64,000 nucleotides of DNA from Glycomyces niveus (GTDB taxonomy: Bacteria > Actinomycetota > Actinomycetes > Mycobacteriales > Micromonosporaceae), in contig NZ_JAGFNP010000007.1 in NCBI RefSeq assembly GCF_017592475.1, positions 124,001 to 188,000 of the forward strand, read 5' to 3'. Below the pieces are notes generated by a model, which searched no databases, was not told the origin of the DNA, and saw only the letters and a list, made by a program, of their open reading frames with translations. The first letter of the stretch is position 1. The number at the start of each line of letters is the position of its first letter. Both the position numbers and the translations under genes were made by a program. This document shows positions 1 through 64,000 of the stretch, piece after piece.

Positions 1-2477
1 TCGTGGCCTGGTTCGGCGGCTCCTACGACTTCGCCGTCGACGTCGCGGACGGCCTCTACACCGCCCGCGTCATCACCGGCGACTACGTCGGCTCGGCGCG
101 CGCGAACGTCAAGTTCGAGGGCGTCGACTACGGCGCGGCCAACGCCGCCTCGAGGTCGATCCTCACCAAGGACTTCGAAGGCATCACCGTCGAAGACGGC
201 CAACTCGACATCAACATCTCCGGCCAGACCGGGCACCTCAACGGCCTCGAGCTCACCCGCATCGGCGACGTCCCCGGCGGCGGGAACGAAGGCCCCGACG
301 AGCCGTGCACCGAATGCGCCGAGCAGATCGAGAGCCTCGACCGCGCCCCCGTCGCCGTCAGCGTCGAAGGCGGGAACTTCCTGAGCTGGCGCAGCCTCGC
401 GCTCGACCCGGAAGGCCTGGCGTTCAACGTCTACCGCGACGGCCGGCTCATCACGCCCGAGCCGACGCAGCTGACCAACCTCACCGACCAGGGCGGCACC
501 GCGAACTCGACGTACTGGGTCGCCACCGTCGCCGAAGGCGTCGAGACCGGTTACACCAAGGCCTTCGAGGTCTGGAACGACCAGTACATCGACATCGACA
601 TGGAGCGACCCGAAGGCGGCACGACCCCCGACGGCGTCGCGTACACGTACGCGCCGAACGACGCGGCCGTGGCCGACGTGGACGGCGACGGCGTCTACGA
701 GATCATCCAGAAGTGGGACCCGTCCAACTCCAAGGACAACTCCCGCAGCGGCTACACCGGCAACGTCTACATCGACGCGTACACCCTCAGCGGCGAACGC
801 CTGTGGCGCATCGACCTCGGCAGGAACATCCGGGCCGGGGCGCACTACACGCAGCTCGTCGCCTACGACCTCGACTCCGACGGCAAGGCCGAAGTCGCGC
901 TCAAGACCGCCGACGGCACCGTCGACGGCGAGGGCAACGTCATCGGCGACGCCGCCTCGGACCACCGCGGCACCGACGGCCGCGTGCTCAAGGGCCCCGA
1001 GTACCTGACGATCTTCAACGGCCAGACCGGCGCCGCCATGGAGACCGCCGACTGGGCGCCCGCGCGCGGCGACATCTGCTCGTGGGGCGACTGCTACGGC
1101 AACCGCGGCGACCGCCTCATGCTCGCCGTCGCCTACCTCGACGGCGTGCACCCGTCCCTGATCACCAACCGCGGCATCTACGCCAAGACCGAGATCACCG
1201 CCTGGAACTGGGACGGCGACAACCTGCCGCAGCTGTGGAACTTCAGCTCCGACCGCTGGGGCGGCAAGTACGCGGGCCAGGGCAACCACCAGATGTCCAT
1301 CGCCGACGTCGACGACGACGGGCGCGACGAGATCGTGTTCGGCGCCATGACGATCAACGACGACGGGACGCCGCTGTACTCGACCGGCCTCGGCCACGGC
1401 GACGCGCTGCACGTCTCCGACTTCGACCCCTCCAACGAGGGCCTGGAGATCTTCAGCCCGTTCGAGTGCATGTCGTGCTCGGGCAACAAGGCCGGCGCGT
1501 TCCGCGACGCCGACACCGCCGAAGTCCTCTGGTCCATCCCGGGCACCAAGGACACCGGCCGCGGCACTTGCGGCGACATCGACCCGAACTACGCGGGCGC
1601 CGAATGCTGGGCCGTCTCGACCACCGGCGCGTGGAACGCCCGCGAGGGCGCGCTGCACGCCGCCGACGGCACCCTCATCGGCACTTCGATCCCGTCGGCG
1701 AACTCGATGGTCTGGTGGGACGGCGACCTCGGCCGCGAGATCTTCGACCACGAGTTCAACGAACCCGACTACGTCCCGGTCTACCCGTACATCGCGGAAT
1801 GGGACCACGAGACCGGCGCCCAGGAGGAGATCTTCACCCCCGAGGGCGTCGACACCAACAACGGCACCAAGGGCAACGCGGTCCTCACCGGCGACCTGCT
1901 CGGCGACTGGCGCGAGGAGGTGATCCTGCGCAAGGAGTCCAACGACGGCGTGCGCCTGTTCACCACCACGATCGCGTCCGACCACGCCCTGCCGACGCTG
2001 ATGAACGACCCGCAGTACCGCCTCGCCGTGTCCTGGCAGAACGTGTCCTACAACCAGCCGCCGTGGCCGAGCTACTTCATCGGCTACGACATGGCGGCCC
2101 CCGAGCTCGAGACCGTCGTCTCCGGCCCGGGCCGCGACACCGCCGCCGCGCCGTACGCGACAGCGTCCTGCGAGATCGACTACAAGGTGGCCGCCGACTG
2201 GGGCGACGGCTTCGTCGTCCAGATCAAGATCACCAACACCGGCGACACGGCGATCGACGAGTTCGACCTCGCCTGGAAGTCCGGCGGCGTCACCACCGTC
2301 GAATACGACTGGGGCGGCACCATCGCCATCGACGGCGACTCCATGACCGCCGACCCGGCCTTCTGGAACTTCCCCCTGAAGCCCGGCCACACCAAGCAGA
2401 TCGGCTACCAGGGCACCGGCGACCCGCACGACCCCGGCATGTTCCTCATGAACGGCCAGGTCTGCGCCACCGCATGA
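1..2477 (+). CDS. Rhamnogalacturonan endolyase (PL11) with C-terminal CBM2-like module, 5' truncated
   Basis: The frame is open to the left edge, so the N-terminus and any signal peptide lie outside the window. The visible 825 residues begin with about 85 residues of a beta-rich malectin/CBM35-like module. A Gly/Pro/Cys linker follows, then the PL11 (YesW-type) catalytic region at roughly residues 110-715. That region carries repeated calcium-type Asp loops: DVDGDG near 224, DLDSDG near 290 and DVDDDG near 435. The last 100 residues look like a family 2 carbohydrate-binding module, with paired Cys near each end and several exposed Trp. PL11 enzymes cleave rhamnogalacturonan I, the pectin backbone, by beta-elimination outside the cell, so a saprophytic role is inferred. 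Transcription ends at a strong hairpin shared with the convergent neighbour. Family assignment is confident; endo versus exo action is not decided. Confidence 0.88.
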   Translation, partial: VAWFGGSYDFAVDVADGLYTARVITGDYVGSARANVKFEGVDYGAANAASRSILTKDFEGITVEDGQLDINISGQTGHLNGLELTRIGDVPGGGNEGPDEPCTECAEQIESLDRAPVAVSVEGGNFLSWRSLALDPEGLAFNVYRDGRLITPEPTQLTNLTDQGGTANSTYWVATVAEGVETGYTKAFEVWNDQYIDIDMERPEGGTTPDGVAYTYAPNDAAVADVDGDGVYEIIQKWDPSNSKDNSRSGYTGNVYIDAYTLSGERLWRIDLGRNIRAGAHYTQLVAYDLDSDGKAEVALKTADGTVDGEGNVIGDAASDHRGTDGRVLKGPEYLTIFNGQTGAAMETADWAPARGDICSWGDCYGNRGDRLMLAVAYLDGVHPSLITNRGIYAKTEITAWNWDGDNLPQLWNFSSDRWGGKYAGQGNHQMSIADVDDDGRDEIVFGAMTINDDGTPLYSTGLGHGDALHVSDFDPSNEGLEIFSPFECMSCSGNKAGAFRDADTAEVLWSIPGTKDTGRGTCGDIDPNYAGAECWAVSTTGAWNAREGALHAADGTLIGTSIPSANSMVWWDGDLGREIFDHEFNEPDYVPVYPYIAEWDHETGAQEEIFTPEGVDTNNGTKGNAVLTGDLLGDWREEVILRKESNDGVRLFTTTIASDHALPTLMNDPQYRLAVSWQNVSYNQPPWPSYFIGYDMAAPELETVVSGPGRDTAAAPYATASCEIDYKVAADWGDGFVVQIKITNTGDTAIDEFDLAWKSGGVTTVEYDWGGTIAIDGDSMTADPAFWNFPLKPGHTKQIGYQGTGDPHDPGMFLMNGQVCATA

Positions 2478-2495
2478 CCCCCGACTGAACAAGGG

Positions 2496-2524
2496 ACGGC
2501 CCGGACGCATCGCGTCCGGGCCGT
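2496..2524. terminator. Bidirectional intrinsic terminator
   Basis: A perfect 13-bp stem (2496-2508 with 2512-2524), a 3-nt loop and a following TTT lie between the convergent lyase and YihY genes. Confidence 0.85.
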
Positions 2525-2525
2525 T

Positions 2526-3449
2526 TCACTTGTCCGGCTGGGGTTTGTGGAGGCGGCCGGGCTCGTAGGGGATCGGGGTGCGCTCGTAGAGGTCGATGGC
2601 CTTGCCGCGCAGGGAGGTCGCCGTCCAGGAAGCGGCGAGGAGCATCATGACGTTGAAGATGTAGAGGAAGACGAGGAGGCCCACGGCCGTGGTGACGGCC
2701 TGGTAGGCCGGGCGGTCGGAGACGTGGAGGACGTAGATGCGGCCGGCCGTCTTCAGCAGCTCCATGCCGATCGCGACCGCGACCGAGGCCCACACGACCC
2801 GCCGCAGGGGCATGACGACCCGGGGAAGGGCCTGGAGCAGGACCATCGCGAGCAGGGCGTTCGCGATGAGGCCCACCAGGACCGAGACGGCCCGCACCAC
2901 GGTCGCCAGGTTGCCGGTGGCCTCGTCGAGCTCGAACCTGGCGAGCACCCACTCCGCGCCGGCGGTCGCGCCGATCGTGATGAGCAGCAGCGTCGAGATG
3001 CCGATGAGGATCAGGAAGTCGATCGCCCACCGCAGGAACGGGTTCCCCGGCTGCGCGTCGAGGCCCCAGATCTGCCGGATCGCGGCCCGCACCGACTGCA
3101 CCCACGCGACCCCGGCGACGACGAGCGCGACCGACGCGAAGATCGTGACCGACTTGCGGGAGTCCTCGAGGACCCCGATGTCGATCACCGGCAGGTTCGT
3201 CGAGAGCCAGTCCTCCACGGACCGGTAGATCTCGGGGAAGTTGAGCAGGTACCCGAAGATCGCCAAGGCCAGGAGCGACATCGAGAACGCCGCGAAGAAC
3301 GCGTAGTACGAGATCGCGGCGGCCAGCTGGCCGCCGTGCACCTCGCCGTACCGCTCGCCGGCGCGCCACGAGTGGTCCACCAGGTTGGACCGCTTCCGAG
3401 CCCTCAGGAGCACGCCGTCCCACCAGGCCCCCAAGTCAGGGAACTTCAC
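2526..3449 (-). CDS. YihY/BrkB-family inner membrane protein
   Basis: The 307-residue protein has about six hydrophobic segments and the family's N-terminal pattern, in which an Asp/Trp-rich amphipathic start precedes a GGQLAAAISYYAFFAAF segment. YihY/BrkB proteins were once called ribonuclease BN, but that activity belongs to another protein; the true function is unknown and envelope transport is often suggested. The GTG start at 3449 has no clear ribosome binding site. The gene converges on the lyase gene and is divergent from the VapBC-like pair, with about 95 bp between them. Recognition of the family is strong; the biochemical role is open. Confidence 0.88.
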   Translation of the reverse strand: MKFPDLGAWWDGVLLRARKRSNLVDHSWRAGERYGEVHGGQLAAAISYYAFFAAFSMSLLALAIFGYLLNFPEIYRSVEDWLSTNLPVIDIGVLEDSRKSVTIFASVALVVAGVAWVQSVRAAIRQIWGLDAQPGNPFLRWAIDFLILIGISTLLLITIGATAGAEWVLARFELDEATGNLATVVRAVSVLVGLIANALLAMVLLQALPRVVMPLRRVVWASVAVAIGMELLKTAGRIYVLHVSDRPAYQAVTTAVGLLVFLYIFNVMMLLAASWTATSLRGKAIDLYERTPIPYEPGRLHKPQPDK

Positions 3450-3530
3450 GAACCGATTCTGCCAAAGCCGCGCGCGCTCCGGCGGCCCGACGCGTCAGCC
3501 GCGCCGTAGGCCAAGTGCTGCCGTAGTTGA

Positions 3531-3536
3531 TACCAT
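3531..3536 (+). promoter_or_regulatory. -10 element of the VapB-like gene
   Basis: TACCAT ends 7 nt before the ATG at 3544, which suggests a leaderless transcript. No convincing -35 hexamer is seen. Confidence 0.45.
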
Positions 3537-3543
3537 ATGAACT

Positions 3544-3780
3544 ATGAAGCAGGCGTCGACGTATCTGACAGAGGACGAGCTGGCGCAGCTCGACCGGCAC
3601 GCGCGCGCCCGCGGTATTTCGAGGGCCGCGATGATTCATGAGCTGGTCACCGATTACCTCAAGGAGCGGGCGGTGCGCCCGAAGCGTGTGTCGACCTTTG
3701 ATTTCGGTGGACCGGTATCGCGTGAAGAGCGTCGCCGGATCATCGGCGAGGCGTATGAGAACCGGGCCGACCGCCGGTGA
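3544..3780 (+). CDS. Ribbon-helix-helix antitoxin (VapB-like)
   Basis: The 78-residue protein has an N-terminal ribbon-helix-helix fold: a short beta strand (ASTYLTEDEL) and two helices with the CopG/VapB-type spacing. A basic then acidic C-terminal tail is expected to bind and block the partner toxin. The start ATG at 3544 sits close to a -10 element, so the transcript may be leaderless. Its stop codon overlaps the start of the toxin gene by 4 nt (GTGA), the usual arrangement for an autoregulated toxin-antitoxin pair. Antitoxins of this class repress their own promoter through the ribbon-helix-helix. The subfamily name VapB is inferred from the PIN partner rather than from specific residues. 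Confidence 0.82.
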   Translation: MKQASTYLTEDELAQLDRHARARGISRAAMIHELVTDYLKERAVRPKRVSTFDFGGPVSREERRRIIGEAYENRADRR

Positions 3781-4232
3781 TCATCGTCGCCGACACCTCA
3801 GCGCTGCTGGCGGTCTTCAATCCTCGGGATCCTGACCACGGGCGTTGCGCGGAGCTGTTCAATTCGACGAGCGGATTCGTGTACTCCCCGCTCGTCTTTG
3901 CCGAACTCGACCATCTGATCCGGGCTCGGGTTCACTACGGTGCTGCTAAACAGGCCTATGAGGACCTGATCGAGCGGGTGGCCGGCGTCGGAGCGACCGA
4001 CTACGTCGGCCAGCTGTCGATTGAGGATTACCTCTCGGTTCGCGAACTCCGTGGCAAGTACGACGACATGGAGCTGGACCTCGCCGACTGCTTGGCGGTC
4101 GCCCTTGCGCGCGACTGGGAGACGAATCAGATTTTCACCCTTGACGAGACGGACTTCCGGCGGTTGGCGCCGCTTCCTGGTGGCGACTCGGGGTTCGACT
4201 TCTTCCGGATTCTCCCGACCGACCTCGATTGA
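3777..4232 (+). CDS. PIN-domain ribonuclease toxin (VapC-like)
   Basis: The 151-residue PIN-domain protein shows the acidic metal-binding set: Asp6 in ADTSALL, Glu43 in FAELDHL, Asp104 in LDLADC and Asp123 or Asp126 in TLDETDF. VapC toxins cut tRNA or rRNA in a magnesium-dependent way and stop translation. The GTG start overlaps the antitoxin stop, so the two are translationally coupled. The gene ends 3 bp from the end of the convergent Rrf2 gene. All catalytic residues look intact, so the pair is probably functional; the RNA target cannot be read from sequence. Confidence 0.85.
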   Translation: MIIVADTSALLAVFNPRDPDHGRCAELFNSTSGFVYSPLVFAELDHLIRARVHYGAAKQAYEDLIERVAGVGATDYVGQLSIEDYLSVRELRGKYDDMELDLADCLAVALARDWETNQIFTLDETDFRRLAPLPGGDSGFDFFRILPTDLD

Positions 4233-4235
4233 CCG

Positions 4236-4694
4236 TCAGTCGCGGATGACCCAGGCGTCGGGGTCTTCGAGGAGTTTGGTGACGGAGGTGGGGAGGTCGT
4301 CGTTGGCGACGGCGGCGAGGGAGACCGATTCGAGGATGTGGCGTTCGGAGACGCGCAGGGCGATCCACACGTTCGTCATGGCGGCGGCGGTGCCGGTGTA
4401 GGCGATCTGCTCGGGGCGTTCGCCGCGGACGCCGACGAGGGGGCCGTCGACGGCGCGGATGACGTCGGCGAGGCTGATCTCGTCGCCGGGGCGCGCGAGC
4501 TGGTGGCCGCCTTCGGATCCGCGCTTGGAGGTGGCGATGCCGCCGCGGCGCAGCTGGAGCAGGATCGATTCGAGGAACTTGCGGGGGATGCCCTGGTCCT
4601 CGGCGATCTGCTCGGCGGAGACCCACCGCTCCCCGTACCCGGCGAGGGCCACGGCGGCCCGCAGTGCGTAGTCGACGCGGGCGGACAGGCGCAT
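4236..4694 (-). CDS. Rrf2-family transcriptional regulator without cluster cysteines
   Basis: The 152-residue protein carries the Rrf2 winged helix: an N-terminal RLSARVDYALRA helix, then a recognition segment around QGIPRKFLESILLQL and the glycine-rich wing GGHQLARP. Rrf2 members such as IscR and NsrR bind Fe-S clusters through three cysteines in the loop after the wing, but this protein has no cysteine at all. It therefore probably senses something else or acts without a cofactor. A GGAG ribosome binding site lies about 6 nt before the ATG at 4694. No obvious target gene is adjacent; the divergent side faces the end of the GntR gene. Confidence 0.88.
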   Translation of the reverse strand: MRLSARVDYALRAAVALAGYGERWVSAEQIAEDQGIPRKFLESILLQLRRGGIATSKRGSEGGHQLARPGDEISLADVIRAVDGPLVGVRGERPEQIAYTGTAAAMTNVWIALRVSERHILESVSLAAVANDDLPTSVTKLLEDPDAWVIRD

Positions 4695-4791
4695 GAGGAC
4701 TCCTTCGGGATCAATCGTGCGGTCGTACCGACTCTATCCTCTGCAAGCGGCTTCTCCCTTGGCTCACGGCCGGTCTGTGAGCGACGGCGGC

Positions 4792-5490
4792 TCAGTCGTC
4801 GATGAGCAGCCGCAGATACGCGGCGGTCTCGGCCGCGGCGAGGTCAGCGTCGCCGGCGATGATCGCCTCGATGGCGCGCGAGTGGTCTATGTGGGGCTCT
4901 TCGGCGAGGTTCGGGCCGAGCCCGGCCCGGACGGTCTCGCGCAGGGAGTCGGCGAGTTCGGAGTACAGCTCGGCGAGGAGCTTGTTGTGGCTCGCTTCGG
5001 CGACGGCCTGGTGGAGGGCGATGTCGGCCGCTATGAACGACTCGGTGTCGTTGACCTCGTGCGTCGCTTCGCGTTCGGAGAGGAGGATGCGCAACCGGGT
5101 GATGTCGGCTTCGTCGCGGCGGTGGGCGGCGAGGCGCGCGGCCTCGACCTCGAGGCCGCGGCGGACCTCCATGGCGTCGGAGGCGGGGCTGGCGGCGATG
5201 CGGCGGCGCACGGCCGCGGTGACCTCGCTGCGGCCGACGACGAACGTCCCGGCGCCCTGGCGGATCTCGAGGAGCCCGGCGTGGGCGAGGGCCCGCACGC
5301 CTTCGCGGATGGTGTTGCGGCCGACGCCGAGGAGCTCGGCGAGTTCGCTCTCGGTGGGGATGCGCGAGCCGAGGCCCCACTCGCCGTCGCTGATCTGCTG
5401 GCGCAGCTGCTCGATCACCTGATCGACGAGGGCGGACTTGCGTGTCGACTGCAATGCCACTGACGGACCTGACCTCTCCGGAGCGTCCAT
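4792..5490 (-). CDS. GntR-family regulator, FadR/FCD subfamily
   Basis: A GntR winged helix (roughly residues 15-80 of the called protein, with the TESELAELLGVGRNTIREGVRAL recognition region) is followed by an all-helical FCD ligand domain. That domain carries the metal-binding pattern Asp...His (ADIALHQA) and a later His pair (HIDHS). FCD regulators usually bind carboxylic acids and repress a divergent gene. Here the gene is divergent from an MFS transporter, and a 19-bp palindrome covers the transporter -10 element. The start was placed at ATG 5490; the frame is open further to a GTG at 5532, and neither has a good ribosome binding site. Effector unknown. Confidence 0.85.
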   Translation of the reverse strand: MDAPERSGPSVALQSTRKSALVDQVIEQLRQQISDGEWGLGSRIPTESELAELLGVGRNTIREGVRALAHAGLLEIRQGAGTFVVGRSEVTAAVRRRIAASPASDAMEVRRGLEVEAARLAAHRRDEADITRLRILLSEREATHEVNDTESFIAADIALHQAVAEASHNKLLAELYSELADSLRETVRAGLGPNLAEEPHIDHSRAIEAIIAGDADLAAAETAAYLRLLIDD

Positions 5491-5567
5491 GGCCAGCGGG
5501 GGCCGCCATGGGGGGTGCGTGTTTCCCAACACTAGGAGGATTAAAGCAGACAGCCGCCGCGATACCG

Positions 5568-5598
5568 TTGACAGGCCGTCAATTCATCCTATGAATTG
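5568..5598 (+). promoter_or_regulatory. Sigma70-type promoter with overlapping palindromic operator for the MFS gene
   Basis: TTGACA at 5568-5573 and TATGAA at 5590-5595 are 16 bp apart. A perfect inverted repeat (CAATTCAT, 3-nt centre, ATGAATTG; 5580-5598) lies over the -10. It is the natural site for the divergent GntR/FCD repressor. A second copy of CATCCTAT at 5603-5610 repeats the half at 5585-5592. Confidence 0.6.
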
Positions 5599-5716
5599 TC
5601 TCCATCCTATCGCAGCAGCTCAGCGTCCACCACGAGTGCCGCGAACTCTTGGATAACGGTTACCGCCCCTCACCGGACCACCGCCCGCCTCCCGCCGCCC
5701 GGAAGGAGCCGTCCGC

Positions 5717-6997
5717 GTGACGACGACCGACGCCACCGCGATCGAAGACCAGCAGGCCGACGCGGCGCACCCCGCGCCCGCCCCGCACGCCGAGACCGCG
5801 GACCCCCTGCCGCCGCGCACGGCGGTCGCGGTCGGCTGGGTCCTGGTCGCCGGGATCGTCCTCGCCGCGTTCAACTTCCGCACCGCCGTCACCAGTGTCG
5901 GGGCGATCCTCGCCGAACTGCGCGCCGGCCTCGGCATGTCCGAGACCGTCGCCGGGCTGCTCACCACCCTCCCGGTCCTCGCCTTCGCCGGCCTCGGCGC
6001 CCTCGCCCCGCGCCTCGCCCGCCGCTTCGGCCCCCGCGCCCTCCTCACCGGCGCGCTCCTGACGATGAGCCTCGGCCTGATCGCCCGCGCCTGGGCCCCG
6101 AACACCGCGCTGTTCCTCCTGTTCAGCCTCATGGCCCTCGCCGCCGGCGCGGTCGGGAACGTCGCCGTGCCCGTGATCGTCAAGCGCTACTTCCCGAACC
6201 GCATCGGGCTCATGACCACCGCCTACTCCACGACGCTCGCGGCCGGGGCCGCCGTCGCGGCCGCCGCCACCGCCCCGATCGACCACCTCGCCAGGGACTG
6301 GCGCATCGCGATGGCCGTCTGGGCCGTCCCCGCGCTGGTCGCGATCGTCCCGTGGCTGCTGTGGCGGCCCGCGCCCGCCGCCGCGGGGGTCGCGCCGATC
6401 GGCCGCCTCCACGGCGTGCGCCGCTCGCGCCTGGCCTGGATGATGCTGCTGCTCTTCGGCTGCCAGTCGGCCATCGCCTACATCCTCATGGGATGGACGA
6501 CCACGATCCTCGCCGCCGACGGGATGACCGCGGCCGCCGCCGGGTCGATGCTCGGCCTGCTGACCATCGTGCAGATCCCCGTCTCGGTGATCGTCCCGAT
6601 CCTCACCGTCCGCTGGGGCCCGCGCCCGGTCTTCCTCATCCTCATGGCCTGCTACCCGCCCGCGATCGCCGGCCTCTGGATCGACGGCGGGGGCGCGCTC
6701 ACCTGGCTGTGGATGGCGCTGTTCGGCATCGGCACCTCGGTGTTCCCGCTGGTGCTCACCCTCTTCGGGCTCCGCGCCCGCACGCCGGCCGGGACGAGCG
6801 CGCTGTCCTCGTTCGCCCAGTCCGGCGGCTACCTCATCGCCGGGGTCGGGCCGCTCGCGGTCGGCTGGGTCTACGGCCTCACCGGCTCGTGGTCGGTCCC
6901 GTTCGGGTTCGTCGCCGCGCTGACCGTGCTGCTGTTCTGCAGCGGCCTCTACGTCATCCGCGAGCGCTACATCGAGGACGAGCTCGACGAAGACTGA
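5717..6997 (+). CDS. MFS transporter, CynX/NimT-like
   Basis: The 426-residue protein has 12 predicted membrane helices after a 35-residue Ala/Pro/Asp-rich cytoplasmic leader. The first helix motif (FNFRTAVTSVG) and the loop KRYFPNRIGLMTTAYS are characteristic of the CynX/NimT (cyanate permease-like) branch of the major facilitator superfamily. Substrates of this branch vary widely (cyanate, nitroimidazoles and others), so none is assigned. The GTG start at 5717 has an AAGGAG ribosome binding site 8 nt upstream. It is divergent from the GntR/FCD gene and has a promoter overlapped by a palindrome, so it is likely repressed by that regulator. Confidence 0.85.
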   Translation: MTTTDATAIEDQQADAAHPAPAPHAETADPLPPRTAVAVGWVLVAGIVLAAFNFRTAVTSVGAILAELRAGLGMSETVAGLLTTLPVLAFAGLGALAPRLARRFGPRALLTGALLTMSLGLIARAWAPNTALFLLFSLMALAAGAVGNVAVPVIVKRYFPNRIGLMTTAYSTTLAAGAAVAAAATAPIDHLARDWRIAMAVWAVPALVAIVPWLLWRPAPAAAGVAPIGRLHGVRRSRLAWMMLLLFGCQSAIAYILMGWTTTILAADGMTAAAAGSMLGLLTIVQIPVSVIVPILTVRWGPRPVFLILMACYPPAIAGLWIDGGGALTWLWMALFGIGTSVFPLVLTLFGLRARTPAGTSALSSFAQSGGYLIAGVGPLAVGWVYGLTGSWSVPFGFVAALTVLLFCSGLYVIRERYIEDELDED

Positions 6998-7105
6998 ATA
7001 GCGGGACGAACCCGCCGAAACGGGCGGACCCGCAAGCCAGGACGAAGCTTCCTCGTGACACGATAGTGCTGTGGACCACACTGAGGTGGCATGCGGGAGG
7101 CGGAT

Positions 7106-9046
7106 ATGACCAACGAGGTGCTGTGGCTGCCGCGGCCTGACGCGGTGGAGACGACGAACATCGGGCGGTTCGGCCAGTGGCTGTCCCGCCGCGAGGAGCG
7201 CGACCTCACCGGCTATCCGGCCCTCTGGCGGTACTCCGTGGAGCGCCTGCGCCCGTTCTGGGGCGCGGTCTGGGAGTACTTCGGCCTCGGCGCCACGGTC
7301 CCTGAGCACCGCGTCCTCGCCGACGAGACCATGCCCGACACGGTGTGGTTCCCCGACGAGACCTTCAACTACGCCCGCGCCGTCCTCACCGCGCCCGGCG
7401 TGGACGAGGACGACGTGCTCGTGCGCGCCTACTCCGACGCCCGCGAACCGGTCGAGTGGACTCTCGGCGAGCTGCGCGAGGCCGTCGCCCGCGCCCGCGC
7501 CGGGCTCGTCGCCCACGGCGTGCGCCGCGGCGACCGCGTCGCGGCCTGGATGCCGAACATCCCCGAGACCTACGCGCTCATGCTCGCCACCGCGAGCCTC
7601 GGCGCGGTCTTCTCCAGCTGCGCCCCCGAGTTCGGCGCGAAGGCCGTGCTCGACCGCTTCGCGCAGATCGAGCCCAAGGTCCTCGTCGCCGTGGACGGCT
7701 ACAAATACGGCTCCAAGACCGTCGACCGCACCGCCGAGGTCCGCCGCGTCGCGCGCGGCCTCGAAGGCCTCGGCTCGCTCATCACCCTTCCGTACCTCGG
7801 CACGGCAGCACCCGAGGGCGAGACCTGGGACCGCTTCTGCGCCTACGACGAAGGGGTCGCGTTCGAGCCCCTCACCTTCGACCACCCGCTGTACATCCTG
7901 TACTCCTCGGGCACCACCGGCCTGCCGAAGGCGATCGTGCACTCCCACGGCGGCATGGCGATCGAGCACGCCAAGATGCATTCGCTCCACCACGACCTCG
8001 GCGTAGGGGACCGCTTCTTCTGGTACTCCACGACCGGCTGGATGATGTGGAACTACCTGATGTCGGCGCCGATCGTGGGCGCCGGGATCGTCATGTTCGA
8101 CGGGGCGCCCGACCCGGCCGGGATGTGGCGCCTCGCCGAGGCGTCCGGCGCCACCTACTTCGGGACGAGCGCGCCGTTCCTCATGGCCTGCCGCTCAAGG
8201 GGCATCAAGCCGATGGAGGAGGCCGACCTCTCCCTGATCCGCGGCATCGGCTCGACCGGCGCCCCGCTCCCGGCCGTCGGCTTCGACTACGTGTACGAAA
8301 CGGTCAGCGAGACCGCGCAGCTTCAGTCCCTTTCGGGCGGCACCGACCTGTGCACCGGGTTCGTCGGCGGCGCGCCCACCGTCCCGGTCTGGCGCGGCGA
8401 GCTCTCGTGCCGGTGCCTCGGCGCGGACGTGCAGTCCTTCGACCCCGAGGGCCGGCCCGGCATCGGACGCGAAGGCGAGCTCGTCATCGCCTCGCCGATG
8501 CCCTCGATGCCGGTGGGGCTGTGGGGCGACCCGCTCAAGCACCGCTACCGCGACACGTATCTCACCGACTTCCCCGGGATCTGGCGGCACGGCGACTGGA
8601 TCACCATCACCGACCGCGGCTCCGCGGTGATCTCGGGCCGCAGCGACGCCACCCTCAACCGCGGCGGCGTGCGCATGGGCACCGCCGAGTTCTACGCCGT
8701 GGTCGAGGCGATCGAGGGCGTGGCCGATTCCCTGGTCGTGCACCTGGACGATCCCGGCCAGGACCGGCTGCTGCTCTACATCGCCTGCTCCGAGGGGGCC
8801 GAACTCGACGACGACCTGCGCCGCCGCATCAACGCCGCCCTCCGCGAGCAGCTCTCGCCGCGCCACCTGCCCGACGAGATGCGGCAGGTGCCCGCGATCC
8901 CGCGCACGCTGAGCGGCAAGAAGGTTGAGGTCCCCGTCAAGAAGATCCTCAAAGGCGTGCCCGCCGAGGAGGCGATCGCCCGCGACGCCCTGGCCAACCC
9001 TGACGCGCTCCAGGCCTTCCTCAGGCCTTGGCCGAAACCTGAGTGA
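7106..9046 (+). CDS. aacS: Acetoacetyl-CoA synthetase
   Basis: The 646-residue adenylate-forming enzyme activates acetoacetate to acetoacetyl-CoA using ATP, feeding short-chain acids into CoA metabolism in the cytoplasm. The AMP-binding motif YSSGTTGLPKAIVHSHGG is near residue 265, and the C-terminal hinge GRSDATLNRGGVRMG and acylated-lysine region LSGKKVEVPVKK are intact. The N-terminal ACAS-type segment with a WxYF-like stretch fits AacS rather than acetyl-CoA synthetase, as does the length of about 650 residues. The start ATG at 7106 was chosen because GGGAGG lies 5-6 nt before it; an in-frame ATG at 7091 is the alternative. It follows the MFS gene by about 100 bp and probably has its own promoter. 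Confidence 0.92.
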   Translation: MTNEVLWLPRPDAVETTNIGRFGQWLSRREERDLTGYPALWRYSVERLRPFWGAVWEYFGLGATVPEHRVLADETMPDTVWFPDETFNYARAVLTAPGVDEDDVLVRAYSDAREPVEWTLGELREAVARARAGLVAHGVRRGDRVAAWMPNIPETYALMLATASLGAVFSSCAPEFGAKAVLDRFAQIEPKVLVAVDGYKYGSKTVDRTAEVRRVARGLEGLGSLITLPYLGTAAPEGETWDRFCAYDEGVAFEPLTFDHPLYILYSSGTTGLPKAIVHSHGGMAIEHAKMHSLHHDLGVGDRFFWYSTTGWMMWNYLMSAPIVGAGIVMFDGAPDPAGMWRLAEASGATYFGTSAPFLMACRSRGIKPMEEADLSLIRGIGSTGAPLPAVGFDYVYETVSETAQLQSLSGGTDLCTGFVGGAPTVPVWRGELSCRCLGADVQSFDPEGRPGIGREGELVIASPMPSMPVGLWGDPLKHRYRDTYLTDFPGIWRHGDWITITDRGSAVISGRSDATLNRGGVRMGTAEFYAVVEAIEGVADSLVVHLDDPGQDRLLLYIACSEGAELDDDLRRRINAALREQLSPRHLPDEMRQVPAIPRTLSGKKVEVPVKKILKGVPAEEAIARDALANPDALQAFLRPWPKPE

Positions 9047-9237
9047 CAAGGGACGCTCAATAACCCGATTTCCTTACGCGGCAAGGGAATTCAACGGAGT
9101 GTGTGCCCGATCGCAGGCGTCCGGGAGCTACTATGCAACGCGTCGCCCCGGTCGGTTTCCCCCGTAGCCGCCGGGGCGGCGCCATGCCTCCCGCCGCTCG
9201 CGCCCCGACCGCCCGCGGCTGTGCTCCAATAAGCGGC

Positions 9238-9903
9238 GTGACTGACCCGACCGGCCCCGCCGAACCCGCTCCTCAGTACGACGCCGACCTCGACGCGGTC
9301 GGCGTCGGCCCCTGGGAGGGCCCGCTGCCCGAGGACGAGCGCTACGACCCCGAGCTGCTGCGCCTGGGCGACCGCCGCAATGTGGTCGACGCCTACCGGT
9401 ACTGGACCCGCGAGGCGATCGTCGCCGATCTCGACGAGCGCCGCCACGACTTCCACGTCGCGATCGAGAACTGGCAGCACGACTTCAACATCGGCACCGT
9501 CGTGCGCAACGCCAACGCCTTCCTCGCCAAGACCGTCCACATCGTCGGCAAGCGCCGCTGGAACCGGCGGGGCGCGATGGTCACCGACCGCTACCAGCAC
9601 GTCGAGCACCACCCCACCGTCGAGGCGTTCGTCGCCTGGGCCGCCGCCGAGGGGCTCGCCGTCGTCGGCATCGACAACCTGCCCGGCTCGGTCCCGATCG
9701 AGACGACCTCGCTGCCGCGCAACGCGGTCCTCGTCTTCGGCCAGGAAGGCCCCGGCCTCTCCGAGCCGGTGCGCGAGGCCTGCTCGATGGTCTGCTCCAT
9801 CACCCAGTTCGGATCGACCCGCTCGATCAACGCCGGCGTCGCCAGCGGCATCGCCATGCACGCCTGGGTGAGGGAACATGTGTTCGAGCAGCGTCCCGTC
9901 TGA
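9238..9903 (+). CDS. TrmH/SpoU-family RNA methyltransferase
   Basis: The 221-residue SPOUT-class methyltransferase has the three trefoil-knot motifs: NIGTVVRNANAF (motif 1), VLVFGQEGPGLS (motif 2) and SITQFGSTRSINAGVASGIAM (motif 3). Family members methylate the 2'-hydroxyl of ribose in tRNA or rRNA using S-adenosylmethionine. The GTG start at 9238 matches where homology begins; the frame stays open upstream to 9103 with low-complexity sequence that looks like leader. The Asp-rich N-terminal 50 residues are probably a substrate-binding extension. The specific RNA and nucleotide are not predictable from this sequence. Confidence 0.87.
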   Translation: MTDPTGPAEPAPQYDADLDAVGVGPWEGPLPEDERYDPELLRLGDRRNVVDAYRYWTREAIVADLDERRHDFHVAIENWQHDFNIGTVVRNANAFLAKTVHIVGKRRWNRRGAMVTDRYQHVEHHPTVEAFVAWAAAEGLAVVGIDNLPGSVPIETTSLPRNAVLVFGQEGPGLSEPVREACSMVCSITQFGSTRSINAGVASGIAMHAWVREHVFEQRPV

Positions 9904-10358
9904 GAGCGCCTCCCGCAAACCGTCGGCAATCCGACCCCCGCAGGGGTCGCGCACTGTCGCATCCCGGTGGCACTCTGGAATGGAGCACCCACGTGCTCCG
10001 GAGTCCTGCGGGCTCGCCGCCGCGTACGCCATGGGGGCGTTCGCGAACGCTCGGTGTCGGATACCTGACGCTTCCATGGGGTTACGGAGGGCGTTACGCC
10101 TACATTGAGCCAATGGCAGGTTACTTGGGGTAAGCTCCCGGTGGTACAAGCGAATAGGTTGAATCCGCTGGTAGATAGGCGGAGTCGGGCGAAAGTGGAG
10201 CCATCGCGTTACGCTGATCCCGGCATTGGGCCGCTCGGTTCGCACCGGTTGGGGCCCAGAACAAAACTGAAAGCCGAGTCATGCTCGTACGGTAGACTCG
10301 TGCCAGCCTGCGCCAGACGAACGATCGGCCAGGACCCTTGACGGGAGGGGTGAGGAAG
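9904..10358. other. Intergenic region of about 450 bp with a candidate promoter
   Basis: No supported gene. A short hairpin (CGACCCC paired with GGGGTCG, 9932-9949) just after the methyltransferase could help termination but lacks a T run. A TAGACT hexamer at 10293-10298 is a plausible -10 for the small membrane protein gene downstream, without a clear -35. Confidence 0.5.
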
Positions 10359-10514
10359 TTGAAGAAGTTTCTGACTTGGGGCGGACTTGCGTTCCTGGTG
10401 TTCTTTGTGGCCTTCAGGCCGGGTGAAGCCAGTGACGTGGTCGGGAACCTCGCTGGCGGAATCCTCGATGCCGCAAACGGCTTCGCGGCGTTCTTCACGA
10501 ACCTCGTGACCTGA
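10359..10514 (+). CDS. Small hydrophobic protein upstream of the PH-domain gene
   Basis: The 51-residue product reads MKKFLTWGGLAFLVFFVAF at its start and continues with a short amphipathic tail ending NLVT. It looks like one membrane helix or an uncleaved signal-like segment. TTG at 10359 was chosen as start because GGGAGG lies about 10 nt upstream; a GTG at 10350 would place the ribosome binding site directly against the start codon. It ends 13 bp before the PH-domain gene, so the two are likely cotranscribed. I do not recognise a functional family beyond small proteins seen next to bacterial PH-domain genes. Confidence 0.62.
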   Translation: MKKFLTWGGLAFLVFFVAFRPGEASDVVGNLAGGILDAANGFAAFFTNLVT

Positions 10515-10527
10515 TCGCGACGGCACT

Positions 10528-11361
10528 ATGACCGATTCCGGTGCAGGCGGCTCGGGGGACAACAAGGACACCGAGCCGCTCGAACCCCCCGCTCCCCGCG
10601 CCCCCTCCGACAGTCCCGCCCCGGGCGCGGCACCCACGCGCGAATTCACCTTCCCTCCGGGAACGGCCGGATCCGCGCCGGCGACCGCCGCGAGCGACAT
10701 CGACGGCGTTCGCTTCGACGACGGCCTCAACAGCGGACTCAGCGGCGGCGGCCTCCTCGGCGGCGTGCGCGCTCCGTCCGTGCCCGACGTCCCATCGCCG
10801 ATCTCCGCCCGCTACCTCTTCCCGACCGAGAAGTACCGCGGCGAATGGCGGCGGCACTGGATCCACCTCATGCCCTGGTACGTCGTCGGCACGCTGGCGA
10901 CCTTCATCATGGGCCTGATCTCCGGCATGCTCGCCAAGTCGGGCGTCGACAACACCGCGCTCACGGTCACCGTGCTCGTATGGCTGCTCATCCTCGGCTT
11001 CGTGGGCTGGAAGATCCTCGACTGGTACATGGACCGCTTCATCCTGACCAACAAGCGGATCATGCTCATCCAAGGGGTCATCACCCGCTCGGTGGCCATG
11101 ATGCCGCTCGGCCGCGTCACGGACATGAAGTACTCCCAGACGCCCATGGGCCGCATGCTCAACTACGGCGAGTTCATCATCGAGTCCGCCGGCCAGGACC
11201 AGGCACTGCGGAACGTCCCGCACCTGCCGAACCCCAACGAGCTCTACCTCCAGATGTGCGAGGAGATGTACGAGCCCGAGGCGGTCGACGAACGCGAGGC
11301 CGAACCCGAAGAGGACCTCATCCCCGAAGCCGAGCCCGCGCCCAAGCCCGCCGAGGCCTAG
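10528..11361 (+). CDS. PH-domain (bPH2-type) membrane protein
   Basis: The 277-residue protein starts with about 95 residues of Pro/Ala/Ser/Asp-rich disordered sequence. Two membrane helices follow (around residues 113-137 and 142-163), then a bacterial pleckstrin-homology-like domain beginning DRFILTNKRIMLIQG, and an acidic Glu/Pro tail of about 25 residues. Bacterial PH domains of this type (YdbS/YdbT-like) sit at the cytoplasmic face of the membrane; their role is not well defined. It follows the small hydrophobic protein gene closely and is ended by a 12-bp hairpin. ATG 10528 was taken as start although no strong ribosome binding site is visible. Confidence 0.82.
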   Translation: MTDSGAGGSGDNKDTEPLEPPAPRAPSDSPAPGAAPTREFTFPPGTAGSAPATAASDIDGVRFDDGLNSGLSGGGLLGGVRAPSVPDVPSPISARYLFPTEKYRGEWRRHWIHLMPWYVVGTLATFIMGLISGMLAKSGVDNTALTVTVLVWLLILGFVGWKILDWYMDRFILTNKRIMLIQGVITRSVAMMPLGRVTDMKYSQTPMGRMLNYGEFIIESAGQDQALRNVPHLPNPNELYLQMCEEMYEPEAVDEREAEPEEDLIPEAEPAPKPAEA

Positions 11362-11384
11362 CGCCGGCCCTCTTCACCGTCCGC

Positions 11385-11411
11385 ACACCCGCCGACACCG
11401 TCGGCGGGTGT
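11385..11411 (+). terminator. Intrinsic terminator after the PH-domain gene
   Basis: A perfect 12-bp stem (11385-11396 with 11400-11411), 3-nt loop, followed by TCTTC. Confidence 0.75.
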
Positions 11412-11603
11412 TCTTCGTCCTGGTCATGGCCTGAATCGCCGCTATGGGTGCCCGGCCCCAAGGGGTTGCACCTACTTCGTATACTCAGTTTGTATCCGAC
11501 TCTCGGTTGCCAGGAACACCCATCTCTTGGCAGAATTCCGCCCGGTGGAGCAACCGCCCGCCGGGGTGATGTCGTCTGTTCTTCGACCCCCCCAGGGAGA
11601 CTC

Positions 11604-12149
11604 GTGAGCGAGATCAAATCGTCCCAGGACGAGGAGTTCCGCGAGTACGTGGCGGCTCGCTCCGCCGCGCTGCACCGTGCGGCGTATCTCCTTACGGGGA
11701 ACTGGGCTACAGCGGAGGACCTGGTGCAGACGACCTTGACGAAGACCTACCTGGCGTGGAGCCGGATCAGGACGACTGATTCGGTCGACGCCTACGCCCG
11801 CCGCATCCTCTACAACACCAACGCCTCCTGGTGGCGCAAGCGGTCCAACCGCGAGAAGCCCACCGAGGTGTTCGAGGACCGGGTGGACCACTCCCGCGAC
11901 TTCACCGAGCACTCGGCGGTGCGCGACGCCATGTGGCGCCACATCGCCGCCCTGCCCAAGCGCCAGCGCGCCGTCCTCGTCCTCCGCTATTACGAGAACC
12001 GCACTGACCAGCAGATCGCTGACATCCTCGGGATCTCGGTAGGTACCGTCAAGAGCCAGGCCTCCCGCGCGCTCGCGGGCATGCGCAAGCGTCTCGGCAC
12101 CCCGTCCGCCGCGCTCGGCCTGACGATGGAACCGAGGAAGGCGGCATGA
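11604..12149 (+). CDS. SigE-family ECF RNA polymerase sigma factor
   Basis: The 181-residue protein has sigma region 2 at the N-terminus (AAYLLTGNWATAEDLVQTTLTKTYLAW) and region 4 at the C-terminus (LPKRQRAVLVLRYYENRTDQQIADILGISVGTVKSQASRALAGMRK). This is the pattern of the actinobacterial SigE-like ECF group, which usually pairs with a membrane anti-sigma partner. The GTG start at 11604 follows an AGGGAGA ribosome binding site. Its stop overlaps the start of the next gene by 4 nt (ATGA), so the two products are made in coupled amounts. A TATACT hexamer at 11480-11485 could be a -10 element, but its promoter type is unclear. Confidence 0.9.
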   Translation: MSEIKSSQDEEFREYVAARSAALHRAAYLLTGNWATAEDLVQTTLTKTYLAWSRIRTTDSVDAYARRILYNTNASWWRKRSNREKPTEVFEDRVDHSRDFTEHSAVRDAMWRHIAALPKRQRAVLVLRYYENRTDQQIADILGISVGTVKSQASRALAGMRKRLGTPSAALGLTMEPRKAA

Positions 12150-13315
12150 GCGACGACATAGAAGCCCTCCTGCGCAGCGGGATGGCCGAACGGGCCGGCG
12201 CTGCGCCCACCGTCGACGACCCCGGACTGGCCGACCTGGCCATCGCCGGGGCCGGGCGACTGCGCCGCCGCCGACGCGTGGCCTCCGCCGCGGGGGGCGC
12301 GGGGCTGGCCGTGCTCGGCGCGGCGGCGTTCGTGTGGAACCCGTGGATCGGTTTCGGCGACGGCGACCGCGACCAGATGGCGGCGGACACGAGCACCGTC
12401 GAGGTGCAGGACGAGTTCGCCATGGAGTTCGTGGTCTACGAGGACGAGGCGTACCACGTGTTCAACGAGGACGGCGACACCATTCCGCTCGACGTCGACG
12501 AGCCGACGAGCGACGTCTACAAGCTCTCCACCGCGTACCTGTGGGAGACCGAGACGGAGGTGTGGACGGCCAGCTTCGACGGCCAGTCCGGGACCGCCGT
12601 CGAGCGGCCTTCGGCCGAGACGTCGATCGACGTCAACGGGGCCGGCGACCAGTACCTGATGTACACCCCGAGTACGGATTACTCGATGTCGGACTACGAG
12701 GTGACCAACCTCTCCAGCCCCGACCTCAGCGAGACCGCCACCTTCACGACGAGCGCGGTGATGACCCTCGAGGACTGGGACGCGAGCACCGTCGTGTTCA
12801 CGACCGACCTGCACTCGAGCGCGGCGGGCGAGTCCGGCGAGTGGTACTTCAACTCGGAGTACGACTTGGGCTTGGAGGCGGTGAGCGCCGCCGGGTACGA
12901 GTCGGCCGTGCTCGTCGACACGACCGACCCGAACTTCGTCTGCGTCTCCGACCTCGACGCCGCCGGGACCGCCAGCGGTGGCGAGCAGTGCGGGCTCATC
13001 GACGACGAGGAGGTCCAGGCGCAGATCGACGTCGCCTCCGGCAGGAACTCGGACCCGGTCCCGCTCGTCCAGGGCGTCGTCGAGTCGTACTCGTTCGACA
13101 CGATGATCGAAGTCCCGGAGCTCGACCTGGGGGAGTACGAGGGCGAGTACAACAACGCCTCGTCCATCTGGAGCGATCCGAAGGGCGAGTGGGAACTCGC
13201 CGGCAACCCGGGCGACGAGACGTGGATCCTCATCGACTCGTCGGGCGAGACGCCGGTGGTGTCCGAACTCGAGGTGCCCGAGGGCGCGGTGCAGCCGGTG
13301 CTGAGCTACACCTAA
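12146..13315 (+). CDS. Acidic single-pass membrane protein, likely regulator of the adjacent sigma factor
   Basis: The 389-residue protein begins with a short cytoplasmic segment of about 38 residues and an Arg run (RLRRRRR). One membrane helix follows at about residues 45-62, then a long extracytoplasmic domain very rich in Asp, Glu, Thr and Ser. The topology (short inside domain, one helix, large outside domain) and 4-nt overlap with the sigma gene fit an anti-sigma-like membrane sensor. No zinc-type HxxxCxxC motif is present, so that role is inferred from context only. The outer domain has only two cysteines (around residues 271 and 282), which could form a disulfide. No catalytic motif seen. 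Confidence 0.72.
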   Translation: MSDDIEALLRSGMAERAGAAPTVDDPGLADLAIAGAGRLRRRRRVASAAGGAGLAVLGAAAFVWNPWIGFGDGDRDQMAADTSTVEVQDEFAMEFVVYEDEAYHVFNEDGDTIPLDVDEPTSDVYKLSTAYLWETETEVWTASFDGQSGTAVERPSAETSIDVNGAGDQYLMYTPSTDYSMSDYEVTNLSSPDLSETATFTTSAVMTLEDWDASTVVFTTDLHSSAAGESGEWYFNSEYDLGLEAVSAAGYESAVLVDTTDPNFVCVSDLDAAGTASGGEQCGLIDDEEVQAQIDVASGRNSDPVPLVQGVVESYSFDTMIEVPELDLGEYEGEYNNASSIWSDPKGEWELAGNPGDETWILIDSSGETPVVSELEVPEGAVQPVLSYT

Positions 13316-13356
13316 CACGCGTGGTCGAATCCGGGGCTGTGACCTGGCGGACTTGA

Positions 13357-13362
13357 CATACT
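13357..13362 (+). promoter_or_regulatory. -10 element of the MarC gene
   Basis: CATACT ends 6 nt before the GTG at 13369, which suggests a leaderless transcript. Confidence 0.5.
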
Positions 13363-13368
13363 CGCTGC

Positions 13369-14001
13369 GTGGGTGGAATCGAGTACTTGCTGACGGTCAT
13401 GGTGACCCTCTTCGTCATCATGGACCCTCCGGGGATCGTGCCGATCTATCTAGCCCTGACCGGGACGATGGATCAGCGCGAGCGCAACCGGGCCGCGCTC
13501 CAGGCGACGCTCCTGTCCCTGGGCGTGATCTCGCTGTTCGCGCTGCTCGGTCAGCAGATCATCAGCTACCTCCACATCGACCTCGAAGCGCTGCAGGGGG
13601 CGGGCGGGCTGCTGCTCCTCCTGGTCGCGCTGCAGCTGCTGACCGGTCAGGCCGACGAGCCGTCGGGCACGGCCACGTCGAACATCGCGCTGGTGCCGCT
13701 GGGCACGCCGCTGCTCGCCGGGCCGGGCGCGATCGTGGCGGTGATCCTGTTCGTGCAGCAGGCGCCGTCCCGTGTGGACTACCTGTGGATCGCGCTGGCG
13801 ATCGTGGTGATCCACTTCGCGATCTACTTGGTGATGCGGTATTCGGGGTTCCTGGTGAAGATCCTGCGGCGCGGCGGCATCGAGGTGCTGACGCGGATCG
13901 CGGGCGTGCTGCTGGCGGCGATCGCGGTGCAGCTCATAGCGGATGCTGTGATGGGCTACGTCGAACTCTTCGAAAGTTCTGCTGGAGCTTCCGCCTGGTG
14001 A
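13369..14001 (+). CDS. MarC-family integral membrane protein
   Basis: The 210-residue protein has six hydrophobic segments and the family signature around VIMDPPGIVPIYLALTGTM near the N-terminus. A repeated second-half motif PLLAGPGAIVAVILF lies near residue 115. MarC proteins were linked to antibiotic resistance in older literature, but the link did not hold and the function is unknown; transport of small molecules is a guess. The GTG start at 13369 lies 6 nt after a CATACT -10, so the mRNA may have no leader. It is followed by the DUF2231 gene after 22 bp. Confidence 0.87.
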   Translation: MGGIEYLLTVMVTLFVIMDPPGIVPIYLALTGTMDQRERNRAALQATLLSLGVISLFALLGQQIISYLHIDLEALQGAGGLLLLLVALQLLTGQADEPSGTATSNIALVPLGTPLLAGPGAIVAVILFVQQAPSRVDYLWIALAIVVIHFAIYLVMRYSGFLVKILRRGGIEVLTRIAGVLLAAIAVQLIADAVMGYVELFESSAGASAW

Positions 14002-14023
14002 TTGTTTAGGGTTCAATAAACCC

Positions 14024-14572
14024 ATGCCGACGATTCTCAATCTGCCCCTGCACCCGCTGGTGGTGCACGCCCCGATCATCTTGGTCGGACTCCTCGTCCT
14101 GGGCGGCGTCGCCTACGTGCTGATTCCCCCGCTGCGCCAGCGCATCGGCTGGGCCGTGGCGGCCCTCGTGCTGGTGTCGCCCGCATCGGTGTTCGCCGGG
14201 ATCATGACCGGGCGGCAGCTCGCGGACTACAACGAACCGAACGGCTGGTCCGCGGCGGTCTCGCAGCACCACGACTACGCGTTCTGGCTCTTGTGGACAC
14301 TGGTGGCCCTGGTGCCGGTGTGGTTCCTGTTCGCCGGCCTCGACCGGGGGCGGCGCGCGGCGCAGGCCCGCGACGGCGAGGCGCCGGCGGCCGCGGCCGA
14401 CGAGGACGGTGAGACCCCGGCGGGCTCCTCGGACCCGGCGTCGGGCGGGCGGAAGGTCGTCATGTTCATCATCGGGCTGGTCGCGCTGGCGCTGCTGCTG
14501 CTGGCGGCCTGGTGGCTGTTCAAGACCGGGCACGCGGGCGCCGAAATGACCTGGGGCGGCCTGGTCCGGTAG
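14024..14572 (+). CDS. DUF2231 four-helix membrane protein
   Basis: The 182-residue protein has four predicted membrane helices. Conserved histidines occur in the first helix (LHPLVVHAPI) and in the loop before the third (SQHHDYAFW), as in DUF2231 proteins, where such histidines may bind heme or metal. A 45-residue Ala/Asp/Gly/Glu-rich cytoplasmic loop separates helices three and four. The function of the family is unknown. It lies 22 bp after the MarC gene and may be cotranscribed. A 5-bp inverted repeat (14009-14023) directly precedes the ATG. Transcription ends at a 16-bp hairpin. Confidence 0.8.
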   Translation: MPTILNLPLHPLVVHAPIILVGLLVLGGVAYVLIPPLRQRIGWAVAALVLVSPASVFAGIMTGRQLADYNEPNGWSAAVSQHHDYAFWLLWTLVALVPVWFLFAGLDRGRRAAQARDGEAPAAAADEDGETPAGSSDPASGGRKVVMFIIGLVALALLLLAAWWLFKTGHAGAEMTWGGLVR

Positions 14573-14582
14573 GAGACGTACG

Positions 14583-14618
14583 ACGGCCCCGGCCGGGCGG
14601 ATGCCCGGCCGGGGCCGT
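14583..14618. terminator. Bidirectional intrinsic terminator
   Basis: A perfect 16-bp stem (14583-14598 with 14603-14618) with a GGAT loop separates the DUF2231 gene from a convergent small gene. Confidence 0.85.
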
Positions 14619-14627
14619 TCGCGTTCG

Positions 14628-14858
14628 CTAGGCGGCGCTGAGGAGGCCGACGATGAGGACGGTGAACATGAGCGCCACGCCGATCAGCGTGATCCAGTGG
14701 GTGACGAGACGGGCGCGCTGCTCGGCCGCGTCGATCGCGTCGTGGTCCTGCGGGGGCAGTGGCCGGGGATCGCTCGGCAGCGCCACGGCCTCGACCCGCC
14801 AGCCGGGTGGCGGCGGCACGTTGACGGGCGGGCCGTCGTACTCGTTGCGGTCGCTCAT
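14628..14858 (-). CDS. Small single-pass membrane protein
   Basis: The 76-residue protein has a Pro-rich N-terminal half with an Asp/Glu/Arg-rich stretch and one membrane helix at the C-terminus (ITLIGVALMFTVLIVGLLSAA). It would be anchored tail-first with the N-terminus in the cytoplasm or outside; direction is unclear. I do not recognise a family. ATG 14858 lies 6 nt after a TAGGCT hexamer on the minus strand, so a leaderless transcript is likely, which supports the frame as real. It converges on the DUF2231 gene through a shared terminator. Confidence 0.68.
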   Translation of the reverse strand: MSDRNEYDGPPVNVPPPPGWRVEAVALPSDPRPLPPQDHDAIDAAEQRARLVTHWITLIGVALMFTVLIVGLLSAA

Positions 14859-14864
14859 GCGGGA

Positions 14865-14870
14865 AGCCTA
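14865..14870 (-). promoter_or_regulatory. -10 element of the small membrane protein gene
   Basis: TAGGCT on the minus strand ends 6 nt before the ATG at 14858. Confidence 0.5.
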
Positions 14871-14894
14871 GCGCTGGCGGGCCGTGCGGCCCCC

Positions 14895-15044
14895 GAGGTC
14901 GGGTGCGGCGGATCGGAGCGCCCCCGATATAAGGGTGGCGCGGGGGTGTGACAGTTTCGGCGGCTGTCCGGGTTGTCCCGCACCTGAGGTCGGGTGTGGC
15001 GGAACGGAGCGCCCCCTGAATCAACGATGTCGCGGGGGTATGAC
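14895..15044. repeat. Imperfect direct repeat of about 58 bp, two copies
   Basis: Copies at 14895-14952 and 14986-15044 share GAGGTCGGGTG, CGGAGCGCCCCC and GCGGGGGT-TGAC blocks; the middle of each copy differs. They are separated by 33 bp and lie between the helicase terminator and the promoter of the small membrane protein gene. Confidence 0.7.
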
Positions 15045-15050
15045 GAAAAG

Positions 15051-15094
15051 CGGCTCGGCCGGTGTTCCTCGATCGAGGAACACCGGCCGAGCCG
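15051..15094 (-). terminator. Terminator of the DEAD-box helicase gene
   Basis: A perfect palindrome with 22-bp arms (15051-15072, 15073-15094) is followed on the minus strand by CTTTT. Confidence 0.85.
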
Positions 15095-15111
15095 TTCGTG
15101 TTGCCTGGCGC

Positions 15112-16752
<1,641 letters not shown>

Positions 16753-17200
16753 TCTGTTCACCTCGTGGCGGAGGACGTCACCAGATCCGGGGAACTCGGC
16801 GCCACATTCATTCTCGTCATACAGCGGCGACGACCGCCGGATTCGGGAAGTCGCCGCTTCGCAGGAGCGGCCCGGCGCCTGACGCCGGTACCGCGTTCGA
16901 GGACCGCTCTCGTACCGCCGAGCCCGCGTTGCCGATAGGATTCGCGCGCTTCGTCGAGGGGACTGCCACCAGATGGCCGCGGTCGCTCCCGTCCATCGTA
17001 CGCCCTGGACGCACCTCTGTCTCGATGCGACGCTGCGATCACGCCCCCGGCGACCCTCGCGAGTCGGGCATTTCACACTGTCGTGGTCCGGCCCGCCCCG
17101 TCGGGAGACCCTGCCGACCTGCGAAGACGCATGCGGCGGTTCGGTTCCCGACAACCCCGCGAAGGCGAAGGCCGCTCCGGGCCAGTGGTAACCTGCCCCC
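16753..17200. other. Divergent intergenic region of about 450 bp
   Basis: The stretch separates the helicase and ferritin-like genes. Frames are open on both strands only because of the base composition, and no homology is recognised. It holds the helicase leader, a weak inverted repeat (CGGTAC/GTACCG at 16885-16916) and a TAGGAT hexamer at 16936-16941. Confidence 0.5.
17189..17194 (+). promoter_or_regulatory. -10 element of the ferritin-like gene
   Basis: TAACCT ends 6 nt before the GTG at 17201, which suggests a leaderless transcript. Confidence 0.5.
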
Positions 17201-17893
17201 GTGTCCGAGACAACTGATCCCGCCGCGCCGACCGACGAGCCGACCCCCGCCCCCGCGGCCCCGAGCCGCGAGGCCGTCATCGATCTCCTTGGGCTGCTTG
17301 CCCTCGGCGAACTCCTCGCGTTCGAGCGGATGGTCTACGACGCGCGCCTCGCCCCCGACCTCGGCCGCCGCGCCGCCCTCTCGGAGGCGGCCGTGGGTGA
17401 GATTCGCAACTACCGGCGCCTCGCCGACCGCCTGCAGGAGCTCGGCGCCGACCCCGGCGAGGCCATGGCGCCGTTCAAGGAGGCCTTCCGCTCCTTCGAC
17501 GCCTCCACCTCGCCCCGCGACTGGCTCGAGGCGCTGGTGAAGGTCTACCTCGGCGACGCCGTCGCCGACGACTTCTTCCGCGTCGTCTCCGCCGGCCTCG
17601 AGGACGAGGACCGCACCCTCATCGAGACCGTGCTCGCCGAGACCGGCGCCTCCGACCTGGCCGCCGCCGAGATCCGCGCCGCCGTCGAGTCCGACCCCGC
17701 CGTCACCGGCCGCCTCTCGCTGTGGGCCCGCCGCCTCGTCGGCGAAGGCATCAACCGCGCCCAGGGCGTGGCCGCCGCCAACGAGCGCCTCACCGGCATC
17801 ATCGTGGGCGACGGCGGCACCCTCGACGCCCTGTTGCGCCGCCTCACCCGCGCGCACCAGGACCGCATGAAATCCGTCGGCTTGAACAACTGA
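17201..17893 (+). CDS. Ferritin-like fold protein
   Basis: The 230-residue protein is all helical after a 25-residue Pro/Ala/Thr-rich start. The helices carry the ferritin-like acidic pattern: GELLAFERM at about residues 37-45, then an ExxxY pair in VGEIRNYRRL. Acidic residues also occur in the fourth helix region. Actinobacterial proteins of this type resemble the MiaE-like tRNA hydroxylase fold and commonly lie next to a DEAD-box helicase gene, as here. A role in RNA modification is therefore possible but unproven, and whether two metals bind is not certain from sequence. The GTG start is placed 6 nt after a -10 hexamer. Confidence 0.75.
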   Translation: MSETTDPAAPTDEPTPAPAAPSREAVIDLLGLLALGELLAFERMVYDARLAPDLGRRAALSEAAVGEIRNYRRLADRLQELGADPGEAMAPFKEAFRSFDASTSPRDWLEALVKVYLGDAVADDFFRVVSAGLEDEDRTLIETVLAETGASDLAAAEIRAAVESDPAVTGRLSLWARRLVGEGINRAQGVAAANERLTGIIVGDGGTLDALLRRLTRAHQDRMKSVGLNN

Positions 17894-18022
17894 CGCTCGG
17901 CTCGTGTACGGCTCGCAAGCATCGCCGAGGCTGTCACGCAAGGGGCGTTACCGAATCGAGATGATTCGGCCGCAACTGGACCCTTCGCTCCACGCGTCTT
18001 GGCGGTGGAGGAGGACACAAAC

Positions 18023-19321
18023 ATGCGGCTCAAGAAAAGCCATGTCGTCAGCGGGGTGCTCGCCCTAGCGCTGATCGGCGCGACCGGCACCGCCTGGTAC
18101 TTCGCGATGCAGGCCCAGACCCCGGCGCAGCGCGCCGAAGAAGCGGCCGAACCCGAGGACAGCGTGATCACCGTCCGGGTCGACCAGGACCAGCTGATCG
18201 AGACACTCGAATTCGACGCGGTCTTCAACCGCACCGGGGACTTCAGCGTGCCCGCGCCCGCGGCGCCCGAGGGCATCGAGACCGCGCTGGCCTCGAAGAT
18301 CCCGCTCGAAGTCGGCGACGAGGTCAAGGCCGGAACGGTCATCCTGGAGGTCTCCGGCCGCCCGATGATCGCCCTCGAAGGGGACGTGCCCGCCTACCGG
18401 GACCTCACCGAAGGCGACACCGGGCCCGACGTCAAGCAGCTGCAGCTCGCGCTCCAGCAGCTCTACGGCACCCCGCAGACCGGCACGTTCGACGCGCGCA
18501 CCGTTGCCGACGTCAAGAAGCTCTACGACAACGTCGGCTACGACCACGCCACCAAGTCCGAGGAGGTCGCCTCCGAGGACACCGGCGAAGAGGACACCGC
18601 CGGCGGCGACGAGGGCGCCGAAGGCGACACCGGCGGGGACGAGAACACCGGCGGCGGCCAGGCCGCCACCGTGGAGCGCGTCGTCGTGCCCTCCTCGGAG
18701 GTCGTGTTCCTGCCCGACCTGCCCATGCAGGTCAGCAAGATCAACGCCCAGCAGTCCGCGCCCGTCGGCACCGACCAGCCCGTGATGGTGCTCGCGTCCG
18801 GCGACTGGAAGCTCGAGGCCAAGCTCGACGAGGAGACCGCCGCCGAGCTGTCCAAGGACGGGGTCGAACTCGAGTTCGGGGACGGCCCCATGGAGGGCCA
18901 GGAGGTCGGCGAGTTCGAACTCGAGGTCCGCGAAGAGGCCGCCGAGAGCGAAGACGGCGGCATGTACCCGGGGGAAGAGGGCGAGGAGCAGACCCAGGAG
19001 GTCACGTACGCCGTCTTCGCGTTCGACGCCGAGAAACTCGAAGAAGTCGAAGAGCTCGTCCCCGAAGAGGAGCAGGAGGTCACCCTCGTGAAGGCCCGCT
19101 CGGCCGAAGACGCGCTCATCGTGCCGCTCTCGGCCCTGTGGACCGACGGCGAGGGCCGCACCATGCTCACCGTCGTCGAAGGCGAGGACCGGAAGGAGCG
19201 CCACGTCGAGGTCGAGGTCACCCTCCGCCACGACGGCCGGGGCGTCGTCGAGCCCGTCGAGGGCGAACTCGCCAAGGACGACGAGGTCGTGATCGCCTGG
19301 CGCGACCGGGAAAACGCCTGA
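18023..19321 (+). CDS. Efflux periplasmic adaptor-like lipid-anchored or membrane-anchored protein (HlyD/MacA-type) with PG-binding-like segment
   Basis: The 432-residue protein has an uncleaved N-terminal membrane helix (around residues 7-28). A beta-rich stretch follows, then a segment around LQLALQQLYGTPQTGTFDARTV (about 140-165) that matches the peptidoglycan_binding_1 pattern. An acidic Gly/Asp/Glu/Thr linker of about 45 residues and a C-terminal barrel-sandwich region complete it. This layout is typical of actinobacterial MacA/HlyD-like adaptors that work with an FtsX-type ABC permease. ATG 18023 was chosen since GAGGAGG lies 8 nt upstream. Its stop overlaps the permease start (TGATG). 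No ATPase gene is adjacent, which is unusual. Substrate unknown. Confidence 0.8.
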   Translation: MRLKKSHVVSGVLALALIGATGTAWYFAMQAQTPAQRAEEAAEPEDSVITVRVDQDQLIETLEFDAVFNRTGDFSVPAPAAPEGIETALASKIPLEVGDEVKAGTVILEVSGRPMIALEGDVPAYRDLTEGDTGPDVKQLQLALQQLYGTPQTGTFDARTVADVKKLYDNVGYDHATKSEEVASEDTGEEDTAGGDEGAEGDTGGDENTGGGQAATVERVVVPSSEVVFLPDLPMQVSKINAQQSAPVGTDQPVMVLASGDWKLEAKLDEETAAELSKDGVELEFGDGPMEGQEVGEFELEVREEAAESEDGGMYPGEEGEEQTQEVTYAVFAFDAEKLEEVEELVPEEEQEVTLVKARSAEDALIVPLSALWTDGEGRTMLTVVEGEDRKERHVEVEVTLRHDGRGVVEPVEGELAKDDEVVIAWRDRENA

Positions 19322-20688
19322 TGGCCCGCGAGCGCCGCTCCCCTGAGACCGACACCGAGCTCCTGGACTACATCGCCCCGGAGGACGGCTCGGTCGCGGC
19401 CGAACCGCAGGGGCGCAGAGGCCGCCGCGCCGCCAAGAAGGCGGCCAAGGCCGACCTGAAGGCCGAACGCGCGGCCGCCAAGGGCGAGATGCCGAAACGC
19501 CAGGGCCGCTTCGGGGTCCGCAGCATGGGCATCGCCTACGAGGCCTTCCAGTCCCTGCGCGGGCGCTCCATGCGCACCTGGATGACCGCGATCGGCATCG
19601 CCCTCGGCATCGCGGCCACCGTCGCCACCGTGGGCCTCTCGTCCACCTCGGCCGCGGCCATCGCCGAGCGGTTCGACGCCACCGAGGCCACCCAGGTCAC
19701 CGTCTCGTTCTCCAACAACATGCGCGACGCCGGCTTCGCGCCCACATTGGACTCCAGTGAGCGGGTGCGCGGGATCAACGGTGTCGAGGACGCCGGGATC
19801 TTCTGCGCCTCGGCCGAAGAGCGCCAGGCCTCCCGCACCGAGCACCAGGACTACCTGCGCGACGTCCCGGTCTTCGGCATGGAACCGGGCGCCATGGAGG
19901 CCTTCGGCTTCACCTTCGTGGAGGGCGCCGCCTTCGACGAAGGGCACGTCGCACGCGACGACCGCGTCGCCGTGATCGACGAGTCCGCCGCCCGCGACCT
20001 CGGCTACGCCTCGCTCGAAGGCGGTCCGATGATCTACCTCGACGGCGAGGAGTACGCCCTCGTCGGCGTCTACACCGCGCCCGAAGGCGAAGCCAAGCTC
20101 ACCGGCGCCGTCATCATCCCGCCCACGCCCTGCATCAGCGCCGACCCCGAGTTCGCCGCCGCGCAGGTCTTCATCCGCACCGACCTGGGCGCCGCCGAGA
20201 AGGTCGCCGAGACCGCGCCGACCGCGGTCTTCCCCGAAGGCGTCGACAACCTCTCGGTCAACAAGCCCTCGGACCTGGGCAACTTCCGCAAGGGCGTGGA
20301 GAACGAGATGCAGGCCCTCCTGCTCGGCCTCGCGGGCGTCTCGCTCGTCATCGGCGCCGTCTCGGTCTCCAACACCGCGCTCGTCTCGGTCATGGAGCGC
20401 CGCAGCGAGATCGGCCTGCGCCGCGCCGTCGGCGCCGCCCGCCGCGCCGTCGCCATGCAGTTCGTGTGGGAGTCCACTTTGATCGGACTCATCGGCGGAC
20501 TCTTCGGCACCGTCCTCGGCGTCAACGTCACCGCGTTCGTCTCGCTCTACCGCGACTGGCAGATCGTCTTCGACCCGATGCTGTTCGCCGCCGGGCCCGT
20601 CATCGGCGCGGTCGTCGGCGTCGTCGCCGGCGTCTACCCGGCCTGGCGCGCCAGCCGCATCCCGCCCGCGGTCACCCTCCGGGCCTGA
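19321..20688 (+). CDS. ABC transporter permease, MacB/FtsX type
   Basis: The 455-residue protein has a long charged cytoplasmic N-terminus of about 75 residues (Lys/Ala/Arg-rich), one membrane helix near RTWMTAIGIALGIAATVATVGL, and an extracytoplasmic MacB core-like domain of about 230 residues. Three C-terminal helices form the FtsX domain, with the cytoplasmic motif VSVMERRSEIGLRRAVGA. It should form the membrane part of a MacAB-like mechanotransmission exporter with the adaptor encoded immediately upstream (overlap TGATG). The cognate ATPase is not beside it, so it must come from elsewhere or the complex works without one. The gene runs into a very G-rich spacer before comF. Confidence 0.85.
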   Translation: MARERRSPETDTELLDYIAPEDGSVAAEPQGRRGRRAAKKAAKADLKAERAAAKGEMPKRQGRFGVRSMGIAYEAFQSLRGRSMRTWMTAIGIALGIAATVATVGLSSTSAAAIAERFDATEATQVTVSFSNNMRDAGFAPTLDSSERVRGINGVEDAGIFCASAEERQASRTEHQDYLRDVPVFGMEPGAMEAFGFTFVEGAAFDEGHVARDDRVAVIDESAARDLGYASLEGGPMIYLDGEEYALVGVYTAPEGEAKLTGAVIIPPTPCISADPEFAAAQVFIRTDLGAAEKVAETAPTAVFPEGVDNLSVNKPSDLGNFRKGVENEMQALLLGLAGVSLVIGAVSVSNTALVSVMERRSEIGLRRAVGAARRAVAMQFVWESTLIGLIGGLFGTVLGVNVTAFVSLYRDWQIVFDPMLFAAGPVIGAVVGVVAGVYPAWRASRIPPAVTLRA

Positions 20689-20712
20689 GGGGCGGGGGGG
20701 GCGGCGCCGCGG

Positions 20713-20730
20713 GGGGGCCGGGCGGCCCCC
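20713..20730 (+). terminator. Possible weak terminator in a G-rich spacer
   Basis: A 7-bp hairpin (GGGGGCC with GGCCCCC) sits inside the G-run spacer 20689-20750. No T run follows. Confidence 0.35.
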
Positions 20731-20773
20731 GCCCCGGGGGTGCCCGCCACGCCCCCAGCCTCGTTAGTCCCCG

Positions 20774-21415
20774 GTGAGACTCACCGAGAACGCACGGGAC
20801 CTGTTCCTGCCCGCCGCCTGCGCCTCCTGCCGGAGCGCGCCGGCGGCGGGCAGCGGTCTGTGCGCCGACTGCACCGCCGACCTGCTCGCCCTCCGCCCGC
20901 TCCTCGCCGCCCCGGCCGTGCGCACCGCGCCGCCCGTCGTCGCGGGCGGACCCTACGCCGGGGCGCTCGCCGAAGCCCTCAACGAGTACAAGGAGCGCTC
21001 GCGGCGCGAACTCGCCCCCGCGCTCGGGGCCGTCCTCGCCCGGGCGCTGGCGGTCGCGGCCGCAGAAGTCCCCGACGCCGTCCTCGTCCCGATTCCGCCC
21101 ACGCGCGCCGCCCGTCGCGCCCGCGGCTTCGACCACGTCGCCACCGCCTGCGCCGGCCACGGCGACCTCCACCGGGTGCTGCGTGCCCGGCCCCGGCCCG
21201 ACTCGGTGGGCCTCGCCCCGCGCCAGCGCGCCGCTGCGGCCGCCGCGAGCCTGCACGCCGTCCCGCGCCGCCTCGCGGCCCTGGCGGCGACCGGCCGCCC
21301 GGTGATCCTCGTGGACGACATCGTGACGACCGGCGCCACCCTCGACGCCGCCGCCCGGGTGCTGCGGGGCGCGGGAGTGCGGGTGCCCGCCGCCGTCACG
21401 GTGGCCGCCGCATAG
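20774..21415 (+). CDS. comF: ComF-family phosphoribosyltransferase-like protein
   Basis: The 213-residue protein has an N-terminal Cys-rich part (PAACASCRS and GLCADC, a likely zinc knuckle). The C-terminal type I phosphoribosyltransferase fold has the PRPP loop VILVDDIVTTGATL near residue 178. ComF is needed for DNA uptake in naturally competent bacteria; in actinobacteria its role is not settled. The position upstream of hpf matches the conserved actinobacterial order lpqB-comF-hpf-secA, although lpqB is elsewhere in this window. The GTG start at 20774 lies shortly after a GTTAGT hexamer and has no ribosome binding site. Confidence 0.87.
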   Translation: MRLTENARDLFLPAACASCRSAPAAGSGLCADCTADLLALRPLLAAPAVRTAPPVVAGGPYAGALAEALNEYKERSRRELAPALGAVLARALAVAAAEVPDAVLVPIPPTRAARRARGFDHVATACAGHGDLHRVLRARPRPDSVGLAPRQRAAAAAASLHAVPRRLAALAATGRPVILVDDIVTTGATLDAAARVLRGAGVRVPAAVTVAAA

Positions 21416-21823
21416 TGGGGCCGGAGTGGTTCATGTGGCGGTACCGGCGGGTACCCCTCCCGGTGTCGGCAAGGCGACAGGCCGCGTGCGCCCCCTTCGT
21501 CCGCGAACGCGAGCCGCATTCGCCAGTCCGCGCGATTTCGCGCGGGCGTGCCCATTCGCATTGGAGAATTCCGGTAGCCGAAGGGTCGACTTTCGGTGAG
21601 TGAAGCGTTAGTCTCGAAATCTCAGATCGGTAACGAGACGACAGAGGTCAGATGGCCGAAAGGTGAACGCCCCCAATTCCAGTGGTGCGGAATCCCTGGT
21701 CGTTCCATCCGTGAGAGGAGGTCGCTCCTTCCGCCGTACCGGACCATCGGCTCCGGACCCAGCATGCACAACTTCGTTCGCATCCCGCCGTCGCAGAGCA
21801 GGATGCACCTGGGAGGTTCAGAG
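21416..21823 (+). promoter_or_regulatory. Long leader of hpf with a SigB-like promoter motif
   Basis: The 408-bp stretch between comF and hpf holds no recognised gene. GGTTC at 21428-21432 and GGGTAC at 21449-21454 are 16 bp apart, resembling the actinobacterial SigB-type consensus (GNNTN14-16GGGTAY). Stress control would suit a ribosome hibernation factor, but this is by motif only. Confidence 0.35.
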
Positions 21824-22492
21824 GTGGACATCGTCGTCAAGGGCCGCAACGTGGAGGTTCCCGACCACTACCGCGAGCTCGTCGAGGAGAAGATCGAATC
21901 CAAGATCGCCAAGTACCTCGCCCGTTACGACGGGGAAGCGATCGATATCGACGTCGAGCTCTATCACGAGCCCAATCCCCGCCAGGCTGACCACGCCCAG
22001 CGAGTGGAGATCACCTGCCGTCCTAAGGGGACGGTGATGCGAGCCGAGGCCTGCGCCGCGGACTTCCGCTCCGCCTTCGAACTCGCGGTGACCAAGCTCG
22101 GGCACCAGCTCCGCAAGAACACCGACCGCAAGCGCGTCCACCGCGGCGGCACCAAAGCCCCGATGTCGGTGTCCCAGGCGACCTCCAACGGCAGCAACGG
22201 CGCCGTCAACGGCACCCTGCTCGCCGAGTCCCCGGTCAGGGACGTGGCAGCCGCGCACTTCATCTCCGAGGACGTCGACCACTTCGACGGCCTCGTCGAG
22301 GACCACCTGCCGGGCCGGATCGTCCGCGAGAAGATCCACCCGGGCGAGCCGATGACCGTCGACGACGCCCTCCAGAACATGGAGCTGGTCGGCCACGACT
22401 TCTACCTGTTCCACGACAAGGAGAGCGGCCGCCCGTCGGTCGTCTACCGCCGCCGGGCCTTCGACTACGGCCTGCTGCGGCTCGACCTCTAG
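21824..22492 (+). CDS. hpf: Ribosome hibernation promoting factor, long form
   Basis: The 222-residue protein has two parts. The N-terminal S30AE domain (MDIVVKGRNVEVPDHYRELVEEKI, about 1-100) binds the decoding region of the 30S subunit. The C-terminal domain (about 160-222, ending YRRRAFDYGLLRLDL) dimerises two ribosomes into 100S particles, and an Asn/Gly/Ser-rich linker joins them. It silences ribosomes in stationary phase or stress. GTG 21824 was chosen because homology begins there and GGGAGG lies 7 nt upstream; the frame stays open further upstream. It is followed by a terminator shared with the convergent transpeptidase gene. Confidence 0.93.
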   Translation: MDIVVKGRNVEVPDHYRELVEEKIESKIAKYLARYDGEAIDIDVELYHEPNPRQADHAQRVEITCRPKGTVMRAEACAADFRSAFELAVTKLGHQLRKNTDRKRVHRGGTKAPMSVSQATSNGSNGAVNGTLLAESPVRDVAAAHFISEDVDHFDGLVEDHLPGRIVREKIHPGEPMTVDDALQNMELVGHDFYLFHDKESGRPSVVYRRRAFDYGLLRLDL

Positions 22493-22581
22493 CCACTACG
22501 GGACCGCCGCCGCGCGGCGGTGAAGAGGGGGGACTTTCCTCTTCGGTCCGGATGTTGTTGAGGGGTGGCATCCGGACGGGA

Positions 22582-22613
22582 CGAGGCCCCGGGCGTTGTC
22601 GCCCGGGGCCTCG
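22582..22613. terminator. Bidirectional intrinsic terminator
   Basis: A perfect 14-bp stem (22582-22595 with 22600-22613) with TTGT loop lies between convergent hpf and the L,D-transpeptidase gene. Confidence 0.82.
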
Positions 22614-22650
22614 ATCCATGTCTGGGGGTGCGGTCAGGGGGTCCGGCTCG

Positions 22651-23808
22651 CTAGAGGGCCGAGCCTTCCTTCCACTCGTCGTAGGACATCACCCAGTAGC
22701 CCCAGCCGTTGTCCCACGGCATCGGGCGCGGGGACGACTCGCCCACGACCTCGACCGGGTCGCCGCGCTGCGCCATGTGGTAGAACCACTCGGCGTCGGA
22801 CTCGCTGGCGTTCAGGCAGCCGTGCGAGAGGTTCGCCTCGCCGAGGCTGCCGTTCCAGGGGGCGCCGTGCACGAACTCGCCGGTGGCGTTGATGCGGGTG
22901 GCCCAGTTGACGTCCGTCGAGTAGTAGCCCTCGTCGCCCTCCTCCTTGCCGGGGGAGACCATGGTCTTCTTCTCGAACTTCTCCATCACCAGGTGCGTGC
23001 CGGTCGCGGTGTAGTACTCGTACTCGGCGCCGGAGCCGCCGCTGATCGGGATGGTGCGGGCGACCTCGCCGTCGACCTCGACGGTCATGGTGTGGGAGTC
23101 GAGGTCGGCGCGGGAGATGTTGGCCTCGCCGATCTTCAGCTGCGCGGTGTAGTCCTCGCCGCCCCACGTGTCGTCGCCCAGGAACTCGCCCTCGAAGTCC
23201 GCGGTGAAGGTCACCGTCTGGTGGCCCTCCCAGTACTCCTTGGTCCGGTAGATCACGGTGTCGTCGTCGATCCAGCGCCAGGCGCCCTCGTGGCCCTTCT
23301 CGGACTCGACGATCAGCAGCCGCTCGACGGCGGCGCGGTCGGGGGCGTCCTCGGTGAAGGTCACGATGATCGGCGCGCCCACGCCGACCTCCTCGCCCTC
23401 GGCCACCGGCGTGACGTCGGCGACCTCGAAGCCCGAGCTCTCGCGGGCCTGGGTGGTGAACTGCTGCTCGAACTCGGTGACGGTGCCGTCCGAGCTGACG
23501 GCCTTCGCGACCACGGTGTGGGTGGACCCGGCGTCCATGATGCCTTCAGAGGTCCACGAGGTGAGGTCCTCGGAGAACGCGCCCTCGATGGTCTCGGAGC
23601 GGTCGGAGGTGACGTTGACCTCTTCGAGGATGCCGTCCACGACGGAGAGCGTGAACGGAGCGGTCGGGTCCTGGTCTTCGACGGCGTCCATCGACACCGC
23701 CGGGACGATCGGCGCCGGCGTGAACGTCCCCGTCTGGGGGGCGGCGCAGGCCCCGGCCATGAGCAGCAGGGACAGCACCGCCAGTGCGCGGGCGGGCATG
23801 AGCTTCAA
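22651..23808 (-). CDS. L,D-transpeptidase lipoprotein (LdtMt2-like)
   Basis: The 385-residue exported lipoprotein has a signal peptide ending at a lipobox-like MAGAC. Two Ig-like domains follow, and a C-terminal YkuD catalytic domain carries the active-site motif HGAPW...SHGCLNAS, with Cys in SHGC as nucleophile. These enzymes make 3-3 cross-links in peptidoglycan outside the membrane and are insensitive to most penicillins but blocked by carbapenems. TTG 23808 was chosen as start because GGAGG lies 8 nt upstream; ATG 23799 is the alternative. The gene lies between hpf and secA, where it is not part of the usual core order. Confidence 0.92.
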   Translation of the reverse strand: MKLMPARALAVLSLLLMAGACAAPQTGTFTPAPIVPAVSMDAVEDQDPTAPFTLSVVDGILEEVNVTSDRSETIEGAFSEDLTSWTSEGIMDAGSTHTVVAKAVSSDGTVTEFEQQFTTQARESSGFEVADVTPVAEGEEVGVGAPIIVTFTEDAPDRAAVERLLIVESEKGHEGAWRWIDDDTVIYRTKEYWEGHQTVTFTADFEGEFLGDDTWGGEDYTAQLKIGEANISRADLDSHTMTVEVDGEVARTIPISGGSGAEYEYYTATGTHLVMEKFEKKTMVSPGKEEGDEGYYSTDVNWATRINATGEFVHGAPWNGSLGEANLSHGCLNASESDAEWFYHMAQRGDPVEVVGESSPRPMPWDNGWGYWVMSYDEWKEGSAL

Positions 23809-23883
23809 CGGGGGTTCCTCCACAAAGCGAAGTGACTGGATCACTATAGCTTCGACGCTTGGCCCTACCGGTTGGGTTGCATG

Positions 23884-24891
23884 TCAATCGCTACTTAGCG
23901 AAGCCCACAGGAGCGTGTCCCGCCGCCGTCCCGCGACGGTCGGCAGACCGCCTCTCTCGACCCCTTCCAGGCGGAATCCCGCCCGCCGGAGCACGGCTTG
24001 CGACGCTGTGTTGTGAATATCAGTGCCGGCCCACACACGGTCGAGTCCGACCTCCCTGAACGCCCACTGCCGGACCAGTCGCACCGCCCGCGTCGCGTAC
24101 CCGCGACCGCGCGTCTCGGGCCGCAGGTCGTAGCCGATCATGCCGGTGCCGACGACGCGCGCGACGTCGTAGAGGCCGATCGTGCCCTGGTACCCCGCGC
24201 CGTCGTCGATGACCATGAGGGCGCTGCGCCCGCGCAGCCACGCGACCGCCGCCCGCCACTCGCAGACCTCGCGGGCCTCGGCGGCGCTGGGCGGCAGCGG
24301 CAGGACCGAACCGGAGTAGACCTCGGGCCGCGACCGGTGCCGCAGGTGGGCCTCGTAGTCGTCCGGCGTCAGGGGCCGCAGCGCGATCACCTCGTCGCGC
24401 AGGGACCCGTCCGGGAGGTCGGGCAGCACGCGTGGAAACGGTCCGGGGCCGTCGCCGGGCAGCAGCCCGAGCGTCAGCGCCTCGGTGCCGTCCCAGGCCG
24501 CGCCTCGCGCCACGCCGCCCTCGATCCGGAACCCGGCCCGCAGGCCCGCCCGGATCGCGGCCTGGTCGCGCACCGGCGGCCGCGCTTCGAGGCGCTTCGC
24601 GCCGCCGGCGAAGACGTCCGGGGCGGCCGCCCGCAGCATCGCCGCGCCGAGGTGCTTGCCGCGCCGCTCGGGCGCGACCCAGAACCGCACGAACACCGTG
24701 CCGCCGTCCTGCGCGAACCCGAGCGCGCCCCAGACGGCCTCGCCCTCGGGGCCGACGGCGATCGCGTCCGGTGCGAACCCGCAGTCGACCTTCACGTCCT
24801 CAGGCGCGGGTCGCAGCGAGAACGCCGCCGACTCGACGGGCGCGAAGTCATACACGCCCTCAGCCAAGCAGGGGCGACGCCCTGCCGTCAA
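23884..24891 (-). CDS. Double GNAT-domain acetyltransferase-like protein
   Basis: The 335-residue protein contains two GNAT folds. The N-terminal one (about residues 25-140) has the acetyl-CoA loop APERRGKHLGAAMLRAA. The C-terminal one (about 165-330) resembles RimJ/RimL ribosomal-protein acetyltransferases, with RPETRGRGYATRAVRLVRQWAF and NTASQAVLRRAGFRLEG. Substrates are unknown. The longest frame starts with TTG at 24891; a GTG at 24855 begins closer to the domain, so the first 12 residues are doubtful. The stretch TTGACG at the TTG could itself be a -35 element. It follows another double-GNAT gene after 36 bp on the same strand. Confidence 0.8.
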   Translation of the reverse strand: MTAGRRPCLAEGVYDFAPVESAAFSLRPAPEDVKVDCGFAPDAIAVGPEGEAVWGALGFAQDGGTVFVRFWVAPERRGKHLGAAMLRAAAPDVFAGGAKRLEARPPVRDQAAIRAGLRAGFRIEGGVARGAAWDGTEALTLGLLPGDGPGPFPRVLPDLPDGSLRDEVIALRPLTPDDYEAHLRHRSRPEVYSGSVLPLPPSAAEAREVCEWRAAVAWLRGRSALMVIDDGAGYQGTIGLYDVARVVGTGMIGYDLRPETRGRGYATRAVRLVRQWAFREVGLDRVWAGTDIHNTASQAVLRRAGFRLEGVERGGLPTVAGRRRDTLLWASLSSD

Positions 24892-24927
24892 CCATTCCCG
24901 GAAGACGATTCACATTCCGGGCGGGAC

Positions 24928-26049
24928 TCAGGCCAGGTCCTCCCTGAGGCGGCTGCCGACCCACGAGTCGAGCCGGCCGTCGTCGCCGTGCCGCAGGCCC
25001 TTGCGCGTGCCCTCGATCGCGAACCCGGCCTTCTCGGCCACCCGCCGCGACGCGTCATTGCCGACCACCGCGCGCCATTCGATCCGCTCGAGCCCCAGCT
25101 CCTCGAAGCCCAGCTCGCACAGGCGCCGCACCGCCGCCGTCATCCAGCCCCGGCCCCGCGCCCACGGCGAGCAGAAGTAGCCGATCTCGGCCTCGCCCGG
25201 CGCGCGCAAGTTGAACTCCACCGAACCGCAGTACCGGTCGTCGGCGTCCGCGAGCACGTAGAGCACCCGCTCGCCCCGGTCCCACGCGTCCCGGCAGAAC
25301 GCGAACCAGTGGTCGGCCATCGCCCGCGTGTACGGGCCCGGCACCGTCGTCCACCGCTGCACCTCGGCGTCGTCGCAGGTCGCGGCCAGGTCGTCCAGGT
25401 CCTTCTCCAGCAGCGGCCGCAGCCGCAGCCCCGCCGCACTGGTCTCCAGCTCGCCCCGCTCGGCCAGGAAGAACCCGGCCTGCCGCTTCAGGATCCCGTA
25501 GTGCTCGGGCGGGCTGTCGGGCCCGCGCACCTCGCCCGGCAGGATCCCGCCCACCCAGCAGTCGCGCGAGACGCCCCGCTGGTACACCCCGTTGCGGGCG
25601 ACGCCCTCCACGGTGAACCCGGTGCGCACCGCCGCCAGGCGCGAGGCGTGGTTCCCCACGATCGCGTCCCACGCGATGCGCTTGGCGCCCAGATTGTCGA
25701 ACCCGAACTGGACGGCCGCGCGGATCGCCCGCTGCGCCACACCCCGCCCACGCGCCCACGGCGCCGTTACGTACGTGATCGTCAGCTCGTACGGGAACGA
25801 CTTCGTCAACGCCATCGAGCCCACGAGCCGCCCGCTCCCGTCCTCCACCGCCCAGCGCGGGTTCCCGCTCTGCCAGTGCCGCTCCTGCAGCCACACGAAC
25901 CGCTCCCGCGCCGTACCCGACCACGGCAGCGGCATCACGAGGAACCGCTCGATGAGCGGGTCGGCGTAGATCCTCGCGAGATCGGCCATGTGGCGCTGCT
26001 CCCACGCGACGAGCCGCAGGCCGCCGGCGGTGAGGGTGACGGGTTCCAT
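24928..26049 (-). CDS. Double RimJ/RimL-type GNAT acetyltransferase
   Basis: The 373-residue protein has two RimJ/RimL-like GNAT domains. The first (about 1-185) has TYVTAPWARGRGVAQRAIRAAV and NHASRLAAVRTGFTVEG. The second (about 205-373) has FCSPWARGRGWMTAAVRRLCE and NDASRRVAEKAGFAIEG. Both acetyl-CoA loops (ARGRG) look intact, so both halves may be active. This class acetylates N-termini of ribosomal proteins, antibiotics or small amines; the substrate here is unknown. ATG 26049 was taken as start, upstream of which the frame runs antisense into secA. The gene is divergent from secA over about 114 bp. Confidence 0.85.
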   Translation of the reverse strand: MEPVTLTAGGLRLVAWEQRHMADLARIYADPLIERFLVMPLPWSGTARERFVWLQERHWQSGNPRWAVEDGSGRLVGSMALTKSFPYELTITYVTAPWARGRGVAQRAIRAAVQFGFDNLGAKRIAWDAIVGNHASRLAAVRTGFTVEGVARNGVYQRGVSRDCWVGGILPGEVRGPDSPPEHYGILKRQAGFFLAERGELETSAAGLRLRPLLEKDLDDLAATCDDAEVQRWTTVPGPYTRAMADHWFAFCRDAWDRGERVLYVLADADDRYCGSVEFNLRAPGEAEIGYFCSPWARGRGWMTAAVRRLCELGFEELGLERIEWRAVVGNDASRRVAEKAGFAIEGTRKGLRHGDDGRLDSWVGSRLREDLA

Positions 26050-26163
26050 AGGCAACGATTGTGCCCCACCGGCGGCCATCGGGACCAGCCGCCGACTACG
26101 CGTACTATTGACCGGGAAATCCACCCGATTTGGCCGAGACGTTGCTGTGGGAGCTGATCTTCC

Positions 26164-29061
<2,898 letters not shown>

Positions 29062-29065
29062 GGGC

Positions 29066-29788
29066 ATGACCCGTATTTACGTGCCCGCGAACGCGGAGAT
29101 GCTGGCTCACCTCGCCCTTCACGGCGAGGTGAAGCCGGTCCTCGACGTCCACACGGTGACGTCCTGGCTGGAGCGCGAGGCGCCCGGCGCGGACGTGGAG
29201 GACCTGGAGTACACGGCGTTCGCCGATGCGGCGCTGGCCTCGGTCGCGCTACTCGTCGACCAGGCGCCGCGGCGGGTGGTGATCTCGGCCGACGTCCCGG
29301 ACGACCTCGTGTCGGAGAAGCCGGGGGGCACGGCCGCCAGATTCGACGGCACGGTGAATCTGAAGAAAGTGGCGGCGATCCACATGGACGACGCCGCCGC
29401 GGCCGTGCAGATCGCGGCCGAGCTCGCCACCGGCGAGCCCGACCTCGAGCTGATCGAGTCGAACGTGCTCGACTGGTACGCCCCTTCGGAGCTTCAGGAA
29501 CTCTTGGCGGCCTTGGCCTTAGGGGCCTTCGGCAGCAGCAGCCCGAAGGCGAGGACCGCGCAGAGCGCGCCCGCGAACATCGCGGTCATCGAGCCGTTGT
29601 ACTGCCACTGGAAGCTGAGCGCGAGGAACGCGGTGTCGAGCGGCGAGACTTCGTCGAGGCCCACATTGAGGAGCACTTCGACGCCGATCTGGGCGATCAC
29701 GGTGGCCGCCAGCCAGATCGCGCCCGGGGTCGCCCCGGCGACGAGGTGGCCGAGGAGCTTCACGCCCGCTTTCTTCTTGCGCAGGTAG
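29066..29788 (+). CDS. DUF6912-like protein with a probable non-native C-terminal extension
   Basis: The first 150 residues form a compact domain (MTRIYVPANAEMLAHL... and ...LIESNVLDWYAPSELQELL) of the kind found directly after secA in actinobacteria and annotated DUF6912. Function unknown. The frame does not stop where such proteins usually end (about nt 29505) but runs another 95 residues antisense through the convergent membrane-protein gene. The extension is Ser/Pro/Arg-rich and looks like shadow sequence. A stop in the +1 frame at 29520-29522 would give a protein of about 152 residues, so an indel in this strain or in the assembly is possible. ATG 29066 is 5 nt after the secA stop. Confidence 0.72.
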   Translation: MTRIYVPANAEMLAHLALHGEVKPVLDVHTVTSWLEREAPGADVEDLEYTAFADAALASVALLVDQAPRRVVISADVPDDLVSEKPGGTAARFDGTVNLKKVAAIHMDDAAAAVQIAAELATGEPDLELIESNVLDWYAPSELQELLAALALGAFGSSSPKARTAQSAPANIAVIEPLYCHWKLSARNAVSSGETSSRPTLRSTSTPIWAITVAASQIAPGVAPATRWPRSFTPAFFLRR

Positions 29789-30417
29789 AGGAATGCGCAG
29801 ACGCCGCAGGCGAGCCCGGCGATGAACGGGAGGGCGCGGCCGAGCGCGCCGTACTGGTCGAGCGGGTCGGAGAACAGGCTCACCGAGGTGGCCGCCTCGA
29901 ACAGGCCGCGCGCGAACATGAAGACCAGGAGCAGCAGGGTGGCGCTGAGCCCGGCGACGACGGTGGTGCCGCGCTTCGGCAGAGCGAACAGGCCGCCGAT
30001 GATCGCGGACCCGAACAGGACGAGTGCCAGGACCAGCGCGATCGAGGCGTCCACGGCGAAGCTCGCATATGCGACCGCGCCGACGGCGAGGCCGACCACG
30101 GTGAACCCGAGCGCGGTGAGCGCCCGCTGCGGGCCCCTGAGCAGACGCGGGGTCACGACGCCGGCGACGGCGCCCGCGAACGCGGCCACGATGATGGGGC
30201 TGAAGAGGCTGTTGGCCAGGAGCATGACGCCGGTGTCGTCGAGCCCGTCGGCCATGCCGGTGAGCTGGTAGAGCGAGAAGACGACCCCGGCGAGCGAGAG
30301 CACCGCCGCGACGCCGAGCACCCACAGCGCGACGCGCCCCGGCCGTGCCGCGGGCGGGGCCTCCGCGCGCCGCCCGGTCTCCTGCTCCTGCGCCTGTGCT
30401 TCCTGCGTTTCAGTCAC
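29494..30417 (-). CDS. Polytopic membrane protein of unknown function
   Basis: The 307-residue protein has a charged N-terminus of about 28 residues (Glu/Gln/Ala-rich) and about eight hydrophobic segments. It ends in a Lys/Ala/Pro tail (PKAPKAKAAKSS). I recognise no transporter or enzyme signature. The GTG start at 30417 lacks a strong ribosome binding site. Its 3' 295 bp are overlapped antisense by the reading frame of the DUF6912-like gene. The strong alternation of hydrophobic segments and short charged loops supports this strand as coding. Confidence 0.75.
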   Translation of the reverse strand: MTETQEAQAQEQETGRRAEAPPAARPGRVALWVLGVAAVLSLAGVVFSLYQLTGMADGLDDTGVMLLANSLFSPIIVAAFAGAVAGVVTPRLLRGPQRALTALGFTVVGLAVGAVAYASFAVDASIALVLALVLFGSAIIGGLFALPKRGTTVVAGLSATLLLLVFMFARGLFEAATSVSLFSDPLDQYGALGRALPFIAGLACGVCAFLYLRKKKAGVKLLGHLVAGATPGAIWLAATVIAQIGVEVLLNVGLDEVSPLDTAFLALSFQWQYNGSMTAMFAGALCAVLAFGLLLPKAPKAKAAKSS

Positions 30418-30596
30418 CAGCCCAGAGTACGTATCGCCGTTCGGGCGGCTGCATCACACCAGGGCCTTCCTTTCTTGGCATCGCACCAGGTCGCAGCCCT
30501 CGATCTGTGCGAGGATGGCGGCAGGGCATCGCACCTTGTAGCCTCTTGATCAAAGACTTATCATCGAAACAGCCATCGATTCGACGGGAGGGCGCG
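30418..30596 (+). promoter_or_regulatory. Divergent intergenic region upstream of pruA
   Basis: About 180 bp between the divergent membrane-protein gene and pruA. It includes a small hairpin (CCTCG/CGAGG at about 30498-30514) and an A/T-richer stretch at 30545-30575 likely to hold the pruA promoter. No regulator site is recognised. Confidence 0.35.
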
Positions 30597-32222
<1,626 letters not shown>

Positions 32223-32237
32223 CTCCTGGCCTAAAGG

Positions 32238-32263
32238 GGGCCCGGACCGGGAGGTCCGGGCCC
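32238..32263 (+). terminator. Intrinsic terminator after pruA
   Basis: An 11-bp perfect stem (32238-32248 with 32253-32263), GGGA loop, then TTCT. The following -10 element begins 4 nt later. Confidence 0.8.
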
Positions 32264-32266
32264 TTC

Positions 32267-32272
32267 TATGCT
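32267..32272 (+). promoter_or_regulatory. -10 element of the DUF397 gene
   Basis: TATGCT ends 6 nt before the ATG at 32279, a clear leaderless arrangement. Confidence 0.55.
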
Positions 32273-32278
32273 TGGACG

Positions 32279-32578
32279 ATGACGAAGCGTGAGCACCCGC
32301 TCAAGGGCGAGTTCGACACTGCAACGGCCCGTTGGGAACGCACCACCCACGAGGACGGCACGCCCGCCGCGCTCGAGATCGGCTACGCCGACAACGGTCT
32401 GGTCGCCCTCCGCATGGCCGAAGACCCCGAAGGCGACATCCTCATCTACACCCCGTCCGAATGGGAGGCCTTCGTCGAAGGCGTCCGCGACGGCGAGTTC
32501 GACATCGAGACCTGGGACGACGAACCCATCGTCGAGATCATCGAAGACGACGAGGAAGACGCTCCGGCGAACAAGTAA
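32279..32578 (+). CDS. DUF397-domain protein
   Basis: The 99-residue acidic protein has the DUF397 core: a WERTTHEDG start, then ALRMAEDPEGDILIYTPSEWEAFVEGVRDGEFD. It ends in an Asp/Glu run (EIIEDDEEDA). DUF397 proteins are abundant in mycelial actinobacteria, usually beside an XRE regulator of the BldB/AbaA type. They have been proposed to act as small partner or antitoxin-like proteins, but the mechanism is unclear. No XRE regulator gene is adjacent here, so this is a solitary copy. ATG 32279 lies 6 nt after TATGCT. It ends at a 13-bp hairpin and marks the left border of the accessory region. Confidence 0.82.
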   Translation: MTKREHPLKGEFDTATARWERTTHEDGTPAALEIGYADNGLVALRMAEDPEGDILIYTPSEWEAFVEGVRDGEFDIETWDDEPIVEIIEDDEEDAPANK

Positions 32579-32594
32579 GCCCCGCAAGCACGCG

Positions 32595-32627
32595 CGGCCG
32601 CGCCGACGCTCCCTGTCGGCGCGGCCG
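32595..32627 (+). terminator. Hairpin terminator after DUF397
   Basis: A perfect 13-bp stem (32595-32607 with 32615-32627) with a 7-nt loop; only a weak T-containing tail follows. Confidence 0.65.
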
Positions 32628-32906
32628 TCCGCGTTCCCGGACCTTCTGCGCATCGCCGGAACGTGCCAACCTGAATTTCTCGGGAATCTCTTGTATCCGA
32701 TCGGACTCGGCGGTCTCTTCCCTGGTGAAAGTCGCGATATGCGCCAGCCCGTGGCGTTCGCGGCATTCCGGGCCTGAATGCCTCCCGACCTATCGGCGCC
32801 ACGCGAGAACCCTGCGCATGGCGATGGGCGGGGAGAATGGATCGCGAAGGATCCCCCTCCTCACCGGACAACCGCATAGACCCCCGAGACCAGCAGAGGA
32901 GCTCCC
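32628..32906 (+). promoter_or_regulatory. Leader of the protease-sigma-CHAT cluster with nested inverted repeats
   Basis: No gene is seen in this 280-bp stretch. Two nested inverted repeats stand out: outer arms CGTGGCG (32750-32756) and CGCCACG (32797-32803), inner arms GGCATTC (32762-32768) and GAATGCC (32776-32782). They lie about 100 bp before the first gene and could be an operator or a leader RNA structure. TTGTATCCGA at about 32691-32700 also occurs upstream of the SigE-family gene near 11490. Base composition is lower in G+C than the surrounding genes. Confidence 0.4.
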
Positions 32907-34457
32907 ATGCGATTGGTGTTCGCCGATAACGAACCCCATCTGAAGCCCAACCCCCGCCGCGACCACATGAGCGGCGTCCCCGAACTCTCCTACGCGACCC
33001 TGGACCGCCACGGCGGCCGCGTCCTTGCCCCGGGACAGGTCATGCGCACTGCGGGCCACTCGGCACCGATCGGCACGATCTACCGGTACGACCGCTTGCT
33101 CGTCGACGAGTCGGTCATCCGCGACAGTGAGGCCCGCGAAAGGCTCGAAGAGGCGATCCGCCCCACTGGAATGCAGATGGAGAGCCAGGCCGCGAGCACG
33201 ATTGTGCCCGGGCAGGGCGCATACCGAGTCCCGGTGCTTTCCATGCACGGGGATCAGGCCGGTGTCGACGCCTGGTCGCTGCTCCAACGACTTCGCACCG
33301 ACACTGGTGAGCAGAGCCTCCCGGGCGCGCTGCTCGACAAGGTTCGCCTTGAACACCTGATGATCTGCGCCAAGAGCGGCGGCGGCGGCATCGGCAGTGG
33401 CGAGCCGCCCATCGGCGGTGGACATCCGCACCCGCTCGGCCGCATCCCTGTCGACATGGTCAACCCCATGCCCGTCCGTCAAAAGTTGGACCGGCGCTTG
33501 CGCGTCGCGGTCCTGGACACCGGTGTCCCCGTACGCCACCCCGCGTTCGACGTCTCGGACCGCACTGAACACGACGACACCTTCGTAGTGGTCGACCACG
33601 CCTTCCAGGCGAAACTCGGCGATCACTCCGATTCGCCCGCGATCCCGCTCGACGATCCCTGGGAAGGCCCGGTCCACGAGCCGACCCTCATCGGCGAGGT
33701 CGCCAGCCACTTCGGCCACGGCACCTTCATTACCGGGCTGCTTCGGCAGATGTCGCCCGACGTGCAGGTCTATTCGCTGCGCGTCGTCCACAACGACGGC
33801 ATGGCGTACGAGCACGAGGTCATCGCGGCCATACACCATGTCGCAGACCAAGTCGAGGCGGCGCGAAACGGCGACCGCGAGGCGTTCGGCGTCGATCTGG
33901 TAGTCCTGGCAATGGGCTACGTAGACGAGAACCCGGAGGACCAGCCCGGCGGCTGGATCGGGGATGCCGTGCAACGCCTCGCGACACTCGGTGTCCCAGT
34001 GGTCGCCGCCGCGGGGAACCAGTCGTCGGACCGCCCCTTCTATCCCGCGGCGTTCGCGGCGCACCCGAGGGCGGAGGACACCGCACCGATCCTGAGCGTC
34101 GGCGCGCTCAACCCCAACCGCAAGATCGCGATGTTCTCCAATGAAGGCCCTTGGGTCTCGTGCTACGCCACCGGGGCCGGGTTGGTCAGCACGTACCCCT
34201 GCGAGGCTTTGGGCTCGCGAATGCCTGAACGCCGAGCCATGTCCACGATTCTCAACCGCCACAGGGAAAGCCACGACCCTGACGACTTCTCTGCCGGGTA
34301 CGCCGTCTGGAGCGGGACTTCATTCGCGGCGCCGATCGCGGCTTCGTTCCTCGTGAACGCGATGTCGGAGTCCGAGCTCAGCGAGGTCGGCAGTGCCGCC
34401 CAATCGTCAGCGCGTGCGCACGAAGCGTTGAAGCGGTTGAAGAAGCAGCTAGCCTGA
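32907..34457 (+). CDS. Cytoplasmic subtilisin-like serine protease (S8), first gene of the sigma/CHAT cluster
   Basis: The 516-residue protein has no signal peptide. The first 165 residues are a mixed alpha/beta region that could be an inhibitory prodomain. A Gly/His/Pro linker follows at about 160-185, then an S8 domain with the full triad: Asp204 in AVLDTGVP, His271 in FGHGTFITG and Ser469 in SGTSFAAP. The oxyanion Asn is in AAAGNQSSD. It should therefore cut proteins inside the cell. A GAGGAG site lies 6 nt before the ATG. The sigma factor gene starts 4 nt after its stop. Codons are noticeably less GC-biased than in flanking core genes. I infer it is a regulated protease of a signalling or conflict system; its substrate is unknown. 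Confidence 0.87.
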   Translation: MRLVFADNEPHLKPNPRRDHMSGVPELSYATLDRHGGRVLAPGQVMRTAGHSAPIGTIYRYDRLLVDESVIRDSEARERLEEAIRPTGMQMESQAASTIVPGQGAYRVPVLSMHGDQAGVDAWSLLQRLRTDTGEQSLPGALLDKVRLEHLMICAKSGGGGIGSGEPPIGGGHPHPLGRIPVDMVNPMPVRQKLDRRLRVAVLDTGVPVRHPAFDVSDRTEHDDTFVVVDHAFQAKLGDHSDSPAIPLDDPWEGPVHEPTLIGEVASHFGHGTFITGLLRQMSPDVQVYSLRVVHNDGMAYEHEVIAAIHHVADQVEAARNGDREAFGVDLVVLAMGYVDENPEDQPGGWIGDAVQRLATLGVPVVAAAGNQSSDRPFYPAAFAAHPRAEDTAPILSVGALNPNRKIAMFSNEGPWVSCYATGAGLVSTYPCEALGSRMPERRAMSTILNRHRESHDPDDFSAGYAVWSGTSFAAPIAASFLVNAMSESELSEVGSAAQSSARAHEALKRLKKQLA

Positions 34458-34461
34458 GTCC

Positions 34462-35079
34462 ATGAACGCGATTTCGGCTCACCCGGTGGACACCGTCGAC
34501 TATGACAGGCGCGCGCGGCTCTACCTCGCCGCGCGCGCCGGCGACGGCATCGCGCAGCGGGCCCTCGTCACGGAGCTCAACGAGGTCCTGTGGCGCGCGG
34601 CCCGTCGCACCGGACTGGACCGTGAACGCGCCGCTGATGTTGTGCAGACCGCATGGCTTCGGTTGTGGCACATCGAAAAAGAACTGGAACATCCTCGCGC
34701 GCTGACCAAGTGGCTGCTCACCACCGTCAGCCGCGAGGCCTGGAAGCAGATCGGGCACATGCGGCGCGAAGTCATAGCCGACCCGATCGAGATCCAGGAG
34801 GAAGGGACCCTCGAAAGCGCCGAGGACGGACTCGTCCGCGTCGCTGAACGAGAGGCCGTGCGCCGCGCCTTCCTCGCCCAATCTGAGCGGTGCCGGCGGC
34901 TGCTCGCCTTCGTGGCGACGGTCGCCCGGCCCGACTACGACGTCATCGCCGAGGCATTGGGGATGAAAAGGGGGAGCATCGGTCCAACCCGGGGCCGCTG
35001 CTTGGACAAACTGAGGAGAACGCTCCTGGACGATCCGTCCTGGAGCGCAGGTGAGGAGCGGGATGAAAATGCGGCCTGA
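34462..35079 (+). CDS. ECF-like RNA polymerase sigma factor of the protease/CHAT cluster
   Basis: The 205-residue protein has sigma region 2 at about residues 20-95 (LYLAARAGDGIAQRALV and DVVQTAWLRLWH). A C-terminal region 4 follows, with the helix-turn-helix DVIAEALGMKRGSIGPTRGRCLDKLRRTL. The two are joined by an acidic linker (IQEEGTLESAEDG). The GPTRGRCLDKL ending is a recognisable sigma subgroup in actinobacteria. It begins 4 nt after the protease gene and overlaps the next gene by 17 nt, so expression is coupled. No membrane anti-sigma gene is adjacent; control may instead come from the proteases or the following small protein. Target promoters are unknown. Confidence 0.85.
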   Translation: MNAISAHPVDTVDYDRRARLYLAARAGDGIAQRALVTELNEVLWRAARRTGLDRERAADVVQTAWLRLWHIEKELEHPRALTKWLLTTVSREAWKQIGHMRREVIADPIEIQEEGTLESAEDGLVRVAEREAVRRAFLAQSERCRRLLAFVATVARPDYDVIAEALGMKRGSIGPTRGRCLDKLRRTLLDDPSWSAGEERDENAA

Positions 35080-35599
35080 AGACGAGAGTCAGAGCGAATT
35101 CGAGCCATTGGACTCCTGCGATGAGCGGATCTTGTCAGTGATCAACGAACTGCATCACAGGCATGATCCGATCCCGGAGGACCTGAACGAGCGAGTCCAG
35201 TTCGTACTCGAACTGGAAGCGGAACTCGACGCGAGAGTGGCAAGGGTATCGCGCGCCGGGGAACTCGTATCCATGCGGGGCGACGCGGAACTGGCGGTCA
35301 GTCAGGGTGATCCGGCTTCGGTCACGTTCGACTGCGAGACGGTCACCGTGATGGTGACGCCGCGCCCCTCCGCGCCAGGGGGGCTTCGTCTTGACGGGTG
35401 GATCGGGCCCGAAGGCATATATGAGGTCGAACTTAGGAGCCCCGAGGGTTCGCGAAGGGCCGCAACCGATGAGTCCGGCAGATTCGCGCTCGAAGGCGTA
35501 CCCGAGGGGCAGATGCTCCAACTGGTGATTCGGCCCGAACAGGCACTGCAGCGGATAGGCCTACCGGCAGTCGTCGTGACGCCCGCGGTCCGCCTGTAG
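35063..35599 (+). CDS. Two-part small protein with C-terminal carboxypeptidase-regulatory-like fold
   Basis: The 178-residue protein begins with a helical acidic part (DERILSVINELHHRHDPIPEDLNERVQFVLELEAELDARVARVS, given here as pieces: DERILSVINEL, DPIPEDLNERVQFVLELEAE). A beta-rich C-terminal part follows (LDGWIGPEGIYEVELRSPEG, then TDESGRFALEGVPEG), which looks like a CarboxypepD-regulatory or transthyretin-like Ig fold. The DPIPxxLxxRVxF helix is, from memory, common in proteins encoded between sigma and CHAT genes. It may bind the sigma factor or serve as protease substrate; this is inference. ATG 35063 has AGGAG 4 nt upstream; ATG 35069 is possible. It overlaps the sigma gene by 17 nt. 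Confidence 0.7.
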   Translation: MKMRPEDESQSEFEPLDSCDERILSVINELHHRHDPIPEDLNERVQFVLELEAELDARVARVSRAGELVSMRGDAELAVSQGDPASVTFDCETVTVMVTPRPSAPGGLRLDGWIGPEGIYEVELRSPEGSRRAATDESGRFALEGVPEGQMLQLVIRPEQALQRIGLPAVVVTPAVRL

Positions 35600-35609
35600 C
35601 ATGTGAAGA

Positions 35610-38123
35610 ATGCTCCAGGGTGCTTGGCGATTGTTCACACGCGGTCAGCGCCTCAGCCGTCGCGGCCAAGTTGCCGAATCCGCAGGAGTTCTGGAGAAGG
35701 CCCTCGCACTCCTGAATTGGAGCGAAGAACGACTCCCGGAAGCGGGGACCGCGCAGGCACGCTTGATCGCCAAAATCCTGATGGTGATGGCATTCAACCG
35801 AGCGAGCCTCGGCGACTCGGCCGAGGGACAGCGCCTGCTTGACTTCGCCGACATCTTGGCTTTCGCGGATGATCGGGGAATTCTGCTGCATCAGCGCGCG
35901 CTGATTCTATGGCAGAGCGGTCGACTGTCCGACGCGCTGCATTGGTTCGAATTGGCCGAACCGCTACTGGCGGAATACGGACCCGACAACTTCTATGCGG
36001 CATCGTTCTACAATCGAGCCTTGGTATGGAGAGACCTGGGTGAATTGCGCAAAGGAATGGAGAGCATCCGGCGTGCGATCGAGCTCTACAACGACATCGA
36101 CGTACCCGTCAACCGGGCACGGGCCATCCATATCGAGGCTCTACTCCTGCTCGATCTCGGGGAGGTCACCAAGGCGCTCAAAGCATTCGACGTGGCCAGA
36201 GATCAGTTCCGGAAGCTCGCCCCGGACCTTGAATCCTTCATCGACGCCTCCTACGCCCATGCGTTGCTCAGTGTCGGTATGTACCGGCAGGCAGCAGAGC
36301 GGTGGGAACACGCCATAGCCGCGCATCGACTCGCCGGGGACCTTCGGAATGCGGCGATCGATGAATACTGGCGGGCATTGGCCGCCTTTGAGGACAACCG
36401 ATCCGAACTGGCCGACCGATGGGCCAGGCAGGCCATGGATTCGCTGTACAGCCAGGGGAACGAGCCGATGGCGTTCCTCGCCCGCCTCCTCATCCTCCAA
36501 GCGCAGTTCGATTCGGGACAGCACGGCCCGGACTTCGCGGATAAGGTGCAGCGCCTGTGCGATGCCCTGGAGCAGCGCGGTTGGACCCTCAGACTCAAGC
36601 AGGCCAAGATCCTCGCCGCTCGCGCCAAGATCAAAGCTGGAGAGTTCGACGGTGTCGAACAAGTGCTCCAGGGCGAACACGGTGGACCAGGCCACGATGC
36701 GCTGGCCGAAGAGTTGGCGCGGTATCTCGCCAAAGCTGAACTCGCGGTGGCGCAGGATCGCGACCCCCTTCCCGAACTGCTCGCCGGACTCGATCTGCTC
36801 GATGAGTACCGGATGGCCTTCGGCTCGGTCGAGTTCCAGGCGGGGGCCTCGGCCCTCGGGATCCAGCTCGCGTTCATGGGACTCGGCCATGTGGCCAGGC
36901 ACAGCGGCCCAGAGGACATGCTGTGGTGGGTCGAGCGCAGCCGTGCCCAGGCGCTTCGAATTCCGCCGGTCAAGCCCAGCACCGATCCCGCGGCCCGTGA
37001 AGCGCTCGGTCAGCTTCGGCAAGCACGCCAGCGGCTCTGGGATTTGCAGGTCGAAGGCGGAGACGACGCCGAGGCGCGCAGTCGGGTCCAAGAGATCGAA
37101 GAGGAGATCCGCGCTCATGAGCGGGCGCAACCTGGCTCGGGAAAACGAGCCGACCGCATCGCGCCCGATGCCATTCAAGATCTCGCCGAGTCGCGGGACA
37201 CGGTCGTGGTCAACATGTTCGAGGTCGCGAATAAGGTCTGTGCGGTGCTCGCCGGGGGCGACGGCCTCCAGTTCACGTGGATGATGCCGCTTGACGAGGC
37301 AACGGAGCTCGAACGTCGTCTGGGCGCGGACCTCGACGCGCTCGGTAGCCGCCGGAGGCTTCACCCCCGTATCCAGGCGAGCGTCGAAGGCGCGATCCGC
37401 CGAAATGCGACCGCGCTCGCCGACGGCATCTGGAAGCCGATCGCCGATTATGTCGGCGACCGGCAGGTGGTCATCGTCCCGCACAGCCAGCTCAACTGGG
37501 TGCCGTGGCCGTTGTTGCCGCCCCTTCGCGGTCGGGCCGTGACCATTTCTCCTTCGGCCGAAGCATGGTGGCGCGCGGTGCATCGAACCCGCGCCGACGG
37601 TCCTGCTCTGGTCGCGGCTGGTCCAGCGCTGTCCCTGGCCGGCGGTGAGATTGAAACGATTGCGGGCCTCTATCCGGGCGCCAACCTGATCACCGCCGAT
37701 GAGTCGGATCCTGAGATGGTCCTAAAGGCGCTCGACAATGCTGCTGTCGCTCACATTGCGGCCCATGGGCATCACGAGCCTGACAATGTGCTCTTCTCCC
37801 GGCTCGACTTCGGTCTGGGTCCGCTCAACGCCTATGAGCTCCTCGGCCTCGATCAACCCCCCGGCCATGTCGTGCTCTCCTCCTGCGACCTCGGTCGGTC
37901 GACCGTCGCGGTCGGCAACGAAACGCTCGGCTTCACCGCGGCGCTCTTGCACGCCGGAACTTCGACCGTCGTCTCGAGCCTTGCGAAAGTTCCCGACGAG
38001 ATGGCCGCCGAGATGATGATCGAGTACCACAAGCGCTGCGTTGCAGGTGCCAGCCCCGCTGAAGCCCTTGCGGCCGTGGGCGAGCACAGGCCGTGGCATC
38101 CGTTCGTCGCGTTCGGCGCGTGA
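35610..38123 (+). CDS. TPR-CHAT protease (caspase-like)
   Basis: The 837-residue protein has about 430 residues of tetratricopeptide-like helical repeats (for example RGQVAESAGVLEKALALL, SGRLSDALHWFELAEPLL and DLGEVTKALKAFDVARDQF). A helical linker follows, and the C-terminal CHAT domain starts near residue 560. Its catalytic dyad is intact: His719 in AHIAAHGHHEP and Cys759 in VLSSCDLGRS, 40 residues apart as in CHAT and caspase folds. CHAT proteases are caspase relatives; the TPR part usually senses a partner or RNP. It starts 10 nt after the small protein gene. Third codon positions are clearly A/T-richer than in core genes, suggesting transfer. Likely role: second protease of a signalling or immunity cascade with the S8 enzyme and sigma factor. 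Confidence 0.88.
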   Translation: MLQGAWRLFTRGQRLSRRGQVAESAGVLEKALALLNWSEERLPEAGTAQARLIAKILMVMAFNRASLGDSAEGQRLLDFADILAFADDRGILLHQRALILWQSGRLSDALHWFELAEPLLAEYGPDNFYAASFYNRALVWRDLGELRKGMESIRRAIELYNDIDVPVNRARAIHIEALLLLDLGEVTKALKAFDVARDQFRKLAPDLESFIDASYAHALLSVGMYRQAAERWEHAIAAHRLAGDLRNAAIDEYWRALAAFEDNRSELADRWARQAMDSLYSQGNEPMAFLARLLILQAQFDSGQHGPDFADKVQRLCDALEQRGWTLRLKQAKILAARAKIKAGEFDGVEQVLQGEHGGPGHDALAEELARYLAKAELAVAQDRDPLPELLAGLDLLDEYRMAFGSVEFQAGASALGIQLAFMGLGHVARHSGPEDMLWWVERSRAQALRIPPVKPSTDPAAREALGQLRQARQRLWDLQVEGGDDAEARSRVQEIEEEIRAHERAQPGSGKRADRIAPDAIQDLAESRDTVVVNMFEVANKVCAVLAGGDGLQFTWMMPLDEATELERRLGADLDALGSRRRLHPRIQASVEGAIRRNATALADGIWKPIADYVGDRQVVIVPHSQLNWVPWPLLPPLRGRAVTISPSAEAWWRAVHRTRADGPALVAAGPALSLAGGEIETIAGLYPGANLITADESDPEMVLKALDNAAVAHIAAHGHHEPDNVLFSRLDFGLGPLNAYELLGLDQPPGHVVLSSCDLGRSTVAVGNETLGFTAALLHAGTSTVVSSLAKVPDEMAAEMMIEYHKRCVAGASPAEALAAVGEHRPWHPFVAFGA

Positions 38124-38153
38124 ACCGCACACCCCTGAGAAGGTCCACCCCAG

Positions 38154-39428
38154 ATGACCGAAACCCCGCCTAAGTCAGAGCCCAAGCCCATGGTCCGCAA
38201 TCCCGACTACCGGCGGATCTTCACCTCAGTCGGCGCGAGCCAGATCGGCCTCCAGGTCGCGTACTTCTCGATCTCGATCATCGCGGTCGTGGTCCTGGAC
38301 CTCAGCGAGTCGCAGATCGGCATCCTGTATGCGATGGACCAGATCGCGCTGGTGATGTTCGGCCTGCTGGTCGGCGTCTGGGTGGACCGGTTGCGGGACA
38401 AGCCGATCATCGTCACCAGCGAGATCCTGCGCGCGGTGGTGATGGCGGGCGTTCCGATCGCGTGGGCGTTCGACGCCCTGACGACCGTGCACGTCTTCGC
38501 GGCGATGTTCCTGCTCGGCTTGACCTCCGTCTTCTTCGATGTGGCCCAGTCGAGTTACGTGCCGAGGCTCATCGACAACAAGCGCCTCGCGAGCGGCAAT
38601 TCCCGCATCCAGGGGATCAGGTCGGCTTCCGACACCGGCGGACCCCTCGCTGCTGGTCCGCTGGTTTCGCTCCTGACCGCGCCGGTCGCGATCGTCGTGG
38701 CGGTGGTGTCGTTCGCCGTCTCCGCGTTCTCGGTCGCGCGCATCAAGTTCCAGGAAGAAGAGCCGGAGCGGCCCGAGAAGCCGCACCTGGGCAGTGAGAT
38801 CGTCCAAGGGGTCAAGTTCATCTTCCGCGACGCAGTCCTGCGGAGCATCCTGCTCGTGAGCTGCTGGTGCAACCTCTCCGTCGGCGCGTTCCAGGCGATG
38901 CTCATGGTGTTCCTCATCCGCGAAGCCGACCAATCCAGCGAGGTCGCCGGGTTCGTGCTCGCGGGTTCGGGTGTCGGCGGGGTGCTCGGTGCGATGCTGG
39001 TCGGCCGCATCTCGACGAAAGCAGGTGTCGGCCCGACTGCGATTGCGGCGCTGGCGATCTCGGGTCCCGGCATGGCGATCGTCGCAGCTTCCGGTCCCGG
39101 CTGGGGCGCGGCGGTGGCCTTCTTCGGGCAGGTGGTCTACGTGGCGGCGATCGTCGTATTCAACGTGAACGTCATCAGCTACCGGCAGGCGGTCACCCCG
39201 GACGACATGCAGGGCCGCGTCGGCGCGACGCAGCGCGTGATCTGCTGGGCGGGGCTCGCGGTCGGTTCGATCGTCGGCGGTCTCACCGGTGAGCTGCTGA
39301 GCGCCCGCGCCGCGCTTCTGATAGCGGCCGCGATGCTCTTCGCCGGGACGCTCCCGCTCCTGTGGACGCCGCTGCGGAAGCTCCGCGAGATCCCCGACGA
39401 AGACACCCTCAATGCGAAGCCCGCATGA
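38154..39428 (+). CDS. MFS exporter (MFS_3/EntS-like)
   Basis: The 424-residue protein has 12 predicted membrane helices. The A-motif is VGVWVDRLRDKPIIV between helices 2 and 3, with FDVAQSSYVPRLID in the next loop, which is typical of MFS_3 exporters related to enterobactin or macrolide exporters. A GAGAAGG site lies about 11 nt before the ATG, which is 30 bp after the CHAT gene stop, so it may be read through from the protease-sigma-CHAT cluster. Codon use returns toward the genome norm here. Substrate unknown; whether it belongs to the cluster functionally cannot be decided from one genome. Confidence 0.85.
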   Translation: MTETPPKSEPKPMVRNPDYRRIFTSVGASQIGLQVAYFSISIIAVVVLDLSESQIGILYAMDQIALVMFGLLVGVWVDRLRDKPIIVTSEILRAVVMAGVPIAWAFDALTTVHVFAAMFLLGLTSVFFDVAQSSYVPRLIDNKRLASGNSRIQGIRSASDTGGPLAAGPLVSLLTAPVAIVVAVVSFAVSAFSVARIKFQEEEPERPEKPHLGSEIVQGVKFIFRDAVLRSILLVSCWCNLSVGAFQAMLMVFLIREADQSSEVAGFVLAGSGVGGVLGAMLVGRISTKAGVGPTAIAALAISGPGMAIVAASGPGWGAAVAFFGQVVYVAAIVVFNVNVISYRQAVTPDDMQGRVGATQRVICWAGLAVGSIVGGLTGELLSARAALLIAAAMLFAGTLPLLWTPLRKLREIPDEDTLNAKPA

Positions 39429-39466
39429 CCGGCATTCCGGCCGAAGCGCGAGTCGTTGCCGCCCAG

Positions 39467-39472
39467 TAGATT
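39467..39472 (+). promoter_or_regulatory. -10 element of the phosphatase gene
   Basis: TAGATT ends 7 nt before the ATG at 39480, suggesting a leaderless transcript. Confidence 0.45.
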
Positions 39473-39479
39473 CCAGAGG

Positions 39480-39908
39480 ATGAACGAAACCTGGGACCCG
39501 GACGCCCCTGGCGTCCTCCGCCTGCCCTCCGGCCGCCTCGTCCGCGGGCGCGGCCTCGCCCGGCCGCTCCCCGAAGGCCCGACGCCCGACTTCGCGCTCT
39601 ACCTCCTAGGCAAGGAGCCGCCGGCCGTCGACTGGGAAGCCGAGTGGGTCCGCTGGCCCGACTTCCGCCTCCCCAGCGACAAGGCCGACTTCGCCGCGAA
39701 ACTCCGCACCGCGTGGACCCGCGCCGAGACCGAACGCGTCGAGTTCGCCTGCCACGGCGGCAACGGCCGCACCGGCACCGCCCTCGCCTGCCTCGCGATC
39801 CTCGACGGCGTCCCGGCTGCCGAAGCGGTCGCCTACGTCCGCGCCCACTACGCCAAGAAGGCAGTGGAGACCCCCTGGCAATCCCGCTTCGTGGCCCGCT
39901 TTTCATAG
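39480..39908 (+). CDS. Small protein-tyrosine/dual-specificity phosphatase-like protein
   Basis: The 142-residue cytoplasmic protein carries the CX5R phosphatase loop as Cys91-HGGNG-Arg97, followed by TGTALACLAILDG. A candidate general acid is Asp in VRWPDFRLPSD about 30 residues upstream, matching the WPD loop of tyrosine phosphatases. The fold is a short version of the dual-specificity family. It would remove phosphate from Tyr, Ser/Thr or a small molecule. ATG 39480 lies 7 nt after a -10 hexamer, and an in-frame ATG at 39456 is less likely. It is a single-gene unit between the MFS exporter and the Fic gene. Confidence 0.82.
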   Translation: MNETWDPDAPGVLRLPSGRLVRGRGLARPLPEGPTPDFALYLLGKEPPAVDWEAEWVRWPDFRLPSDKADFAAKLRTAWTRAETERVEFACHGGNGRTGTALACLAILDGVPAAEAVAYVRAHYAKKAVETPWQSRFVARFS

Positions 39909-39971
39909 CGACCCCGCCAGCGGCCGACGCGTCGCTGCGCGACCCGCGACGCGGCTTCCGGGGCCGCTGCG

Positions 39972-40012
39972 CGAATGTTCGGTACAATCAATTCGCCGTT
40001 GCCGAACATTCG
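39972..40012 (+). promoter_or_regulatory. Inverted-repeat element A upstream of fic
   Basis: Perfect 11-bp arms CGAATGTTCGG (39972-39982) and CCGAACATTCG (40002-40012) enclose 19 bp that include TACAAT (39983-39988), a good -10. The ribosome binding site of the Fic gene follows at once. A near copy lies after the gene at 41079-41117. Confidence 0.65.
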
Positions 40013-40021
40013 TGGAGGGTC

Positions 40022-41017
40022 ATGTCACCGCGCGGAAGGCCGTCCCGTCAGGTGCATTACGCCCGGCTCGACGCCGCGGTAGAGCAGCTTCGCACGGAGT
40101 ACGGCGGGCTCCCCAAACCCGATCAAGCCGCTGACATCTGGTCCGACCTCTGGCATCGCGACACACACCACAGCACCGCGATCGAGGGCAACACGCTGGC
40201 GCTGTCCGACGTGGAGCAACTGCTGGAACGCGGTCGGACGGCCCGGCCGAGACCCGTGGCCGAATACCTCGAGGTCCAGGGCTACGCCGATGCCGCCAAA
40301 TGGGTCTATGCCCAGGGGATCTCGGACGGGGACGGGCCGCTGGTCACGCTTCAGGAGGTCCGGCAGCTCCACTTCCAGTCGATGCGGCTGGTCTGGGAGA
40401 CCGCTCCGCATCCGCACGCCTCCAAGGATGAAGGGCCGGGAGCCTTCCGTCGACACCAGATCGCGGCCTTCCCCGGCGGCATGAAGCCGCCGTCGTGGAC
40501 CGAGGTCGATTCGCTGATGCGGACCTGGGCAGACGAAGCCTGCGATTTCGATGGGCTGCCCGGTTCGCATGAGATGGAACGGCTCGCCCACCTGCACCAC
40601 CGCTTCGAGCAGATCCATCCGTTCCTCGACGGCGACGGCCGCACCGGCCGACTGCTCCTCAACCTGCTCTTGCTGCGGCGCGGCTACGCGCCGATCGTCA
40701 TTGAGAAGCGCCGCCGCGAGCGGTACCTCGATTGCCTGCAGGACGCCGACCGCGGCAACCTTGCGAGCCTCGCGGAACTGCTCACCCGGCAGGCGCTCGA
40801 CAGCATCGAGCGCTTCGCCCTGCCCGCGCTCGCGGGCACCGATCAACTCGTGCCGCTGGCAGGGCTGGCAGGCGAGGACATCGGCGAGCCCGCCCTACGG
40901 GCCGCCGCCATCCGCGGTCGGCTGCGCGCGGCGAAGAACGCATCCGGCCAGTGGCTGAGTAGCCGCCAGGCGGTCGACGAGTACCTTGCGTCCCGCCGCC
41001 GACGCCGCAGGGAATGA
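40022..41017 (+). CDS. Fic-family AMPylase with C-terminal helix-turn-helix-like region
   Basis: The 331-residue protein has the Fic active-site loop HPFLDGDGRTGR starting at His199, here with Asp in place of the usual Asn of the GNGR segment. It also has an N-terminal inhibitory helix motif Ser51-TAI-Glu55-Gly56-Asn57, which marks class II autoinhibited Fic enzymes. These transfer AMP, or another nucleotide part, to protein hydroxyls. The last 55 residues (AIRGRLRAAKNASGQWLSSRQAVDEYL, cited in pieces: GRLRAAKNASG, LSSRQAVDEYL, then poly-Arg) look like a MerR/excisionase-type winged helix. ATG 40022 follows GGAGGG by 4 nt. The gene is bracketed by two similar inverted repeats, its likely binding sites or its borders. 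Confidence 0.87.
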   Translation: MSPRGRPSRQVHYARLDAAVEQLRTEYGGLPKPDQAADIWSDLWHRDTHHSTAIEGNTLALSDVEQLLERGRTARPRPVAEYLEVQGYADAAKWVYAQGISDGDGPLVTLQEVRQLHFQSMRLVWETAPHPHASKDEGPGAFRRHQIAAFPGGMKPPSWTEVDSLMRTWADEACDFDGLPGSHEMERLAHLHHRFEQIHPFLDGDGRTGRLLLNLLLLRRGYAPIVIEKRRRERYLDCLQDADRGNLASLAELLTRQALDSIERFALPALAGTDQLVPLAGLAGEDIGEPALRAAAIRGRLRAAKNASGQWLSSRQAVDEYLASRRRRRRE

Positions 41018-41078
41018 GCGCCGCAACTCGAGGTGACCCGCACGAGCGCTGAGTCCATCGACCACTTCACGTCGCAGT

Positions 41079-41117
41079 GAATGTTCGGTTCAATTAATTC
41101 GGGGTTCGCGAACATTC
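41079..41117 (+). promoter_or_regulatory. Inverted-repeat element B downstream of fic
   Basis: Arms GAATGTTCG (41079-41087) and CGAACATTC (41109-41117) enclose 21 bp with TTCAAT. Over about 43 bp it differs from element A at about six positions, and both are followed by GTGG. It lies about 95 bp before the DUF4129 gene. Confidence 0.6.
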
Positions 41118-41211
41118 GTGGGAGCGCGCTCGGGGTGGTATGCGGTTGCGGCACGGTTGGCATAGGGTGGGGCGCGTAACCCCGGAAGACGAGCACCCCT
41201 TGAGGTTCCTT

Positions 41212-41940
41212 ATGGCGCACCCCGACACGCGATCGCGCAGCGACGCGGCGAGGCGTTGGCTGCCGGTGCTCGTGGTGGTCGCGGCGCTCTTGGTGGTCGG
41301 GTTGGCCGCGCAGGGGGCCGGGCTGCAGTGGCAGGAGGCCGAGCTGCCGGAAGGCACGGGGGAAGGGCGGGAGTCGCCGCCTCCGGAGGCGCAGCAGACG
41401 ATGGAGCTGCCGTCCGAGATGCCGATGGAGGAGCCCCGCGAGGAGTACACCCTCCCCGGGTGGGTGTCGTGGGTGGTCCTGGGACTGCTCGTGGGCGTGC
41501 CCGCGTTCTTCGTGCTGCTGTTCCTCACCCGCAGGCTCGTGGAGTGGCTGCGGGACGCGCCGCCCAGCAGCGGGATCGCCGATCCGGAACCCGAGTACCT
41601 GCACAGGGACTTCACGCTCGTCGAGGAGGCCGTGAACGCCGCGCTCGCCGAGATGGACCTGGGCACCGATCCGCGGGCGGCGATCATGGCGTGCTGGCTG
41701 CATTTCGAGCGGGCGTCCGAGGCCGTGGGGATCGAGCGCGCATCGTCCGATACCCCCGCGGACCTGGTCAGAAAGCTGCTGGTGAGGCATGAGCTGGACG
41801 GCACGGCGCTGCGGCGGCTGTCCGAGGCCTACCTGCGCGCCCGGTACTCGCCGCACCAGGTCGTAGAAGCCGACCGCGACCGCGCCCGTGACGCGCTCAT
41901 CGCGCTCCAGGCCCAGCTCGGCGTCCGGGAGGGCCGATGA
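41212..41940 (+). CDS. DUF4129-domain membrane protein
   Basis: The 242-residue protein has a membrane helix near residues 17-37, an outside Glu/Pro/Met-rich loop, a second helix near 83-105, and a cytoplasmic DUF4129 domain (AALAEMDLGTDPRAAIMACWLHFERASEAVG...TPADLV). DUF4129 regions are usually found at the C-terminus of transglutaminase-like proteins or as separate proteins in MoxR-DUF58 operons, as here. Function unknown, probably in envelope-protein maturation. ATG 41212 was preferred over upstream in-frame starts because a TAGGGT hexamer near 41165 places transcription start after the upstream candidates. It overlaps the next gene by 4 nt. Confidence 0.8.
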   Translation: MAHPDTRSRSDAARRWLPVLVVVAALLVVGLAAQGAGLQWQEAELPEGTGEGRESPPPEAQQTMELPSEMPMEEPREEYTLPGWVSWVVLGLLVGVPAFFVLLFLTRRLVEWLRDAPPSSGIADPEPEYLHRDFTLVEEAVNAALAEMDLGTDPRAAIMACWLHFERASEAVGIERASSDTPADLVRKLLVRHELDGTALRRLSEAYLRARYSPHQVVEADRDRARDALIALQAQLGVREGR

Positions 41941-42446
41941 AGGAGTTCTTCGCCCCGTTCGGGCGGCTGCGGCTCTGGCCCGCGGTCGGGGCCGTCGCGC
42001 TCGCCGTCCTGTTCTGGGCGGCCGCGCTCATCTCAGGCGTCGAGTTCGCGATCTGGCAGCTGGTGCTGCTGGCGCTCGCCGGGCTCGTCGCGAACTCCGT
42101 GGTCAACGGCATGCGGGCCGACACCGTGAAGGCCCCGCCGCTCGTCACGAGCACCGTCAACGAACCCAGCTGGCGGCCGTTCACCGAGGTCAATCGCTGG
42201 GAGGACCGGCTCATCTTCGCCGAGGCGAAACCCGGCCGGTTCGAGAGCACGAACGCGAAGCAGCAGCTCGTCGAGGTCGCCTCCGAACGGCTTCGGCTGC
42301 GCCGCGGCCTCTCGCTCGAGAAGCAGCCCGACCAGTGCCGGGAGCTGCTCGGCGAACCGACGTTCCTGTTCCTCACCCGGCCCGCACCCGACTGCCCGAC
42401 CCCGAGGCAGCTCGGCGAACACCTGCAAGCGATCGAGGAGATCTAA
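41937..42446 (+). CDS. Two-helix membrane protein of the MoxR operon
   Basis: The 169-residue protein has two N-terminal membrane helices (about 14-32 and 37-55). A cytoplasmic or outside domain of about 110 residues follows with a conserved-looking WEDRLIFAEAKPGRFEST stretch. I do not recognise a named family, but proteins like this occupy the slot between DUF4129 and MoxR genes. ATGA overlap with the upstream gene and TAATG overlap with the MoxR gene show tight translational coupling. Confidence 0.75.
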   Translation: MKEFFAPFGRLRLWPAVGAVALAVLFWAAALISGVEFAIWQLVLLALAGLVANSVVNGMRADTVKAPPLVTSTVNEPSWRPFTEVNRWEDRLIFAEAKPGRFESTNAKQQLVEVASERLRLRRGLSLEKQPDQCRELLGEPTFLFLTRPAPDCPTPRQLGEHLQAIEEI

Positions 42447-43441
42447 TGTCAGACACCCCGAGCATCAGCCTCGACCAGGTCGCCCATCACGCGGGCGCGG
42501 TCCTGAAGTCCGTCCAGTCGGTCATCGTCGGCAAGGACGAGCCGCTGAAGCTGGTCCTCGCCGGCATCCTCGCGGGCGGCCACATCCTCCTCGAAGACCT
42601 TCCGGGACTTGGCAAGACGCTCACCGCGCGCTGCTTCGCGCAGAGCCTCGGGCTCGACTTCCGGCGCCTCCAGTTCACGCCGGACCTGCTGCCCGCCGAC
42701 GTCACCGGCTCGCTCCTCTACAACCAGAAGAGCGGCGAGTTCGTCTACCGCAAGGGCCCCGTCCACACCAACCTCCTGCTCGCCGACGAGATCAACCGGA
42801 CGCCCCCGAAGACGCAGTCCGCTCTCCTCGAGGCCATGCAGGAGCGCCAGGTCTCCGTCGAAGGCGAGACCCACCTGCTGCCCGAGCCGTTCACCGTGCT
42901 CGCCACCTCCAACCCCGTCGAGTTCGAGGGCACCTACCAGCTGCCCGAAGCGCAGCTCGACCGGTTCCTGCTCCGCGTCTCCTTCGGCTACCCGACGCCC
43001 GACGAGGAGTGGGAGGTGCTGCAGCGCCGCATCTCGCGCCGCGCCGAGACCGTTGACCTCGCGCCCGTCATCGACGCCCGCACGCTCGTCGGGATGCAGC
43101 GGGCGCTCGAGAACGTCACCGTCGAGGACTCCGTCGGCCGCTACATGGTCGCCATCACCGCCGCGACCCGCGGCCACGCCCAGCTCCAGGTCGGCGCCTC
43201 ACCGCGCGGGTCGCTCGCGCTGCTGCTCGCCTCGCGCGCGCTGGCGGTGCTCGCCGGGCGCGACTTCGTGACGCCGGACGATGTGAAGGGCGTCGCGGGA
43301 GCGGCCCTCGCGCACCGCATCACCCTCAAGCCGGAGCTGTGGATGCGCCGCATCGACCCGGCCGCCGTGGTCGCCGACATCTGCCACGGCGTCCAGGCGC
43401 CGCAGACCGCCCAGACTCCCACTTATTCTGCGCGGCAATGA
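42446..43441 (+). CDS. MoxR-family AAA+ ATPase
   Basis: The 331-residue cytoplasmic ATPase has Walker A LEDLPGLGKT near residue 49, Walker B LLLADEINRTPPKTQ near 112 and sensor 1 ATSNPVEFEGTYQLPEAQLDRF. The C-terminal lid carries the MoxR-type QVGASPRG sensor 2 region. MoxR ATPases act as chaperones that insert metal or mature partner proteins, often together with DUF58 and VWA proteins. The gene overlaps both neighbours (TAATG before, ATGA after) in a five-gene operon. Partner and substrate are unknown. Confidence 0.92.
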   Translation: MSDTPSISLDQVAHHAGAVLKSVQSVIVGKDEPLKLVLAGILAGGHILLEDLPGLGKTLTARCFAQSLGLDFRRLQFTPDLLPADVTGSLLYNQKSGEFVYRKGPVHTNLLLADEINRTPPKTQSALLEAMQERQVSVEGETHLLPEPFTVLATSNPVEFEGTYQLPEAQLDRFLLRVSFGYPTPDEEWEVLQRRISRRAETVDLAPVIDARTLVGMQRALENVTVEDSVGRYMVAITAATRGHAQLQVGASPRGSLALLLASRALAVLAGRDFVTPDDVKGVAGAALAHRITLKPELWMRRIDPAAVVADICHGVQAPQTAQTPTYSARQ

Positions 43442-44796
43442 GTCTCGCAGGCGATCCCGCGCTGAGTCTGCGGCCCGACAGCGCGAGACCGGTGGCACGG
43501 GCGCACGCCGAGCCGCCCGTGACCTGGCGCCGCACCCCGGCCCTGACGCGGGCCGTCGCGCTCGTCGCGGTGTGCCTGCTCGTCTCGGTCGCGTTCGGCC
43601 GGATCGACCTGGTGCTCATCGCCGCGCCCTTCGCGATCGGCACCGCGGTGCTGCTCCAGCACCGGCCGACGCGCCCGCCCGAGGCCCGGCTCGTCGCGCA
43701 CGACGACGCCACCACCGCCGAGGGCGCGACGGCCGCCGCGAGCCTCATGGTCTTCAACCCCGAACCCGTCCCGGTCACCACGCTCGTCACCGCGGGCGCC
43801 GACCCGTGGATCGAGCTGCACACCGGCAAGGGCGACTTCGCCGAGCGCCTCGCGCCCGAGACCGGCCGCGACATGGTCGTCGCCGCGCGGGCCCGTCGCT
43901 GGGGTGGGCACCACCTCGGCCCGATCCACGTCCGCTCGATCGCGTGCGGCGGCCTGCTCGAGACCACCGTGCAGCGCCTGCACGGCGCGACCGTGTGGGT
44001 CCTGCCCGTCCCCGACTGGTTCGACTCGGCCGAGTCCCTGCCGTTCGCCGACGGCGTCACCGGCGTCCACCGGTCCCGGCGCGGCGGCGACTCCGGCGAA
44101 CTCGCCGAGGTCCGGCTCTACCAGCCCGGCGACCGGCTGCGCCGCATCGACTGGCGCACCTCGATGCGCAGCCAAGACCTGTACGTCAACGCCACCTTGT
44201 CCGAACGCGACACGGACGTCACCCTGATCCTCGACCTCCAGGTCGAGGCGGGCGTCTCCGGCGGCCTGGACGGCGCCGCGTCGATCGCCGACCTCACCGT
44301 GCGCGCGGCCGGGGCCGTGGCCTCCCACTATGCGCTGCAAGGCGACCGCACGGCCTGCATCGAGTTCGGCGCCCGCGGGCGCCGGATGCGGGCCGGGGCC
44401 GGGCGGCGGCACGCCGCGGCGACGCTGCGCTGGCTCGAGTCGGTCGACATGCCGCCGGACCCGCTGCCGCCCTCGCCCGAGATGCTGCGCCGCCAGCTCG
44501 CGGGGCAGCGCTCGCTGAACGTGGTGTTCACGCCGCTGCTCACCGACCGCTCGCTCGCGCTCGTCGCCGCGATCGCCCGCGCCGGGCGGCCGGTGCTCTG
44601 CGTCGACACGCTCCCGCCGCACGTCTCCCCGCCCGAGCGGACCCACTGGACCCCTCATGCGGAGCGGCTGTGGCGGCTCACCCGCGCGAACACGGTGATG
44701 GAGCTGCGCGACCTCGGCGTCGCGGTCGAGCCCTGGCAGGGCTCGGCGTCGCTCGACAACGTGCTCGCCGAACTGAACCGGAGGCGGTACCGATGA
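43438..44796 (+). CDS. DUF58-domain membrane protein
   Basis: The 452-residue protein has two membrane helices near residues 37-75, an immunoglobulin-like stretch, and the DUF58 signature GDRLRRIDWRTSMRSQDLYV near residue 230. A VWA-like domain follows (VTLILDLQVEAG, with an imperfect MIDAS). DUF58 proteins work with MoxR ATPases in envelope-linked processes that are not well defined. It overlaps the MoxR gene and the next gene by 4 nt each. Confidence 0.88.
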   Translation: MSLAGDPALSLRPDSARPVARAHAEPPVTWRRTPALTRAVALVAVCLLVSVAFGRIDLVLIAAPFAIGTAVLLQHRPTRPPEARLVAHDDATTAEGATAAASLMVFNPEPVPVTTLVTAGADPWIELHTGKGDFAERLAPETGRDMVVAARARRWGGHHLGPIHVRSIACGGLLETTVQRLHGATVWVLPVPDWFDSAESLPFADGVTGVHRSRRGGDSGELAEVRLYQPGDRLRRIDWRTSMRSQDLYVNATLSERDTDVTLILDLQVEAGVSGGLDGAASIADLTVRAAGAVASHYALQGDRTACIEFGARGRRMRAGAGRRHAAATLRWLESVDMPPDPLPPSPEMLRRQLAGQRSLNVVFTPLLTDRSLALVAAIARAGRPVLCVDTLPPHVSPPERTHWTPHAERLWRLTRANTVMELRDLGVAVEPWQGSASLDNVLAELNRRRYR

Positions 44797-45407
44797 GCGA
44801 CTCGCATCGCAGTCTCGCCCGGGCGCTCAGCGAAGGCGCCCGCGAACGTCTCAAAGCGGGCAAGGCCGGCAGCGTCTCGTGGGCCAGGAGGGTCGCGCCC
44901 GCCGGAGTCCTGCTGCGGCTCGTGATCATGCTGGCGCTGTTCATCGCGGCCGAGATCGCGGTCCCGCCGGAGTGGGCCGCGGCCGGGTTCTACGTCGGCG
45001 CCGCCGCGCTCTTCGCCCTCACCGCGGCCCTGCTCCCGGGCGGGATCGCGCCGGCGCTCGCCATCCTGTTCGTGCTCGTCTCGTGGGTCATCAGCGGCGC
45101 CCTGGACGACGGCGACTCCTCCTTGTGGACGGCCACCGCCCTCGCCTGCCTGCTGTACACGGCCCACGCCACGGCCGCCGTCACTCAGCGCTTCCGAACA
45201 ACTACCGCAATGGACGGTGAGATCATGCTCACCTGGGGCCGCCACCTGGGGCTCGTCCTGGCGTGCACAGTGGTCGTCGCCGGTACCCTGGCCCTGTTCA
45301 CCGCGTATTTCACCGGTCTCGCCGCCGGTCTCGTCATCGCGGCCGGGATCGTGTCCGCGGTAACAGTGATCTACGTCCTCGCGCGTTCACTACACAAGCA
45401 CCCCTGA
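44793..45407 (+). CDS. Membrane protein, last gene of the MoxR operon
   Basis: The 204-residue protein has an N-terminal basic segment of about 40 residues and five or six hydrophobic segments. No catalytic motif is visible. It starts inside the stop of the DUF58 gene (ATGA), so it is part of the same unit. A transglutaminase gene, common in such operons, is absent. Function unknown. Confidence 0.78.
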   Translation: MSDSHRSLARALSEGARERLKAGKAGSVSWARRVAPAGVLLRLVIMLALFIAAEIAVPPEWAAAGFYVGAAALFALTAALLPGGIAPALAILFVLVSWVISGALDDGDSSLWTATALACLLYTAHATAAVTQRFRTTTAMDGEIMLTWGRHLGLVLACTVVVAGTLALFTAYFTGLAAGLVIAAGIVSAVTVIYVLARSLHKHP

Positions 45408-45427
45408 GCAAGGACAGAATTGAACCC

Positions 45428-46804
45428 GTGAAACGTATAGTCGTGATAGGTGCCGGTCACGTCGGTTTCTACGTTGCCGAACGCTTGAGCAAGCTGCTGA
45501 AGAGCGACATCAAGCGCGGTCAAGTTGAACTGATGGTCATCGACCCCAACCAGCACATGACCTACCAGCCGTTCCTGCCCGAGGCGGCCGCTGGCTCCAT
45601 CTCCCCGCGTCACGGCGTCGTGCCGCTCCGACAGGCCCTCAAGCTCTGCACCATCCTCACCGGTGCGGTCACCGAGATCAACCACGCCGAGCGCAAGCTC
45701 ACCGTGCAGCCGTTCGTCGGCCCCGCCCGCGAGGTCGAGTACGACGAGGTCATCGTCGCCCCCGGCTCCGTCACCCGGCCCCTGCCCATCCCGGGCCTGG
45801 CCGACGTCGCCATCGGCATCAAGTCGATGGGCGAGGCCATCTGGCTGCGCAACCACGTGCTCCAGCGCTTCGACATCGCCGCGACCACCGAGGACCCGGA
45901 CGTGCGCCGCAAGGCCCTCACGTTCGTCACGGTCGGCGGCGGCTTCGCCGGCGCCGAGACCCTCGGCGAGCTCGAGGACCTCACCGCGAACATCGTGAAG
46001 AACTACCCGATGCTCGACGCGGACGAGATCAAGTGGTACCTCGTCGAGTACGCGAACAAGATCCTCCCCGAGGTCGGCCCCGAGATGGGCGCGTACGCCG
46101 CCCGCGAGCTCACCAAGCGCGGCGTCGACATCCGCCTCGGCACGACCCTCAAGTCCTGCATCGGCGGCCATGTCGTCCTCACCGACGGCGAGGAGTTCGA
46201 CACCGACACGATCATCTGGACCGCCGGCGTCATGCCGAACCCGATGCTGAAGCAGTCGGACCTGCCGATCGGCCCGCGCGGCCACCTCGAGTGCAACACC
46301 CGCCTCCAGGTCGCGACCGGCGTCGAGGCCGGCAAGGCCACCATCGGCGAGGTCGTCGAAGGCGCCTGGGGCGCCGGCGACTCCGCGCAGGTGCCCGACA
46401 CCTCGGACTTCCCGATGGACTGGTGCACCCCGTCCGCGCAGCACGCCGTGCGCCAGGCCGCGATCCTCGCCGAGAACGTGTACCGCAAGCACGTCGGCCG
46501 CGAGCTCAAGCCGTACGAGCACAAGTACATCGGCTCGGTCGCCGGTCTCGGCCTGTACAAGGGCGTGGCCAACACCTTCGGCTTCAAGGCCAAGGGCCTG
46601 CTCGCCTGGCTCATGCACCGCGGCTACCACCTGTCGCGCGTGCCGGGCACCGGCCGCAAGGGCCGCGTCCTCGCGGACTGGATCGTCGGCTTCTTCACGA
46701 AGCGCGAAATGGTCCAACTCGGTGAAATCCAGGCCGGCCGCGAGCCGTTCGAAGCCATCGCCGCAGGCACTGACCCCGCACGGGCCGCCAAGTCCGTCGG
46801 TTAG
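45428..46804 (+). CDS. ndh: Type II NADH dehydrogenase
   Basis: The 458-residue FAD protein transfers electrons from NADH to menaquinone at the inner face of the membrane without pumping protons. The FAD-binding motif VVIGAGHVGFYVAERL opens the protein, and the NADH-binding GGGFAGAETLGEL is near residue 175. The second FAD contact is in GAWGAGDSAQVPD near 322. A C-terminal amphipathic region (LLAWLMHRGYHL) anchors it. GTG 45428 was chosen as homology starts there; AAGGA lies about 14 nt upstream. It could be read from the MoxR operon 20 bp upstream. A hairpin terminator follows. Some homologues are ferredoxin or sulfide reductases, but the C-terminus favours NDH-2. Confidence 0.88.
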   Translation: MKRIVVIGAGHVGFYVAERLSKLLKSDIKRGQVELMVIDPNQHMTYQPFLPEAAAGSISPRHGVVPLRQALKLCTILTGAVTEINHAERKLTVQPFVGPAREVEYDEVIVAPGSVTRPLPIPGLADVAIGIKSMGEAIWLRNHVLQRFDIAATTEDPDVRRKALTFVTVGGGFAGAETLGELEDLTANIVKNYPMLDADEIKWYLVEYANKILPEVGPEMGAYAARELTKRGVDIRLGTTLKSCIGGHVVLTDGEEFDTDTIIWTAGVMPNPMLKQSDLPIGPRGHLECNTRLQVATGVEAGKATIGEVVEGAWGAGDSAQVPDTSDFPMDWCTPSAQHAVRQAAILAENVYRKHVGRELKPYEHKYIGSVAGLGLYKGVANTFGFKAKGLLAWLMHRGYHLSRVPGTGRKGRVLADWIVGFFTKREMVQLGEIQAGREPFEAIAAGTDPARAAKSVG

Positions 46805-46818
46805 TCGTTACAGTTGGA

Positions 46819-46845
46819 GCACCACGGGTATGAGACCCGTGGTGC
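46819..46845 (+). terminator. Intrinsic terminator after ndh
   Basis: An 11-bp stem (46819-46829 with 46835-46845), 5-nt loop, then TTCAGCCTTT. Confidence 0.78.
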
Positions 46846-46872
46846 TTCAGCCTTTAGCGAGGTGGAAAACTG

Positions 46873-47567
46873 GTGTCCATGAGAGCACGTGTACTCGTCG
46901 TTGACGACGACCCGGCCCTGGCGGAGATGCTCGGCATCATCCTCCGGACCGAAGGCTTCACCCCCACGTTCGTCACCGACGGCGAGAAGGCGCTCGCCGC
47001 GTTCAAGGAGCATCGCCCCGACATCGTCCTGCTCGACCTCATGCTCCCGGGCATGAGCGGCATCGACGTCGCCAAGGCGATCCGCGGCGAGTCGGGCGTG
47101 CCGATCGTGATGCTCACCGCCAAATCGGACACCGTGGACATCGTGCTCGGCCTCGAATCGGGCGCCGACGACTACATCGTCAAGCCGTTCAAGCCCAAGG
47201 AGCTGGTGGCCCGCATCCGCGCCCGCCTGCGCCGCGGCGACGACGTCACGCCCGAGCGCCTCGAGATCGGCAAGCCCGGCCTCCAGGTCCAGATCGACGT
47301 GCCCGCCCACCAGGTGACCCTCAACGGCGCCGAAGTGAAGCTCACGCCGCTCGAGTTCGACCTGCTCGTGGCACTCGCGCGCAAGCCGCGCCAGGTCTTC
47401 ACCCGCCAGGTCCTCCTGGAGCAGGTGTGGGGCTACCGGCACTCGGCCGACACGCGCCTGGTGAACGTCCACGTCCAGCGCCTCCGCGCCAAGATCGAGC
47501 CCGACCCCGAGCGCCCCCAGCTCATCCAGACCGTGCGCGGCGTCGGGTACAAAGCCGGATTGGGCTA

Positions 47568-47568
<1 letters not shown>
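46873..47568 (+). CDS. mtrA: Response regulator MtrA
   Basis: The 231-residue OmpR-type regulator has a receiver domain with acidic pocket DDD at 11-13, phospho-acceptor Asp55 in IVLLDLMLPG and Lys in IVKPFKP. The C-terminal winged helix ends in VQRLRAKIEPDPERPQLIQTVRGVGYK. MtrA controls cell division, cell-wall remodelling and DNA replication genes in actinobacteria in response to MtrB. GTG 46873 has GAGGTGG about 7 nt upstream; ATG 46879 is an in-frame alternative. Its stop overlaps the start of mtrB by 1 nt. Confidence 0.95.
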
Positions 47569-49176
<1,608 letters not shown>

Positions 49177-49193
<17 letters not shown>

Positions 49194-50904
49194 CCTTGCC
49201 GCCGCGGCCGCGCTCGGCGCCGCCTGGGCGCTGACGGCGTGCGGCATCCCCACGGACAAGGCGCCGGAGGTCGTGAGCGACGCGCCCACGGACTTCGACT
49301 CGTCCTCGGGCGCGAACCCGACCGTGTACGGGCCGACCGAGGTCGCCGAGGAGACCGTCGCGAACTTCTTCAAGGCCGCCTCGGGCGACCCGGACAGCCG
49401 CGACGACCGGCTCAACAGCTTCACGGTGGACGGCGACGCCCAGTTCTCCGAGCCCTCGGAGGGCATCCGCCTGGTCGCCTCCCTCGACGTAGCCGTCAAC
49501 GACTCGAGCGACCTCAACTCGGTCACGGTGACGGTGACCGGCTCGGTCGTCGGCACCTACCTCGAGGACGGTTCGGTCCGCATGGACGCGACCGCGGGCG
49601 ACTACGAGGAGACGTTCACCTTGCAGCGCAAGGAGATCGCCGAGCCGTGGAAGATGAGCGCGCTGCCGGTGCGGGTCGCCCTCGACTACAGCCACTTCAC
49701 GACCATGTACGAGCAGGCGCCCGTGTACTTCCAGGCGGGGCCGGCCGAGCTGCTCGTCCCGGACCTGCGCTGGGTCTACAAGGAGCTCGACGCGGAGACG
49801 CGCCAGCGCGTGGTGTTCTCCTGGCTGTTCGCGAGCCCGGGCGACTTCGCGGGCGTGTCGGCGCGGAACGCGATCCCGAACGGCACGGTCGGCGAGCCCT
49901 CGGACGAGGACGGCTTCCGGGTCGACCTCTCGCCGAGCGAGACCATCTCCGACGACACCGCGCAGGCGATCGCGGCGCAGATCGTGTGGAGCCTCAACCT
50001 CAGCGGCGATTTCACGCTCACGACCGACGGGGAGGTGCGCGCCGAGGGCGACGCCTCCGATTGGCGGAACTGGAACGCCATCCCGCCGAACCTGCCCGAG
50101 ACCGCGTACTTCATCGCGGACAACACCGTGTGGGAGTACTCCTCGGAGCAGGGGGTCACGCAGCGTTCGACCGATCACCCGTGGGTCGGCTTCAAGGCGG
50201 GCGGGCTCCAGCAGGTCGCGGTCGGGCCGCAGGGCCGGATCGCGGCGGTCGTGGCCGGTTCGGCGGGCGACGTGCTGCAGACCGGGGTCACGACGTCGAC
50301 GATGCGCGAGGTGATCGGGCTCGGCGGCGCCCTCTCGGACCCGCAGTGGCTCGACGACGAGACCGTGCTGGTGATCGACGACGGCGTGCCGACCCTGGTG
50401 ATCCCGTCGTCGGGGGCCACGCAGGCGCTCGGCGTGGGCCAGCAGGTGACGGGGATGGCGCTCGCGGCGGACGGGCGGCGCCTGGCGTACGTCGAGGGCG
50501 GCCACGCGTTCGTGGCGCCGCTCGGCCTGGACGCGGACGCGAACCTGACCGTGGGCGACCCGCGGCGGATCGGGCCGGACATCGAGAACGTGACCGATGT
50601 GGCCTGGAGTTCGGAGAACTACCTGTGGGTCGCGGGGGAGCGGGACGACGAGCAGCTGTTCCGCGTCGCGATCGACAACTCGCGGACAGTGCCGCAGGAG
50701 GGGACGGGGACGTTCCTGCCGATCACGCAGATCGCGGCGAACCCGGCGGACCCGACGCGGCCGAACGCCGACCGCGGCGAGCCGGTGATCATCGTGGCGA
50801 GCCAGACCCTCTACCGCGTCTACACGAGCGGTCCGAGCGAGATCAGCAACGGTGACCATCCGGCGGGCGGCACCGCGCCCTTCACGGTCCTCTCGGCCCC
50901 CTGA
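49177..50904 (+). CDS. lpqB: Lipoprotein LpqB
   Basis: The 575-residue lipoprotein has a signal peptide and lipobox ALTAC with Cys22 as the lipid anchor. A GerMN-type domain lies at about 60-200, and a C-terminal beta-propeller-like region with repeated VAVGPQGRIAAVV-like blades at about 300-560. LpqB binds the outer sensor part of MtrB and tunes MtrAB signalling. GTG 49177 follows AAGGAGG by 5 nt and overlaps the mtrB end by 17 nt. In the conserved order comF follows lpqB; here a terminator follows instead, and comF lies 28 kb away. Confidence 0.94.
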
Positions 50905-50925
50905 AACCGCTACTGCTGCAACGCG

Positions 50926-50955
50926 AAAGGCCCGGAGCATCCGCTCCGGGCCTTT
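50926..50955. terminator. Bidirectional intrinsic terminator
   Basis: A perfect 13-bp stem (50926-50938 with 50943-50955) flanked by AAA and TTT lies between the convergent lpqB and DUF3107 genes. Confidence 0.88.
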
Positions 50956-51021
50956 GCAGTCGCTGTGTTCACGCCCCGACGGTGCCGTGCTTCTGGTTCA
51001 CGGCCCGCCGCCTTCGCAAGC

Positions 51022-51249
51022 TCAGGTGCCGACCGTGAAGCCGACGGACCGCACGTTGGTCGCGGCGACCTCGACGTAGGCGATCTTCTCGACGGGGATG
51101 AACACCTGCCGGCCCTTGTCGTCTTCGAGACGGAGGACGCCGCCGTTCGTCACGGCCTGCTCGATCGTCTCGGACAGGTCCTTCGGCGACAGCTTGCTCT
51201 CCAACACCAGTTCGCGTGGGGCGTACTGGACACCGATCTTGACCTCCAC
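51022..51249 (-). CDS. DUF3107 protein
   Basis: The 75-residue protein matches the small DUF3107 family throughout (MEVKIGVQYAPRELVLESKL start, DDKGRQVFIPVEKIAYVEVA, ending RSVGFTVGT). The family is restricted to actinobacteria and its function is unknown; it is often encoded near a TetR gene, as here. GTG 51249 follows GAGGAGG by 4 nt. About 280 bp containing a minisatellite separate it from the TetR gene upstream on the same strand. Confidence 0.88.
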   Translation of the reverse strand: MEVKIGVQYAPRELVLESKLSPKDLSETIEQAVTNGGVLRLEDDKGRQVFIPVEKIAYVEVAATNVRSVGFTVGT

Positions 51250-51412
51250 GGGCCCTCCTCAATCGAAATACTGTGACGTCTCGGTGGCAAGACTACTCGG
51301 GGCCGCCGCCCGGGACCGGTGCGGCGCAGTGCGCCGAGAGCGAACGCGGCCGCGAAACGTACGTGGCGAGGCTCACGCGAATCGTTTCGAAAGCGCTCGG
51401 GCTACCGATGCT

Positions 51413-51562
51413 CTTCGCCTTCTCGGGGCTCTGCTTGCTTTCACCCGTGCTCGGCTTCGCCTTCTCGGGGGCTCTGCTTGCTTTCACCCGTGCTCGGCTT
51501 CGCCTTCGCGCGGGCTCTGCTCTGCTTCCTCTTACCCGTGCTCGGCTTCGCCTTCGCGCGGG
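51413..51562. repeat. Minisatellite of about 42-48 bp units, 3.4 copies
   Basis: Units at 51413-51454 (42 bp), 51455-51497 (43 bp), 51498-51545 (48 bp) and a partial 51546-51562 all begin CTTCGCCTTC and end CCCGTGCTCGG. The last part overlaps the 3' end of the TetR gene, and the rest fills the gap before DUF3107. Confidence 0.82.
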
Positions 51563-52161
51563 AAGTGGGAGATCCCGCGCCAGGCCAGGGTGCTCATGAG
51601 CTGGATGGCCTCGCCCTTGGGGATGGCGCGGCCGGAGGCGATCCATTTCCGGGCGGAGATCTCGGCGATGCCGAGCAGGCCGGTGGCGAGGAGTTCGGCG
51701 CGGGCCTTGTCGACGTGGGTGTCGCCCATGATCGTCTCGGCCATGGCGGCCACGCAGTCGGCCTCCATCTTCAGGACCCGCTCGGCGACTTCGGGGTCGT
51801 TGCGCTGGTCGGATTCGAACACCAGGCGGAACGCCTCGCCCTGCGCGTCCACGAACTCGAAGTAGGCGCGCATGGCGCGGTTGACGCGCTCCTTGTTGTC
51901 CTCAGTGGACGAAAGAGCGTCGCGCACCTGTCCGACGAGCTCGGCCGCACGGCCGTCGAGGAGCGCCAGGTACAGCTCGAGTTTCGACGTGAAATGCTGG
52001 TACAGCACGGGCTTCGAGACGCCGGCGTTCTCGGCGATGTCGTCCATGGAGGTGCTGTGGTAGCCCTTCGACACGAAGACGTCCTGGGCGGCTCGCAGCA
52101 GCTGCGCCCGGCGTTCGCTCCTGGGCAGTCGGACCCGGCCCTCACCAGCGCTGTTCACCAC
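51532..52161 (-). CDS. TetR-family transcriptional regulator
   Basis: The 209-residue protein has the TetR helix-turn-helix (RRAQLLRAAQDVFVSKGYHSTSMDDIAENAG, in pieces: AAQDVFVSKGYHSTSM, IAENAGVSKPVLYQHF) at about 15-65 and an all-helical ligand domain. GTG 52161 was chosen since GAGAGG lies about 7 nt upstream and homology starts there; the frame is open upstream to 52293. The last residues (HFPREGEAEHG) are encoded within the minisatellite, so the native C-terminus may have been altered by repeat expansion. Ligand and targets unknown. Confidence 0.85.
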   Translation of the reverse strand: MVNSAGEGRVRLPRSERRAQLLRAAQDVFVSKGYHSTSMDDIAENAGVSKPVLYQHFTSKLELYLALLDGRAAELVGQVRDALSSTEDNKERVNRAMRAYFEFVDAQGEAFRLVFESDQRNDPEVAERVLKMEADCVAAMAETIMGDTHVDKARAELLATGLLGIAEISARKWIASGRAIPKGEAIQLMSTLAWRGISHFPREGEAEHG

Positions 52162-52334
52162 GGCACCTCTCCTCGGCACATGTCGGCCATCCGTCAGTAG
52201 CCCGCTCTTGCGACCTGAACGAAGTTTACGGAAACCTGAATACAGTCTCCCAGCGTACGGGGGCGACAAACGCGGGTTCGAGTCACTGGGCACGCCACGG
52301 TACCTTGAGGGCGGGAATATGAAGGAGTTGTCTA

Positions 52335-54302
52335 GTGGTGTATGACCAGAACCGACCGGATGAGCCGCAGCGTCCGAGCGGGGAGGAACGGGCCGCCCGC
52401 AGGCGCATCGGCAGGTCCTGGGGACCGCCGGCCGAGGAGGCTCCCGAGCCCGCCGAGGAGGCGCGGCAGGGGATGGGCCAGGCGCCCGAGCAGTACCGGT
52501 TCGACCCGGACCGGGGCCGCCGCCACCGCTACAGCGAGGACCCCACCGGGCAGGTGCCGAACGTGCCCGTAGAGATCGCCGAGACCGGCCCGATGGTCCC
52601 GGCCACCCGCCGCCCCTCGCCCGGCGAGCAGTTCGAGCCGATCCCGCCCGCCCCGCAGCATTCCCAAGCGCCCCAAAGCTTTTCGGCCGACCAGCAGCAG
52701 CCCCAGCAGCAGTCGCCGTTCGCGCCGCCAGGCGCGAACCATGACTACAGTGCGCCTCCGTCTGGTGCCGACCAGCAATACAATGCGACGCCGCCCGGCG
52801 CGGACCAGCAGTACAACGCGCCTCCCGGTGTCGACCAGCAGTACAGTGCGCCGCAGCCTGATCAGCAGTACAGCGCCCCTCCCGCGCAGGATCAAGGCAT
52901 GCCGCAGCAGCACCCCGGCTACAGCGCCCCGCCGCTGCCCGGCGACTACGCAGCCCCGCAGCACTCCAACCAGGCTGCGCCGCAACCGAACCAGGAGTTC
53001 AACGCCCCGCCCGGCATGAACCAGGAGTACGCGCCCCCGGGACCGAACCAGGAGTTCGCCGCCCCCAGCGCCAACGGCTCCGCGCCGGCCCAGGAGCAGC
53101 CCGCGCCGCCCGCGCAGGACCCGAACGCCCCCGCACAGCAGTTCTACAGCGCCCCCCGCCAGATGCCGCCGAGCGCGCCGCCCGCGAACCCGCAGTTCGG
53201 CCCGCCCCAGGAGTTCGGCGTGCAGCCGGGCCAGCAGCAGGACTTCAGCGCCCCGCAGGAGTACCTCGCGCCCCCGAGCGCGAACGGCGCCGCCCCCGCG
53301 CAGGAGTACAGCGCCGCGCCCGCCACTCCGCAGGAGGCCCCGGCGCCTGAGGCACCGCGGGAACCGACCGCGCCCCCGCCGGTCCGCACCCCCGGGCCGC
53401 AGCAGCACACCGGCCCGATCGAGCTCCCGCAGCAGGCCGCGCCCCCCGCGCCGAGCGCGCCCACGCCGCACGCGATTCCCAACGCGGAGCAGCAGACCGA
53501 GCAGTTCCCGATCGTGCAGCCCCCGGCGCCGGTCACCGAGGTCTCGCCCGCGGCGGTCCCCAGCCCGCCCGTCACCGAGCAGGCCCCGCTGCGCACGGCC
53601 CCGGCCGACCGCCCGCCGCTCGCCGAGCCCACGCCTCCCGCGACAGTAGAGAAAGACGTGAACGACCCCGAATCCGCGCGCCTCGTCGACGCCGTGCGCC
53701 AGGTCCCCGGCGTCCGCGACGCCTTCCACGTGACCGCCCCCGACGGGAACTCCAGCCTCCGCCTCGAACTCGAGGAGGGCGTCGACCCCGACGAGGTCCA
53801 CGCGGTCGTCTCGGCCGTCGTCGCCGAGCAGCGCGCGGTCGAGCCCGGCCCCCAGACCGCCGACGAGCCGGAGGTCCACGACCACGTCGAGTCCCCGTCC
53901 TCCGAGATCGAGGTCGCCAAGGTCGGCCCGGTCGAGCTGCGCCGCGTCGACATCGAGTCCGCCGGGCTCGAAGCCGAGGTCAGCGTGACCCTTGCGCTCG
54001 GCGACGTCGAGTCCACGGGCAAGGTCGCGGTCCCGCCGATCGACTGGCACATCCAGCACGCCGCCGCCGCGGCCACCGTCGAGGCCCTGCGCCCGCGCCT
54101 CGGCGCGAACGACGTGCGCGTCGAAGTCGAGCACGCCTCGATCGTGCCCACCGGGCCCGTGAAGACCGCCGTCGTCGTCATCCTCTGGCTCGACGGCCGC
54201 TCCGTGCGCCGCCTCTCAGGCGCCTCCGTGGTGACCGCCGAGCGCTCCCGCGCGGTGGTTTCGGCTACCTTGGGCGCGCTGGCCGGTGAAGTGACACACT
54301 AG
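52335..54302 (+). CDS. Large disordered protein with Pro/Gln/Ala aromatic repeats and conserved C-terminal domain
   Basis: The 655-residue protein has a charged start, then about 340 residues of Pro/Gln/Ala-rich sequence with roughly 15 short repeats of the form (D/N)Q(Q/E)(Y/F)(N/S)APP. The C-terminal 200 residues are ordered: LVDAVRQVPGVRDAFHVTAPDG, a beta-rich part, and AVVVILWLDGRSVRRLSGAS. No signal peptide or membrane helix is evident, so it is probably cytoplasmic. The function is unknown; regularly spaced aromatic residues in a disordered chain often drive condensation. GTG 52335 follows GAAGGAG by 7 nt. The alpha/beta hydrolase gene starts 5 nt after its stop, so the two are likely cotranscribed. 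Confidence 0.75.
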   Translation: MVYDQNRPDEPQRPSGEERAARRRIGRSWGPPAEEAPEPAEEARQGMGQAPEQYRFDPDRGRRHRYSEDPTGQVPNVPVEIAETGPMVPATRRPSPGEQFEPIPPAPQHSQAPQSFSADQQQPQQQSPFAPPGANHDYSAPPSGADQQYNATPPGADQQYNAPPGVDQQYSAPQPDQQYSAPPAQDQGMPQQHPGYSAPPLPGDYAAPQHSNQAAPQPNQEFNAPPGMNQEYAPPGPNQEFAAPSANGSAPAQEQPAPPAQDPNAPAQQFYSAPRQMPPSAPPANPQFGPPQEFGVQPGQQQDFSAPQEYLAPPSANGAAPAQEYSAAPATPQEAPAPEAPREPTAPPPVRTPGPQQHTGPIELPQQAAPPAPSAPTPHAIPNAEQQTEQFPIVQPPAPVTEVSPAAVPSPPVTEQAPLRTAPADRPPLAEPTPPATVEKDVNDPESARLVDAVRQVPGVRDAFHVTAPDGNSSLRLELEEGVDPDEVHAVVSAVVAEQRAVEPGPQTADEPEVHDHVESPSSEIEVAKVGPVELRRVDIESAGLEAEVSVTLALGDVESTGKVAVPPIDWHIQHAAAAATVEALRPRLGANDVRVEVEHASIVPTGPVKTAVVVILWLDGRSVRRLSGASVVTAERSRAVVSATLGALAGEVTH

Positions 54303-54307
54303 GTCCC

Positions 54308-55294
54308 ATGAAACGGGCACGGCTGGCCGAGGTCGGAGAGATTCGCACTCCGGCCCGCCCTCACCCGCCGTTCCCGGGCATGGAGCACCAGCTCAGCCGC
54401 CGTCGGCTGTTCATCAGGCATACGCCGCCGACGGCGCCGGGCGCCGAGCCCGCCGTGTTCGTGCACGGGCTCGGCGGATCATCGCAGAACTGGACGGACC
54501 TCGCCGACGCCCTCTCCGACCACATCTCGGTCGATGCGATCGACCTGCCCGGATTCGGGCACTCGGCCCCGGCCCCGCGCGTCACCGTCCCGCTCCTGGC
54601 GCAGGACGTGGCCGCGTGGATCGTCGAGTCCGGCCGCGCCCCCGTGCACCTGGCGGGCCACTCGCTGGGCGGGGCCGTCTCGGTCTACCTGGCCGCGACC
54701 CGCCCGAACCTGGTGCGCACGCTGACGCTCGTGTCGCCCGCGATGCCGTTCGCGAACCCGCGCCGCTCCCACCAGGCGCGGTACGTGGCGATGCTCGCGG
54801 TCCCGCGCATGGCGTGGTTCGCGGACCGGGCGATGAAGGGGCGCACGCCCGAGCAGGTCGTGGACGACATCGTCCTCGGCACCTGGGCCGACCCGGACCT
54901 GATCCACCCGCAGCGCCGCCGCGAGGCGATCGCCGAAGCCCGCCGCCGCCTCTCCGTCCCGTGGAACTCCCGCGCGTACATCCAGACCTACCGGGGCCTC
55001 ATGGCCTCCTTCTTCCAGGCGTTCGTGCCGGGCACGCACTCGCTGTGGCGGCTCGCCAAGCACATCGAGTGCCCGACCCTCGTCGTATGGGGCAAGCAGG
55101 ACCGGGTCATCGACGTGCGCCAGGCCCCGCCCGCTGCCCTCGCGATCCCCGACTCGCGGCTGCTCATCCTCGACCGGACCGGGCACGTGGCGATGATGGA
55201 GCGCCCGCAGGCCGTGGCCCGCGCGATGGCGGCAATGTTCGAGGAGGCCCGGCTACCGTTGGAACCCACTGATAATGCTATGTCCGTATTGTGA
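54308..55294 (+). CDS. Alpha/beta-fold hydrolase
   Basis: The 328-residue enzyme has a complete triad: Ser119 in the nucleophile elbow GHSLGG, Asp265 in GKQDRVID and His293 in RTGHVAMME. The oxyanion loop HGLGGSSQNW lies near residue 54. Such enzymes hydrolyse esters, lactones or epoxides; the substrate is not predictable. It starts 5 nt after the disordered-protein gene. The N-terminal 30 residues are basic and precede the fold. Confidence 0.87.
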   Translation: MKRARLAEVGEIRTPARPHPPFPGMEHQLSRRRLFIRHTPPTAPGAEPAVFVHGLGGSSQNWTDLADALSDHISVDAIDLPGFGHSAPAPRVTVPLLAQDVAAWIVESGRAPVHLAGHSLGGAVSVYLAATRPNLVRTLTLVSPAMPFANPRRSHQARYVAMLAVPRMAWFADRAMKGRTPEQVVDDIVLGTWADPDLIHPQRRREAIAEARRRLSVPWNSRAYIQTYRGLMASFFQAFVPGTHSLWRLAKHIECPTLVVWGKQDRVIDVRQAPPAALAIPDSRLLILDRTGHVAMMERPQAVARAMAAMFEEARLPLEPTDNAMSVL

Positions 55295-55350
55295 ACAAGA
55301 AACGCGCCACACGAGACTCAGGTGTCGGCCCCGCGGGGCTCCGTCTGGCT

Positions 55351-55356
55351 TAGACT
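55351..55356 (+). promoter_or_regulatory. -10 element of the DUF3152 gene
   Basis: TAGACT ends 6 nt before the GTG at 55363, suggesting a leaderless transcript. Confidence 0.52.
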
Positions 55357-55362
55357 CGGCGG

Positions 55363-56208
55363 GTGACTGAGGGACGGCTGGATCGCAAGCGCAGGCTTCG
55401 CAGGCGGCGCCGGCTCGTGTTCTTCTCGATCCTCGTCCTCATGGCGGGCGCCGGACTCTACTTCGCCTTCGGCATCGGCGGCTCCGAGAAACCCCAGGCC
55501 CTGGACGAGGAGGAGCGGATCGCCTCCCCGACCACGATCGCCGACACCACCTCCCCAGAACCCACCGCCCCCTCGCCCAGCCCCGAACCCCCGATTACCC
55601 CGCTCTACTTTTCCGGCACCGGCACCTGGACCTATGCCCAGCCCGTGAACAACGCGGTCGTCGGCGACGCGGGGACCCTCCTGCAGTACGACGTGGCCGT
55701 AGAGAACGGCCTCGAGCTCGACGCCGCCGAGTTCGGCGCGTTCGTCAACGAGACACTCGCCGACCCCCGGTCCTGGACCGCCGGGGGCGCGTGGCGGTTC
55801 GAGCAGGTGCCCCAGGGCGCGGGCGCCGACTTCACGGTCTACCTCGCCAGCCCCGAGCAGCGCGCCTACCTGTGCGGTTCGCAGAACACGACGGTCTCGT
55901 GCCGCAACGGCGACAACGTCGTCATCAACTCGGCCCGCTGGATCGCCGGCGTCGAGCACTGGGACGGCACCCTCGAGTCCTACCGCCAGTACGCCGTGAA
56001 CCACGAAGTGGGCCACCGGCTCGGCCACGGCCACGAGGTCTGCCCCTCCGAGGGCGAGCTCTCCCCGGTGATGGCCCAGCAGACCTACCAGCTCGCGGGC
56101 TGCGTCGGCAACGCCTGGCCCTACCCCGACGGCACGAGCTACGTCTCCGGCCCCGCGGGCGACTACAACGGCCCCGACCTCCCGCCGGACGACTTCGTCG
56201 ACCAGTAG
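55363..56208 (+). CDS. DUF3152 membrane-anchored metalloprotease-like protein
   Basis: The 281-residue protein has a basic N-terminus, a membrane anchor at about residues 18-36, a Thr/Pro/Ser-rich spacer and an outside DUF3152 domain. The domain carries a metzincin-type zinc site His214-Glu215-VG-His218-RLG-HG-His224 (HExxHxxGxxH) with paired cysteines around it. Family members are annotated only by the domain number, and protease activity is inferred from the motif. GTG 55363 lies 6 nt after TAGACT. Confidence 0.87.
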   Translation: MTEGRLDRKRRLRRRRRLVFFSILVLMAGAGLYFAFGIGGSEKPQALDEEERIASPTTIADTTSPEPTAPSPSPEPPITPLYFSGTGTWTYAQPVNNAVVGDAGTLLQYDVAVENGLELDAAEFGAFVNETLADPRSWTAGGAWRFEQVPQGAGADFTVYLASPEQRAYLCGSQNTTVSCRNGDNVVINSARWIAGVEHWDGTLESYRQYAVNHEVGHRLGHGHEVCPSEGELSPVMAQQTYQLAGCVGNAWPYPDGTSYVSGPAGDYNGPDLPPDDFVDQ

Positions 56209-56307
56209 CGTTCCGCCATATGGGACAAGCCGTCCCATGCGCGTGAAGAACCGCACACTGGGCTTCCCGGTGGAATATCCAGCCCGTGGACATGCATTAT
56301 TGACCAT

Positions 56308-57486
56308 ATGAGTTTGCCGCCGCTGGTCGAACCAGCCTCCGAGCTGTCGGTCGACGAGGTGCGCCGCTATTCGCGCCACCTCATCATCCCCGACGTCGCC
56401 ATGGACGGTCAGAAACGACTCAAGAACGCCAAGGTGCTCTGTGTGGGCGCGGGCGGCCTCGGGTCCCCCGCCCTGATGTACCTGGCCGCGGCCGGGGTCG
56501 GCACGATCGGCATCGCCGAGTTCGACACGGTCGACGAGTCGAACCTGCAGCGCCAGATCATCCACGGCCAGTCCGACATCGGCCGCCCCAAGTCCGAGTC
56601 GGCCGCCGCCTCGGTCCGCGAGATCAACCCGTACGTCAACGTCGTCATCCACAACACGGTGCTCGACAACGACAACGTGTTCGGGATCTTCGAGCAGTAC
56701 GACCTCATCATCGACGGCACGGACAACTTCGCCACCCGCTACATGGTCAACGACGCGGCCGTGCTGCTCGGCAAGCCGTACGTGTGGGGCTCGATCTACC
56801 GCTTCGACGGCCAGGCGTCGGTCTTCTGGGCCGACCAGGGCCCGTGCTACCGCTGCCTCTACCCCGAGCCCCCGCCGCCCGGCATGGTCCCGAGCTGCGC
56901 CGAGGGCGGCGTGCTCGGCGTCCTCTGCGCCTCGATCGGCTCGATCCAGGTCACCGAGGCCATCAAGCTCCTCACCGGCATCGGCGACCCGCTCGTCGGC
57001 TCGCTCATGGTCTACGACGCGCTCGAGATGACCTACCGCAAGATCAAGGTCCGCAAGGATCCCAACTGCGCGGTCTGCGGCCCCAACGCCACGGTCACCG
57101 AGCTCATCGACTACGAGGACTTCTGCGGCGCGGTCACCGACGAGGCCGCCGAGGCCGTCATCGGCTCCACGATCACCCCGCGCGAGCTGGAGACGTGGAT
57201 CAAGGAAGGCCGCGACATCGACCTCATCGACGTGCGCGAGCCCGCCGAGTACGAGATCGTGCGCATCCCCGGCTCCCGGCTGATCCCCAAGGGCGACATC
57301 GTCTCCGGTGCCGCGCTCGCCGATCTGCCCACGGAGAGGCAGGCGGTGTTCTACTGCAAGGCGGGCGTCCGCTCCGCCGAGGCGCTGGCCGCGGCCAAGG
57401 CCGCCGGCCTGAAGAACGCCGTCCACGTCCAGGGCGGCGTGCTCGGCTGGATCAACCAGGTCGACCCGAGCCTGCCCGCCTACTAG
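56308..57486 (+). CDS. moeZ: Adenylyltransferase/sulfurtransferase MoeZ
   Basis: The 392-residue enzyme has an E1-like ThiF/MoeB domain: nucleotide loop VGAGGLGSPALMYLAAAG near residue 48, and zinc cysteine pairs CYRC and CAVC. A C-terminal rhodanese domain carries the active cysteine in YCKAGVRS near 352. It adenylates and then thiolates ubiquitin-like carrier proteins that supply sulfur for molybdopterin, thiamine, cysteine or thiotemplated products. A CATTAT hexamer ends 7 nt before ATG 56308. A hairpin terminator follows. A single MoeZ of this kind serves several pathways in actinobacteria. Confidence 0.93.
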   Translation: MSLPPLVEPASELSVDEVRRYSRHLIIPDVAMDGQKRLKNAKVLCVGAGGLGSPALMYLAAAGVGTIGIAEFDTVDESNLQRQIIHGQSDIGRPKSESAAASVREINPYVNVVIHNTVLDNDNVFGIFEQYDLIIDGTDNFATRYMVNDAAVLLGKPYVWGSIYRFDGQASVFWADQGPCYRCLYPEPPPPGMVPSCAEGGVLGVLCASIGSIQVTEAIKLLTGIGDPLVGSLMVYDALEMTYRKIKVRKDPNCAVCGPNATVTELIDYEDFCGAVTDEAAEAVIGSTITPRELETWIKEGRDIDLIDVREPAEYEIVRIPGSRLIPKGDIVSGAALADLPTERQAVFYCKAGVRSAEALAAAKAAGLKNAVHVQGGVLGWINQVDPSLPAY

Positions 57487-57500
57487 GGCGAATGGCATCG

Positions 57501-57531
57501 AAGGGCGTGCGGCTCCAAGCCGCACGCCCTT
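57501..57531 (+). terminator. Intrinsic terminator after moeZ
   Basis: A perfect 13-bp stem (57501-57513 with 57519-57531) followed by TTCC. Confidence 0.8.
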
Positions 57532-57618
57532 TCCGTACCTTCCACAGTGCCATTTGGTTGCCTCGGCCTGATATGAGATTTCGAACCCCTGCCGGGCGCT
57601 GAATTCATTGATGGGGCA

Positions 57619-57648
57619 TTGACTCTCGCTTGACCGGTTCCGTACCCT
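57619..57648 (+). promoter_or_regulatory. Promoter of the first serine hydrolase gene
   Basis: TTGACT (57619-57624) and TACCCT (57643-57648) are 18 bp apart. The -10 ends 7 nt before ATG 57656, so the transcript is probably leaderless. Confidence 0.6.
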
Positions 57649-57655
57649 CGCAAGG

Positions 57656-58546
57656 ATGATCCGCAAAAGCGAAGCCTCCCCCCGACGCCTCACGCCCACC
57701 CGCCGCAATCTGCTCCGCATCGGCGTGCCCGCCGCCGTGCTCGTGGGCGGCGGGGCGATAGCCACCGTCGCCGCGAACGCCGCCGAAGGCGGCATCGGCT
57801 CGCTCTTCGGCCCCTCCCGCGAAGAGCTCGAGGCCGACCTCAAGGCCCGGATCGACGACTACCTCGCGGGCACCGGCACCGCGATCGAGGCCTCCGTCGC
57901 GATCGAGCGCGGCGACCGCCACCTCGAGTACAACGCCGGGCAGACCCACATCACCGCCTCCATCGTCAAGGCCGAGATCATGGCGATGGTCCAGCAGTAC
58001 TGGGGCTCGGTCGACGCCATCCCCGCCGACCAGCGCGAAGACCTCGAGCTCATGATCACCGAGTCCGACAACAGCTCGGCGAGCGCGCTCTACAACTTCC
58101 TCGGCGGCGCCGCGGCCCTCGAGGCCGCCCACGAGCGCTACGGCCTCCAGGACACCACCGTCGACGCCCAGGGCCGCTGGGGCGTCGGCTGGTCCAGCGC
58201 CCCCGACCAGCTCATCATCACCGACCTCAACCTCTACGAAGGCGTCCTCGCCGCCGAGCAGGTCGAGCTCGCCCGCGAACTCATGGGCTCGGTCGTCGAA
58301 GAGCAGGCCTGGGGGATCTCGGCCGCCGCCAAGGAGGGCGAGACCGTCTGGCTCAAGAACGGCTGGGACGTCGAGTCGCAGCTCGACGGGCTCTGGGTCG
58401 TCAACTCCATCGGCGTGCTCGGCGGCGACGGCGACGACCCGGTGAAGCTCGTCGTCCTCACCAGCGGCGCGGTCGACGACGTCGAAGGCATCCCGGTCGT
58501 CGAGGAGATCGCCCGGATCGCCCGCGACGTCGTGGAGACCGAGTAG
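57656..58546 (+). CDS. Exported serine hydrolase, class A beta-lactamase-like (copy 1)
   Basis: The 296-residue protein has a twin-arginine-like signal (TRRNLLRIGVPAAVLVGGG) and a beta-lactamase/PBP-type fold. The catalytic Ser102-IV-Lys105 is in TASIVKAEI, an SDN motif in TESDNSSAS, and KNG (WLKNGW) stands where class A beta-lactamases have KTG. The omega-loop Glu is not obvious, so true beta-lactam hydrolysis is uncertain; the family is usually called serine hydrolase. It acts outside the membrane, perhaps on peptidoglycan. A paralogue with the same layout follows 125 bp downstream. Confidence 0.82.
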   Translation: MIRKSEASPRRLTPTRRNLLRIGVPAAVLVGGGAIATVAANAAEGGIGSLFGPSREELEADLKARIDDYLAGTGTAIEASVAIERGDRHLEYNAGQTHITASIVKAEIMAMVQQYWGSVDAIPADQREDLELMITESDNSSASALYNFLGGAAALEAAHERYGLQDTTVDAQGRWGVGWSSAPDQLIITDLNLYEGVLAAEQVELARELMGSVVEEQAWGISAAAKEGETVWLKNGWDVESQLDGLWVVNSIGVLGGDGDDPVKLVVLTSGAVDDVEGIPVVEEIARIARDVVETE

Positions 58547-58618
58547 TCCGAAACGACTGCGGCGCAAGCGAACTGCACGGGCGTCCGGCTCCGGCCGGGC
58601 GCCCGCTGCGCGCCCGGC

Positions 58619-58660
58619 ATGAGACCCGGGCCACCTCCATTGCACGAGAGAGGGTCTCAT
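58619..58660 (+). promoter_or_regulatory. Inverted repeat overlapping the promoter of serine hydrolase copy 2
   Basis: Perfect 9-bp arms ATGAGACCC (58619-58627) and GGGTCTCAT (58652-58660) are 24 bp apart. The right arm abuts the -10 hexamer TACGCT (58660-58665), so it may be an operator. Confidence 0.45.
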
Positions 58661-58665
58661 ACGCT
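58660..58665 (+). promoter_or_regulatory. -10 element of serine hydrolase copy 2
   Basis: TACGCT ends 6 nt before ATG 58672, suggesting a leaderless transcript. Confidence 0.52.
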
Positions 58666-58671
58666 TGCGCC

Positions 58672-59544
58672 ATGACGCACGCCCCGGAACGACACCCCTT
58701 CATCCCCTCCCGGCGCACCTTCCTGCGCGCCGGCATCCCCGCCGCCGTCGCCCTCGCCGGCGGGACCGCCCTCTTCGGCGCCGCAACGGCCTCCGCCGCA
58801 GGCCCCACTGACACCGAGCTCTCGGCCGAACTCGCCGCCCGCGTCAAGACCTACCTGGCCACCACCGGGACCCAGACCATCGCCTCGGTCGCCGTCCAGC
58901 GCGGCTCGCGCCTCATCACGTCCAACAAGACCAAGATCCACGACACCGCCTCCATCGTGAAGATGGAGATCCTGCTGATGCTCCTGGAGAAGTACAACGG
59001 GATCAGCGCGATCCCCTCCGACATCCGCGAGCACGCCCGGCAGATGATCATCTGGTCCAACAACGACTCGACCACCAAGGTGTACAACCACCTTGGCGGC
59101 TGCAGCAAGCTCTCGGCGGCGCACACCCGCTACGGCCTGCAGTACACGAAGTCCTCCGCGGACTGCCGCTGGGGGCTCACCACCACCAACGTCACCGACC
59201 AGCTGAAGATCATCAACCAGCTCCTCTACAAGGGACGGCTCACGCAGGCCGAGGTCGACCACGCGCGCTGGCTCATGGGCGGCGTCGCCTCCTCGCAGGC
59301 GTGGGGGATCAGCGCGGCGGCGAAGACCGGCGAGAAGGTCTGGATCAAGAACGGCTGGGACTCCCGCGCCTCGCTCGGCGGGCTGTGGGTCGTCAACTCG
59401 TGCGGCGTCATCAACGTGCCGAACCAGACCGCGATCCGCATGTCGATCCTGACCAGCAAGGCCCCCAACCACACCAAGGGCGTCGCGATCGTCAAGGAGA
59501 TCGCCAAGATCTCCCGCGCGGTCATCAACAAGGCCGTCCTCTAG
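58672..59544 (+). CDS. Exported serine hydrolase, class A beta-lactamase-like (copy 2)
   Basis: The 290-residue protein has a canonical Tat signal (SRRTFLRAGIPAAVALAGG) ending near ASAAG. The fold matches its upstream neighbour: Ser94-IV-Lys97 in TASIVKMEI, SNN in WSNNDSTT in place of SDN, and KNG in WIKNGW. Three or four cysteines may form disulfides, unlike copy 1. The pair arose by tandem duplication and has diverged. Penicillin hydrolysis is not assured, and peptidoglycan or small-peptide substrates are equally possible. The gene ends in a long hairpin shared with convergent ahcY. Confidence 0.82.
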   Translation: MTHAPERHPFIPSRRTFLRAGIPAAVALAGGTALFGAATASAAGPTDTELSAELAARVKTYLATTGTQTIASVAVQRGSRLITSNKTKIHDTASIVKMEILLMLLEKYNGISAIPSDIREHARQMIIWSNNDSTTKVYNHLGGCSKLSAAHTRYGLQYTKSSADCRWGLTTTNVTDQLKIINQLLYKGRLTQAEVDHARWLMGGVASSQAWGISAAAKTGEKVWIKNGWDSRASLGGLWVVNSCGVINVPNQTAIRMSILTSKAPNHTKGVAIVKEIAKISRAVINKAVL

Positions 59545-59595
59545 ACACGGAGAAAGCGGCCCGGACCGACGAGGTCCGAGCCGCTGCTTCCGTGT

Positions 59596-59600
<5 letters not shown>
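59541..59600. terminator. Bidirectional terminator containing both stop codons
   Basis: A long, nearly perfect hairpin pairs CTAGACACGG at 59541 onward with CCGTGTCTAG ending near 59600. The apical part (CCGGACC/GGTCCG) has a 5-nt loop. The stop codons of both convergent genes form its base. Confidence 0.75.
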
Positions 59601-61044
<1,444 letters not shown>

Positions 61045-61051
61045 GGCAGAA

Positions 61052-61057
61052 ATGCTA
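61052..61057 (-). promoter_or_regulatory. -10 element of ahcY
   Basis: TAGCAT on the minus strand ends 7 nt before the ATG at 61044. Confidence 0.5.
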
Positions 61058-61159
61058 CGCGCCGCGCCCGCTAGACCTGAAGAACGCCACCGCGGCGGAC
61101 GCCTGGAGCACTGAGGCGGAGGCCACGGAAAAAAATTTTCCAGCAACGCGTGTTTCTGC

Positions 61160-61187
61160 TTGACACTGCCGGGGCTGTGGGTAATAT
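61160..61187 (+). promoter_or_regulatory. Strong sigma70-type promoter of a candidate short RNA
   Basis: TTGACA (61160-61165) and TAATAT (61182-61187), 16 bp apart, form one of the best promoter matches in the window. Transcription should begin near 61194. Confidence 0.7.
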
Positions 61188-61193
61188 TGCAGA

Positions 61194-61313
61194 TACACAG
61201 CGTCACGGAGATGCGGGAGGGCCCACAGGGTCCAGAACCTTCACCGAGACGCCGGGGAATACCAAACCGGGGGGAGTGCCGGGCGGTCTGGGGTGGCCGC
61301 CCGGCACATTTTT
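61194..61313 (+). ncRNA. Candidate small RNA or leader attenuator of about 120 nt
   Basis: A transcript from the strong promoter would run about 120 nt to an intrinsic terminator (stem 61276-61286 with 61297-61307, then five T). The body has no convincing open reading frame. It can form an outer stem GCGTC (61200-61204) with GACGC (61248-61252), an inner hairpin GGGCC/GGTCC around 61219-61233, and a small CCGG/CCGG hairpin near 61252-61270. It lies 69 nt before the double-GNAT gene, so it could be either a free small RNA or a riboswitch-like leader. I do not recognise an Rfam family. Confidence 0.6.
61276..61313 (+). terminator. Intrinsic terminator of the candidate RNA
   Basis: An 11-bp G/C stem, extendable by two pairs, is followed by ATTTTT. 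Confidence 0.85.
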
Positions 61314-61381
61314 GCGTGCATTGGCAAGCGTTGTCCGGAAATTCGTTTGCGCACCGTCCCGATCTGCGGGAAAGTCGGCAT

Positions 61382-62416
61382 GTGAGCAACCCTGACCTTC
61401 AGATCCTGCCGATCGACCCGTTGAACCGCGACCAGGTCAACGGCTGGATCCGCGCCCAGCGCGCCGCCGTCGAGCACGACCAGCCCGGCGAACCGCTGCC
61501 GAGCCCCGCCTTCCAGCGCCTCCGGCTCCTGCTGTGGCCCGACTCCCTCGACGTCGAGCGGTACGTGGCCGTCCAGGACGGCGAGGTCGTCGGTTCGCTC
61601 CAGTACTCGATGCCGAACCAGGACAACCAGCACCTCCTCGAACTCGAACTCGACGTCCGCCCCGACCGCCGCCGCCAGGGCATCGGCACCCGACTCGTCG
61701 AATTCACCGAGCAGCGCGCCGCCGAACTCGGCCGCGACACGATCCTCGCCTTCGCCGTCGACTCCCTCCCCGACGCGCCGCAGTTCGACCACTCGGGCCA
61801 GCATTTCGCGAAGGCCCGCGGCTACAAGACCGTCGATCAGGAGATCCACCGCCGCAACGACCTCACCCTCGTCGGCGACGACGAACTCGCCGAGCTCTAC
61901 GCCGACGCGTGGGAGAAGGCCGCCGGATACGAACTGGTGCAGTGGACCGGGGCCTGCCCCGACGACATCATCGACGGGTACGCCGCCCTCAACGAGCGCA
62001 TGTACACCGACCCGCCCATGGGCGAGGAACTCGACATCCGGCCCGCGGTCTACGACGCCGCGCGCATCCGCAACATGGAGTGGACCACGGCCGAACGCGG
62101 CCAGGCCCGGTTCATCTCCGCGGTAGTCCACGTCGAGTCCGGCGAGGTCGCCGGCATGTCCGGCCTCGGCACCGTCCCCGGCGAGGAGCTGCACGCCTGG
62201 CAGGAGGACACGATCGTCGAGGAGAAGCACCGCGGCCACCGCCTCGGCATGATCCTCAAGATCGCCAACCAGCGCCTGCTGCGCAAGTACCGCCCGCAGA
62301 TCCGCTACATCCACACCTGGAACGCCGAGGTCAACGACCACATGATCGCCATCAACGAGGCCATGGGCTACCGCGCCCTGTGCCGCGACCTCGACGTGCA
62401 GAAGAAGCTCTCCTAA
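61382..62416 (+). CDS. Double GNAT-domain acetyltransferase-like protein
   Basis: The 344-residue protein has two GNAT folds. The first (about 1-165) has [21 protein letters not shown]. The second (about 185-344) has [24 protein letters not shown] and ends with [19 protein letters not shown]. The layout resembles mycothiol synthase and related tandem GNAT proteins, in which often only one half is catalytic, but key mycothiol-synthase residues cannot be confirmed by eye. GTG 61382 was chosen with GGGAAAG about 10 nt upstream. A candidate RNA and its terminator lie just upstream and could control it. A shared hairpin separates it from manA. Confidence 0.8.
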
Positions 62417-62443
62417 GCCAGGAATTCCCGCGTTGCAAAGGGA

Positions 62444-62473
62444 ACCGGCCCCGCGCTCAAGCGCGGGGCCGGT
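62444..62473. terminator. Bidirectional intrinsic terminator
   Basis: A perfect 13-bp stem (62444-62456 with 62461-62473) with TCAA loop lies between the convergent GNAT and manA genes. Confidence 0.82.
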
Positions 62474-62490
62474 CATTCGCTTCGGGGACG

Positions 62491-63639
62491 TCAGGCGCTG
62501 GCGATGAACAGCTCGCCCGTGCCGCTCGCGACGACAGGCCCGGCGGTGCCCGCCGAGAACGCCGCGCGGCCGGGGGAGAGGGCCACCTCGCCCTCGTCGT
62601 CCGCCACGGTGACGCTCCCGCCGGTGCTCAGGCAGATCCGCGGGCCGTCGATCACGATGGTCTGCGGCTCGCCGGTGAGCTCGACGCGGCGCAGCGCGAA
62701 GTCCTCGATCGGGACCGGCCACGAGCGCACCGGCCCGGCGTCCTCGATGAGCGCGCGCGGCTCGTCGATCGCGTTGAAGTCCAGGACCCGCAGCAGCTCG
62801 GGCACGTCGACCCGCTTGTTCGTCAGGCCGCCGCGCAGCACATTGTCGCTCGCGGCCATGATCTCCACGCCGAAGCCCTTGAGGTACGCGTGCAGGTTCC
62901 CCGCGGGCATGTACACGCCCTCGCCCGGCTGGAGCGTGATGTGGTTGAGCAGCAGGCTCACCAGGACGCCCGGGTCGTCCGGGTAGGTGCGGGCCAGGTT
63001 CACCAGGTCCGCCGCGTCCTGCGTCGAGAGTTCGGCGGCCGCCTTCGCGGCCGCGTCGATGATGCCCCGGCACTCCTCGCGCCCCAGGCCCAGCAGGTCG
63101 GGCACGGCCCGGCGCAGCCCGGCCTTCGGGTCGCGCAGGGTCGCGGCGAGCGATTCGAGCTCGGGGACGCCGAGCGCCTCGATGTCGGCCGCGGCCTCGA
63201 GCGGGTCGCGGAAGCCGCACATCGCGCGGAACTCGGTGAGCGCCACCAGGAGTTCGGGCTTGTGGTTGTCGTCCACGTAGTTGCGGTAAGCGGCGTCGAT
63301 GCCGATGCGCAGCTCGCGCTGGTGGCCCGAGTTCGCCTGGCGCAGGTTCGGGTGCGCCTGCAGCGACAGGGGCTTGCCTGCCGCGAGCAGCTTGAGCAGG
63401 AAGGGGAGCTTGGGGCCGAAGCGGTCGAGGACGCGCTGGCCGAGCATGGCGGCGGGGGCGGACGCGATGGCGTCGTCCAGGGGCCGGCCGTCGTCGAGCG
63501 TCGAGGGCGCGCTGTGGTGGGCCCCGAGCCACTCCTCGGCTTCGGGGAGGTCGGCGGGCACCTCCCGGCCTTGCAACTGGGCGATGTCGACTTGCGATCC
63601 CCACGCGTAGTTGCGGATGACACCGTAGAGCCCCTGCAC
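62491..63639 (-). CDS. manA: Mannose-6-phosphate isomerase, class I
   Basis: The 382-residue zinc enzyme interconverts mannose 6-phosphate and fructose 6-phosphate, supplying GDP-mannose for glycans. Zinc-site motifs SLQAHPN near residue 93 and GEGVYMPAGNLHAYL near 240 are intact, followed by MAASDNVLRGGLTNKRVDV. The start MQGLYGVIRNYAWGS is typical. GTG 63639 follows GAGGAG by 4 nt. The upstream SIS-domain phosphosugar isomerase gene on the same strand matches the conserved actinobacterial pair, though a hairpin lies between them. Confidence 0.94.
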   Translation of the reverse strand: MQGLYGVIRNYAWGSQVDIAQLQGREVPADLPEAEEWLGAHHSAPSTLDDGRPLDDAIASAPAAMLGQRVLDRFGPKLPFLLKLLAAGKPLSLQAHPNLRQANSGHQRELRIGIDAAYRNYVDDNHKPELLVALTEFRAMCGFRDPLEAAADIEALGVPELESLAATLRDPKAGLRRAVPDLLGLGREECRGIIDAAAKAAAELSTQDAADLVNLARTYPDDPGVLVSLLLNHITLQPGEGVYMPAGNLHAYLKGFGVEIMAASDNVLRGGLTNKRVDVPELLRVLDFNAIDEPRALIEDAGPVRSWPVPIEDFALRRVELTGEPQTIVIDGPRICLSTGGSVTVADDEGEVALSPGRAAFSAGTAGPVVASGTGELFIASA

Positions 63640-63731
63640 CGCCGCTCCTCACTGTTCGGGTTGAAGGCCTCAACTCTAACGGTTCGGCAAGCGCGGCCCG
63701 CCACCCCGGCCCGCCTGAGCGCGGTATGGCG

Positions 63732-63764
63732 GAGGCCGCGCGCGGCGGTGCCGTGCGCGGCCTC
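63732..63764 (-). terminator. Hairpin after the SIS-domain gene
   Basis: Ten perfect pairs (63732-63741 with 63755-63764), extendable with a wobble to about 14, lie between the SIS gene and manA. No T run is seen on the minus strand, so it may act as a pause or partial terminator. Confidence 0.5.
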
Positions 63765-63791
63765 GCAAGCCTTGCGGCCCTTGCGTTTCGG

Positions 63792-64000
63792 CTACTCAGA
63801 GCCGAGCATGGCGTCCTTCATCTCGGAGACGGCCGGGACGCGCATCGGGTCGAGGCCGTGCGCGAGTGCCAGGTAGACCGAGGCGAAGTCGGGGACGGCG
63901 ATGAGGGAGGCGAGCCGCTCGAGCGAGCAGCCGCCCTCGGCGGGGAGCACGTCGCAGCGGACGCCGCGGCGCGCCGCCAGGTCGGCGACGGCGTCGGCGC
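63792..64000 (-). CDS. SIS-domain phosphoglucose/phosphomannose isomerase-like protein, C-terminal part
   Basis: Only the last 68 residues are in the window; the gene runs off the right edge. The segment LERLASLIAVPDFASVYLAL, then AHGLDPMRVPAVSEMKDAML, is the conserved C-terminus of the bifunctional phosphoglucose/phosphomannose isomerase (SIS) family. That group is encoded next to manA in actinobacteria. It would interconvert hexose 6-phosphates, in line with its neighbour. The stop TAG is at 63792-63794. Confidence 0.85.
   Translation of the reverse strand, partial: ADAVADLAARRGVRCDVLPAEGGCSLERLASLIAVPDFASVYLALAHGLDPMRVPAVSEMKDAMLGSE

What the first reader, a model, noticed from the sequence alone, without database searches (positions are those of the whole stretch)
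32907..38123. Four-gene cluster: cytoplasmic subtilisin, sigma factor, small two-part protein and TPR-CHAT protease
Two proteases of different clans flank a sigma factor in one tightly coupled unit (gaps of 4, -17 and 10 nt). The subtilisin has no signal peptide but a full triad (D204, H271, S469). The CHAT domain keeps its dyad (H719, C759). In type III-E CRISPR loci, a TPR-CHAT protease cuts a partner that controls a sigma factor, so a protease-to-sigma output has a precedent. Here no CRISPR or RNA-guided component is present, so the trigger must differ. I propose a stand-alone proteolytic signalling or abortive-defence system in which one protease activates the other or releases the sigma factor.
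Basis: partly seen in the sequence, partly recalled or inferred. Interest (0 to 1): 0.87.

Follow-up and report, generated by a model that had tools for sequence, protein, structure and literature searches.

The report
Protease-controlled sigma factor gene cluster
A soil bacterium carries a conserved gene cluster in which two protein-cutting enzymes sit beside a gene switch and a small partner protein; the cluster is a known but untested kind, and the sequence now suggests that it turns itself on through its own promoter.

Summary
The four-gene cluster is real: S8 subtilisin, ECF sigma factor, 178-aa two-domain protein, TPR-CHAT protease; gaps 4, -17 and 10 nt. The catalytic serine is S472, not S469. 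Adjacency is conserved: in 61 related genomes the S8 and small-protein families occur in the same 33, including all 22 Glycomyces. It matches the published context of sigma group ECF54 (subtilase, CHAT, 'carboxypeptidase'), for which proteolytic control was proposed, not tested. The 'carboxypeptidase' is probably the non-catalytic small protein. New here: (i) a promoter GTATC-N17-CTCYT precedes the operon in 21/22 Glycomyces and, relaxed, in 61/95 other loci (2.9 in random windows), so sigma probably transcribes its own operon; (ii) the S8 is modelled as a zymogen; (iii) in 25 of 70 other S8 loci the pro/catalytic junction region carries perfect tandem peptide repeats that differ between lineages; (iv) sigma+small is the steadiest pair, CHAT next, S8 optional; (v) in 16 loci the cluster lies between rplA and rplJ of the ribosomal-protein/rpoB string. 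Genus-wide presence and near-absence from plasmids argue against mobile defence. Cleavage of the small protein by CHAT remains inferred.

The parts
32692..32719 (+). Predicted sigma-specific promoter of the operon: TGTATC (32692-32697) - N17 - CTCTT (32715-32719), 187 nt before the S8 ATG
   Evidence: Alignment of 22 Glycomyces upstream regions; strict pattern at the operon in 21/22 genomes, with 2 further sites in all 22 and 1 control match; relaxed form in 61 of 95 other operon-upstream regions vs 2.9 in random windows
32720..32906 (+). Conserved untranslated leader with blocks GGCATTCCGGGC..GAGTGCC and GAGGAG..CTCCTC, function unknown
   Evidence: Conserved in 22 Glycomyces; consensus folding gave little structural support; no Rfam family near gathering score
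32907..34457 (+). S8 subtilisin-like protease, 516 aa, predicted zymogen; triad D204 (33516-33518), H271 (33717-33719), S472 (34320-34322)
   Evidence: Pfam, alignments, AF2 model pLDDT 83.2, pTM 0.89
33087..33365 (+). I9-like inhibitory propeptide domain (residues about 61-153; 'I9' is my label, the calls name pro-subtilisins)
   Evidence: VIA-align: unautoprocessed pro-subtilisins 3whi, 2e1p, 4jp8 align with model 61..516 over 301-322 residues against 221-247 for most chains that start at the catalytic domain (Foldseek)
33378..33476 (+). Propeptide/catalytic junction (residues about 158-190), low-confidence linker; the place that carries tandem repeats in other lineages, not in Glycomyces
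   Evidence: pLDDT under 50 at 158-174; repeats
34462..35079 (+). ECF-type sigma factor, 205 aa
   Evidence: TIGR02937 8.5e-14, Sigma70_r2, profile hits to solved ECF sigma factors
35063..35599 (+). Small two-domain protein, 178 aa: N-terminal helical pair (18-34, 41-69), disordered linker (66-82), C-terminal beta-sandwich (87-158); candidate soluble sigma inhibitor
   Evidence: AF2, weak FN3/Ig-like fold matches, CarboxypepD_reg in 32 of 58 family members; the window protein itself only E 0.013, below Pfam's cut-off
35610..38123 (+). TPR-CHAT caspase-like protease, 837 aa; dyad H719 (37764-37766), C759 (37884-37886)
   Evidence: Pfam CHAT 1.5e-27 at residues 598-822 plus TPR; dyad conservation

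Best explanation
It is a chromosomal, largely vertically inherited, ECF54-type regulatory module of Actinomycetota. The sigma factor is held inactive by the small two-domain protein, whose helical N-terminus binds sigma and whose C-terminal beta-sandwich is joined by a disordered linker. An unknown intracellular signal, probably bound by the TPR superhelix, activates the CHAT protease, which cleaves the small protein and frees sigma. Sigma then transcribes its own operon from the GTATC-N17-CTCYT promoter and thereby amplifies both proteases. The S8 enzyme is made as a zymogen with an I9-like propeptide; cleavage at the pro/catalytic junction, by itself or by CHAT, releases an intracellular subtilisin that executes or terminates the response. 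Shown by sequence or model: operon, conservation, catalytic residues, promoter element and its association with the operon, zymogen fold, optional S8. Inferred: sigma-small binding, cleavage of the small protein, who cleaves whom, the signal, and that the promoter is read by this sigma factor.
For: Operon and families. Genus-wide presence and matching occurrence of S8 (E 1e-60) and small protein (single-sequence search): the same 33 of 61 genomes; a more sensitive profile of the small protein adds 3 genomes with weak matches (36 of 61). Presence in non-redundant non-Glycomyces loci with at least 4.5 kb on both sides: sigma 75, CHAT 68, S8 58 of 76. Pairwise-distance correlation sigma/small/CHAT r 0.83-0.85, with S8 lower at 0.61-0.74, in 62 non-Glycomyces loci. 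Promoter. In Glycomyces the strict element is at this operon and almost nowhere else, so the operon itself is the main predicted target. Zymogen. Small protein anatomy. Precedent for CHAT cleaving a sigma inhibitor: Csx29/Csx30/CASP-sigma (passages of PMC10028731). Proteolytic control already proposed for ECF54 (passages of PMC8999054).
Against: No complex of sigma with the small protein was modelled or tested. The small protein matches no anti-sigma family, and the review's view of ECF54 is that there is no anti-sigma factor. 34 of 95 other loci lack the promoter element in the region scanned, among them 9 of 11 Actinoplanes/Paractinoplanes loci. The relaxed element is not enriched genome-wide: 84 sites in 22 Glycomyces genomes against 138 for the control pattern. 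Distance correlations mostly reflect shared species history. Six complete loci have sigma and small protein but neither CHAT nor S8 within the fetched stretch (L178, L181, L186, L188, L189, L196) and L136 is a seventh, so CHAT cannot be the only trigger unless encoded elsewhere.
Confidence: 0.5

Rival explanations
1. As proposed in print for ECF54: no anti-sigma factor; the peptidases keep the system off by degrading the sigma factor itself, and the signal blocks degradation.
For: Stated as a proposal in the review PMC8999054 (passages). Two cytoplasmic proteases with intact catalytic residues are encoded with the sigma factor.
Against: S8 is missing from 18 of 76 and CHAT from 8 of 76 complete non-Glycomyces loci, whereas the small protein stays with sigma in 75 of 76 (the loci were found through the small protein, so that figure is biased). 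The review's 'carboxypeptidase' probably is the small protein, which has no peptidase domain. Self-amplified production of proteases that destroy sigma would be a negative loop, hard to square with conserved autoregulation unless it is a pulse generator.
Confidence: 0.2
2. The small protein is an adaptor or co-activator, not an inhibitor: it links sigma to the CHAT protease or to another ligand sensed by its beta-sandwich.
For: Steady association with sigma, ligand-binding-like sandwich fold, weak matches only.
Against: No direct evidence either way; a helical domain plus a flexible linker next to a sigma gene is a usual anatomy of an inhibitor (general knowledge).
Confidence: 0.2
3. Stand-alone abortive-infection defence: an invader activates the CHAT or S8 protease, with cell death as the outcome.
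For: Caspase-like and subtilisin proteases occur in conflict systems (passages of PMC7159879 and PMC8195603; the second describes caspase, ECF sigma and TPR genes together). The proteases are predicted to be self-amplified. A Fic gene with PADLOC matches lies 1.8 kb downstream in the window.
Against: Present throughout the genus beside a constant neighbour, between rplA and rplJ elsewhere, practically absent from plasmids and phages; PADLOC finds nothing convincing in the four proteins; the Fic gene is found in the fetched stretch of only 2 of 21 other Glycomyces.
Confidence: 0.1

Closest known systems
ECF54 sigma-factor group (Huang 2015; Casas-Pastor 2021; both cited in the review PMC8999054, of which passages were read; the primary papers are not held)
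   Same: Actinobacterial ECF sigma factor with subtilase, CHAT and 'carboxypeptidase' proteins in its conserved context; control by proteolysis proposed.
   Different: The review says there is no anti-sigma factor and names a carboxypeptidase; here the corresponding protein is a non-catalytic two-domain protein with a CarboxypepD_reg-like fold that accompanies sigma in nearly all loci examined. Promoter, zymogen, junction repeats and rpl-operon location are not mentioned in the passages seen.
Type III-E CRISPR protease output: Csx29 (TPR-CHAT), Csx30, CASP-sigma
   Same: [quoted passage not shown] CASP-sigma motifs occur in its own locus (PMC10028731, passages).
   Different: No CRISPR array seen (Cas7-11 not searched for); Csx29 profile only 19 bits against a cut-off of 300; the small protein is 178 aa against 565 for Csx30; an S8 zymogen is added; actinobacterial, core location.
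Pro-subtilisins with propeptide (Tk-subtilisin, pro-subtilisin E, PCSK9)
   Same: Propeptide domain packed on an S8 catalytic domain, junction to be cleaved.
   Different: No secretion signal seen by eye, encoded with a sigma factor, long variable junction with tandem repeats in other lineages.
EACC2/TRADD-N conflict systems with caspase, ECF sigma and TPR genes (PMC8195603, passages)
   Same: Caspase-fold protease next to ECF sigma and TPR protein, transcriptional output proposed.
   Different: Different adaptor and TPR families named there; no S8/CarboxypepD_reg partner in the passages seen; this locus behaves as a core locus.

Membership tests
ECF sigma factor | Sigma70 region 2 and 4 without regions 1 and 3 | tested here: met
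   TIGR02937 sigma70-ECF over residues 31-187, above cut-off; Sigma70_r2 above cut-off; conserved C-terminal block, but no Pfam region-4 match was listed for the window protein
ECF54 | Genomic context: subtilase, CHAT protein, carboxypeptidase-annotated protein | tested here: met
   S8, CHAT and CarboxypepD_reg-like small protein adjacent; context definition from passages of PMC8999054
ECF54 | Sigma sequence falls in the ECF54 profile/phylogenetic group | not testable with these tools
   ECF group profiles not available; Casas-Pastor 2021 not held
Type III-E CRISPR Csx29 module | Csx29 family CHAT protein | tested here: not met
   NF041237 E 3.9e-4, 19.4 bits, cut-off 300
Type III-E CRISPR Csx29 module | CRISPR array nearby | tested here: not met
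   No close direct-repeat family of 22 nt or more in window 24000-48000
Type III-E CRISPR Csx29 module | Cas7-11 effector gene nearby | not tested
   No Cas7-11 profile was run; only the four genes and near neighbours were scanned
CHAT (caspase-like) peptidase | CHAT domain with His/Cys dyad | tested here: met
   Pfam CHAT 97 bits, cut-off 24; H719/C759
S8 subtilase zymogen | Asp/His/Ser triad plus oxyanion Asn | tested here: met
   D204, H271, N371, S472 in 93 of 99 ORFs, the rest fragments
S8 subtilase zymogen | Propeptide domain packed on the catalytic domain | tested here: met
   In a predicted model only: 61..516 aligned with unautoprocessed pro-subtilisins, Z 25-27; no experiment
Soluble anti-sigma factor | Known anti-sigma domain or demonstrated sigma binding | tested here: inconclusive
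   No anti-sigma match in Pfam/NCBIfam or PDB profile search; complex not modelled
Anti-phage defence system | Match to catalogued defence proteins or mobile/defence-island context | tested here: not met
   PADLOC only weak subtilase (20.8 bits) and PDC-S65 (12 bits) hits for the four proteins; core location and near absence from plasmids/phages. Only five neighbours were scanned for defence genes; one, a Fic gene, matches SoFic/PDC-S04

The most novel reading that the evidence does not exclude
A CRISPR-free two-protease cascade in which the caspase-like CHAT enzyme cuts both a soluble sigma inhibitor and a subtilisin zymogen at a lineage-specific repeated bait sequence. This would make a self-amplifying proteolytic and transcriptional switch that is a core cell-fate system of Actinomycetota, lodged in the ribosomal-protein/RNA-polymerase operon in part of the phylum, of which the type III-E CRISPR protease/sigma output would be a relative by design.
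Probability: 0.2. Interest if true: 0.85.

Novelty: new member of a known kind. Interest (0 to 1): 0.55.

Why it matters
ECF54 has been listed as 'regulated by proteolysis' from gene context. The promoter element, the identity of the supposed carboxypeptidase as a probable sigma partner, the zymogen prediction for the subtilisin and the ranking of parts (sigma+small, then CHAT, then S8) turn it into a set of direct tests in ordinary laboratory actinomycetes. If CHAT cleaves the small protein, caspase-like proteases controlling sigma factors would be a widespread bacterial signalling principle and not a CRISPR oddity. The lineage-specific perfect repeats at the zymogen junction could be a natural record of protease-substrate co-evolution.

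Tried and rejected
Defence-system reading: PADLOC gave nothing convincing for the four proteins. In the plasmid collection the small protein hits one record, an 11.85-Mb 'plasmid' that by size looks like a chromosome; the CHAT protein hits four records, none over 80% of its length, three of them at the CHAT-domain part only. In the phage collection, searched with the small protein only, one unverified 7.5-kb faecal scaffold matches, and it carries the bacterial cluster with the S8 cut by the record's start.

CRISPR link: no repeat array, no Csx29 membership.

Genome-wide regulon: the relaxed element (GTATC-N17-CTCYT) gives 84 sites in 22 Glycomyces genomes against 138 for the reversed control pattern (rows, summed). 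Apart from the operon it is at or below chance, so no wider regulon is claimed. One site 85-86 nt before a LysR gene recurs, by its sequence, in five genomes (four fetched); there it overlaps an open frame on the other strand, so it was left as a lead. Eleven distant genomes gave counts near control as well.

Second, outward-facing sites: seen in 12 loci, but behind seven of them (L040, L088, L093, L098, L100, L104, L175) no convincing gene was found (L100 only).

Shared repeat bait: the junction repeat units were searched in all frames of the same locus with one mismatch allowed; no array occurs outside the S8 gene, only single near-matches. The run of exact copies is defined by protein identity, so the absence of non-synonymous changes inside it is by construction; the telling figure is 171 synonymous differences over 94 adjacent unit pairs.

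RNA element in the leader: consensus folding weak; Rfam best hit E 0.98, below gathering, inside the CHAT gene.

sigma-70 promoter/terminator scan: no sigma-70-like site on the operon strand; terminator-like sites 5 against 3.1 expected.

Foldseek for the small protein: FN3/Ig-like sandwich matches, one with E under 0.001; no anti-sigma fold among the 50 rows shown, which is not evidence of absence.

Literature: 'ECF54' occurs in three held papers, one of them relevant. The primary ECF papers are not held. Listings showed no paper titled on this cluster; searches did list the review PMC8999054, whose passages name its context.

Rows dropped: L043-L063 and L064-L084 are the same Glycomyces genomes and were counted once; L091 (same as L032) and L106 (same small protein as L105) were dropped from non-redundant counts. 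Loci with under 4.5 kb on one side were left out of presence counts. L042 and L057 end at contig edges. In one search, 17 S8 ORFs gave no DTG string; the full-length ones proved intact by alignment (or are copies of such), the rest are fragments or score below 60 bits. The single array at L109 may lie outside the junction.


Full report
Observation. The cluster at 32907-38123 is as described: four same-strand genes, S8 subtilisin (516 aa), ECF sigma factor (205 aa), a 178-aa protein and a TPR-CHAT protein (837 aa), separated by 4, -17 and 10 nt. Domain searches agree. One residue is wrong in the finding: the catalytic serine is S472 in the GTS motif, not S469. D204, H271, oxyanion N371 and S472 are all kept in 93 of 99 non-redundant S8 ORFs of related loci, and the CHAT dyad H719/C759 in 107 of 116 CHAT ORFs; the exceptions are gene pieces cut by contig ends or broken frames.

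Where it is. The genome is a Glycomyces: contigs of its genus mates have the same lengths as named Glycomyces contigs. Each of the four families gives one match in the window's own genome at the thresholds used. The small protein was found in 33 of 61 related genomes, including all 22 of the genus; its profile found 36 of 61, the three extra ones weak. The S8 family at E 1e-60 was found in exactly the same 33 genomes. CHAT at E 1e-30 was found in those 33 plus 11 more, and sigma at E 1e-30 in 46. A phylum-wide draw gave the small protein in 29 of 396 genomes, the window's own included. A scan of genome contigs gave 102 relatives, of which the best 80 were fetched: Glycomyces, Micromonosporaceae, Nakamurella, Amycolatopsis, Cellulomonas, Oerskovia, Promicromonospora and others.

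Which parts belong together. Non-redundant loci with at least 4.5 kb on both sides of the small gene were counted. In Glycomyces all 20 such loci have sigma, CHAT and S8. Outside Glycomyces 75 of 76 have sigma, 68 CHAT, 58 S8. These loci were found through the small protein, so the figures do not measure how often sigma lacks it. S8 stands before sigma, or between small and CHAT, or is divergent, or is missing. It is missing in Amycolatopsis and Streptoalloteichus. In Cellulomonas a divergent gene for a Nal1/trypsin-like protease adjoins the cluster in all five loci of this genus in the set (Pfam Trypsin_2 above cut-off in the two scanned); one of the five, L130, has a second, divergent cluster with an S8 beside it. 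In other lineages (L178, L181, L186, L188, L189, L196) sigma and small stand without CHAT or S8 in the fetched stretch. CHAT is duplicated in the four Promicromonospora loci and in L038/L039; S8 in L038, L039 and L123. Among 62 non-Glycomyces loci, pairwise distances of sigma, small and CHAT correlate at 0.83-0.85, those with S8 at 0.61-0.74; shared ancestry explains much of this, but S8 is the loosest part. Of seven more distant sigma or sigma-CHAT loci, five show a diverged small protein at low scores (17-55 bits) after sigma and two none.

Core location. In 16 of 97 non-redundant non-Glycomyces loci the cluster lies between rplA and rplJ of the string nusG-rplK-rplA-[cluster]-rplJ-rplL-rpoB. 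In four more one side is seen: L113 and L142 are cut by contig ends, L040 shows no rplJ in the 2.7 kb downstream, L130 no rplA upstream. In Glycomyces an aldehyde dehydrogenase gene lies by the cluster in 21 of 21 other genomes (Pfam). Plasmid and phage collections hold practically none. This is the behaviour of a core regulatory locus.

Promoter. Aligning 22 Glycomyces upstream regions shows a bipartite element TGTATC-N17-CTCTT, at 32692-32719 in the window. The strict pattern occurs at the operon in 21 of 22 genomes, with only 2 other sites in all 22 genomes and 1 control match. Outside the genus a relaxed form (one mismatch, spacer 16-18) lies within about 350 nt upstream of the operon in 61 of 95 loci; random windows from the same loci give 2.9 on average (maximum 8 in 200 draws), and the strict form (GTATC-N17/18-CTCYT) 41 against 0.88. 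In 63 rows, duplicates included, the spacer is 17 in 50 and the base after GTATC is A in 39; in Glycomyces it is C or T. In 12 loci a second site faces away from the operon. Genes found behind such sites: APH-like in L095, L113 and L176, a Nal1/trypsin-like protease (just below Pfam cut-offs) in L173, and in L041 an unclassified frame with a secretion-like N-terminus; behind the other seven no convincing gene was found. Single sites elsewhere precede a Calx-beta protein gene in L187 and a weakly B_lectin-like one in L098. Conservation of the element together with this sigma family is best explained by autoregulation; that this sigma reads it is inferred.

S8 is a predicted zymogen. The AF2 model (pLDDT 83, pTM 0.89) matches unautoprocessed pro-subtilisins best in Foldseek; structural alignment with them runs from residue 61 through the catalytic domain (301-322 residues) against 221-247 for most chains that start at the catalytic domain. 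Residues 158-174, between propeptide and catalytic domain, are of low confidence. This junction region carries perfect tandem peptide repeats in other lineages: 26 arrays of at least 2.5 exact copies in 25 of 70 non-Glycomyces S8-bearing loci, 22 distinct units, nearly all hexapeptides such as PFHSAF, PYTQPF, NPAYQG. Adjacent copies differ by 171 synonymous changes over 94 unit pairs, so most arrays are not fresh slippage products; the peptide is being kept. Controls: 0 of 67 S8 catalytic parts, 1 of 85 small, 1 of 94 sigma, 6 of 97 CHAT ORFs. The unit does not recur as an array in neighbouring genes.

Small protein. The AF2 model (pLDDT 83, pTM 0.52) has two helices (18-34, 41-69), a low-confidence stretch 66-82 and a beta-sandwich 87-158 with FN3/Ig-like matches. 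32 of 58 members match Pfam CarboxypepD_reg; the window's own protein reaches only E 0.013. No peptidase domain was found in it. I therefore read the 'carboxypeptidase' of the published ECF54 context as this protein; the primary papers could not be seen.

Mechanism. The most likely reading is an inhibitor (small) cleaved by CHAT, release of sigma, self-amplification through the promoter, and an S8 zymogen as executor or terminator. It works like the Csx29-Csx30-CASP-sigma output (passages of PMC10028731) without being a member of it: Csx29 profile score 19 against 300, no repeat array; Cas7-11 was not searched for. Binding, cleavage, signal and hierarchy of the two proteases are inferred.

Novelty. 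[quoted passage not shown] Whether the promoter, zymogen fold, junction repeats, rpl-operon location or the small protein as sigma partner are in print could not be settled: the two primary ECF papers are not held, and the listings showed none. I file it as a new member of a known kind with new mechanistic leads.

Noticed in passing
L088, L093, L102, L104, L118, L122, L127, L173-L177, L179, L185, L191 and others (S8 gene): Perfect tandem hexapeptide repeats in the pro/catalytic junction region of the S8 protease, with a different unit in different lineages and synonymous differences between copies.
   Followed up: partly
L035, L095, L097, L098, L102, L118, L122, L127, L131, L132, L134, L137, L138, L140, L141, L143 (both sides); L040, L113, L130, L142 (one side): Cluster lodged in the nusG-rplKA-rplJL-rpoB gene string, on the same strand, so sigma-driven read-through into rplJL-rpoB is conceivable.
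   Followed up: partly
L130, L134, L137, L142, L143, L173, L187: Nal1/trypsin-like protease gene near the cluster; in Cellulomonas it adjoins the cluster where no S8 does.
   Followed up: partly
window 32720-32906: Long conserved leader between promoter and S8 start in 22 Glycomyces, with two imperfect inverted repeats and an ACAACCGCATA block; consensus folding weak.
   Followed up: partly
L224-L227: A promoter-like site 85-86 nt before a LysR-family gene, conserved in several Glycomyces.
   Followed up: partly
L234 (5678-7222), L235, L236: One Glycomyces genome has a second, isolated S8 of the family and two others a second sigma without small protein or CHAT nearby.
   Followed up: partly
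L244 (MT838002.1): A 7.5-kb record labelled bacteriophage, from human faeces, holds the S8-sigma-small-CHAT cluster, S8 cut by the record's start; probably bacterial DNA mislabelled.
   Followed up: yes
PLSDB record NZ_LT559118.1: An 11.85-Mb Nonomuraea record in the plasmid collection matches the small protein and CHAT next to each other; its size suggests a chromosome.
   Followed up: no
L047/L076, L037, L041, L099, L100: CHAT frame interrupted in Glycomyces sambucus (L047/L076), L037 and L100; S8 split over several frames in L041, L099 and L100.
   Followed up: no
window 39938-41017: Fic-family gene with PADLOC SoFic/PDC-S04 matches downstream of the cluster; found in the fetched stretch of only 2 of 21 other Glycomyces.
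   Followed up: partly
L130: A Cellulomonas locus with two clusters back to back, the second with diverged sigma, small, S8 and CHAT.
   Followed up: no
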